Assembly (NCBI GenBank): GCA_020723345.1
Contig: DYJA01000064.1
Span: 1-38,040, forward strand
Direction: 5' to 3'
Length of the DNA: 38,040 nt
Source of the DNA: Candidatus Aquidulcis sp.
Lineage (GTDB): Bacteria; Chloroflexota; Anaerolineae; UBA4142
The notes under the pieces were generated by a model that saw nothing but the letters and a program-made list of their open reading frames with translations, did no database searches and had not been told where the DNA came from. Position numbers and translations under genes: made by a program. Positions 1-38,040 of this stretch are shown one piece after another; position 1 is the first letter of the stretch, and the number at the start of each line of letters is the position of its first letter.

Positions 1-5
1 CAATT

Positions 6-626
6 TCAGAAAGCCGGCCGTAATGCTGGCTTGTATGTGAGTTTTGCACCTGTTGCTTCTTCTGCATGGAAAATCAGCGGGAGTTCCAAATCGCCACATT
101 CGTTTGTCGTCAGGTTGTTATCCTTGTTGACAGGCGGATGCAGTTGAAAGTTGTCGGATTTCCGAGACACATCGCGCCAACGTTTCAAGACAGTTCTGTA
201 TGCTTTGTCTGAGGAAGGGATCACCATCCAAACACGGACGCGCACGCGAGAGAGTTCTGGAGGCGCGTAATCGAACAGAACGTAATAGATCGCCGGAGCA
301 GCCAACCACTGTCTGATTTTTTCGGCGGATGCGAAATTGTGATTCCACCTGGGTACGTCCACGCCATCAACTATGCAAGCAGATTTTACCTCCGAGCCGT
401 CTTCCAAATCTAGACCTTTGCCTCGCCAACCACATCCGCGTTTTCCCGTCAGCAATGAAACCAGATGCTGAGCGATATAGCCCGAATCCAACTGCGCGCC
501 TTGACCGGTTTTCTCCGCCCACTTTTTCATTATCCTGCGGTAATCAAGAAACAATTCCTCGAGTAATTCTTCTGCCTGTCGGCTGAGGTTTTCTTGCTCG
601 GTTTCGGATGGAGTTGGATTCGCCAT
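6..626 (-). CDS. Type II restriction endonuclease, MamI-like
   Basis: The 206-residue product probably cuts DNA at the site protected by the methylase gene at 1033. It carries a PD-(D/E)xK-like core, DLEDGSEVKSA, with Asp76, Glu79 and Lys81 as candidate metal and catalytic residues, after a GRGLDL-like segment (here RGKGLDL). From memory this layout, a helical N terminus followed by LDLEDGSEVK and PRWNH, resembles the MamI family, whose site is a symmetric bipartite one; I could not verify this. I chose the ATG at 626 because it lies two bases after the stop of the upstream regulator and has a GGGAG sequence upstream; an in-frame start at 653 would overlap that gene. It is translationally linked to the XRE gene. 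Endonuclease role is fairly sure, subfamily less so. Confidence 0.65.
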   Translation of the reverse strand: MANPTPSETEQENLSRQAEELLEELFLDYRRIMKKWAEKTGQGAQLDSGYIAQHLVSLLTGKRGCGWRGKGLDLEDGSEVKSACIVDGVDVPRWNHNFASAEKIRQWLAAPAIYYVLFDYAPPELSRVRVRVWMVIPSSDKAYRTVLKRWRDVSRKSDNFQLHPPVNKDNNLTTNECGDLELPLIFHAEEATGAKLTYKPALRPAF

Positions 627-628
627 AG

Positions 629-907
629 TCAATCTTTTTCTCCCAGCAACCAAGTTATCGAGACGCGCAACGCCGCCGCCAAAGCCACAACTTCGTAATC
701 GCGCACTGGGCGCGACCCACTCTCAATCCGCGACACCTTGGCTTGATCAATGTAATCAAGTCCTTCGGTCTGCAATCGCGCCACGAGTTCTCCCTGCGTG
801 ATCGGCGGTTTGGATTTCAGGCGCGCGGTTCTGACTCGACTGCCAATGAGGTTCTGTTTCTTGAGGGTAACCAATTTCAAATATCCTGAAAGGAATGGCG
901 CGGTCAT
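629..907 (-). CDS. XRE-family controller protein of the R-M locus
   Basis: A 92-residue helix-turn-helix protein of the lambda-Cro/XRE type. The helices run through GELVARLQ..IDQAKVSRIESGSRPV and end in the family-typical VALAAALRVSITWLLGE. Its place directly in front of the endonuclease gene and divergent from the methylase is that of a C (controller) protein, which in type II systems delays endonuclease expression until host DNA is methylated. The ATG at 907 has no clear ribosome site. A TTG at 874 (codon 12) is preceded by AGGAT at a usable distance and would give an 81-residue protein closer to the size of known C proteins. A controller role is inference from position and fold. Confidence 0.75.
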   Translation of the reverse strand: MTAPFLSGYLKLVTLKKQNLIGSRVRTARLKSKPPITQGELVARLQTEGLDYIDQAKVSRIESGSRPVRDYEVVALAAALRVSITWLLGEKD

Positions 908-931
908 TTTACAACAATGCCGCGCTGTGCG

Positions 932-948
932 TATGTGAGATACACATA
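932..948. promoter_or_regulatory. Candidate C-protein operator (inverted repeat)
   Basis: A perfect inverted repeat, TATGTG-N5-CACATA, lies in the 125-base gap between the divergent XRE and methylase genes. It abuts the -35 box of the methylase promoter and stands 25 bases upstream of the XRE start. This is where a dimeric controller would act on both transcripts. Binding is inferred, not shown. Confidence 0.5.
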
Positions 949-976
949 TTTACAAATCCTCCAATTCTGCTATAAT
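949..976 (+). promoter_or_regulatory. Promoter of the methylase gene
   Basis: TTTACA (949-954) and a consensus TATAAT (971-976) are separated by 16 bases. The expected start is near 983, giving a leader of about 50 bases before the ATG at 1033, which has GGGAG at about 1019-1024. Confidence 0.65.
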
Positions 977-1032
977 GAATGACAGGATGAGGACGGGTAA
1001 CGTCAGTCACCACCGATACGGGAGCATACCTA

Positions 1033-3240
1033 ATGTTCGATATGCTGGATGATTTACACGCGATACAGGCAGAGTTCAATGATCTGCACGAAGAGATTTA
1101 CAAGAAAGGCGGCGTCAAGCCCACCAATGCGGCGATTGACGAAGTCTGCAAACTCGTCTTCCTCAAACTTCACCTCGAAAATGAACCTGACTATCGGATG
1201 CAAAGGAGTATCGCGCAAGACAAACGATTCGCCGATATATTCAGAGCATCCTATGTCCAACTTAACGGCAAATCAGCAGTGCGAGAGTTGCAAGATGCGT
1301 TCTTGGAAATTTCGACACTACCGCGATACGCCGCCATTCAAGTTTGCGGCGATTCGCAAACCATTTTCGCGTACCAAGAACCACTCCGCCTCGACCACCC
1401 CGACGTTTTAGCCAAAGCGATTGCCATCGTCTCGAAAAGACAACTCTCCGTGTCTGACGCCCAAGTCTTGGACGATTCGCGGAAGCAATGGGAAGCATTT
1501 TCGCACCAAGACATGTTGGGTTCGGCTTTTGACGTCTTTTTGAGAGGCAGGTACGATAGTGCGGGAGGGTTGGGAACATACTTGACCCCTACGCCGGTCG
1601 TGAACGCTATGGTTGAGATGGGGTTCAGCCACATTTCAGACCAGCAGTTGTGGGCGCGCCGTGGCGATTCGGGCGAAGTGACTCGCTGGCAACCCGCTTC
1701 GGGTGAGGAAGATTTACCTGCGTTCCTGATTGGCGATATCTGTTGCGGCACCGCGCGGTTTTTGGTGCGGGCATTGGCGGAAATCAGGGACCGCGTGGTC
1801 AACGCTCCAGAAAAAGACAACGCGGGCAAATTGGCTTGGCTTGCCAAAATCAAAAAGTATTCTTTCTTCGGCGCAGACCAATCTGCCTCTTCGATTCTGA
1901 AAGCGCGCATCAATTTCCTAATGTTCGGAGAACCGCACGCGCAACTGCTGACGGTCGAGGACTCCATCTTGGATGAACGCGTGGATCGTTTGGCAGGGAA
2001 ATTTGATCTGCTGCTGACCAATCCACCTTTTGGTGAAGGCAAGTACGAGACCGAACCCGGCTTGGAGAAAATGCGCCAGCGCGATTTAGGTTTGCAGTTG
2101 GGTTGGTCGTGGAAACCAGGAAATGGCGTCAAGACACCGTTGCGACGGGCGGATCCGGCGCTCCTGTTCCTTGATCGTAATCTGCAATTGCTCAAGCCCA
2201 ATGGTTTGTTGCTGATTGTCTTGCCCGACGGCATTTTGGAAAGCGCATACACCTACGCGCACCAGTACTTGCTGGGCAAAGCGGCGCTACGAGCGGTGGT
2301 CAGTCTGCCCAAAGACACTTTTGCCATTTCAGGCACGACCGCGAAAACCAGTTTTATCTGTCTGCAAAAATTGGAAGGCGGGAATCCATTGCCGCATCCA
2401 GTTTTCATGGCGGTTGCCAATCATGTCGGTTACGTCAAAAAAGGTACGGTCGAAGTGCCTGATCCACAGGGTAATGATCTGCTTGACATCGTCAAGGCGT
2501 ACAAGGCGCGCGCAACAACAGGAATTGTACCCGAATCGGCAAGTAGTCAGATGATTGCGCTGGTGCCGCGTTCCGATTTGCGCGACACGCTCACGGCGCA
2601 CACGTATCACCCGGATCGCCTCCATGCCGAAAAAACTGTAGCGGCGATGAACGAAGAGGCGCGCTCGTTAGGAGACTTGGTTTCACTCGTGAAACCGATA
2701 GTTGCGGGACGAACTAGACGCACCCAGTACTTTATCTCCGTCTTGCACGTTGACGAAAAGTCAAACATCGATTGGGAGGCGGCGGCGGCGCACAGGCCAA
2801 CATCCAAAGGATTGCGCTGCCATCCCGGCGAAGTCATTTTCTCCTGCTTGAATCCATCCAAGGTACGAGTCGCCGTTATTCCTGAAGATCTAGAAGGCGA
2901 AATTCTTTGCTCAACCGAATTTGCGATCTTGCGCGTACGACCAGGGGCAGATCCATATTTTGTCGCTCTCGCGCTGAAGGCGCAGACCTCACAACGTCAA
3001 TTCATTCCGCTCGCGCGCGGCACTTCGAGTTCACGTCGCCGCATCCGGGACGAAGATTTGTTGCGCATTATCATTCCTTACCCGAACGCGGAAATGCGGC
3101 GCGAAATCGGCGCGCAGTTTCGCGACGCAATTGAGCGTACTCGCCGCGCGTACGCGCAGGGTCACCTCGCGCTGAAATTGCTCGACCAATATATTCTTGC
3201 GAATGGCAAGAAGGCGCCCGCAATAGATACCGCAAACTGA
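1033..3240 (+). CDS. N6-adenine DNA methylase fused to a specificity domain
   Basis: A 735-residue methylase that resembles HsdM joined to half an HsdS. An N-terminal helical region (1-150) is followed by an SAM-dependent catalytic domain with motif I DICCGTARFL near residue 234 and motif IV NPPFGEG near 330, the signature of gamma-class N6-adenine methylases. The last 190 residues (from about 545) look like a target-recognition domain, with LGDLVSLVKPIVAG.., HPGEVIFSCLNPSKVRV and the closing IIIPYP..MRREI segment found at HsdS half-ends. One recognition domain per chain suggests a dimer reading a symmetric bipartite site, consistent with a MamI-like partner nuclease. It is divergent from the regulator and nuclease genes and has its own promoter and terminator. 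Confidence 0.85.
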   Translation: MFDMLDDLHAIQAEFNDLHEEIYKKGGVKPTNAAIDEVCKLVFLKLHLENEPDYRMQRSIAQDKRFADIFRASYVQLNGKSAVRELQDAFLEISTLPRYAAIQVCGDSQTIFAYQEPLRLDHPDVLAKAIAIVSKRQLSVSDAQVLDDSRKQWEAFSHQDMLGSAFDVFLRGRYDSAGGLGTYLTPTPVVNAMVEMGFSHISDQQLWARRGDSGEVTRWQPASGEEDLPAFLIGDICCGTARFLVRALAEIRDRVVNAPEKDNAGKLAWLAKIKKYSFFGADQSASSILKARINFLMFGEPHAQLLTVEDSILDERVDRLAGKFDLLLTNPPFGEGKYETEPGLEKMRQRDLGLQLGWSWKPGNGVKTPLRRADPALLFLDRNLQLLKPNGLLLIVLPDGILESAYTYAHQYLLGKAALRAVVSLPKDTFAISGTTAKTSFICLQKLEGGNPLPHPVFMAVANHVGYVKKGTVEVPDPQGNDLLDIVKAYKARATTGIVPESASSQMIALVPRSDLRDTLTAHTYHPDRLHAEKTVAAMNEEARSLGDLVSLVKPIVAGRTRRTQYFISVLHVDEKSNIDWEAAAAHRPTSKGLRCHPGEVIFSCLNPSKVRVAVIPEDLEGEILCSTEFAILRVRPGADPYFVALALKAQTSQRQFIPLARGTSSSRRRIRDEDLLRIIIPYPNAEMRREIGAQFRDAIERTRRAYAQGHLALKLLDQYILANGKKAPAIDTAN

Positions 3241-3247
3241 AAAATCA

Positions 3248-3281
3248 AAAAGGCACAGTTCAACGCTGTGCCTTTTCTTTT
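3248..3281. terminator. Bidirectional intrinsic terminator
   Basis: An 11-bp perfect stem, AAAAGGCACAG / CTGTGCCTTTT, with a 7-base loop is followed by T-rich sequence on the plus strand and mirrored by an A-run on the other side. It separates the convergent methylase gene (plus) and the sugar permease gene (minus). Confidence 0.85.
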
Positions 3282-3310
3282 CAACAAGCGGCGATAATCG
3301 AAAAACGGTC

Positions 3311-4180
3311 TCACCCCTTCAACGATCCCGCCAACAACCCGCGCATAAAGTACCGCCCCAGGAAAATGAACACCAACAGCGTCGGCAGCGCGGCGATCAG
3401 CGCGCCCGCCATCTGCACGTTCCATTGGACGACGTAACTGCCCGCCATGTTGTTGAGCGCGACGGTCATCGGTTGCACGGTCGGGCGACTGGTGACGATC
3501 ACGCCGAACAAAAAGTCGTTCCAGATGGACTGAAATTGCCAGATCATCACGACGACAAAACCCGGCATCGAAATCGGAAAGAGGATGTGCCGGTAAATTC
3601 CCAGAATTCCCGCGCCATCAATTTTCGCCGCTTCGATCAGTTCGGTCGGAATCTCGGCGAAATAGTTGCGAAAGATCAACGTCGTGATCGGAATGCCGTA
3701 GACGACGTGGACGAAAATCAGACCCTGGATGCTGCCGTACAGCGACATATTCTTCAACACTTGCACCAACGGAATGAGAATACTCTGGTACGGGATGAAC
3801 ATTCCGAACAACATCAACGGGAACAGAATGTTCGAGCCGCGAAATTTCCATTTGGCGAGAACGTATCCGTTCAACGAGCCGAGAACCGCGGAGAACAAGG
3901 TCGCGGGGATCGCCAAGTAGATGCTGTTCATGAAATTTCCCGCCAAGCCGGTGATGCTTTCTTTTTCCGAACCGAACCAAGCCGTGATGTAACTATCAAA
4001 GTGAAAGCCCGAAGGCAGATCCCACATGCGGGAAAGATTCACTTCTTGGAAACTCTTCATGCCGGTGATGAAAAGCACGTAGACCGGCAATAAGTAAAAC
4101 GCCGCCGCGAGAAACAGCGCGGCATAGATCGCGATGCGACTCGCGCGGATCGGTTTGCGAGTTTGTGTTTGCGCGGTCAT
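3311..4180 (-). CDS. Carbohydrate ABC transporter permease, MalG type
   Basis: A 289-residue inner-membrane permease of the CUT1 sugar-uptake class. A first membrane helix lies near residues 15-38 and about five more follow. The cytoplasmic EAA loop is clear, ELIEAAKIDGAGILGIYRHI..P, and would dock the ATPase. The length is normal for MalG-like subunits. Its start overlaps the end of the upstream permease gene by four bases (ATGA), so the two are translationally coupled. No ATPase gene is nearby, which is usual for CUT1 operons that share an MsmX-like ATPase encoded elsewhere. The substrate cannot be read from sequence; a sugar or oligosaccharide is likely. Confidence 0.9.
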   Translation of the reverse strand: MTAQTQTRKPIRASRIAIYAALFLAAAFYLLPVYVLFITGMKSFQEVNLSRMWDLPSGFHFDSYITAWFGSEKESITGLAGNFMNSIYLAIPATLFSAVLGSLNGYVLAKWKFRGSNILFPLMLFGMFIPYQSILIPLVQVLKNMSLYGSIQGLIFVHVVYGIPITTLIFRNYFAEIPTELIEAAKIDGAGILGIYRHILFPISMPGFVVVMIWQFQSIWNDFLFGVIVTSRPTVQPMTVALNNMAGSYVVQWNVQMAGALIAALPTLLVFIFLGRYFMRGLLAGSLKG

Positions 4181-5175
4181 AGTTCCGCCTCCGTCCGCAT
4201 CGTATTGATCAGGTACGGCACGATCAGCACCGCGACGGAGACGAGCAGGATCGTCGCAATCGCCGCGCCTTGCGCGAAATTATTGCCGCGAAACGTCGTA
4301 TCCCACATGAAGAACGCCGGCACGTCGGTCGCGAACGCGGGTCCCGGTCCCGTCATCGAAACGACAAGATCGAAAATCTTGAGCGAAATGTGACCCAGGA
4401 CGATCACCGCGCTCAACGTGATCGGCTGCAAGAGCGGAATGATGACGTGGCGATAAATCTGAATTTCGTTCGCGCCGTCGACGCGCGCGGCTTCGCGCAA
4501 TTCCTCCGGGATGCCGCGCAAGCCCGCGAGAAACATCGCCATCGTGTAACCGGACATTTGCCACGTCGCGGCGATGACGAGCGAAAAGATCGCGACCGGT
4601 ACGCCAAAGTACGGACTGGCGATTCCATCGAGACCGATACCGACGAGAAACTGCCCCAACCCGGTGTCGGGCTTGATGTGCCAGATCGTCGGATCGGTGA
4701 ACCAGCCCCAGCGCAAGAAACCCAGCCCAATTTTTTCAAAAAGCAGGTTCACGCCGGAACTGCCGGTCTGCACGGTGCCGGGGTTGAGCAGCCAGCGCCA
4801 CACGACGCCGGTCACGATAAACGAAATCGCCATCGGAAATAAAAAGATGCTGCGGAAAATTCCCTCGCCTTTGACGCGTTGATCGAGCAAGACGGCGAGC
4901 AGGAAACCGAGAACGATGCAGGCGATCAGAAATAAAATCGTGAACGACACCGTGTTGCGGAGATCGAGCAAAAATCGATCGGTGGGAATCGCGCTGAAGA
5001 GCCGCTCGTAGTTGCGCCAACCGACCGTCGAAAAATCGGGCACGAGCGAATTCCAATTGGTGAATGAGGAAAAACCGGTAAAGCCAATAAAGCCATAAAC
5101 GAAAATAGCAATCGCGATGACAGATGGGGTAAGCATCGCGAGCGCAATGATTCGATCCGATGAGACACGACGCAT
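4177..5175 (-). CDS. Carbohydrate ABC transporter permease, MalF type
   Basis: A 332-residue inner-membrane permease, partner of the MalG-type subunit encoded downstream. The first membrane segment (about 10-32) is followed by a loop and about five more helices. The EAA motif ELREAARVDGANEIQIYRHV is near residue 225-245. The ATG has GGAG seven bases upstream. It lies 69 bases after the binding-protein gene, with an inverted repeat in between. Confident for family, unknown for substrate. Confidence 0.9.
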   Translation of the reverse strand: MRRVSSDRIIALAMLTPSVIAIAIFVYGFIGFTGFSSFTNWNSLVPDFSTVGWRNYERLFSAIPTDRFLLDLRNTVSFTILFLIACIVLGFLLAVLLDQRVKGEGIFRSIFLFPMAISFIVTGVVWRWLLNPGTVQTGSSGVNLLFEKIGLGFLRWGWFTDPTIWHIKPDTGLGQFLVGIGLDGIASPYFGVPVAIFSLVIAATWQMSGYTMAMFLAGLRGIPEELREAARVDGANEIQIYRHVIIPLLQPITLSAVIVLGHISLKIFDLVVSMTGPGPAFATDVPAFFMWDTTFRGNNFAQGAAIATILLVSVAVLIVPYLINTMRTEAEL

Positions 5176-5193
5176 TATGGCGCTCCGTTTGGG

Positions 5194-5230
5194 ACCTCAC
5201 AGGTTCGCCTCCGGCGGAAACCTGTGAGGT
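5194..5230. repeat. Inverted repeat between binding-protein and permease genes
   Basis: Twelve-base perfect arms ACCTCACAGGTT (5194-5205) and AACCTGTGAGGT (5219-5230) enclose an imperfectly paired GC-rich core. In the transcript it would sit just after the binding-protein stop and could protect that message or dampen read-through, as hairpins often do in this position of sugar operons. It also looks like a dispersed genomic repeat, since other perfect hairpins of similar style occur elsewhere in the window. Confidence 0.7.
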
Positions 5231-5244
5231 CTCTTTCCACGATC

Positions 5245-6549
5245 TTACTTGCACATCTTGTTATCTACGCACACTTGCTGCAACGATTTTTGAGCCGCCG
5301 CGACGTCACCCTTGGTCGCAAAACTGTTCAGGATGTCTTTGTACACGGTCGCCCATTTTTCGACAGCCGCCGCGCCGTGCGCGACGCTCGGCACGATCGC
5401 GTTCGACGACCAATCTTTCATCGCCGATTGCAGATACTCGTTGAAAAGTTTTGGATCGCAGTCGGTGCGCGCGCAGATCGATCCTTTCTTCGGGTTGAAC
5501 GCTTCCTGTCCGGCTTTCGAACCGGCGAGTTTGAGCCAGTTCATCAAGTTGTCTTGATTCTTCGCGCCCTTGGTCGCCGCGAAGGAATCGGACAGCGCAT
5601 CAAAGACGCCGGTCGTGCCGGGCGCGGGCGCCCAACCATAGCCGGTGAATTTCTTCGACGTGAACCAGCCGTCGGTCCAATCGCCCATGATGTGCATCGC
5701 GCCCTTGCCATCGACGAGGTACTGTGCTGCCGCGTCCCAGGTCAGCGCCGAATGATCGGTGTTGACATACGTCATCACCTTTTTGTAGGTTTCGAGCGCC
5801 TGAGTGACTTTGGGATCCGTCCACTGCGTCTTGCCCGTCCACAAACCGCGATAGCCATCCGCGCCCAACGACGCGATCAGAACCGTTTCGAAAGTGTGAC
5901 CGGCTTCCCAACCTTCCTTCGTGCCAATCACGAGCGGAACGATGTTCTTGGCTTTCAGTGTGTCGGCGACTTTGTAGAACTCATCCCAGGTTTTGGGCGG
6001 TTGCAAGTTGTTGTCGGTGAAGATTTTCTTGTTGTACCACAAAACGTTCGCGCGATGGATATTCACCGGCATACCCCAGTAGTGATCTTGGTACTTGAGC
6101 AGCGTCAGCAAATCTTTCGGGAATGCCTTGTCCAAGCCCTCCGAAGTATAGAGCGCGTCCAGCGGTTGGAGGTACTTGTCCGGCGCGTACGATTCGACTT
6201 CGAGTCCGGCGTGGAGTTGGAACGAATCCGGGGGATCGCCGCCGCTCAAGCGCGTGGCGAGCACCGCTTTTGCGTTCGTGCCCGCGCCACCTGCGACCGT
6301 CGCATTCACGATGTCGACGGTCGGATAGGTTTTCTTGTAGATGTCGTACATCGCGTTCAAGCCATCGGCTTCACCCCCCGCCGTCCACCACGAGAACATT
6401 TCGAGTTTGCCGCGCGCCACGGGTTTGGGCGCTGCCGTCGGCGGCGCGGCGGTTGGCGCCGGAGTCGGCGCAGGCGCGCACGCGATTACGATTGACAAGA
6501 TGATCAATGCCAGGCACAACACAATTGCCCAGCGCATGTTGCGAGACAT
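5245..6549 (-). CDS. Sugar-binding lipoprotein of the ABC transporter
   Basis: A 434-residue extracellular solute-binding protein (family 1). A signal peptide with a hydrophobic core and lipobox-like SIVIAC places the lipidated Cys near residue 24; a Pro/Ala/Thr-rich tether follows, a common style in Chloroflexota. The mature part begins KLEMFSWWTAGGEADGL, typical of family 1 binding proteins, and contains the conserved FAATKGAKNQDN-like segment near the C terminus. I chose the ATG at 6549 because GAGGAG stands upstream; an earlier in-frame start at 6600 would add 17 residues that bury the promoter. It delivers sugar to the two downstream permeases. First gene of the operon. Confidence 0.9.
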   Translation of the reverse strand: MSRNMRWAIVLCLALIILSIVIACAPAPTPAPTAAPPTAAPKPVARGKLEMFSWWTAGGEADGLNAMYDIYKKTYPTVDIVNATVAGGAGTNAKAVLATRLSGGDPPDSFQLHAGLEVESYAPDKYLQPLDALYTSEGLDKAFPKDLLTLLKYQDHYWGMPVNIHRANVLWYNKKIFTDNNLQPPKTWDEFYKVADTLKAKNIVPLVIGTKEGWEAGHTFETVLIASLGADGYRGLWTGKTQWTDPKVTQALETYKKVMTYVNTDHSALTWDAAAQYLVDGKGAMHIMGDWTDGWFTSKKFTGYGWAPAPGTTGVFDALSDSFAATKGAKNQDNLMNWLKLAGSKAGQEAFNPKKGSICARTDCDPKLFNEYLQSAMKDWSSNAIVPSVAHGAAAVEKWATVYKDILNSFATKGDVAAAQKSLQQVCVDNKMCK

Positions 6550-6570
6550 TTTTCTCCTCCTCAAGTTTTG

Positions 6571-6600
6571 ATAATTTGACCGATAGACGAACAGTGTCAA
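6571..6600 (-). promoter_or_regulatory. Promoter and possible operator of the sugar operon
   Basis: On the minus strand a consensus -35 TTGACA (6595-6600) and a weak -10 AATTAT (6571-6576) are 18 bases apart, giving a leader of only about 15 bases with GAGGAG before the ATG at 6549. The arms TTGAC (6576-6580) and GTCAA (6596-6600) form an inverted repeat across the promoter, a reasonable site for the ROK repressor encoded next door. The weak -10 is the main doubt. Confidence 0.5.
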
Positions 6601-6671
6601 TCAGGATGCCGCTTTGCATCACCCCCTTTCAAACCGCCGAGAGAATCTATCACGACCGCGAAGTTTTTTGA

Positions 6672-6762
6672 ACCGCCAAGACGCCAAGACCGCGAAGGAA
6701 AAACCATAAAATTCTTTGCGCGCTTTGCGTTCCTTCGGCAAGCTCAGGACATGCTTCGCGGT
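6672..6762. repeat. Probable dispersed palindromic repeat
   Basis: The stretch starts with ACCGCCAAGACGCCAAGAC and contains the inverted pair ACCGCGAAG (6689-6697) / CTTCGCGGT (6754-6762). It encodes nothing in any convincing frame, lies between the ROK gene stop and the sugar-operon promoter, and has the look of a short non-autonomous repeat. Copies elsewhere in the genome are not visible here. Confidence 0.45.
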
Positions 6763-6787
6763 GAGATTGGATTGCGATCATGCCGCG

Positions 6788-8014
6788 TTACGGAAATGGA
6801 TAGCGCAAAATTTCGTCGAGGACAATCGCGACCGCGCCGACGACGCACGCTTCATCGCCGTACGCCGAGGTTGCGATCTTGAGCGATTCTTGCGGCTGGC
6901 GCAGCGCGTTTTCCTTCACTGTCGCTTCGATCACCGGCGTCAAAATTTTGCTTGCCCGCGCGAGCGCGCCGCCGAGCACGACGAGTTCCGGGTTGAACGC
7001 GTTGACGAGATTCGCGACGCCCAGCCCCAACCATCGTCCGACATCTTGCAGCGCGCGCAACGCGATCGCATCATTCGCGTTCGCGGCTTGCAGCACGATG
7101 TCGAATGTGATCGCGTCCAAGTCGTCTTGGACTAGATCGCGAATACGGCTCACGCTGCCATTGCGAAGGTGCGTCTGAATATTTCGCACGACGCTGCGCG
7201 GACTGACGAGCGATTCCCAACAGCCGCGCCGACCGCACTCGCAGAGCGCGCCGTTCGGATCGAACGACATGTGCCCGACTTCTCCGGCGTAGCCGCCGAT
7301 GCCGCGAAACAATTTGCCGCCGAGAACGATGCCGCCGCCCAAACCGACATCGGCGGTGAGGTAAATGAAATCTTTGACCGCGCGCGCGACGCCGAAATAA
7401 TATTCGCCGAGCGCGGACGCGTTCGCGTCGTTCTCGACAAAGACCGGCACGTCGAAGCGTTTCATCAGCATTTGGCGCAGCGGAACGTGATGCCATTTCA
7501 AATTCGGCGCGAAAACGAGTTCGCCCAATTTGAGATCGACCAAGCCCGGCACGCCGACACAAATGCCGAGCATTTGCGAACCCGTACGCTTGGCGCGTCG
7601 CAACGCTTGACGAATCAAATCGCCGGTGCTTTCGATCAAAGCCGCTTGCCCGATGGCGGGGCTAACCTCGACGCGTTTGTGCCAGAGCGGTTTCGTCATG
7701 AAATCCGCGAGCATCACGGAAATGAAATCGACGCCGATCTGAATGCCGATCGCGCACGCGCCGTCAGGGCGCAATTCGAGAAGCAAGCCGGGACGACCGA
7801 GTTTGTCTTTTTGAAACTCGGTTTCCCGGACGAGTCCGCCGCGAATGAGTTCGCTGACGATGCTGGAGACCGTACTGCGATTCAAGCCGGTGTGGCTTGA
7901 GACGCCGGCGCGCGAGAGCGGAGCATTGAGGCGCAAGCAATCCAGAATGATCGCGGTGTTCAGCCGCCGCACGAGCATCTGGTCGCCTGTTTTTTGGGGG
8001 TTTGTCTTGTCCAT
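6788..8014 (-). CDS. ROK-family transcriptional repressor (NagC/XylR type)
   Basis: A 408-residue regulator. An N-terminal winged helix (about 18-75) contains SRAGVSSHTGLNRSTVSSIVSELI, the typical ROK-repressor reading head. The ROK sugar-binding fold follows, with DVGLGGGIVLGGKLFRG and the zinc-binding CECGRRGCWE cluster. The conserved EVGHMSFDPNG segment precedes the cluster; its EVGH provides a residue that contacts sugar and zinc in family members. Length is normal. It lies directly upstream of and in the same direction as the ABC operon, so it probably represses that operon until the imported sugar binds. It has its own promoter with two inverted repeats, suggesting autoregulation. Confidence 0.9.
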   Translation of the reverse strand: MDKTNPQKTGDQMLVRRLNTAIILDCLRLNAPLSRAGVSSHTGLNRSTVSSIVSELIRGGLVRETEFQKDKLGRPGLLLELRPDGACAIGIQIGVDFISVMLADFMTKPLWHKRVEVSPAIGQAALIESTGDLIRQALRRAKRTGSQMLGICVGVPGLVDLKLGELVFAPNLKWHHVPLRQMLMKRFDVPVFVENDANASALGEYYFGVARAVKDFIYLTADVGLGGGIVLGGKLFRGIGGYAGEVGHMSFDPNGALCECGRRGCWESLVSPRSVVRNIQTHLRNGSVSRIRDLVQDDLDAITFDIVLQAANANDAIALRALQDVGRWLGLGVANLVNAFNPELVVLGGALARASKILTPVIEATVKENALRQPQESLKIATSAYGDEACVVGAVAIVLDEILRYPFP

Positions 8015-8017
8015 TGA

Positions 8018-8075
8018 TTTGTTTGGGCGTCCAACAAACTAAGGCAAGTATCGCACAAATTTTGCGCGTTGTCAA
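8018..8075 (-). promoter_or_regulatory. ROK gene promoter with overlapping inverted repeats
   Basis: On the minus strand TTGACA (8070-8075) and GATACT (8047-8052) are 17 bases apart. A near-palindrome around AAAATTT fills the spacer. A second inverted repeat with arms near TTTGTT and AACAAA (8018-8038) lies in the leader, just before the ATG at 8014. Either could be the operator of the ROK protein itself. Confidence 0.6.
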
Positions 8076-8103
8076 TACCGAATTTCTTGCCTGTACACAA
8101 CAA

Positions 8104-8135
8104 CGCGCCCGCAAGGCAATTGCCTTGCGGGCGCG
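8104..8135. terminator. Perfect 32-base palindrome, probable terminator
   Basis: A perfect palindrome centred on AATT between 8119 and 8120, with arms rich in GC (core GCCCGCAAGGC). It follows the stop of the 941-residue ATPase gene and precedes the ROK promoter on the same strand. The bases after it in transcription order, GTTGTTGTG, are only partly T-rich, so termination may be incomplete. It could also be a dispersed palindromic repeat. Confidence 0.55.
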
Positions 8136-8156
8136 CGATCTGCATTAGCCCTGATT

Positions 8157-10982
8157 CTATTTGCGCTCCACCCAGCGCCGCATCAGTTCGACGCGGAAGC
8201 GCCACACGCCATCCACTTCTGCCACGACGTCGTGGTCTTGCAATTTGGTCAGCGCGGTGCGCGCGGTGGATTCGTCGAGATGCGTTTGCGCGAGAATATC
8301 CGCGAACGGCAGTCCATCGCGGTGCGGCGCGAGGACGCGCAGAATGTCCGTTTGGTGCGCGGGCGGTTGCTGCGCTTGCGTCCACAAGCCGTTAAAGTAG
8401 TAACTCCCCTGCTCGAAGAAATCGGGCGCGGAGATGACGGCTTCAACATCGGCGGCGGTGAACTTGGTTTCGCGCGCGCGACCCTGCTCAAAACGCGCTT
8501 GGTTGAACGCGCGCACGAGGTTGTGCCCGATAAGTTGTGCGAGGTATGGCTGACCGCCTGTCAATTGCCAGATGAGGTCAAGTGCGGCGTGAGCATAGTC
8601 AAGTGGAAAATCCTCGGAGGGATTCGCGATTACCTGGCGCAGTGATGCTTCGTTCAGAAACGAAACGTGCACGGGAACAACGCTCGCGTACAGCGGCTCG
8701 AAATAGTTGCTCGTCATTTCTTTGAGCGTGTGCAAGCCCGCGAGTGCGAGAATGAGCCACGGCTCGGTCTGGATGATGCCCCGCAAATAGTCCATCAGCG
8801 CGCGCTCGCCCTTGCCTTCGTTAATCAACTGCTCGATCAACTCAAACTCGTCAATCGTCAGGATAAAGCGGCGACCGTTGCGCTGCGCGTCGAGTTCGCG
8901 CACGAAAAGATTAAAACGCGCGTACCAATTCTGCTGATAATCGTCAAGCGCGGGTTCGGGTAGGGGCGGGGTCACCCCGCCCAATGCGGGCGACATGACG
9001 TCGCCCCTACAAGCGCGCCACAACGCGACTGCGATGTCGTACAACAATTCGCCCGTATGCTCCACGCGACCGACGCGCTGCATATTGAAATACGCGACGA
9101 CCGTATCCGCGCCAAACCGATGGTGTCCCAGGTTTTGCAGAATGGACGATTTACCCATCCGCCGATGACCATAGAGCACAACCGATGGTCGTTGTCCCGT
9201 ACTCCTCCACAACTCCTCAAGCCGCTTGATAATTTCATCTCGCCCAACGAACTGCTTGCCGACGACTGGATTAGCGATGACGTATGGATTTTCAACTGGT
9301 TCTTCGATGATGATTTGACTGACTTCCGCAGCAGCGAATCCGAGGATATTTCGCCACCGTTTCACGATCTTCTCTACGATCTCACGTTCTGGATGTGGGC
9401 AAGTCTGCTCAATGTCTCTATACAACAGCATCAATTCATCGAGCACGCGGTTGAGCGCGATAGCACGATTCAGCCTAGAAACACTTGCGTTTGCGGTGGT
9501 AGCACTCAGCGCGACAAGACGCAGGCGACTCAGCGTTTTGAGCGAATCAGAACGAAGCGGAGATTCTAGTGGAGAACTCAGCCAGCGTGATGTATTCTCA
9601 AACGCAGTTACGGCTTTCAAATCCTGGCAATCACGCGCCGCGGCAAGCAAGTGGACAATTTGGTAGAGTTCTTCACCGTGGGGCAATGTACGGGTGACAG
9701 TGAATGCCTTCATTGCCCCCTGGAGGTCTTGTTCGTGAAGGAGCCAATAACCGGCACAGGCCGCGTGGGGAAGAGTGTCTTTTCGAGGATCACTATCAAA
9801 TCTCTTTTTCAAACGTCGTTTGAGATGTCGGGGAATCACAACGATCCCTTCTATCGCGTTGAGCCACATTGCATCATGCAGAGATATTGAACAATAACGT
9901 AGTAGGTCCCAGCCATAAGGAGCGACAGTTAGTTTATCCACCGCAACCAAGAGTCGCTCGTTTGGCATACGTGCCAGTGCAACATTACACGCGCGCACGG
10001 CTGGAACAAATTGAAACGTGTAGGCAAGCAATTCATTTGTATTTTCTATAGCACGATCCCAATTCACTTCTGCCCACTCTTGCAAACGCTCTTGAATCCA
10101 AGGGAGAGGTAGCCACACCAATCGCGTTAACAACCACATGCCGTTGATCATTCCTCGTCGAAATGCCCAGCGTGCAGGAACGACACAAAAGAAATAATCG
10201 AATAATCTACTAATTGCCACACCGAACACCAAGCCGACCACCACGCCTCCAAGCACACCGAATACCACACCGAACACCACACCAACCACCACGCCAATCA
10301 CCGCGCCTCCCACTACACTGAATGCCACACCGAACACCAAGCCGAACGCCACTCCGAATGCTACACCGACCGCCATGCCGACCGTCACGCCGAAGGTCAC
10401 GGCTCTAACCACACCGATAGCGACCCCTCCCACCATGCCGAATGCCCCACTGACCACCACGCCTCCAACCACACCGATCGTCACACATACCGCCACGCCG
10501 ACCGCCACGCCGACCGCCACGCCGACCGCCACGCCGAAAGTCACACCGAACGCTACGCCGACTGCTACACCGACTGCCACAGTGAATGCCATGCCGAATG
10601 CCACACCCTCCACAGCACCAAACACCATACCGAATACTACGCCGAACGCAACGCCAAACATCACACCAAGCCAATCCCATGGCAAGCCAGCGTTTTGGGC
10701 AAATACACCTGCAAGGATAGGAACAACAACAGTCAGAACAAGAGACTGGATGTACAGGTTTCGCTGTAATCGGTCTTGACGGAAGACGGCAAGCAGTGTG
10801 CTCCAGCCTCCTCGTCGAGGATTGTATTCAACTCTTCTAAACCTATCTACATACCACCTTATCGCCTGCGGAAAAAAGAACGCCCAATACAACAGCCGCA
10901 AGTAATCCAACGGATTCCACAAGGACAGTGGGCGGTTGAGTTGGGGCGCAAGGTCTAGTTTGGGGACGGTTGTTTCTGGCAT
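8157..10982 (-). CDS. Glycine-zipper membrane protein with STAND-like ATPase
   Basis: A 941-residue protein I do not recognise as a named family. After about 80 cytoplasmic residues comes a membrane region (81-260) made of a strict four-residue pattern, glycine then Val/Ala/Phe (GVAFGVVFGMVFG.., GVAVGVAVGVAV). A helical, poorly defined middle part follows. The ATPase module begins NPVVGKQFVGRDEIIKRL and has Walker A GHRRMGKSS near 606, Walker B FILTIDEFE near 704 and a GGQPYLAQ motif typical of archaeal-type/STAND ATPases. The C terminus (860-941) reads as a winged helix. It lies 89 bases downstream of a TIR-ATPase gene. I infer a regulated membrane effector, possibly in defence; no function is established. 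Confidence 0.6.
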   Translation of the reverse strand: MPETTVPKLDLAPQLNRPLSLWNPLDYLRLLYWAFFFPQAIRWYVDRFRRVEYNPRRGGWSTLLAVFRQDRLQRNLYIQSLVLTVVVPILAGVFAQNAGLPWDWLGVMFGVAFGVVFGMVFGAVEGVAFGMAFTVAVGVAVGVAFGVTFGVAVGVAVGVAVGVAVCVTIGVVGGVVVSGAFGMVGGVAIGVVRAVTFGVTVGMAVGVAFGVAFGLVFGVAFSVVGGAVIGVVVGVVFGVVFGVLGGVVVGLVFGVAISRLFDYFFCVVPARWAFRRGMINGMWLLTRLVWLPLPWIQERLQEWAEVNWDRAIENTNELLAYTFQFVPAVRACNVALARMPNERLLVAVDKLTVAPYGWDLLRYCSISLHDAMWLNAIEGIVVIPRHLKRRLKKRFDSDPRKDTLPHAACAGYWLLHEQDLQGAMKAFTVTRTLPHGEELYQIVHLLAAARDCQDLKAVTAFENTSRWLSSPLESPLRSDSLKTLSRLRLVALSATTANASVSRLNRAIALNRVLDELMLLYRDIEQTCPHPEREIVEKIVKRWRNILGFAAAEVSQIIIEEPVENPYVIANPVVGKQFVGRDEIIKRLEELWRSTGQRPSVVLYGHRRMGKSSILQNLGHHRFGADTVVAYFNMQRVGRVEHTGELLYDIAVALWRACRGDVMSPALGGVTPPLPEPALDDYQQNWYARFNLFVRELDAQRNGRRFILTIDEFELIEQLINEGKGERALMDYLRGIIQTEPWLILALAGLHTLKEMTSNYFEPLYASVVPVHVSFLNEASLRQVIANPSEDFPLDYAHAALDLIWQLTGGQPYLAQLIGHNLVRAFNQARFEQGRARETKFTAADVEAVISAPDFFEQGSYYFNGLWTQAQQPPAHQTDILRVLAPHRDGLPFADILAQTHLDESTARTALTKLQDHDVVAEVDGVWRFRVELMRRWVERK
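8960..9010. repeat. 51-base palindromic repeat inside the ATPase gene
   Basis: The arms GTAGGGGCG and CGCCCCTAC (with an inner GGCGGGGTGACCCCGCC-type hairpin) fold back on each other. The element is exactly 51 bases, 17 codons, and lies in frame between the P-loop and Walker B of the ATPase, adding a Gly/Pro-rich insert around MSPALGGVTPPLP. From memory, repeats of this sequence style are dispersed in several bacterial genomes; that needs a search. Confidence 0.7.
10211..10667 (-). repeat. Degenerate 12-base tandem repeat coding a glycine zipper
   Basis: This tract encodes residues 106-257 of the 941-residue protein. The unit is about 12 bases (on the plus strand CACGCCGACCGC and variants), four codons reading G-V-x-[FV]. 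The most regular run is near 10490-10545; flanking copies have drifted. The DNA is not a protein-free satellite: the minus-strand frame stays open with hydrophobic codons throughout. Copy number is likely to vary between strains. Confidence 0.75.
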
Positions 10983-10996
10983 AGCAGCATCCAGTG

Positions 10997-11076
10997 GTCA
11001 GTGGACAGTGAACCGTGAACAGTAAACAGTTTCTAGCGCGTGTCCATTGTTTACTGTTGACTGCTTACTGTTCACT
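10997..11076. repeat. Palindromic repeat between TIR and membrane ATPase genes
   Basis: The main arms GTGAACAGTAAACAGT (11015-11030) and ACTGCTTACTGTTCAC (11060-11075) pair at 15 of 16 positions, and each side carries further degenerate CAGTGGTCAGTGGACAGT-like copies. The right arm reaches into the TIR gene and supplies its stop codon. It fills most of the 89-base gap between the two ATPase genes, so it may act as an RNA hairpin in their shared transcript. Confidence 0.7.
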
Positions 11077-12223
11077 TCACCAACAGCGCATCTTCACGAA
11101 ACCACGCGTGCCAATCGTACGTCGGGTCGTTCGCGGCGGTGTAGCGGTGGTGTGCGGCGCGTTGGAGTTTGTACGGATGTCCTTGCGTGAACGTCCAGAT
11201 TTCGTCGCGCGTTGCGGCGTCAAACGTGACGCCGGTGCTCGCAAGGCGCGCGTCAAGAAAACGGTCGCAGTCGGCTCGGGAAAAGCTGGATAGATTGATG
11301 ACTTCGGCAAAGATGTTGTAGAGCGGTGAGGTATTGTTCGCATCGTCGGGAAAGAGTTGCGCGAGCGCGCGGCGCGACGCGACAACGAGTTTCAGCGGCG
11401 CGTTCGCGCCATCGGCATAGCCGCGCAGGAAGGAACGAATGTGGTCGCCGAAACCCTTGTCGCACAGTTTCTCCATCTCGTCAATGCAGAGAATTTTGCG
11501 TTGCCCCGAATCAATCAGCCGCGCCAATTCACGGTTGTGCTTGCCATTACCGCCCAGCACGCGGCACGCGTTTTCGTAAAAGGAACTGCCGCTCGTCACG
11601 CGCTCCAGCGTCAGGTACGCAAACTGCGCGTTGACTTTTGCCGCGCCTTGCTTTACCACCTGGCAGAGCACGGATGATTTCCCCATCTTGCTGTCGCCAA
11701 CGATGGAGGCGCAGTTGTTGCGCGCGAGCGCATCAAAAATACGCTTCATCTCGCCCTCACGGTTGAAGAACTGCGCGGGATCATCAATGCAACCGATGTC
11801 GTCGAACGGATTTGGCGCGATTGAGCGCGGCGTATGGACAACGTTGAGCGCGGTCAGCAAGTCGGCAGACGCGTCGGGAAAGGATTTGCGGAAGAAATCA
11901 ACGTACTGAAGATTGGTCAGCGCGAGAGGGGCAGTGCAATTTTGATAAAGCAGAGGAATAACATGCGCGTGCTTGTTGAGCGCAAATTGGTACTCGTTCG
12001 CCACAAACGAGCCAGCGCGTATCGCGTCAGGCGAGAGGACGACGAGCACAAACGAACCCGCGGTCAATTCCGAGGCGAGACGGTCTTCCCACTTTTCGCC
12101 GCCGCGCAAACCGACGCCCGGCTTGCGGTCGTACCACGCGTCAATGCCGTGCTTGGCAAGTTCCGCGTCCAGAGTTTGAACGAACGATTCGTCTGCGTGC
12201 GCGTACGAGATAAAGACTTTCAT
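11072..12223 (-). CDS. TIR-domain ATPase, probable immune sensor or NADase
   Basis: A 383-residue protein. Residues 1-130 form a TIR domain: KVFISYAHADESF opens it, AWYDRKPGVGLRGGEKWE forms the next conserved part, and SPDAIRAGSFVANEYQFAL holds Glu77, in the place of the catalytic glutamate of NAD-cleaving TIRs. A P-loop ATPase follows, beginning NREGEMKRIFDAL, with Walker A GDSKMGKSS (about 176-184) and Walker B ILCIDE (Asp248, Glu249). The motif GHPYKLQRAAHH near the end matches GGQPYLAQ of the next gene's ATPase. I chose the ATG at 12223 because GAGG lies 7 bases before it; an ATG two codons earlier has none. Immune function is inferred from known bacterial TIR-NTPases; signalling or NAD cleavage is untested. 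Confidence 0.8.
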   Translation of the reverse strand: MKVFISYAHADESFVQTLDAELAKHGIDAWYDRKPGVGLRGGEKWEDRLASELTAGSFVLVVLSPDAIRAGSFVANEYQFALNKHAHVIPLLYQNCTAPLALTNLQYVDFFRKSFPDASADLLTALNVVHTPRSIAPNPFDDIGCIDDPAQFFNREGEMKRIFDALARNNCASIVGDSKMGKSSVLCQVVKQGAAKVNAQFAYLTLERVTSGSSFYENACRVLGGNGKHNRELARLIDSGQRKILCIDEMEKLCDKGFGDHIRSFLRGYADGANAPLKLVVASRRALAQLFPDDANNTSPLYNIFAEVINLSSFSRADCDRFLDARLASTGVTFDAATRDEIWTFTQGHPYKLQRAAHHRYTAANDPTYDWHAWFREDALLVK

Positions 12224-12266
12224 CGTCATCCTCGTTGATGCCAGAAATATGATTCGCGCGCCGAAG

Positions 12267-12711
12267 CTATGCTTCTCCTTCGTCTTTCAATACCTGTTGG
12301 TACAGGGCATCGTCCACGCGGAAACCCGCAACGTCACGCAGCGCGTCCAAGTGCGGCTTGATGGACGCTATCAAACCACGCCGCTTGGCGGCAATCAGCA
12401 CACCAATCAATCCGATGCAACGCAGCCCCAAACTCGGCATGGGTTTCCAACGCCAAGACAATCGCTTCGGCTTCCCCTGCGTCCAGTTCCTGTCGTAATG
12501 CCTGCGCGAGCGGTTCGTTTGTAATCGCCTGGCGTGCGATCCAATCCGCCGTTCGTACTTCCTCCGCCCCTGCTTGTCCCGCGCCTTGGACGACGACTTC
12601 GTCCCAGACCGCCGAGGGAATGAGCAACGATCCGTAAATTTTGTGGAGCAAGTCGAGCAACCCAATGCGCGCAAGGTTGATGAGCGGAGAAGCATTGCTG
12701 ACCGCCGTCAT
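12267..12711 (-). pseudogene. Frameshifted DUF3368/PIN-domain toxin
   Basis: The start reads SNASPLINLARIGLLDLLHKIYG, the N terminus of DUF3368 PIN-like toxins, and continues to LDAGEAEAIVLALETHAE in one frame. The family's next block, LGLRCIGLIGVLIAAKRRGLI..HLDAL, is present but in another frame from about 12428 on, ending at 12267. The stretch between, which in relatives carries a conserved acid and Arg (about 14 residues, LLDERxGRxxA-like), is missing. A deletion not divisible by three would explain both loss and shift. The first frame ends early at 12334 with an unrelated tail. The gene overlaps the antitoxin gene by four bases. The toxin is probably dead. Confidence 0.75.
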
Positions 12712-12965
12712 AATTGCCCCAGTTCTTTGAGGGCGGCGCGATCTTCGGCGTACTCTTGCAGGTCATAGTGGACGGGAATACCGCGACTGCCCAGCAATTG
12801 CTGAAAAGCTCCCACGCTCATCCCCGCCATCTCGCGCGCTTTGCCAAAAGAGAGTTTCCCTTGCTGAAACAAGTGGAGCGCAAGTTCACAACGCAGTTCC
12901 TCGGATGTCATTCGCGCGGCGTGTAGAATTTCGCGCGGCACTTGAATAGAAACAATCGCATCCAT
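12708..12965 (-). CDS. UPF0175-family antitoxin
   Basis: An 85-residue protein of the UPF0175 family. It starts MDAIVSIQVPREIL, has the helical ELALHLFQQGKLSFGKAREMAGMS core, a helix-turn-helix-like unit, and ends with the family-typical RGIPVHYDLQEYAEDRAALKEL. The start has GGGAGG at a good distance. UPF0175 genes are commonly paired with DUF3368 PIN toxins, exactly as here, so it should bind and silence the toxin and repress its own promoter. The partner is disrupted, which makes this an orphan antitoxin; the reading frame itself is intact. Confidence 0.85.
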   Translation of the reverse strand: MDAIVSIQVPREILHAARMTSEELRCELALHLFQQGKLSFGKAREMAGMSVGAFQQLLGSRGIPVHYDLQEYAEDRAALKELGQL

Positions 12966-13012
12966 GATTTACCTCCCGGTTGCCACTTCATCAACAGCAC
13001 AAGCCGACTGGT

Positions 13013-14956
13013 TCACACATCCAAATTCCGCACACTCTTCGCGTGTGTCTGAATGAATCGCTTGCGCGGCGCGACCTCGCTGCCCATCAACATTTCAAAC
13101 GTGCGGTCCGCCTCCGCCGCGTCGTCCAAGTTCACTTGCAGAATCGTGCGATTCGCCGGGTTCATCGTCGTCTCCCAGAGTTGCTCCGGGTTCATTTCGC
13201 CGAGACCCTTGTAGCGCGAAAGTTCAAACTTGTCGCTCTTGTTTTTCTTCTTCCACGCATCCAATTCCTTGTCGTCGAAAATGTATGACTCTATCTTGCC
13301 CGCTTTCAATTTGTAGAGCGGCGGCTGCGCGATGTACAAATGTCCGTGTTCGATCAGCCCTTCCATGTACCGGAAGAAGAAGGTGAGCAAAAGCGTGCGA
13401 ATGTGACTGCCGTCCACGTCCGCGTCCGTCATAATCACGACGCGATTGTAGCGCAAGTTTTTCAGATCGAATCCATCGCCGACACCAGTGCCGATTGCAG
13501 TAATCATCGCGCGAATTTCTTCGTTCTGCAGCATCTTGTCGAGCCGCGTCTTTTCGACGTTCATAATTTTGCCGCGCAGCGGCAGAATCGCCTGGAACTT
13601 GCGGTCGCGTCCTTGCTTCGCACTCCCGCCCGCGCTGTCGCCTTCCACGATGTACAACTCCGCTTTGTCCGATTCTCTTTCCGAGCAATCCGCCAACTTG
13701 CCGGGCAGACTGTTCGATTCGAGCGCGCTCTTGCGAATGACGAGATCGCGCGCTTGCCGCGCCGCTTCACGCGCGCGCGCGGTCGTCAGACATTTTTGGA
13801 TGATCTCTTTGCCTTCGCGCGGATGCTCTTCCAAAAACGCGCCAAACCCTTCGGTGAAAACCGATTCGACCTGGGTCTTGATTTCCGCGTTGCCGAGTTT
13901 CGCTTTTGTCTGCGATTCGAACTGCGGTTCTTCCAGTTTCACCGAGACAATCGCGGTCAATCCTTCGCGCACATCGTCACCGGTGAGATTCTGATCGCTC
14001 TCTTTCAGCAGATTCGCTTTGCGCGCGTAATCGTTCAGCGTGCGCGTCAGCGCGGAACGAAAGCCGGTCAAGTGCGTGCCGCCGTCGACTGTGTTGATGT
14101 TGTTCGCGAAGGTATACATCGAATCGCCGTACGCGTCGGTGTACTGCACCGCGATTTCGATCTGCGAGCCATTGACTTGCTTGGCGACGGTGAACGGCGC
14201 GTGGAGCGGGTTGCGATTTTTGTTGAGGTAGCGCACGAACGACGTGATGCCGCCCTCGAAATAAAACGTCATCGTCCGACCGTCGCGCTCGTCGGTGAAC
14301 GAGATCGTCAGCCCGCGCGTGAGGAATGCCATTTCGCGGAACCGCTGCGCGAGCACGTCGAATTTGTAATCGATCTCTTTGAAAATTTGCTTGTCCGGAT
14401 AGAAACGCTGAACTGTACCGGTGCGTTCGTCTTTGGGGTATTTGCCGACGACTTTGACATCTGCCTTCGGGACGCCGCGCGTGTATTTCTGGCGAAAGAT
14501 TTGACCATCGCGGCGCACGGTCGCCTCGAACCACTCGCTCAGCGCGTTGACCGCGCTCACGCCGACGCCGTGCAGACCGGACGCGACTTTGTAGCCGCCC
14601 TGTCCGAATTTCGCGCCGGCGTGCAATTTCGTCATGACCACTTCGAGCGCGGACTTGCCGGTCTGTTTGTGGACGTCGACCGGAATGCCGCGCCCGTTGT
14701 CGACGACGGTCACGACGTTGTCTTTGTCAATCGTGACCTCGATGTGATCGCACACGCCCGCGAGCGCCTCGTCAATCGCGTTGTCCACCACTTCGAAGAC
14801 GAGATGGTGGATGCCGCGAATATCGGTCGAGCCGATGTACATGCCGGGGCGTTTGCGAACCGCTTCCAAGCCCTCCAGCACCGTAATCTTGGATGCATCG
14901 TACACTTCGACCGGCAGATTCTCAGTTACGTTTTCCTCTGTCTGTTTTTTTGCCAT
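13013..14956 (-). CDS. gyrB: DNA gyrase subunit B
   Basis: A 647-residue ATPase subunit of DNA gyrase, which introduces negative supercoils with GyrA. The GHKL ATPase domain comes first ([50 protein letters not shown]), then the transducer, then the TOPRIM domain with [16 protein letters not shown] and [21 protein letters not shown]. The C-terminal tail has [20 protein letters not shown] and the closing signature. There is no E. coli-type insert, so the length is that of the shorter bacterial form. I chose the ATG at 14956 because GAGG lies 9 bases upstream; a TTG at 14971 is in frame but unlikely. The accessory block follows 47 bases downstream on the same strand. Confidence 0.97.
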
Positions 14957-14970
14957 AGCACCAATCCTCA

Positions 14971-15055
14971 AAGGCAGAAGGATGAAGGATGAGGGATGAA
15001 GAATGAAAACAACAAGGGAGTTTCATCCTTCATCCTTCCGCCTTCATCCTTTCTT
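14971..15055. repeat. GATGAAG-type palindromic repeat
   Basis: Arms of 22 bases pair at 21 positions (14971-14992 with 15023-15044), built from AGGATGAAGGATGA units. The right part shares a 35-base identical stretch with the copy at 35890-35971 (15020-15054 against 35938-35972). It lies in front of gyrB and also encodes the last nine residues (..QKERMKAEG) and stop codon of the next upstream gene at 15030. Confidence 0.85.
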
Positions 15056-16016
15056 TTTGTTCGCGCACCGCCGTCAGCCAATACATACGGTCGTTGTAAA
15101 AAATCATTATCGCCGCGAGCAAACCGCTGCTGAGAAACGCGTTCGCGATCACGTCGAACACTACGCCCCACGCGTTATCGTCGAAAAATTGCCAGACGAA
15201 CGTAAAACCGCTCCGCACCAGGTACACGATGAACACCAAACCGATCGCCGACCAAAAATCGAAACGGAAAACGCTGATGCTGTTGAGCAGCGCTTGCGCG
15301 GCGTTGACGCGGCTGACGAAAATCGCCGGCACGGCGAAGACCAGGTACAGCATCGCCCAAAAAATCAGCATCATGCCGCCGAGCAGCAAAAATGATCCGA
15401 TGGCTTGGCTCGCCACACTCAACGCGCCCGCGACAATCGCGACCGGCAGCATCAGCGCGAACAATCCCACCGCAACCAGGAGCGCCAACAAAATCAAGTC
15501 CACGAACGACCGCAGCCAGCGCGCGAGAAATGTTCGCGCGTCGGTTTCGTTACGAACGGGACGCGCCGTCATTTCGAGATAGCCGCTCATGATCAACACG
15601 CCCAAGAGTCCTAACAGCGCGAGCCAGCCCAGCAACACGATGCTATCGCTCACGACGAACACCGCGCGCGGTGTGGTCGCGGTCGGAGGCGCTATTCCGA
15701 TCACCGTCGGCATTCCGGCGGCAAGCACGCCCAGCACATTCGCCGAATCGCCCGTCGTCTTCAAAATGTTTTCGAGCATCTCGATATTTTGCAACGTGTC
15801 GACTGGCGCATTCGCAGGCACCGCCAGCTCGAGCAGGACGAGCACCTGTTGAAAAAGTGGTTTCGCGTTGATCTGTGGACCCAGCCACAAAAATAGATCG
15901 AGCGCGATGGGCACGAGCAGAATCCAGGGATTCATCCAAATCAATTCAAAACCACTGGTGAGCGCATCAACCACGCCGAGCGGTTTCTTGTCAATTTTCT
16001 TTGCCGATTTTTCCAT
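15030..16016 (-). CDS. Multi-pass membrane protein of unknown function
   Basis: A 328-residue integral membrane protein. A charged start MEKSAKKIDKKPLG precedes a helix near 32-50, a 100-residue loop rich in leucine and alanine, then five or six helices from about 120 to the end. I do not recognise the family. The ATG at 16016 was chosen because a promoter with TATAAT ends seven bases before it; upstream sequence in the same frame (to 16271) reads as non-coding. No ribosome-binding site precedes it, so translation is probably leaderless. The last nine residues come from a palindromic repeat. Confidence 0.75.
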   Translation of the reverse strand: MEKSAKKIDKKPLGVVDALTSGFELIWMNPWILLVPIALDLFLWLGPQINAKPLFQQVLVLLELAVPANAPVDTLQNIEMLENILKTTGDSANVLGVLAAGMPTVIGIAPPTATTPRAVFVVSDSIVLLGWLALLGLLGVLIMSGYLEMTARPVRNETDARTFLARWLRSFVDLILLALLVAVGLFALMLPVAIVAGALSVASQAIGSFLLLGGMMLIFWAMLYLVFAVPAIFVSRVNAAQALLNSISVFRFDFWSAIGLVFIVYLVRSGFTFVWQFFDDNAWGVVFDVIANAFLSSGLLAAIMIFYNDRMYWLTAVREQKERMKAEG

Positions 16017-16023
16017 TGCCGCT

Positions 16024-16052
16024 ATTATAATCGAACGCGTGTGCGAGGTCAA
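16024..16052 (-). promoter_or_regulatory. Near-consensus promoter of a leaderless message
   Basis: TTGACC (16047-16052) and TATAAT (16024-16029) on the minus strand are 17 bases apart. Seven bases separate the -10 from the ATG at 16016, so the first transcribed base should be the A of the start codon or very near it. Confidence 0.75.
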
Positions 16053-16069
16053 GTAAAAACACAACGCGT

Positions 16070-16098
16070 TTGACGCGATCCGAAATTTGTTGTAGCAT
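16070..16098 (+). promoter_or_regulatory. Promoter of the MazF-type toxin-antitoxin pair
   Basis: TTGACG (16070-16075) and TAGCAT (16093-16098) are 17 bases apart. Transcription should start near 16105, giving a leader of about 29 bases that includes GAGGAGG before the GTG start. Confidence 0.55.
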
Positions 16099-16133
16099 GG
16101 TGGCAGATGCGAGCGCGGTGCGAGGAGGAAACA

Positions 16134-16367
16134 GTGCAATCTGTACGAGCCCAAGTTATTGACTCCCATCACTTGGAATTGTTGCAGCCGATTGAATTTT
16201 CCCCGGGTGCGAACGTTTTGATCATGATTATGCCACTGACGGGAATCAGAGAGCGTCAAGCATGGTACCAATTGTCAGCCCAGGGGTTGGCAACTGCTTA
16301 TGCGGATGACGAACCTGAGTACTCGATTGATTTGGTTCAAGTCCACAACCAGGATTTTCAGCCATGA
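16134..16367 (+). CDS. Antitoxin of the MazF/PemK-type pair
   Basis: A 77-residue protein in the antitoxin position before a MazF/PemK-like toxin gene, which it overlaps by four bases. The first part, VRAQVIDSHHLELLQPIEFSPGA, is strand-rich and could form an AbrB-like DNA-binding half. The acidic C terminus, AYADDEPEYSIDLV, is the kind of tail that clamps the toxin. I chose GTG at 16134 for the GAGGAGG six bases before it; an ATG at 16107 lacks such a site. Antitoxins of this type repress their own operon. Pair assignment is confident, antitoxin family name is not. Confidence 0.75.
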   Translation: MQSVRAQVIDSHHLELLQPIEFSPGANVLIMIMPLTGIRERQAWYQLSAQGLATAYADDEPEYSIDLVQVHNQDFQP

Positions 16368-16711
16368 AGGAAGGAAATGTCGTTCTGACCCCGCTGCCTC
16401 AATCGGATGGAAAGATCAAGAACCGCCCCGCGATCATCTTGAGAGAAATGCCACTGTTTGGGGATTTCTTGGTTTGCGGCGTCAGCACCCAGGTTCACCA
16501 ACTAGCGCCGGACTTTGACGAATCAATCACAAGCCAAGACAACGACTTTCAAGCCAGCGGGCTAATCGCCGACTCGGTAATTCGTTTAGGTTTCCTGGCA
16601 GTGCTGCCGAGCAAGAACATCATCGGGAGCATTGGTGACATTTCCTCTGAGCGGCACAAAAGATTGTTGGAAAGATTGAGCGCGTTCTTGGTTGCGCCAT
16701 TCAAGAATTGA
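16364..16711 (+). CDS. MazF/PemK-like toxin (endoribonuclease)
   Basis: A 115-residue protein with the PemK/MazF-like beta barrel: GNVVLTPLPQSDGKIKNRPAIILREM at the start (the NRPA(I/L)IL motif is characteristic), a middle FLVCGVSTQ strand, DFQASGLIADSVIRLGFLAVLP, and a closing helix. Family members cut RNA at short sequences to arrest growth when freed from their antitoxin. The gene follows the antitoxin with an ATGA overlap and ends in a strong terminator. It looks intact. Confidence 0.8.
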   Translation: MKEGNVVLTPLPQSDGKIKNRPAIILREMPLFGDFLVCGVSTQVHQLAPDFDESITSQDNDFQASGLIADSVIRLGFLAVLPSKNIIGSIGDISSERHKRLLERLSAFLVAPFKN

Positions 16712-16755
16712 TGAAAGAACAATAGCACTACGATCATGTTTTGGACAAGTACGCA

Positions 16756-16790
16756 AAAACACACAGAAGAATATCTTCTGTGTGTTTTGT
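16756..16790. terminator. Bidirectional intrinsic terminator
   Basis: A 15-bp perfect stem, AAAACACACAGAAGA (16756-16770) and TCTTCTGTGTGTTTT (16774-16788), with a 3-base loop, bordered by A-rich and T-rich tracts. It separates the convergent toxin and lysS genes. Confidence 0.9.
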
Positions 16791-16802
16791 TTGACTCGGT
16801 GG

Positions 16803-18281
16803 CTAGGTTCGCAACTGTGGAAACAAAATCACTTCGCGGATCGACGATTGATCGGTCAGCAGCATCACCATCCGATCGACGCCGACGCCGAGTCCGCCCG
16901 TCGGCGGCATCCCGTGCATCAGTGCTTCGACGAAATCCAGATCAATCGGGTGCGCCTCCTTGTCTCCGGCATTACGCAGTTCGGCTTGCTCCATAAAGCG
17001 CGCGTACTGATCGAGCGGATCGTTCAGTTCGGTGAACGCGTTGCCGAGTTCCATGTTCAGCGAAAACGCCTCGAACCGCTCGACGACGCGCGCGCGCAGC
17101 GTGTCCGGTTTCTTTTTCGCGAACGGCGAAATCTCTTCGGGATAATCCATCACGAACGTCGGTTGGATCAATGTCGGCTCGACAAACGCGCTGAACAATT
17201 CGTCGACTGTTTTGCCCCAGGTCCTTTGGCGTTCGATTTTGAGATTGAGTTCTTCGACACGTCGTTCCAGCGATGGCAAATCCGCATCCGCGTAAATGTC
17301 CACGCCGCTCATCTTGAGAATGAGATCGCGCATCGTCGCGCGGGGCCACGGCGGCGTCAAATCAATCGCGTGTCCCTGGTACGTGATTTGGAGCGTCCCG
17401 TTCGCCGCGAGCGCGCACGCCGCGTACAATTCTTCGACGAGCGTCATCATCGTCGTGTAATCGCCGTACGCCTGATAACACTCCATCATCGTGAACTCGG
17501 GATTGTGCTTGAAATCAATTCCCTCGTTCCGAAAATCTTTGCTGATTTCGTACACGCGCTCGATGCCGCCGACGAGCAAGCGTTTCAAATACAATTCATC
17601 GGCGATGCGAAGATACATATCGCGATCCAATTTGTTGTGGTGCGTGACGAACGGCTCCGCCGCGCCGCCGCCGTACAACGGTTGCAGCACCGGCGTCTCG
17701 ACTTCGACAAAGCCACGCTCGTCGAGATATTTTCGCATCGCGGTCACGATCTTGGAACGCTTGGCGAAAATCTCGCGCGCCTGCTCGTTCGACAACAAAT
17801 CGAGATAGCGTTGCCGATAGCGCGTCTCGGTGTCTTTCAGTCCGTGCCATTTCTCCGGCAGCGGCGACAAAGTTTTGGCGAGCAATTCAAAACGCGCGAC
17901 TTGCAACGTGATCTCGCCGGTCTTGGTACGCACCACATCGCCTTCCGCGCCGATGAAATCGCCCAAATCGAAATCTTTGAGCAACATCGCGTAATTGTCC
18001 GCGCCGACCGCGTCCTTGCGAAACATCAATTGAATTTTCGCGCTGCCGTCCTGGATGTGCGCGAACGACAACTTGCCCATATCGCGCAGCGCGACGAGCC
18101 GCCCGACGAGTTTGACGCCGGACAAGTTTTCGCCGCGCGTAAACGCGTCGATGGTTTGGCGCGCGGTGTGCGTGCGCGTCGCGCGCAGCGGGTACGGATT
18201 GACGCCACGCTCACGCAAGCGGATCGTTTTTTGATGACGTTGTTGTTCCTGCTCGTTGAAACGCGCGAGAAAATCGTCCAT
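16803..18281 (-). CDS. lysS: Lysyl-tRNA synthetase, class II
   Basis: A 492-residue enzyme that charges tRNA-Lys in the cytoplasm. The N-terminal OB-fold anticodon-binding domain (LVGRLVALRDMGKLSFAHIQDG) is followed by the class II core with motif 2 (FRNEGIDFKHNPEFTMMECY) and motif 3 (GGLGVGVDRMVMLLT). Length matches bacterial LysS. The ATG at 18281 has GAGG about ten bases upstream; 20 further in-frame codons back to 18341 come from a palindromic repeat and should not be included. It shares strand and probably transcript with greA, a gene order seen in other bacteria. Confidence 0.96.
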   Translation of the reverse strand: MDDFLARFNEQEQQRHQKTIRLRERGVNPYPLRATRTHTARQTIDAFTRGENLSGVKLVGRLVALRDMGKLSFAHIQDGSAKIQLMFRKDAVGADNYAMLLKDFDLGDFIGAEGDVVRTKTGEITLQVARFELLAKTLSPLPEKWHGLKDTETRYRQRYLDLLSNEQAREIFAKRSKIVTAMRKYLDERGFVEVETPVLQPLYGGGAAEPFVTHHNKLDRDMYLRIADELYLKRLLVGGIERVYEISKDFRNEGIDFKHNPEFTMMECYQAYGDYTTMMTLVEELYAACALAANGTLQITYQGHAIDLTPPWPRATMRDLILKMSGVDIYADADLPSLERRVEELNLKIERQRTWGKTVDELFSAFVEPTLIQPTFVMDYPEEISPFAKKKPDTLRARVVERFEAFSLNMELGNAFTELNDPLDQYARFMEQAELRNAGDKEAHPIDLDFVEALMHGMPPTGGLGVGVDRMVMLLTDQSSIREVILFPQLRT

Positions 18282-18290
18282 GAAAACCTC

Positions 18291-18363
18291 AAAGATGAAA
18301 GATGCAAGATGAGAGATGCAAGTCGGAATCCCTTCTCTCATCTCTCATCTCTCGTCTCTCATC
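18291..18363. repeat. GATGAGAGATG-type palindromic repeat between greA and lysS
   Basis: Left units AAAGATGAAAGATGCAAGATG and right units CTCTCATCTCTCATCTCTCG are near-complementary and would fold in the RNA. The centre AGTCGGAAT is shared with the copy in the LuxR-type gene at about 35931. It fills the entire gap between greA and lysS and adjoins the greA stop. Confidence 0.75.
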
Positions 18364-18833
18364 TATCGAATCTCCGTGATTCTGAGATGACGCACGCCGT
18401 CGGGAATTTTCACCTGCACTTCGTCGCCGACGCGTTTGCCGAGCAGTGCGCGTCCGACCGGCGATTCGTTCGAGATGCGTCCGCGCGTCGGATCGGCTTC
18501 AGCAGAGCCGACGATTTGGTACATCTCGTCGTCGCCGCCGCCGCGTTCGAGCACGCTGACGTACGAACCAATCCCGACCGAATCGCTCGCGCGCGTTTCG
18601 TCGATCATCACCGCGTTCTTCAGCATCTGCTCGATCGTCATGATGCGTCCTTCGACGAACGCCTGCTCGTTCTTCGCCTCGTCGTACGCGGAATTTTCCA
18701 TGATGTCGCCTTCTTCTTTCGCGGAATGAATCCGCTCGGCGACTTCGGCGCGGCGAACTGTTTTCAATTGTTCGAGTTCCGCTTCCAATTTCGCTCGACC
18801 TTCGGGCGTCAAGAAAATGGGTTTTTCAGCCAT
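18363..18833 (-). CDS. greA: Transcription elongation factor GreA
   Basis: A 156-residue factor that enters the RNA polymerase channel and stimulates cleavage of backtracked RNA. The N-terminal coiled coil (about 1-75) includes the acidic tip [18 protein letters not shown], the catalytic hallmark, and [17 protein letters not shown] at the start. The C-terminal FKBP-like domain runs from about 80 and ends in [24 protein letters not shown]. Length and motifs are typical. It has its own promoter 80 bases upstream and precedes lysS. Confidence 0.97.
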
Positions 18834-18912
18834 GCGGCACGACCCCTTCTGGATAAAAAATCAGTCGGACACCGTTCGCCAGAGTTTCATACGACGACGT
18901 CCAACTGAACGC

Positions 18913-18941
18913 ATTATACTTGAATTTGGTTTTTTATGCAA
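18913..18941 (-). promoter_or_regulatory. Promoter of greA-lysS
   Basis: TTGCAT (18936-18941) and TATAAT (18913-18918) on the minus strand are 17 bases apart. The start near 18906 leaves a leader of about 73 bases before the greA ATG at 18833. The DUF3048 promoter lies back to back, 10 bases away. Confidence 0.75.
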
Positions 18942-18950
18942 CCGCGCACT

Positions 18951-18978
18951 TTGCCAATCCCACGTTTTGGATTATAAT
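18951..18978 (+). promoter_or_regulatory. Promoter of the DUF3048-coaE genes
   Basis: TTGCCA (18951-18956) and TATAAT (18973-18978) are 16 bases apart. The leader runs about 25 bases to the ATG at 19010, with GAGG at 18998-19001. Confidence 0.7.
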
Positions 18979-19009
18979 GAGGGTAACTTTCGCTTCGAGG
19001 TTCGTCCCC

Positions 19010-20404
19010 ATGTCTTTGTTCGCTCACCGTGGAATCATAATCATTCTCATTGGCGCGGCGCTCGCGCTCGTCGCTTGTGAAGCTGAGACGGCATCGCCGA
19101 CGCCGCGCCCCACTTGGACACCGCGCGCGGGTTCGCCCGTGACCGCGTTCACGCCGGGTCCCGGCGAAACAGTCGCCGCGTCCGCACCCTCGGCGGCAGG
19201 TCCCATCGGCGCCCCGATTCTAGGCGCGACGCCGCAACCACTCATCGCAACAACACCGCAACCGCTGATCCAAACCAATCCGCAATCGAGTCCGGCAACC
19301 GTTGAGCCAGGCGCCGCGCCGCGCGCCGCCGCGCCAATCGCGCCGGTCGAGGCGGCGAGACCCTATTTGCCAAAGTTCGGACCATTTCCGCCGGTGCCAA
19401 TTCCCAATCGTCCCGCGAATATCAATCCGCTCACCGGACTCGCGGCGGATCCGGGAATGTTGCAACGTCGTCCGCTCGTCGCGCGCATCGGCAACGAACA
19501 GACCGTGCGGACGAATAAATGGCACGCGGGCTTGAGCCAAGCCGACCTGGTTTTTGAAGAACTGATCGACAGTTTGAACAATCAGTACGCGAACACGCGT
19601 TTTAGCGCGGTGTTTCTCAGCCAAGACCCGGCGCTCATCGGACCCATTCGCAGCGGACGCATCATCAATTTCCAAATGGTGCCGATGCTTAACGGCGCGC
19701 TCGTCTTTTCCGGCGGCAGCAACGGCACGCGCTGGCTCTTTGAACAAACGCCGATGATCAACTTGGACGAGTATTACAATCAACCGGCGTACTGCTACGA
19801 TAAAAATCGCGGCTACCAGGGACGCTTGCTCACCACCGCGCCGCGCATTCGCGAGTGGCTGCGCCAAAAAGGATGGGAAGCGCCGTCTCCGCTGTACGGA
19901 TTTACTTTTTCCGATCGCGCTTCCGGCGGGCAAGCCATTACCAGCATTACATTGAGCAAGGCGCCGTGGCCCCCCACCGCGCAAGCCAACTGGAAGTACG
20001 ACAGCGCGAGCGGAAAATATCTGCGCTTTTCCGTCGGCAATCCGCACATAGACGCGATTCACTCGATCACGGCGAAATGGGGCAACGGCGCGGATTGTGT
20101 TACCACGAGCCCAGATACCTCGACCCAGATCAGCGCGTCCAACGTCGTCGTCTTGTACGCGCGGCATGAAAAAACAAACATCATCGAAGACGCGAATAAC
20201 GCGGTGTCGGTGTACATTCCGCTGACCGGGCAAGGGGACGCGGCGTTCTTTCGCGATGGCGTGATGATCCAAGGCAAATGGCAGCGCAAGAGCGAACAGG
20301 AATTTTGGCAATTTACCGATAGTGCGGGCAATACGCTGGCACTCAAGCCAGGCACCACCTGGTTTGAAATCGTGCCGATTGGTTATCAGTTGGATTTAAA
20401 GTAG
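19010..20404 (+). CDS. DUF3048 (YerB-like) lipoprotein
   Basis: A 464-residue exported lipoprotein. The signal peptide MSLFAHRGIIIILIGAALALVAC ends at a lipidated Cys; a Pro/Thr/Ala-rich tether of about 100 residues follows. The DUF3048 domain begins NINPLTGLAADPGMLQRRPL and has the family signature GLSQADLVFEELID...TRFSAVFLSQDP..IGPIRSGR; its second part ends at the C terminus. YerB-like proteins are of unknown biochemical role. I chose the ATG at 19010, which makes the signal peptide compact; in-frame sequence back to 18920 runs through the promoter. It overlaps coaE by one base. Confidence 0.85.
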   Translation: MSLFAHRGIIIILIGAALALVACEAETASPTPRPTWTPRAGSPVTAFTPGPGETVAASAPSAAGPIGAPILGATPQPLIATTPQPLIQTNPQSSPATVEPGAAPRAAAPIAPVEAARPYLPKFGPFPPVPIPNRPANINPLTGLAADPGMLQRRPLVARIGNEQTVRTNKWHAGLSQADLVFEELIDSLNNQYANTRFSAVFLSQDPALIGPIRSGRIINFQMVPMLNGALVFSGGSNGTRWLFEQTPMINLDEYYNQPAYCYDKNRGYQGRLLTTAPRIREWLRQKGWEAPSPLYGFTFSDRASGGQAITSITLSKAPWPPTAQANWKYDSASGKYLRFSVGNPHIDAIHSITAKWGNGADCVTTSPDTSTQISASNVVVLYARHEKTNIIEDANNAVSVYIPLTGQGDAAFFRDGVMIQGKWQRKSEQEFWQFTDSAGNTLALKPGTTWFEIVPIGYQLDLK

Positions 20405-21696
20405 TGCAAAATTTCTACCTGATCGGTTTGATCGGTAACCTGGGAAGCGGCAAGAGTACCGTCCGCAAGATGCTGGAGCAGTTGGGCGCGCGCGGGATTG
20501 ACGCCGACGCGCTCGCGCACGTCGTCATGCAGCGCGGCACGCCGACCTGGCGCGCGATTGTCGACGCGTTCGGCGCGAGCGTTCTGGCGTACGACGGGCG
20601 CGTCGATCGCCGCGCGCTCGGCGCGCGCGTCTTTGCGGACGCGCGCGCGCTCAAAACACTCGAAGCCATCGTTCACCCCGCCGTCGGCACGCTGACCAGA
20701 GATTTACTGCGCGAGACGACGCAGTCCGTCGTCGTCCTCGAAGCGATCAAGTTGGTCGAAGCCGGAATGAATCAGTGGTGCGACGCGTTGTGGGCAGTCA
20801 CCTGTCCCGCCGACGCCCAGATCGAACGCGTGGCGCGCACACGTTCGGTTAACGCGGACGATGTCCGCGCGCGGCTTGCCGCGCAAGGCACGCTCGACGA
20901 ACAACTGCGCCTTGCCGACGTGGTCATCGACAACGGCGGCGCTCTTGAAGCGACGCGCGCCCAAGTCACGCGCATGTGGAAAGCGTTGCGACCTGAAACC
21001 GCACACGACAAAAGCGAATGGTTGTGGAACGTTCTGCGCGTGGAAACGCCGGTCGCGCCGCCTGCGCCCGTCATCACGGTCACGCCACCGCCAACCGCGC
21101 CTGACGACACGATCACACTACCGCCGGTTGTTGCTCCCGCGCCGGAGATAACCGCGCCGCCTCCCACACCTGCGCCGGTTTCAGTCCCGCCCGTCAAAAC
21201 ACTAACTGAATTCGACGTCCGGCGTACGCGGCGCGGCGATCTCAACGCGCTCGCCGTCGCCATCGCCAAGCGCGAAAATCGCCCGCATCCGCTTTCGCAC
21301 GAAGAAGCGCTCAAGCGGTTCGGCTCCGGCGGTTATCGGATCGCCATCGGCGATGGACGGATCGTCGCGTTTGCCGCATGGGAAGCCGAGAATCTGGTCG
21401 CGACAGTGCGCGAAGTGTGGGCGGAATCGAGTTACATCACGCTCTTAGTTTTGCCGCGGCTATTGGCGCTCATCGAAGATGAAGCCCGCGCGCTGCTTTG
21501 CGAAGTCGTGGTGGTTTTTCTCGAAATCAATGCGCCGCTGCACATCATCGAACAAACGCGCGCGTCGGGCTATCAGATTGTGGAATTGAATGGACTCCAC
21601 ACGGTTTGGCAGTCGATCGTGCGCGAGCGCATCAAACCGGGAGAACGCATTTGGGCAAAACGCTTGCGTACGGAAATGATCACGCAACCTGTCTAG
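20404..21696 (+). CDS. coaE: Dephospho-CoA kinase fused to a C-terminal domain
   Basis: A 430-residue protein. Residues 1-197 are a full dephospho-CoA kinase, the last step of CoA synthesis: P-loop GLIGNLGSGKST, the DADALAHVV substrate motif and VVVLEAIKLVEAG, and the late RLAADVVIDN-like stretch (LRLADVVIDNGG). A Pro/Thr/Val-rich linker (about 210-272) follows. The remaining 155 residues look like a small alpha/beta domain, DVRRTRRGDLNALAVAIAKREN..GGYRIAIGDGRIVAFAAWEAENLV, which resembles a degenerate GNAT acetyltransferase fold. The start is GTG, sharing one base with the previous stop. Kinase identity is firm, the partner domain is a guess. Confidence 0.88.
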   Translation: MQNFYLIGLIGNLGSGKSTVRKMLEQLGARGIDADALAHVVMQRGTPTWRAIVDAFGASVLAYDGRVDRRALGARVFADARALKTLEAIVHPAVGTLTRDLLRETTQSVVVLEAIKLVEAGMNQWCDALWAVTCPADAQIERVARTRSVNADDVRARLAAQGTLDEQLRLADVVIDNGGALEATRAQVTRMWKALRPETAHDKSEWLWNVLRVETPVAPPAPVITVTPPPTAPDDTITLPPVVAPAPEITAPPPTPAPVSVPPVKTLTEFDVRRTRRGDLNALAVAIAKRENRPHPLSHEEALKRFGSGGYRIAIGDGRIVAFAAWEAENLVATVREVWAESSYITLLVLPRLLALIEDEARALLCEVVVVFLEINAPLHIIEQTRASGYQIVELNGLHTVWQSIVRERIKPGERIWAKRLRTEMITQPV

Positions 21697-21751
21697 CAGA
21701 ATTGCCGCCGGCGAAATCGCCAGCGGCAAATTATTAGAGGAAGGAATTCCA

Positions 21752-21970
21752 ATGACGACACTGAGAACCTGGGCGAGCCAACACCCGCGCCTCGTCGCGT
21801 GGTGCGCGCTCGCGATCGGTATGGTCATCATTCTGCTGTGGTCGGCGAAAGATGTGGGCTTGTTGCCCACGCAACTCGCCGCGCTCGTCGTCGCGACGAT
21901 CATCCTCGCCGGGCTGTGCGTCTGGATCATCGGCTGGGAAGATCAGGACGAATCGGCGGTTGAAAAATAG
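21752..21970 (+). CDS. Small two-helix membrane protein
   Basis: A 72-residue protein with two likely membrane helices (about 16-32 and 42-61) and an acidic C terminus, EDQDESAVEK. A strong GAGGAAGG site precedes the ATG. It follows coaE by 55 bases, a gap holding an imperfect hairpin (about 21702-21732). No family recognised; coding is supported by the ribosome site and hydrophobic pattern. Confidence 0.6.
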   Translation: MTTLRTWASQHPRLVAWCALAIGMVIILLWSAKDVGLLPTQLAALVVATIILAGLCVWIIGWEDQDESAVEK

Positions 21971-21980
21971 GGCGAACAAA

Positions 21981-22040
21981 AAACCTTGCGAAGGTTGATT
22001 CAAGTGCGAGGCGCAATTAGGATCAACCTTCGCAAGGTTT
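21981..22040. repeat. Perfect 19-bp inverted repeat, likely terminator
   Basis: AAACCTTGCGAAGGTTGAT (21981-21999) and its exact complement (22022-22040) enclose a 22-base loop. It lies between the convergent small membrane gene and the secreted repeat protein gene, so it can stop transcription from both sides, although there is no long T run. Its style matches the repeat at 5194. Confidence 0.75.
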
Positions 22041-22050
22041 GGAGAAAATT

Positions 22051-23064
22051 CTAGTGGACGGTGAAACTATCGCGCGCGCGCGCGGTCAATGACCCGGAGA
22101 ACGCGTTCACCTCGACCGTCACCGTCGAATTCGTCGGCTGATTGCCGATCTCAAAGCCGAAGGTGGAATTGCCGGAGGCATTCGTCGCCAGCAGCGGGAA
22201 ATGCCGTTCGCCGTTCGCCAGATAGACGACGGAGTACAACGCGACATTCGACATGCGTTTGCCGTTTTGGTCCTCGACCGTCACGTCAACGTACTGCGGT
22301 CCCGTGACGCCGGTTTGGCGAAAACGCACGCGCACCTGAAGCGACAACGCCGCGTTGCCGCCTGAGGGAGTCGGAATTACGAACGGGACGGACGTGGGCG
22401 TTGGCTCTTTGGGCACTGTACCACACCAATCGTTTGGCATCCGCGCCCGCCACTTGAAATCCGCCGCATAGTTGCGGTCGAGCGCAACGCGTCCGACCGG
22501 ACTGGGGCGGACTTTGTTTGCGCCCGCTTCCGCAGGATTCCAGATCACGCGCTGCCGCTGAAAGTACTGCACAAAACTGCCTGATTCGAACCGCAACCCG
22601 GACACCGGATAACCCAGGATGTCGATTCCTCCACTCTTGTCAAAATACTCTTTGATGGCGAACGAGATCATTTGACCCGAGTCGGGGAAATAGCGAAAAT
22701 TGGGATTGTTGGCGGGGGGAATTGCCTGGGACTTCATCGGCAGATCGGTAATGTTGTACTGTTCGCCGAGTAGTCCCAATTGCACACGGTACGGTTCCGG
22801 GTTTTCGGGATGAAATTCGAGCCGGGCGCGCTCAAAGTACTGAACGATCCGATCCTTTTCCCAGAATGCCTCCGTCAATGGCGCGCCGAAGTTTTCGGCG
22901 CCATTCCGCGCGCGATAGAACACTAGGAACACACCATGAACGTTATGCCCTGTCTCCGGCATAAAAGCGCAAAACGGAGTTTCGGACGGGGCAACGGCGT
23001 TCAAATCAGAAATCATGCCAACGGTCAAAAATAAACTGAGGAAAATCGCTGCCCAGAGTTTCAT
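22051..23064 (-). CDS. Secreted protein with two LGFP-like repeats and a beta domain
   Basis: A 337-residue exported protein. A signal peptide (1-24, MKLWAAIFLSLFLTVGM) precedes two related blocks: FMPETGHNVHGVFLVFYRARNG..FGAPLTEAF..IVQYFERARLEFHPE, and FPDSGQMISFAIKEYFDKSGG..LGYPVSGLRFE..FVQYFQRQRVIWNPAEAG. Each joins a YxxxGGxxxLGxPxS-like turn to an aromatic QYF strand, as in cell-surface LGFP-type repeats. After a Pro/Thr linker the C-terminal 110 residues read as an Ig-like beta domain. I chose ATG 23064 for its GGAG site. Function unknown, probably cell-surface binding. Confidence 0.7.
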   Translation of the reverse strand: MKLWAAIFLSLFLTVGMISDLNAVAPSETPFCAFMPETGHNVHGVFLVFYRARNGAENFGAPLTEAFWEKDRIVQYFERARLEFHPENPEPYRVQLGLLGEQYNITDLPMKSQAIPPANNPNFRYFPDSGQMISFAIKEYFDKSGGIDILGYPVSGLRFESGSFVQYFQRQRVIWNPAEAGANKVRPSPVGRVALDRNYAADFKWRARMPNDWCGTVPKEPTPTSVPFVIPTPSGGNAALSLQVRVRFRQTGVTGPQYVDVTVEDQNGKRMSNVALYSVVYLANGERHFPLLATNASGNSTFGFEIGNQPTNSTVTVEVNAFSGSLTARARDSFTVH

Positions 23065-23093
23065 GGTATTTCTCCTATCCCATCCCATTTTAG

Positions 23094-23122
23094 ATAATAC
23101 ACCATTTTCACAAGCAAAGCAA
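23094..23122 (-). promoter_or_regulatory. Promoter of the secreted repeat-protein gene
   Basis: TTGCTT (23117-23122) and TATTAT (23094-23099) on the minus strand are 17 bases apart, with a leader of about 22 bases and GGAG before the ATG at 23064. Confidence 0.55.
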
Positions 23123-23158
23123 CTATTGATTTCCCTGGTACCGGAGTACCATCCAGAA

Positions 23159-24046
23159 ATGGACGTCCTTTTTGCCCTCCTTCTGGTCGTTCTCGCTGGC
23201 TTCATCACCGCGATTTTCGTGATCGCCTGGAATGGGGCGGGAGAACTCATCTACCCACCCCACCGCCGGGCTTGCCAAACACCCGCCGATTTTGGACTCG
23301 CTCACGAAAGCGTCTCCTTCCGGACGAACGACGGACTCGCGCTCCGCGGGTGGTTCATTCCCGCGTCCGATTCAAACCGCGCGCTCGTGCTCTGCCATGG
23401 CTATGCCGGCGATTGTTCGCCCGATCTCGACTATGCGCCGTTGTTGCGCGCCGCGGGCTACCCCCTCCTGTATTTCGATTTTCGCGGGCACGGCGCGAGC
23501 GACGGCAATTCCACCTCGGTAGTCTATTTTGAACGCGATGACGTACTTGCCGCGCTCGATTACTTGCGTTCGCGCGGCGTTACGCGCGTCGGCTTGCTCG
23601 GTTTTTCGATGGGCGGCGCGGTCGCGCTGGCTGCCGCGCCCCTCAGCCCGCTGGTCGTCGGCGTGATCAGCGATTGCACGTTCGCGGAACTGTGGCACGT
23701 GACGCGCCAAGTCGCGCGGCGGCGCGGTTTGCCGGAACCGGTCGCGTCCGTCGTCGGCTGGCTCACCGTCGCGTTCGCGAGCGCGCGTTTGCGCGCGAAT
23801 TTATTCGCGGCGGATCCGGCGCGCTGGATCGGAAAAATCGCGCCGCGCCCGGTGCTGATCATGCACGGCGCGGCAGACATAGACGCGCCAGTCGCCGAAG
23901 CGCACGAATTGTATCGCGTCGCGCGCGAACCGAAAGAATTGTGGATCGTCCCCGGCGCGGCGCATCGCAAGATCGAAGAGGTCGCGCGCGAGGAATATCA
24001 AAAACGCGTGGTCGAATTCTTCGACCGCGCGTTTCAAATGCTCTAA
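23159..24046 (+). CDS. Alpha/beta hydrolase, membrane-anchored
   Basis: A 295-residue serine hydrolase. The N terminus MDVLFALLLVVLAGFITAIFV is a membrane anchor. The hydrolase core follows: LVLCHGYAGD (oxyanion region), YFDFRGHGASDG, the nucleophile elbow GFSMGG, the acid in HGAADIDAPV, and His in VPGAAHRKIE. It is therefore probably active; esterase or lipase-like substrates are typical but unknown. I start at ATG 23159 with GGAG 12 bases upstream; the 48 codons before it overlap the divergent promoter. Convergent with the MBL gene 25 bases away. Confidence 0.8.
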   Translation: MDVLFALLLVVLAGFITAIFVIAWNGAGELIYPPHRRACQTPADFGLAHESVSFRTNDGLALRGWFIPASDSNRALVLCHGYAGDCSPDLDYAPLLRAAGYPLLYFDFRGHGASDGNSTSVVYFERDDVLAALDYLRSRGVTRVGLLGFSMGGAVALAAAPLSPLVVGVISDCTFAELWHVTRQVARRRGLPEPVASVVGWLTVAFASARLRANLFAADPARWIGKIAPRPVLIMHGAADIDAPVAEAHELYRVAREPKELWIVPGAAHRKIEEVAREEYQKRVVEFFDRAFQML

Positions 24047-24071
24047 CTCTGGATGCATCCAGACGCAGAGA

Positions 24072-24752
24072 CTAGCCGAATTTGTGCTCCTGGCTATTCT
24101 TTCGATAGTTCTTCGTGAACAGTTCCATCGGGAATGGTTTGCCATGACCGGGATAGACTGTGATTACGTTGTATCTTTTCAATTTGCCGATGCTGGCATC
24201 GAAAGCAGTCCAATCGTCGATAAAGCGCGTACTCGGTTTGTCAGAAACATTGATCAGCAAGTCGCCGCAAAACAAATCGCCGGCAGCGGTTAAAATTCCA
24301 ATTGAACCTTGCGTGTGCCCGGGCAGGTGAAGGACTCGGGCATCTAGACCGTAGTCAGACAGACTGGCTCCATCTTCGACAAAAATATCGGGTTTGAATC
24401 TGGCGGACGCGCTCAACCGAAAGAAAGGGAAGATTATCCTTGCCAGCAGCGGCGGGTTCTTTCGACCTGCAAGCATATCGCCGCGTTCAACCATATTGGA
24501 TTCACTCCGATGCGCGGCAATGGAGGCAGCGTATTTTTGATGGAGATACGCGCAATTGCCGGCGTGATCAGAATCTCCGTGTGTCAAGATGATCAGTTTC
24601 AGATTCCCAGGTTTGCAGCCGGCAGCAACGAGTTCTTTTTCAAGATCGCCGCGCTGGTTTGAAATCCCCGTATCGATCAGGAAATAGCCCGCGTCAGTTT
24701 TGATCAAGTAGGCATTCGCGCCCAAGTCGATTGTTTTGATCTCTACAGTCAT
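24072..24752 (-). CDS. MBL-fold metallo-hydrolase
   Basis: A 226-residue metallo-beta-lactamase-fold protein. The metal-binding motif is LTHGDSDHAGN (His58, Asp60, Asp62, His63); the second site His lies in LPGHTQGSIGI, and GDLLINVSD and YPGHGKPF complete the set. Ser stands where many members have a second His (HxHxDH reads HGDSDH), as in a subset of the family. Substrate unknown; thioesterases, lactonases and glyoxalase-like hydrolases are possible. It lies 38 bases after the response-regulator gene on the same strand, with its own AGGAG site. Confidence 0.85.
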   Translation of the reverse strand: MTVEIKTIDLGANAYLIKTDAGYFLIDTGISNQRGDLEKELVAAGCKPGNLKLIILTHGDSDHAGNCAYLHQKYAASIAAHRSESNMVERGDMLAGRKNPPLLARIIFPFFRLSASARFKPDIFVEDGASLSDYGLDARVLHLPGHTQGSIGILTAAGDLFCGDLLINVSDKPSTRFIDDWTAFDASIGKLKRYNVITVYPGHGKPFPMELFTKNYRKNSQEHKFG

Positions 24753-24790
24753 TGTCTTGCTCCTTTCTAAAGCCAGTCACATGGATACGA

Positions 24791-25450
24791 TTAGCTTGGC
24801 AGTCCCAACTCGCGCGCGCGCAGCGCGGCTTGGGTCCGATCGTCGACACCCAGTTTTTGCAGAATCGTCGTGATGTGATTTTTGACCGTCCCCTCTGCCA
24901 GAGAAACCCGCGCGGCGATCTCGCGATTGCTCAATCCCTGGGAAAGCAGCGCGAGAATTTCGCGTTCGCGCGCGGAAAGCGGTTCGGGCAAACCGGCATC
25001 CGCAGCGCGTAGCGGCGGCGCGAGACGCGCGAATTCGGCGAGTACTTTGCGCGCGATAGATGGCTCGACCAACGCGCCGCCAGCGGCAACCTTGCGAATC
25101 GCTTCCGCCAACGCCGCGCCCGAAACATCTTTGAGAAGATACCCCAGCGCGCCGGCGCGCAACCCCTCGAAGACGTACTCGTCGTCGTCGAAGGTTGTCA
25201 AGATGATGACGCGCGCATTCTGCCAACGCGCGCGCAATCGCCGCGTCGCCTCGACGCCGTCCATGCCGGGCATGCGAATGTCCATCAACACGACCGTCGG
25301 CTGGAGATGTTCGTAGGCGTCGAGCGCGGCTTGTCCATTTTCTGCTTCACCGACAATTTGCATGTCGGGTTCGAGTTCGAGCAGCGTCCGCAGTCCCTCG
25401 CGCAGCAGACGTTGATCGTCCACCAACAGAACGCGAATCGGCTCAGTCAT
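24791..25450 (-). CDS. NarL/FixJ-family response regulator
   Basis: A 219-residue two-component regulator. The receiver domain shows acidic pair Asp11-Asp12, the phosphorylation site Asp57 in VVLMDIRMPGMDG and the Lys of YLLKDVSG. The C-terminal LuxR-type helix-turn-helix reads LSAREREILALLSQGLSNREIA...LAEGTVKNHITTIL.KLGVDDRTQA. It overlaps the kinase gene by eight bases, so they form one unit. Targets are not evident; the adjoining MBL gene may be co-expressed. Confidence 0.94.
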   Translation of the reverse strand: MTEPIRVLLVDDQRLLREGLRTLLELEPDMQIVGEAENGQAALDAYEHLQPTVVLMDIRMPGMDGVEATRRLRARWQNARVIILTTFDDDEYVFEGLRAGALGYLLKDVSGAALAEAIRKVAAGGALVEPSIARKVLAEFARLAPPLRAADAGLPEPLSAREREILALLSQGLSNREIAARVSLAEGTVKNHITTILQKLGVDDRTQAALRARELGLPS

Positions 25451-26654
25451 GTTTCTCCTCGACTGATGCAGACCAAGGAAGTGATAGCGTCAACTGCGCG
25501 CCCCCTTCGGGTCGGTTTTCCAGAGAGAGTTGTCCGCCCAGCAACGTTGCTCGTTCCTTGAGTCCCAGCAATCCGAATCCTGTCGGCTTGGTTTCTGGAT
25601 ATCCAACGCCGTCGTCGCTCACCGAGAGCGCGACCATTCCCCTTTCGCAAGAAAGTACGAGCAAGATGTTTTTGGCTTGGGCATGATGCTGAACATTCGT
25701 CAGTCCTTCTTGCGCGGCGCGATACAAAGTCAGCCGATGCGCCAACGGCAAGTCGGGTAACGCGTTGGGCAGAACTGTTTGGACAGCAAGTCCGGTCGCT
25801 TGTCCAAACGAAGTGGCAAGTTGCTGAATCGCCTGCGGCAGCGCGATTTCCACTTGCTCCGGCTGACGCAGCGCGGCGACGGTACGCCGCAAGTCGCCCA
25901 ACGAATCGCGCACTTGCTCGCGCACGGTCTCCACGATATGCGCGGCGCGATCGGGGTCTTTGACAATCAACCGTTGCGCGCCTTCGAGTTGCACCGCCGC
26001 GACCGTCAGTCGGTGACCGAGCGAGTCGTGCATTTCGCGCGCGAGCCGATTGCGCTCTTCCATCGTCGCGAGCCTTTCGACTTGATCGGCGTACGCGCGC
26101 AATTGGTTGTGCGCGATTTGCAATTCGTCCAGCAATTGGGCGCTGGTGGTGTGCGCGGTTTGCGCTTGGCGCAGCGCGCTGGCGAATGCTCCAAAGAAAA
26201 AATAACCTGCGCCCATGATCAAAGCCATTCGCAAGCCGCTTTCGATTCCGCTCGCGTAGATGTAGATCGCCCCGCTCACCAACGCGAAGACGCCGATCCA
26301 AACCACGGCGATCTTTTGCGGTACGACAAGCATCACTTCCGCGCTCAACATGAAAAAGAGCATGGCAAGGTAGTTCGTCGAAGATGTTGAGGAAAGATCA
26401 AGCAACGAGAGGAAGGTGACCAACAAGGTTTGCAGCATCAACGAAACAACCGCGACGCGCGGCTGATTTTGCGTCAAGCCGATCACCATCCTGCGGTACA
26501 GCGCGCCGAGGACGATCAGCAAACCGAACGCAACCAAGCGGCTCGCGTTGGACGGCATACGGGCAATTCCGGCGATCCCTGTCGCCGCGATCGTGAGACA
26601 AGCCGCCAGGTTGAGTAGGTTGAGAGGAAATGCTACGCTAGTTTTGTTGAGCAC
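25443..26654 (-). CDS. Membrane histidine kinase, NarX/DesK class
   Basis: A 403-residue sensor kinase. About five membrane helices fill residues 1-165 without a large extracellular domain, so the signal is probably sensed in or at the membrane. A short coiled coil leads into the HisKA_3 motif MEERNRLAREMHDSLGHRLT (phospho-His near residue 210), and the ATPase domain ends with SDDGVGYPETKPTGFGLLGLKERATLLGG. Start is GTG at 26654. It has a promoter of its own that overlaps the end of the neighbouring selenoprotein-like gene. Confidence 0.9.
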   Translation of the reverse strand: MLNKTSVAFPLNLLNLAACLTIAATGIAGIARMPSNASRLVAFGLLIVLGALYRRMVIGLTQNQPRVAVVSLMLQTLLVTFLSLLDLSSTSSTNYLAMLFFMLSAEVMLVVPQKIAVVWIGVFALVSGAIYIYASGIESGLRMALIMGAGYFFFGAFASALRQAQTAHTTSAQLLDELQIAHNQLRAYADQVERLATMEERNRLAREMHDSLGHRLTVAAVQLEGAQRLIVKDPDRAAHIVETVREQVRDSLGDLRRTVAALRQPEQVEIALPQAIQQLATSFGQATGLAVQTVLPNALPDLPLAHRLTLYRAAQEGLTNVQHHAQAKNILLVLSCERGMVALSVSDDGVGYPETKPTGFGLLGLKERATLLGGQLSLENRPEGGAQLTLSLPWSASVEEKHD

Positions 26655-26688
26655 GTCCGAGACCTTTGCGCGATCAATCGCCGCTCAC

Positions 26689-26717
26689 ATTATATCGGCA
26701 TGGGCGATTTTCGCCAA
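26689..26717 (-). promoter_or_regulatory. Promoter of the kinase-regulator genes
   Basis: TTGGCG (26712-26717) and TATAAT (26689-26694) on the minus strand are 17 bases apart, in the 73-base gap before the kinase gene. This makes the two-component genes independent of the upstream redox cassette. Confidence 0.65.
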
Positions 26718-26727
26718 ACGTCACACG

Positions 26728-27576
26728 CTATGCTGCCCTGGGCGCGGCTAGCGCTTCGATGATTTTCGCGCAGCCACCCTCGCGCACAAAAGCGGAATGA
26801 TCGGCGACATTCTCAAACGTGCGTCCGACGATTTTGGCACATTCATATTCATAATCGGTGCTTGCCAGGAATTTCTCCAACTCGGCCGAAGGCACCGTGA
26901 GATCGAAACTCAGTTTGCCGCCATTCTTGAGCGTGTCGATTCCCTTGAACCAAATCGCGGCGCCCAATGCTCCGCACGCGCTGCCGCTCAGACCGATGCC
27001 GCCGGCAAGTCCTGCCGCCATCGCCACGTACATTTCCGAGACGCCCATCTTTTGCGCCAGCAGTGCCGTGCAACTGACCGGCTGAGTTGGCGCATCGCTG
27101 TGCTTTTCACCAAGCGCGTGGTTGATCGTATCGAAGGCAATCTGCGCGTAATCCGCCGCCAAACGAAAACAACCGATCGGTCCGCCTTTGGCGAAGAATT
27201 TGACCACCTGACCTTTCGATGGTTTCTTCCATTCCATCTCGGTGATTTCAGAACAATTGATTTCTCTCGCGCGAGTGTGGAACGTTTCGATCAGTTTTTG
27301 CGATGCGATCAATGCTTCGGCTTCGGCGCGCGCACCTGCGCCATACAGCCGATACGCTTGCGCGCCGGCGGCAAGCGCGCCGCCCCACAACATTCCGCAT
27401 TGATAGCCACTACCCATAATTCCACCCGCTAATTGCATCACGGCGCGCTCTTCGAGTTCCAATGGTTGATTGAATGAGCGGTCAACGACCGCCATAATCG
27501 TTTGCGATCAGGTTCCTTCCTTCAAAAATGTGCGGATCGTTCCCAACGCCGGGATTTTCTTTGCTTGAGTGATCAT
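26728..27576 (-). CDS. C-GCAxxG-C-C redox protein with in-frame UGA (selenoprotein)
   Basis: Read through one UGA, this is a 282-residue protein with two copies of the C-GCAxxG-C-C redox unit. Copy one: position 23 (UGA), Cys60 in QCGMLWGGA, Cys108 in INCSEIT, Cys136 in PIGCFRLA. Copy two: Cys169 in VSCTALLAQ, Cys201 in SACGALGAA, Cys246 in YECAKIV, Cys269 in GGCAKII. Spacing matches, so the UGA falls on the first Cys of copy one. The ATG at 27576 has AGGAG eight bases upstream and opens MITQAKKIPALGTIRTFL; the later ATG at 27495, the default call, has no ribosome site. A SECIS-like hairpin follows the UGA. A nonsense mutation is the alternative. Last gene of the LuxR-linked cassette; redox substrate unknown. 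Confidence 0.75.
27474..27495 (-). promoter_or_regulatory. Candidate bacterial SECIS hairpin
   Basis: In the transcript the UGA (27510-27508) is followed after 15 bases by GCGGTC-GUU-GACCGC, a 6-bp GC-rich stem with loop GUU starting in G, 21 bases after the UGA. Outer AUG/CAU can add three pairs around one bulged U. This meets the usual bacterial SECIS criteria (loop roughly 16-37 bases after the UGA, G among its first two bases). Coding constraints alone would not require such pairing. Confidence 0.7.
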
Positions 27577-27603
27577 CGTTTTATCTCCTGGTAGATTTGG
27601 ATT

Positions 27604-28527
27604 TCAAATCGTGATGACGACGTTTCCTTTTTTGTGTCCCTGCTCGACATGGCGATGCGCCGCGACGATTTGTGCCAACGGATAAACCCGGTCAATGACT
27701 GGTTTGATTTTGCCGGCGTGAGCCAATTCTTGGACGCGGAGTAGATCGGCAAGTTTTTCGCCGTTGCCCGAGTCGGTCAGAACGTTGAGGGAGACGCCGC
27801 GCGGCTTGAGCATCTTTCGGGCTAACGCCGGCGCAAGTTTGCCGACCGCATCGAAAACCACATCGTAGGTTTCGGCGCTGTGAGCGAAATCGTCCCGAGT
27901 GTAATCAATCACCTGACTCGCTCCCAGCGATTTCACCAATGCCAAATTCGCGCCACTGCACACTCCGGTCACATCCGCCTCGAAATGGCGGCTGGCAATC
28001 TGCACCGCATATGTGCCGACCGCGCCGGATGCGCCGTAGATCAGGATTTTTTGTCCGCACTGGAGGTTTGCTTTTCTAAGACAACGCAGTGCCGTCATCG
28101 CCGCGCCCGGCAGCGCGGCGGCTTGCTCGAACGTGAGATTCGCCGGTCTGATCGCGATCACCCCGTTTGCGGGCAGGCATTTGTACTCGGCATAACCGCC
28201 GAAATTGACCACGACGGTGGAAGCGAAAACCGGGTCGCCGGGTTTGAAGCGGGTCACTTTATTTCCGACGGACTCTACTTCTCCGGCGAGTTCCATTCCC
28301 AGGATGGGACGCTTGGGCTTGCGCCATCCCAAGATCAGACGCGCCATAAATTTCTGCCAGCCCGAGATGGGCGGCAGATTGAAACTTCGCATAATCGTAT
28401 CGCCGATGGTGACGGTGGTCGCGTGAACCTTGACCAACACCTCGTTGTCTTTCGGCATTGGTTTCTCGATCTCTGTGAATTCGAGCACATCGGGCGGACC
28501 ATACTTTGCATATACGACTGCTTTCAT
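27604..28527 (-). CDS. Zinc-free MDR NAD(P)H:quinone oxidoreductase-like protein
   Basis: A 307-residue medium-chain reductase. It opens MKAVVYAKYGPPDVLEFTEIEKP, has the GroES-like half with LGMELAGEVESVGNKV, and the nucleotide-binding LIYGASGAVGTYAVQIA motif. The zinc-binding Cys and His residues of alcohol dehydrogenases are absent, which places it near quinone or enal reductases using NADPH. ATG 28527 has GAGGGG upstream. It is a clear relative of the next gene upstream and probably arose by tandem duplication. Reaction partner unknown. Confidence 0.88.
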   Translation of the reverse strand: MKAVVYAKYGPPDVLEFTEIEKPMPKDNEVLVKVHATTVTIGDTIMRSFNLPPISGWQKFMARLILGWRKPKRPILGMELAGEVESVGNKVTRFKPGDPVFASTVVVNFGGYAEYKCLPANGVIAIRPANLTFEQAAALPGAAMTALRCLRKANLQCGQKILIYGASGAVGTYAVQIASRHFEADVTGVCSGANLALVKSLGASQVIDYTRDDFAHSAETYDVVFDAVGKLAPALARKMLKPRGVSLNVLTDSGNGEKLADLLRVQELAHAGKIKPVIDRVYPLAQIVAAHRHVEQGHKKGNVVITI

Positions 28528-28562
28528 ATTTTTCCCCTCGACACTTCCGTTTTTTGCTATGC

Positions 28563-29531
28563 TCAAATCGTGATGACGATTTTTCCGCGCGCGTGGCCCG
28601 TTCCAAGATAGCGGAGCGCATCCGCCGTCTCGCCAAGCGAGTAGCATCGATCAATGACCGGCCTTACCTTGCCGGCTTCGATTAGCCCTTTCAGAAAAAT
28701 CAGATCCTTCTGGTTGCTTTTGGCGACTACGCCTCCCATTTTCTTGCCCTCGCGTTCTGACATCCAAGATCCCAGGAGCATGGCTTGGAATATCTGAGTC
28801 GCTGTACCTCCAGCCATAACGTAGACGCCCTTGGAACTCAACGCGCGCTTGTATGCTGAAATTGGATGGTATCCGTTCGCGGCGAAAATCAGATCGTAGT
28901 GCTGTCCACTTTTAGTGAAATCTTCTTTGGTGTAATCAATGACCTGGTCTGCGCCAAGCGAACGCGCCTGATCCAAATTCCGCGCACTGCAAACGGCGGT
29001 GACTTGCGCGCCGAACGATTTGGCAATCTGCACGGCGAATGTTCCGACGCCGCCCGACGCGCCTTGAATCAAAACCTTTTGCCCCGGCTGAATTTGTCCT
29101 TCATCGCGCAGACCCTGCAGGGCAGTGAGAGCAGCCATTGGTACAGCCGCGGCTTCCTCAAACGATAAATTGACCGGTTTCAGCGCGAATGCAATTTCAG
29201 GGACACATACATACTCAGCAAAACTGCCATTACCCCATGCGCCTATGTCCCCGAACACCTCGTCACCGGGTTCAAACTGTTTGACGTTTTTGCCAACCGC
29301 TTCAATGCGACCCGCCATATCGGCGCCGAGTCGCGTGTTCCTGGGTTTGAGCAGCCCCGCGCTCAGGCGAATCAAGAAAATATCCGCGCTCAGGAAATGC
29401 CAGTCATAGGCATTTACAGACGCCGCATGAACTCGGACGAGCACTTCATCGTCCTTGGGCGCAGGTTTTGCTACCTCTTTGAGCTGAAGCACATCGGGTG
29501 GTCCGTATTTTTCGTAGACAATCGCTTTCAT
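28563..29531 (-). CDS. Second MDR quinone oxidoreductase-like protein
   Basis: A 322-residue paralogue of the gene 36 bases downstream: MKAIVYEKYGPPDVLQLKEVAKP at the start, LGADMAGRIEAVGKNV, then LIQGASGGVGTFAVQIAKSFGA as the NAD(P) site. It also lacks zinc ligands. The start has GGAGG and overlaps the preceding membrane-protein gene by four bases, so it is coupled to it. Retention of two diverged copies in one cassette suggests different substrates or a heteromer. Confidence 0.88.
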   Translation of the reverse strand: MKAIVYEKYGPPDVLQLKEVAKPAPKDDEVLVRVHAASVNAYDWHFLSADIFLIRLSAGLLKPRNTRLGADMAGRIEAVGKNVKQFEPGDEVFGDIGAWGNGSFAEYVCVPEIAFALKPVNLSFEEAAAVPMAALTALQGLRDEGQIQPGQKVLIQGASGGVGTFAVQIAKSFGAQVTAVCSARNLDQARSLGADQVIDYTKEDFTKSGQHYDLIFAANGYHPISAYKRALSSKGVYVMAGGTATQIFQAMLLGSWMSEREGKKMGGVVAKSNQKDLIFLKGLIEAGKVRPVIDRCYSLGETADALRYLGTGHARGKIVITI

Positions 29532-29968
29532 ACGCGTCCTCCGATTTGTTTGAAGATTGAGTAGCCCGCCAATCCGATCCCCACAACGTATAACGCGCTT
29601 TGAACGACATTCACCTGCCAGCGCGCGTGTCCGACTCCGGCGGAGGCGATAAAAGCCATCACCTCGATAAAGCCGATCGCGAACAGCAGTAACCAGAATG
29701 CCCATTTTTGACCAGCGACCAGGTTGTTGCGAATGATCGTCCACACGAACACCGAGACCACCACCGAGCACGAGTTGTACAGGATCGTCAATGTATTGAG
29801 CGATTCAATGACCCTGGGATTCAGATTGGCGATTTCAGATTTTTCAAACACCATCGCCAAGAGCGGCGAGTCGGCGTTGAAAACGACGACACTGGTCAAG
29901 ATCAAAGCGGCAAGTATAAAGTTGATGCCGCTCCAGATTGAGAGAACGATCGAACCTGCTTTTAACAT
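29528..29968 (-). CDS. Four-helix membrane protein
   Basis: A 146-residue membrane protein with four likely helices (about 8-30, 60-80, 88-108, 122-140). It begins MLKAGSIVLSIWSGINFILAALIL. AAGGAG precedes the ATG. No family recognised with certainty. It lies between a DUF4386 gene and the first MDR gene and is coupled to the latter by ATGA, so it belongs to the cassette. Confidence 0.7.
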   Translation of the reverse strand: MLKAGSIVLSIWSGINFILAALILTSVVVFNADSPLLAMVFEKSEIANLNPRVIESLNTLTILYNSCSVVVSVFVWTIIRNNLVAGQKWAFWLLLFAIGFIEVMAFIASAGVGHARWQVNVVQSALYVVGIGLAGYSIFKQIGGRV

Positions 29969-30019
29969 TTTGCTTTCTCCTTGCGATGCGGATTGATGTG
30001 CGCGTTACCGTTTCTCAAC

Positions 30020-30706
30020 TCATGCTGGTTTTTGATCCTTTGCGCCCATAATCAAAAGCCACAAAGTAAGTCCAAATTCCGCGATGAACCCAAGCGGATA
30101 GCTGACATAGGTTATTGCGTCGAAGCCGGGGAAAAGGTAGGGCTGAAGGGCAGTCATCGACCAGAAAGCGCAATGCACCATCAACACAATGCCCAATATT
30201 CTGGGCAGGAAGCCCGACTTGAAAACCAAATAACCGAGCGGAAAAAGCCACGCGCCGAAAAATATCTGGGCGATGGTGAATCCGTTTTTGTACACGTACA
30301 GCGATAACATCGCCAGCGCTTGCAGTTGATCGAACTGGAATGCCTTCAAGTAATCCGCGCCACTCAACAGTAGCGCGCTGGCAACCAGGAACAGATCGCT
30401 CACACATTCGATCGCGACGCCGCCCAGGTTCGACAACAAGAACAGCAAAGCCAGGTTTTGATCGACCGGTTTTAGTAACCCGTACAAAGCCCACGCCGCC
30501 AACAGGAATAACACTGCCGAGATGAGATCACTCACATAACCGATCCGAAATTGCCACTCGGAAGCCAGAATGTTTTGGGCAGTCGCGGCGGCATCGCCGA
30601 ATACGATGATCTTCGAACGACCAATCACATTCGCAAAGACGTGAACCACGATGTAAACAAGATACAGCGCCCCGGCGATTCTGGCGATCTTTTTGTTTGT
30701 GTTCAT
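30020..30706 (-). CDS. DUF4386 membrane protein
   Basis: A 228-residue integral membrane protein that matches the DUF4386 pattern: an N-terminal NTNKKIARIAGALYLVYIVV helix, a conserved loop before FRIGYVSDLISAVLFLLAAWALYGLLK, and about six helices. ATG 30706 was preferred over 30721 for its GGAG site. Its function is unknown. It starts 11 bases after the stop of another DUF4386 gene. Confidence 0.82.
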   Translation of the reverse strand: MNTNKKIARIAGALYLVYIVVHVFANVIGRSKIIVFGDAAATAQNILASEWQFRIGYVSDLISAVLFLLAAWALYGLLKPVDQNLALLFLLSNLGGVAIECVSDLFLVASALLLSGADYLKAFQFDQLQALAMLSLYVYKNGFTIAQIFFGAWLFPLGYLVFKSGFLPRILGIVLMVHCAFWSMTALQPYLFPGFDAITYVSYPLGFIAEFGLTLWLLIMGAKDQKPA

Positions 30707-30717
30707 TTTCGATCTCC

Positions 30718-31443
30718 TCAATTCACATTTGCTTTAGCAGACAGGGCGGCAATCGCAGATGGATTGAATCCCTTCACGATCAGCCAGACCGCCATTACCA
30801 TTTCCTGTGGCATCAACACCATTTGCAAATACAACCCATAGCCGGTATCCAGGTGAAAGTAATGCAACAGGGCGTAAGCCATATAGGGGATCACACCGAT
30901 CAGACCCCAAACAGTCAACCAGCGGGGGATCAGCCGGGTGCGGTAGAAGGAGATGTACAGACACGTAGCCCCGATAAGAAATAAGATGGTCCCGGCCGGC
31001 CCAAGGATGTCCATGAACTGATACACGACCTTTATCATGGATTGCAAAGCAGCCGAATCAGCGCCGGTGGCGACGTATTCTTTTCCAAGAGTAAACAAGG
31101 CTACGAAACCGAGCGTCGTCGCAAAATAATAGGTGCCTTCCAACGCTCCACGGAAAAGCAACATGCCTGCCGCAAGTTCCTTGCTGTCTTTCCTGAAGAT
31201 CGGGTACAGGAAAACCGTCATCGCGGCAAGTGAAATCCCCATCAAGAGGATTAAAAACGAACCACCGACAAGCCGGGACGGATCGGCAGCGAGGATGCTC
31301 AACAAATCCGAACTAGTGAGTGGTTTGGCCTGTACGATCGAAGAAATCACTTCACCACCAACGACAGCACTTAGAATCCCAAAGACCGTCCCGAGGAAAT
31401 AGAGGATGCCTGCCATCACTGCATTCATTCTGTACGTGTTCAT
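30718..31443 (-). CDS. DUF4386 membrane protein
   Basis: A 241-residue integral membrane protein with six or seven helices, start MNTYRMNAVMAGILYFLGTVFGIL and a mid-protein FLYPIFRKDSKELAAGMLLFRGALEGTYY segment. It shares the family layout with its downstream neighbour. AAGGAG precedes the ATG. Role unknown; three members of this family in one cassette are noteworthy. Confidence 0.82.
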   Translation of the reverse strand: MNTYRMNAVMAGILYFLGTVFGILSAVVGGEVISSIVQAKPLTSSDLLSILAADPSRLVGGSFLILLMGISLAAMTVFLYPIFRKDSKELAAGMLLFRGALEGTYYFATTLGFVALFTLGKEYVATGADSAALQSMIKVVYQFMDILGPAGTILFLIGATCLYISFYRTRLIPRWLTVWGLIGVIPYMAYALLHYFHLDTGYGLYLQMVLMPQEMVMAVWLIVKGFNPSAIAALSAKANVN

Positions 31444-31495
31444 TTTTTCTCCTTGTTGTGATTGATTTTGGCGTAAACAAGCCGCTCACGCCAAT

Positions 31496-31792
31496 TTACG
31501 ATTTGATGTCTGGCTGATCCGCCTGGCCTGGCCCGGGCGTAGTCGAACGTCCGGGTTCGACAGGACTGACCGAGACCAATGGTATTCCTAAATCACGCAC
31601 TTTTTTTAGCAAGCCATGCAACGCGGACTGGTCAATCACCTTGCCGGTTAAAAGCGTATTGCCGTTTTCTTCCAGCGTGATGGTCATGCCCTCAAACCAG
31701 TCTGTCCATTGACTGTCCAGATGACCCTTGATCCTGATTTGATAGACCTGGGATCGATCGGGATCGGATTGTGCGGCGAGTTCGTTTGACAT
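31496..31792 (-). CDS. Small conserved-looking protein of unknown function
   Basis: A 98-residue soluble protein. Its core, VYQIRIKGHLDSQWTDWFEGM..LLTGKVIDQSALHGLLKKVRDLGIPLVSV, reads as a ferredoxin-like alpha/beta unit, and resembles unnamed proteins often found beside similar genes. The Pro/Gly-rich tail is probably disordered. ATG 31792 lies nine bases after the SDR stop; an in-frame start at 31843 would overlap that gene. No function can be stated. Confidence 0.7.
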   Translation of the reverse strand: MSNELAAQSDPDRSQVYQIRIKGHLDSQWTDWFEGMTITLEENGNTLLTGKVIDQSALHGLLKKVRDLGIPLVSVSPVEPGRSTTPGPGQADQPDIKS

Positions 31793-31800
31793 TTCGCGTT

Positions 31801-32487
31801 CTAGCCCTTCGCTTGGATCGCGCGCGCGGAAGGAGTCTGACATCCTACAATCGCCGGTGCCTCGTGAACGAGCGCGTCATTCTCAAGCGCGGCTACCATA
31901 AAGAGCGCATAGTCCACGCGGCGCGTCATATTGCTTGCGAGGATCGGATCGCCTACGTGCCGACTCCACACCGGCAATCCCTGGCTCGCGCCTTCTTCGA
32001 GATCGCTCCCGCGCACGACTGTCCAACGCGTATCGCTCGCAAAAATTCGTCGGCACGCTTCGATCTGATCGTCAAGATCAATGAAGGGAACAATTCGCGT
32101 GATCCAGCGCGCAATCTTTTCGTCGCGTTTCAGGGCGGGCGGAAACACATCTTTGCCGTCGCGCGTGATGTGCCAGCCGCAAGAAAAAATGAGGCGCGCG
32201 CCGGGTTGTGCGTAATCGAGTACGGCTTGCGCGGTTCCGGTCGAATAATGCTGATTGCCCCAAGGCACGAGTACGGTGAGCACTCCGTCGCACCCGGCGA
32301 CTGCCTTTTGGATAACCGCGCGATCATTTGTGTCGCCGGGAATGATGGTGATGCGCCCCTTGAACGCGTCGAGTTTGCCTACGCTGCGTTCTCGACATAC
32401 GCCGACCACCTCGTAACCCCGGTCAAGCGCGTGCTGTACCATGTACTGTCCCAGTTTGCCGGATGCGCCGATGATGCAGATTTTCAT
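31801..32487 (-). CDS. NAD(P)-binding SDR/NmrA-like protein
   Basis: A 228-residue atypical short-chain dehydrogenase. The Rossmann motif IIGASGKLGQYMVQHAL is at the start (GxxGxxG), with an Arg near the second strand (VCRERS) that favours NADP. There is no clear YxxxK active site, as in NmrA-like sensors and flavin reductase-type members. AAAGGAG precedes the ATG. It lies inside the redox cassette. Confidence 0.82.
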   Translation of the reverse strand: MKICIIGASGKLGQYMVQHALDRGYEVVGVCRERSVGKLDAFKGRITIIPGDTNDRAVIQKAVAGCDGVLTVLVPWGNQHYSTGTAQAVLDYAQPGARLIFSCGWHITRDGKDVFPPALKRDEKIARWITRIVPFIDLDDQIEACRRIFASDTRWTVVRGSDLEEGASQGLPVWSRHVGDPILASNMTRRVDYALFMVAALENDALVHEAPAIVGCQTPSARAIQAKG

Positions 32488-32535
32488 CTTTTTCTCCTTT
32501 TTTGATTTGCCTTGTTGCGCGAACTCATCCGGTTT

Positions 32536-33201
32536 TCAAACTGTCTTGCCCGGGCTCCCGCGCAGCATGACGATCCCGATCCAAACGAACCAGATGATGA
32601 GACCAAACCCATAAACAGCCGTCAGGTCGGTCAAGGCCAGAACCGAGAGGATGCCTGCTACACCGGTCACCACGCCAAGGTAGTTCAATACCCTGGGAAG
32701 CTCCCTTGCCCGCAAGGCTGCCCAACTTAGCAGTAGAAACCATAAGGCGCTAACTATCGTTTCCCCGCCGCCCCCGCCCAAACCGGTTTCCACAGAGTCG
32801 AGCGTCAACCAGACCGTTGCAGCTTGAGCCGGATTTTCGCCATAGAGTTTGACGACTGTGCTCAAGTTGTTGATTGAGAGTGTGCCCATCACAATGACCA
32901 GGACGGCCCAGATTAGTCCGAAGGTGGTCACTGTCTGTACCAGCGCAGATGAGCCAGCCTTCAATCGCTCATAGAGCGCCAGTGACAGGACAATCAGACC
33001 TACGCCGAAGACCAAATAGATGATTAGGTACCATACGCGCATGAACGTCTGGTTGTCCGCAAGAAAAGCCACGATCTTGCCTGGGTCGTCGGAACCGTAA
33101 CCTTTGGGTGCCAGTATGATTATAAACATCACAAGGGCAAAGAGGTTTGTTGTTGCTCCGATCAGTGCGGCAATGCCGCCCATCTTCTGCAAGTCCTTCA
33201 T
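32536..33201 (-). CDS. DUF4386-like membrane protein
   Basis: A 221-residue membrane protein with about six helices, MGGIAALIGATTNLFALVMFI at the start and the FMRVWYLIIYLVFGVGLIVLSLALYERLK region seen in the other two family members here. It overlaps the polyferredoxin gene by four bases and so is co-translated with it. A glycine run GLGGGGGE occupies a loop. Function unknown. Confidence 0.72.
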   Translation of the reverse strand: MKDLQKMGGIAALIGATTNLFALVMFIIILAPKGYGSDDPGKIVAFLADNQTFMRVWYLIIYLVFGVGLIVLSLALYERLKAGSSALVQTVTTFGLIWAVLVIVMGTLSINNLSTVVKLYGENPAQAATVWLTLDSVETGLGGGGGETIVSALWFLLLSWAALRARELPRVLNYLGVVTGVAGILSVLALTDLTAVYGFGLIIWFVWIGIVMLRGSPGKTV

Positions 33202-34013
33202 TTGTTGTTAGCTCCTCTGTCAAGTGTTCTTGGTTGTAAATTCGTCAGAAGACACTTGGCGTTGCTAGGATGTACTGCCTGAAACGGTTCAGATGCGAAA
33301 CGATACGCTAACACGTTCTTCGGACAGGTATCAATACAGGTTCCACATTGCACGCAGTTGTTTGGGAAAGTGCTATCTTCCTGAACAACCGCCAACACAT
33401 CAATGCTCATTGGGCAATTCTGATTACATTTCGTACAATCTAGGCAGGCTTCCCTATCACGGATTGCTACATGCAGACTAGGCATGCGCAACCGACGGCC
33501 CACATAAGTACTGGCAGCGACGATGGGGTAGATCCAACAGCCCCGATAACAAAACCCCCGGCGACCAAAGAGTAGCACAAAAACAAACATAAATATAACG
33601 ACGGGGATGTACGGCAAAAAATAGCGGATTTCAGAAGTAGCAAAACGGCCGGTTCCTGGATATCCCAAATCAATCCGAGAAACCCCACCTATGAAGACAG
33701 TTGCCGCCATCATAATTGCCCAAACACTGACGATGATTACCCGGAACCAATTGTTCATCTTGCGTTCGATCGCCCTATCGTTCAAAGATTCCGAGACCAG
33801 TTGACACCCGGCGCCAGGGCAGAGCCAACCACAAAAAGCCCGCCGAAACAAAAACCCTGAAAGGAACAAAGAGGTAAGCACAATGACACTCAAATTGACT
33901 ACTCCTTCCTTCAGACTCATGATCGGCGGCGCGGGTGCGAGGTAGATAACGCTAATCGGAAATATCGAGAAAGAGATGAGTAAGATCAATTTTCTTAACG
34001 TTTGGCGATTCAT
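33198..34013 (-). CDS. Membrane polyferredoxin, NapH/NosR-like
   Basis: A 271-residue electron-transfer protein. About four helices carry two paired-cysteine motifs of the NapH/NosR membrane type, CGWLCPGAGCQ (about 61-71) and CYRGCWIYP (about 154-162). The C-terminal soluble part has two [4Fe-4S] motifs, CLDCTKCNQNCP and CVQCGTCIDTCP. Such proteins pass electrons between quinol and redox enzymes outside or within the membrane. It is the first gene after the LuxR activator and would feed the reductases of the cassette. Confidence 0.88.
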   Translation of the reverse strand: MNRQTLRKLILLISFSIFPISVIYLAPAPPIMSLKEGVVNLSVIVLTSLFLSGFLFRRAFCGWLCPGAGCQLVSESLNDRAIERKMNNWFRVIIVSVWAIMMAATVFIGGVSRIDLGYPGTGRFATSEIRYFLPYIPVVIFMFVFVLLFGRRGFCYRGCWIYPIVAASTYVGRRLRMPSLHVAIRDREACLDCTKCNQNCPMSIDVLAVVQEDSTFPNNCVQCGTCIDTCPKNVLAYRFASEPFQAVHPSNAKCLLTNLQPRTLDRGANNK

Positions 34014-34048
34014 GATTCCTTAACCGTCTGTCACTTGTTCAATGCACA

Positions 34049-34110
34049 GACAATATACCTGTTCGATGGTATTGCTGGCTAGATACTAAAGTATTGTTCG
34101 GAGGTATTGT
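34049..34110 (-). promoter_or_regulatory. Candidate activator sites before the redox cassette
   Basis: Three direct copies of the heptamer ACAATAC or GCAATAC, read on the minus strand, lie at 34104-34110, 34091-34097 and 34069-34075 (13 and 22 bases apart). TATATT near 34052-34057 could be the -10 of a promoter lacking a -35. Direct repeats ahead of a poor -35 fit an activator of the MalT type, whose gene lies just upstream. Confidence 0.45.
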
Positions 34111-34161
34111 TGTGAAGAATGGAGAGGAGAAATTCTAAAGCGGGGTAACCGGAGGTTCAAG

Positions 34162-36861
34162 TTACAACAGCCCCAGCTCGCGTCCGCGCGCGACCGCTTC
34201 GGTGCGATTGTGGACCTGAAGCTTGTCGAAGATGATTCGGCTGTGTCCTTTGACCGTACTCAAGGCGAGGAAAAGTCGCTCGCCAATCTCACGATTCGAG
34301 AGTCCCTGGGCAATGAGGCGAAGTACTTCCAACTCGCGTTGGCTCAATGGCTCGACCAGAATTTTCGATCTTCGATTTTCGATTTCTGATTTTGCCTGCG
34401 GAATTTGAAATGCCAGCAGCAGTTTCTCCAGGTACGCGCTCAGGTGCGGCGAAGTTTTCAAAATCGCAAATCGCAAATCGGAAATCATCAATTGCATCGG
34501 TTCGCCTTCGTTAACGAAGAGACGAATAAAACCGCCCGGCTCTGCCAGCGCCAACGCGTCGCCCAGCACTAGCGCCGCCTTGTCCTTTTCGCCATGCGCG
34601 TGCAGAGCGACTGCTTGTAGAACCATGACCTTGAGAAGTTCGTCCTGCCAGCTCTTTGCTTCCATCTGCTGGCGAAATGGTTCCAGTACCGCCAATGCTG
34701 CCGCTGAGTCTCCTTGAGCAAGGAGTACGCGAGCTTGGCTGAGTGGCAGATCATGTGCCTGTGCGAGACGGGCGGCAGCTTTTACATCGCCCTCGCGAAG
34801 CAAGACAAGCACTTGGGCGGCGGCTACCTCAGGCATGCGATGCACAAAGTTACGCTGGCGTACAGACTGCTCTGCCTCCGCTAAGATGGCAGCCGCGCCA
34901 GTCACATCACCCTGAGCCAGTTTAACGCGGGCAAGAACCACCTCACAGGTAACGAATCTGTCAATCGCGCGATCATACTGCCTTGCCAGTTGAAGACTTT
35001 GTTGACTGTACTGCTCAGCAGTATCCAGATCGTTCCATTCGTAGAATATGCGGGCCAGGCCAATATACTCCTCGCTGGCATTCGGAGGTCCCTGATCACT
35101 AAGGAGTTGCAGGGAGTGTCGGTAGGTTTCGGCCGCCTGATAAAGTTGGTTCTCAGATTCCTGTATTCTGCCCAAACTGGTTGTAGCCAGTACAGTGTAG
35201 TAGGTATTCCCGGACGCCTGTCTGATAGCTTCGGTATAGACCTGACGGGCTGCGGCACGGTTCCCCAGGAGATGGTATGCAAACCCCAGTGTCCAATTCG
35301 CTCTACTGCGGAAAAGCATGTTATTGGGGGGCAGGTACTCTAGAGCGCGGCGCGCCTGGATGATCGCGGCATCCGGCTGGTATTGAAGGTTTGCCAACGT
35401 GGCTCTGATGGTGGCGATTTGTCCAACCAGGTCACGGGTTTTATCATCGAGATCGGTATTTTGCATGGCTTGTTCAGCCGCTTGCAGTTTCTCTTCGACG
35501 CCGGTTGTCTTTCCCGACATAAGCACCGACGTGGCAGATCTTACCCACAACCAGGGTCTGGCATCCATTACGATCTTGGGCAGCGAAGCCAGCCAGTTGA
35601 CTATGGCAGTCACCGCGGCGAGTGAGTGCAGAGGTATCTCCCCGCCCTTAATCAACCGTTCGGCGCGTTCAATGTCATTGGCGGCAGCGGCATGGCGAAA
35701 GGCTTCAATATCCAAGTTGTTATCTTCGTACCACTGGCTCGCGCGGATGTGAAGTTCTGCCGCATTGATCGCACTCTGGTTCAGTCGTTGCTGCAACAAC
35801 TCCGCAAAGAGATGGTGATAGCGGTACCAACGCCGCTCATTATCGAGGGGGACGATGAACAAGTTGGCGCGCTCGAGATATTCCAAGATAAAGGATGAAG
35901 GATGAGAGATGAAGGATGGAGAGTCGGAATGGATTTTAGTTTCATCCTTCATCCTTCCGCCTTCATCCTTTCCCAACACGGCATCACAAAGAGGTCCACA
36001 CATCCGGTCGAGAATAGAAGTGTGCAGCAAAAAAGTCTGAATGCTTTCGGGCTGCTGTTGCAGGACTTGTTCAACCAAATAGTCCATCACGAACCGATGA
36101 CTGCCGGTGAACGATTGGATGAACCCAGCGGCGTCCTTATGCCCTTGCATTGAAATCGCCGCTAATTGCAGACCGGCAATCCAGCCCTCGGTGCGGGCTT
36201 CCAATGCGGCGACATCGGCGGCGGAAAGGTTCAGTCCCATCACGCGATTGAGAAATTCGGCGGCTTCATCAGGAGTGAAACGTAAATCGGCGGCACGCAG
36301 TTCGGTCAATTGATCTTGGGCGCGCAATCGGGCAAGGGGCAAGTTTGGATCCTCACGGGTGGCGACAGCGAGGCGCATTTGCGGTGGCAGGTGCTCGATC
36401 AGAAAAGTGAGGACGTGGTCAATCGGTTGGGCATTGATAACGTGGTAGTCGTCCAAGACGAGGATAAAGCTGTCCGAGACGTTGGTGATTTCATTAAGCA
36501 GAGTCGTCAGAATCGATTCGGTTGATGGCGGCGGAGTGGATTGGAGCGCACTCTGCATTCCTGCGCCGATATTCGTCACAATCGTTTGTAGCGCGGCGAT
36601 GAGACAAGTCAAAAAGCGGGTGGGGTCGTTGTCTCCTTCATCCAATGACAGCCAAGCAACGCGAACCTTGGGTTCGAATCGGTCGCAACCGGCGATCCAT
36701 TCGCTGACCAGCGTGGTCTTGCCAAACCCGGCGGGCGCAGAGAGAAGAGTTAGTTTGCGATGCAGACCCGCGTTCAGTTGCTCGATCAGACGGGGGCGGA
36801 GGACAACCCTGGGTCGCGGCGGGGGGATATAAAGTTTAGTGGCTAGAATTGGCGCAGACAT
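34162..36861 (-). CDS. MalT-type LuxR-family transcriptional activator
   Basis: An 899-residue STAND activator. It opens LATKLYIPPPRPRVVLRPRLIEQL and has Walker A SAPAGFGKTTLVSEW near 40-54, Walker B ILVLDDYHVI, and RLAVATREDPNLPLARLRA..LTELRAADLRF typical of the family. A long TPR-like helical region follows (about 380-780). The C terminus is a LuxR helix-turn-helix, LSQRELEVLRLIAQGLSNREIGERLFLALSTVKGHSRII. Signal binding drives ATP-dependent oligomerisation in MalT; here the signal is unknown. Two palindromic repeats are embedded in frame (residues about 297-324 and 791-833). It probably activates the co-directional redox cassette that begins 149 bases downstream. Confidence 0.92.
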   Translation of the reverse strand: MSAPILATKLYIPPPRPRVVLRPRLIEQLNAGLHRKLTLLSAPAGFGKTTLVSEWIAGCDRFEPKVRVAWLSLDEGDNDPTRFLTCLIAALQTIVTNIGAGMQSALQSTPPPSTESILTTLLNEITNVSDSFILVLDDYHVINAQPIDHVLTFLIEHLPPQMRLAVATREDPNLPLARLRAQDQLTELRAADLRFTPDEAAEFLNRVMGLNLSAADVAALEARTEGWIAGLQLAAISMQGHKDAAGFIQSFTGSHRFVMDYLVEQVLQQQPESIQTFLLHTSILDRMCGPLCDAVLGKDEGGRMKDETKIHSDSPSFISHPSSFILEYLERANLFIVPLDNERRWYRYHHLFAELLQQRLNQSAINAAELHIRASQWYEDNNLDIEAFRHAAAANDIERAERLIKGGEIPLHSLAAVTAIVNWLASLPKIVMDARPWLWVRSATSVLMSGKTTGVEEKLQAAEQAMQNTDLDDKTRDLVGQIATIRATLANLQYQPDAAIIQARRALEYLPPNNMLFRSRANWTLGFAYHLLGNRAAARQVYTEAIRQASGNTYYTVLATTSLGRIQESENQLYQAAETYRHSLQLLSDQGPPNASEEYIGLARIFYEWNDLDTAEQYSQQSLQLARQYDRAIDRFVTCEVVLARVKLAQGDVTGAAAILAEAEQSVRQRNFVHRMPEVAAAQVLVLLREGDVKAAARLAQAHDLPLSQARVLLAQGDSAAALAVLEPFRQQMEAKSWQDELLKVMVLQAVALHAHGEKDKAALVLGDALALAEPGGFIRLFVNEGEPMQLMISDLRFAILKTSPHLSAYLEKLLLAFQIPQAKSEIENRRSKILVEPLSQRELEVLRLIAQGLSNREIGERLFLALSTVKGHSRIIFDKLQVHNRTEAVARGRELGLL
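34362..34488. repeat. AAATCG-type inverted repeats in the LuxR-type gene
   Basis: TTTTCGATCTTCGATTTTCG and following bases (34362-34395) and CAAAATCGCAAATCGCAAAT with following bases (34456-34488) are inverted copies of the same motif, about 60 bases apart. They encode the linker before the helix-turn-helix domain, AKSEIENRRSKI and ISDLRFAILKTSP. The frame is undisturbed. Confidence 0.5.
35890..35971. repeat. GATGAAG-type palindromic repeat inside the LuxR-type gene
   Basis: Perfect 12-base ends AAAGGATGAAGG and CCTTCATCCTTT enclose further degenerate GATGAAG units; the right part is identical over 35 bases to the intergenic copy at 15020-15054. It encodes the odd stretch [22 protein letters not shown] at about residue 297-324, between DAVLG and LEYLERANLF, where the family normally has a short loop. 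Confidence 0.85.
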
Positions 36862-36944
36862 AGATCAAAATAGTATACGACGATACATCCTGCAAGGTTA
36901 CAAAACCCAACTCGCGCTCGGTCGGAACGCGTGGAAGCAAGCGT

Positions 36945-36973
36945 ATTATACCGTCTCCATCACGTTTCGCCAA
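36945..36973 (-). promoter_or_regulatory. Promoter of the LuxR-type activator gene
   Basis: TTGGCG (36968-36973) and TATAAT (36945-36950) on the minus strand are 17 bases apart, leaving a leader of about 75 bases before the ATG at 36861, which has no strong ribosome site. Confidence 0.6.
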
Positions 36974-36998
36974 ATCTCCTGCGCCTCAGGCATATTAT

Positions 36999-37031
36999 AG
37001 CACAGCCGCGAGTCATCTTCGCGGCTGTGCT
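36999..37031 (-). terminator. Hairpin terminator after the SCP2-membrane gene
   Basis: AGCACAGCCGCG (36999-37010) and CGCGGCTGTGCT (37020-37031) form a perfect 12-bp stem with a 9-base loop, followed in the direction of transcription by ATAATATG. It separates the upstream gene from the promoter of the activator. Confidence 0.75.
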
Positions 37032-37066
37032 CATTTCTCAGCAGACTACGACTTGGCTCGCGCACA

Positions 37067-38040
37067 TCACAACCAGACCCAGGTCGCCACCGTCATCGCG
37101 AACATGACGCCAAGCCCGATCGCTGCCAACATCCGGATTTGCGCCATCGCTTTATCTACATCGGCGATGCGGCGGCTCCGGATTCCTTTTTGGTACTGCG
37201 TCGTAAATATGCTGGCTGGAACGATCAAACCATATTGCGCGATGATGAGAGCCGGACGCAGATCAGATAGCCCGATCGCCGCCATGCCCAACGCGCTCGC
37301 CGCGATGAACTGCCAGCCCCACATCAAACTGATCACGGCATTCGGGTGGATGAAGAGACTCAATCGCCACAACGTCGTCACCACGTTCCACTTTGAATAT
37401 TCCGCCGAGACCGGCATTTCGGCAAACACGAGCGACGATAACCAAATGCCGCCCATGATCAACGATGCAAGAATGCTGCCCCGGCGCGTCACGCCGGGGA
37501 TCTGAAACAGCAGCAGACCGGCAACGACGATGAAGAACAACAGGATGCCAACTTCGAGCCAGGTCGGGCGATCATAGATCATTCTGTATCCGACGATGAC
37601 GAGCGATAGCAACAGAGCCGTACCAACACCGATCCAAGGATTCACCGGCAGATTGATCAAGACCCAGTAAAGTATCATCGGCACAAACGCTACCGACATC
37701 CAAGCCATACCCGAAAGCGCGATCGGACCAGCGGGGCGTTGTTCGCGCGGTGCGTCCACGGATACGTTGGGGTTTTGCTTGAACAAACTCCCCATTTTGA
37801 GCAACAGACTAAAATCGCCGTGCGCTTTGTACATCCCTTGCATCAACGCTTGCTGCGGATTCAATTCGCCATTCGCGATCTTGAGCCACACGTCCGACGG
37901 AGTAGTGATTGCGAGCGAAGGCACGTTAGCCGTTCCGACGTGAAACGCGCAGACGCCGTTTGCGATCTCGAAAAAATATTTTCCGCTTTGCGGCGCGCCG
38001 ATGACGAATTGGATCGTCGCGTTCAAATCGCCAGCGGCTT
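37067..38040 (-). CDS. SCP2 domain fused to a membrane region (partial, 5' end missing)
   Basis: The gene runs off the window; its visible 323 residues begin inside an SCP2 sterol-carrier-like domain: AGDLNATIQFVIG..GKYFFEIANGVCAFHVGT and ITTPSDVWLKIANGELNPQQALMQGMYKAHGDFSLLLKM, which together make the C-terminal half of the fold. After a hinge come about seven membrane helices (from residue about 105 to the end). The reading frame continues upstream of the apparent TTG start at 38026, so that is not the true start. SCP2 domains bind hydrophobic ligands; a membrane fusion partner suggests a role with lipids. Function unknown. Confidence 0.75.
   Translation of the reverse strand, partial: AAGDLNATIQFVIGAPQSGKYFFEIANGVCAFHVGTANVPSLAITTPSDVWLKIANGELNPQQALMQGMYKAHGDFSLLLKMGSLFKQNPNVSVDAPREQRPAGPIALSGMAWMSVAFVPMILYWVLINLPVNPWIGVGTALLLSLVIVGYRMIYDRPTWLEVGILLFFIVVAGLLLFQIPGVTRRGSILASLIMGGIWLSSLVFAEMPVSAEYSKWNVVTTLWRLSLFIHPNAVISLMWGWQFIAASALGMAAIGLSDLRPALIIAQYGLIVPASIFTTQYQKGIRSRRIADVDKAMAQIRMLAAIGLGVMFAMTVATWVWL

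Follow-up and report, generated by a model that had tools for sequence, protein, structure and literature searches.

The PF09719 family (TIGR01909, "C-GCAxxG-C-C family (seleno)protein") already counts selenoproteins among its members. PMC13188914 counts it among the selenoprotein families, with a form 1 and a form 2, and PMC9312934 treats it as such as well, so that the original prediction was right about selenoproteins in this family. A typical member is defined by a single domain of about 120-140 residues with four conserved cysteines (or selenocysteine in place of one). For the hairpins that direct selenocysteine insertion in bacteria, PMC13188914 gives a bSECIS model with a loop of 3-9 nt, an upper stem of 4-16 bp, a G within the first two nucleotides of the loop, a spacing of 16-37 nt and an energy of at most -7.5 kcal/mol. 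A more distant point of reference is the split-Soret cytochrome c of Desulfovibrio desulfuricans (PDB 1h21), whose entry title speaks of a novel iron centre.

Here we describe a gene that very probably encodes a selenoprotein with two PF09719 domains in one chain. It lies on the minus strand of a 38,040-nt stretch from Candidatus Aquidulcis sp. (contig DYJA01000064.1), the whole of which is called the window below, and its features are collected in Table 1. The reading frame extends from the ATG at 27576 to the stop at 26728 and comprises 282 residues, with a TGA at codon 23 as its sole interruption. An ordinary list of open reading frames starts this gene at the ATG at 27495 and thereby loses the first 27 codons. 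Inspection of the sequence reveals an AGGAG upstream of the long start, whereas no Shine-Dalgarno-like sequence is present at the usual distance upstream of ATG 27495. In close relatives, purine-rich ribosome sites are likewise kept ahead of the longer start, and the homologue alignment demonstrates that the residues N-terminal to the TGA align and are conserved across phyla. The short start was rejected, since it is the long one that has both a ribosome site and a conserved N-terminus. The original prediction had carried the frame 27 codons beyond ATG 27495 to ATG 27576 with the TGA as its only break, had pointed to a strong AGGAG there and to the choice of ATG 27495 by an automatic caller, and had placed U23, C60, C108 and C136 in one copy and C169, C201, C246 and C269 in the other; sequence, translation and the standard list bear out each of these points.

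Table 1. Features of the selenoprotein locus in the window (positions count from the first letter of the window).
Feature	Position	Strand	Details
Predicted selenoprotein gene, two tandem PF09719 domains	26728..27576	(-)	282 codons, UGA counted as Sec; translation, profile match, homologue alignment
In-frame TGA, codon 23, very probably read as selenocysteine	27508..27510	(-)	First Cys position of copy one; every homologue aligned here has TGA or Cys
AGGAG ribosome-binding site	27584..27588	(-)	Ahead of ATG 27576
SECIS-like hairpin GCGGUC-GUU-GACCGC	27478..27495	(-)	6-bp stem, 27495-27490 with 27486-27481; loop GUU 27489-27487
Copy one, residues 1-154	27115..27576	(-)	Sec23 (predicted), Cys60, Cys108, Cys136; PF09719 47.5 bits
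Copy two, residues 155-282	26731..27114	(-)	Cys169, Cys201, Cys246, Cys269; PF09719 30.4 bits; Cys169 never TGA in homologues
Medium-chain NAD(P)H:quinone-reductase-like dehydrogenase	27604..28647	(-)	PF13602/PF08240; 27 nt upstream of the selenoprotein gene
Second medium-chain dehydrogenase, same family, upstream	28563..29771	(-)	

The whole protein scores 70.6 bits against the PF09719 profile (C_GCAxxG_C_C). Because each half by itself exceeds the curated cut-off of 27 bits (Table 1) and profile comparison links each half with the other and with single-domain members, the tandem duplication is real, and the internal duplication noted earlier from the sequence is upheld by the separate scores of its two halves. 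As in other members of the family, four conserved Cys (or Sec) residues are found in each domain, both in the translation and in the homologue alignment. However, the chain consists of two tandem domains instead of one, and for this reason we file the gene as a variant architecture of PF09719. It further differs from the described family in that selenocysteine is predicted in copy one only, and copy one carries CGMLWG in place of the GCAxxG motif.

To collect homologues, we scanned whole genomes of the class, together with a genome collection, for peptide patterns that avoid column 23. Of 98 homologue segments, 31 have TGA in this column, 65 have TGC or TGT and two have a gap, and no residue other than Cys or TGA occurs in any homologue aligned there. 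Of 90 distinct homologues from about ten phyla, 25 have an in-frame TGA at position 23, and positions 8 to 272 are otherwise free of in-frame TGA in the whole set. The remaining seven Cys columns, of which Cys60 and Cys246 are included in two of the search patterns, are occupied by Cys in every full-length member; one fragmented frame (L035) accounts for the few exceptions. When column 23 is left out of the alignment, the maximum-likelihood tree requires seven changes between Sec and Cys, at least four of them forced by well-supported branches. Sec predominates in a subfamily of 28 proteins from Chloroflexota, Nitrospirota, Calditrichota, Zixibacteria and others, and Cys in one of 59 proteins, largely from Bacteroidota. 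A search of viral contigs for homologues returned one weak fragment only.

The hairpin that follows the UGA lies within every limit of the bSECIS model and shows no deviation from it. It starts 15 nt after the UGA, places its 3-nt loop, which begins with GU, 21 nt after the UGA, has a stem of at least 4 bp and an energy of -9.9 kcal/mol, and an optional outer G-U pair (27496 with 27480) would lengthen the stem to 7 bp. By itself this hairpin proves little, because the window holds 1254 TGA triplets, and 2% of them have an equally good one of the bSECIS type. The earlier description of a SECIS-like, GC-rich stem of 6 bp with loop GUU, 15 bases after the UGA, instead draws its support from the comparison of Sec-type with Cys-type genes. 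For example, a 24-nt piece beginning 9 nt after codon 23 has a mean folding energy of -6.6 in TGA-type genes versus -0.9 in Cys-type genes (p = 9e-11, uncorrected for the differences in taxonomy and base composition between the two groups), and the difference disappears a few codons further downstream. Moreover, in 16 related TGA-type genes the pair 18-28 is found as CG, GC and UA, with one exception, and its covariation score exceeds those of all 500 shuffles and of all slid controls. In other lineages another hairpin sequence, GUUGAG-AGUU-CUCAAC, is used, and its distance from the UGA is almost the same. Under a strict rule of contiguous stems (energy at most -4), which misses bulged ones, a hairpin is found in 14 of 26 TGA-type genes versus 8 of 65 Cys-type genes. 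Unlike the hairpin in the window, those of several TGA-type relatives are weak or bulged, and one relative (L026) has none by the simple rule. A conservative test in which synonymous codons were shuffled was only mildly positive, which may reflect a constraint that the hairpin places on the amino acids themselves.

The genome to which the window belongs (6.34 Mb, 95.5% complete) was searched by family for the selenocysteine machinery and encodes SelB (361 bits), SelA (594 bits), SelD (357 bits) and tRNA-Sec (76 bits). The check for selA, selB, selC and selD that the original prediction had proposed thus finds the complete set. Within a hand-chosen subset of homologue loci, SelA was detected in 22 of 24 Sec-type genomes versus 17 of 33 Cys-type genomes (Fisher p 0.0014), and the two Sec-type assemblies in which it was not found are 87% and 70% complete. 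The SelD gene of this genome (L010, G000:C72:4090-5022) contains one in-frame TGA, in the context CAGUASK, and its product is probably a selenoprotein itself.

Based upon these comparisons of sequence, we assign a probability of about 0.95 to the decoding of UGA23 as selenocysteine. The selenoprotein reading put forward in the original prediction is supported by the machinery, by the composition of column 23, by the exchanges on the tree, by the hairpin comparison, by the ribosome site and conserved N-terminus of the long start and by a paralogue with Sec at the same position. The hairpin 15 nt downstream would direct SelB, carrying Sec-tRNA-Sec, to decode UGA23; Sec23 would then take the place of the first Cys in the four-Cys site of copy one, and copy two would keep a complete four-Cys site. 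Alternatively, UGA23 might truly terminate translation, or might have arisen by sequencing error or by a recent nonsense mutation, in which case a functional product of 255 residues would start at ATG 27495, exactly where the standard list places the gene. This we consider highly improbable, since the TGA and the residues preceding it are conserved in independent assemblies from several phyla, since the short product would be without a Cys that every Cys-type homologue keeps, and since only the long start is preceded by a ribosome site. The original prediction had itself named homologues with neither Cys nor UGA in this column, and an error or recent nonsense mutation at the TGA, as grounds on which it might fail; the aligned column contains only Cys or TGA, and the TGA recurs in independent assemblies. 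Sequencing error and pseudogene were both rejected because the TGA is found in independent genomes and is the only one in frame.

With UGA23 read as selenocysteine, the predicted use of selenium is confined to one half of the protein. No homologue has a TGA at Cys169, the equivalent of Sec23 in copy two, and no comparable hairpin peak stands out after Cys169 in the TGA-type genes, although their folding is somewhat stronger in this region as well. At least 20 proteins from several phyla share the tandem form in which Sec is limited to copy one, so that the predicted Sec/Cys asymmetry of the chain has been maintained across these phyla. A single-domain PF09719 paralogue in the same genome (L139, G000:C55:31269-31655) likewise has Sec at the first Cys (GFAUSQ), followed by a hairpin with a 7-bp stem and a GUG-containing loop, and its counterparts in related genomes (L126 and L144) have Sec at the same first Cys. 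Copy one thus uses the position that Sec occupies in these single-domain relatives. Across the class, many PF09719 genes with a single domain have either one in-frame TGA or a match that starts just past the first Cys, and from their sequences the use of Sec in PF09719 looks common in this class.

Within the open-access literature, the tandem form with Sec in its first half only appears to be undescribed, although form 1 or form 2, as named in PMC13188914, may itself be tandem. The guess that a one-sided two-domain form may be new is in no conflict with our findings, and it stands as far as that literature reaches.

The dehydrogenase gene immediately upstream (Table 1) is likely to share an operon with the selenoprotein gene. 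Members of the same dehydrogenase family are found no more than 5 kb from the selenoprotein gene or its homologues in 24 loci, the window included, and this gene order is not universal among homologue loci. DUF4386 proteins and MalT-like regulators also recur beside the homologues, in varying order. Three DUF4386 genes are present in the window, all on the minus strand (30020-30721, 30718-31443 and 32536-33201). In Desulfococcus biacutus, an acetone-induced PF09719 protein is, by locus number, near a Zn-dependent dehydrogenase (PMC4103992).

The predicted structure of the protein is confident (pLDDT 90) and all-helical. In fold comparison, split-Soret cytochrome c (1h21) is the best match. Its Z of 10.7, across 145 residues, far exceeds the 4.8 of the second match but is below the safe level for helical folds, which can reach middling Z by chance. 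The same structure is the top profile match of the single-domain members (E 0.03), with its CGALYG motif aligned. Sequence searches of the PDB found no convincing relative with the two-domain alignment and no match with one single-domain sequence. The putative likeness to the cytochrome lies in the predicted fold and in the CGALYG motif at the matching place; overall sequence similarity is weak, and the translation of the window protein contains no CxxCH haem motif.

How the protein might work can be approached from this structural analogy or from the chemistry of other selenoproteins. By analogy, the four Cys/Sec residues of each copy might ligate iron-sulfur centres, as split-Soret cytochrome c reportedly does, and selenium would then tune a cluster rather than serve as a free selenol. 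The lead of 1h21 in both the fold and the profile comparison, the conservation of all four Cys of each copy and the label "putative FeS cluster-binding" given to a PF09719 protein (PMC8322314) are consistent with such centres, but the weak sequence similarity, the middling Z that helical folds can attain by chance and a search of the open-access literature in which no report of a cluster in single-domain PF09719 proteins was found make us regard this arrangement as rather unlikely. Less likely again is a specific version of it, in which two iron-sulfur sites of one ancestral type would be set to different potentials by Sec acting as a cluster ligand in copy one; if true, two otherwise equivalent centres in one chain would constitute a built-in comparison of Sec with Cys. 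Alternatively, Sec23 could be a catalytic selenol, with its resolving Cys also in copy one, and react without metal in the manner of a peroxidase or a disulfide reductase, a proposal to which we give slightly less than an even chance. Bacterial selenoproteins with conserved Cys homologues are mostly thiol oxidoreductases (PMC13188914), and the Pfam name of PF09719, "putative redox-active protein", points the same way. However, the predicted all-helical fold is not thioredoxin-like, and the translation holds no UxxC or CxxU motif.

The role that we propose is that of a cytosolic electron-transfer or redox protein in which the Sec site of copy one would be reactive and copy two would relay electrons to that site or recharge it. 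Judging from the gene neighbourhood, the protein would probably work with the adjacent NAD(P)H-dependent medium-chain dehydrogenase. This functional proposal as a whole is tentative, and we would give it somewhat poorer than even odds at best.

The reading of UGA23 as selenocysteine restores the start of a gene that ordinary calling begins too late, immediately after its first redox residue. A whole series of relatives, in Chloroflexota, Nitrospirota, Zixibacteria and others, is corrected in the same way. With selenium in one half only, the tandem protein would also provide a natural internal control, in that a Sec domain and a Cys domain are combined in one chain and Cys-only homologues are available beside it, and split-Soret cytochrome c may serve as a structural guide to the PF09719 family. 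The window contains other open stretches that are separated by a TGA in the same frame (with TGA at 32538, 28653, 24779, 13286 and others), and most of these are probably ordinary adjacent genes.
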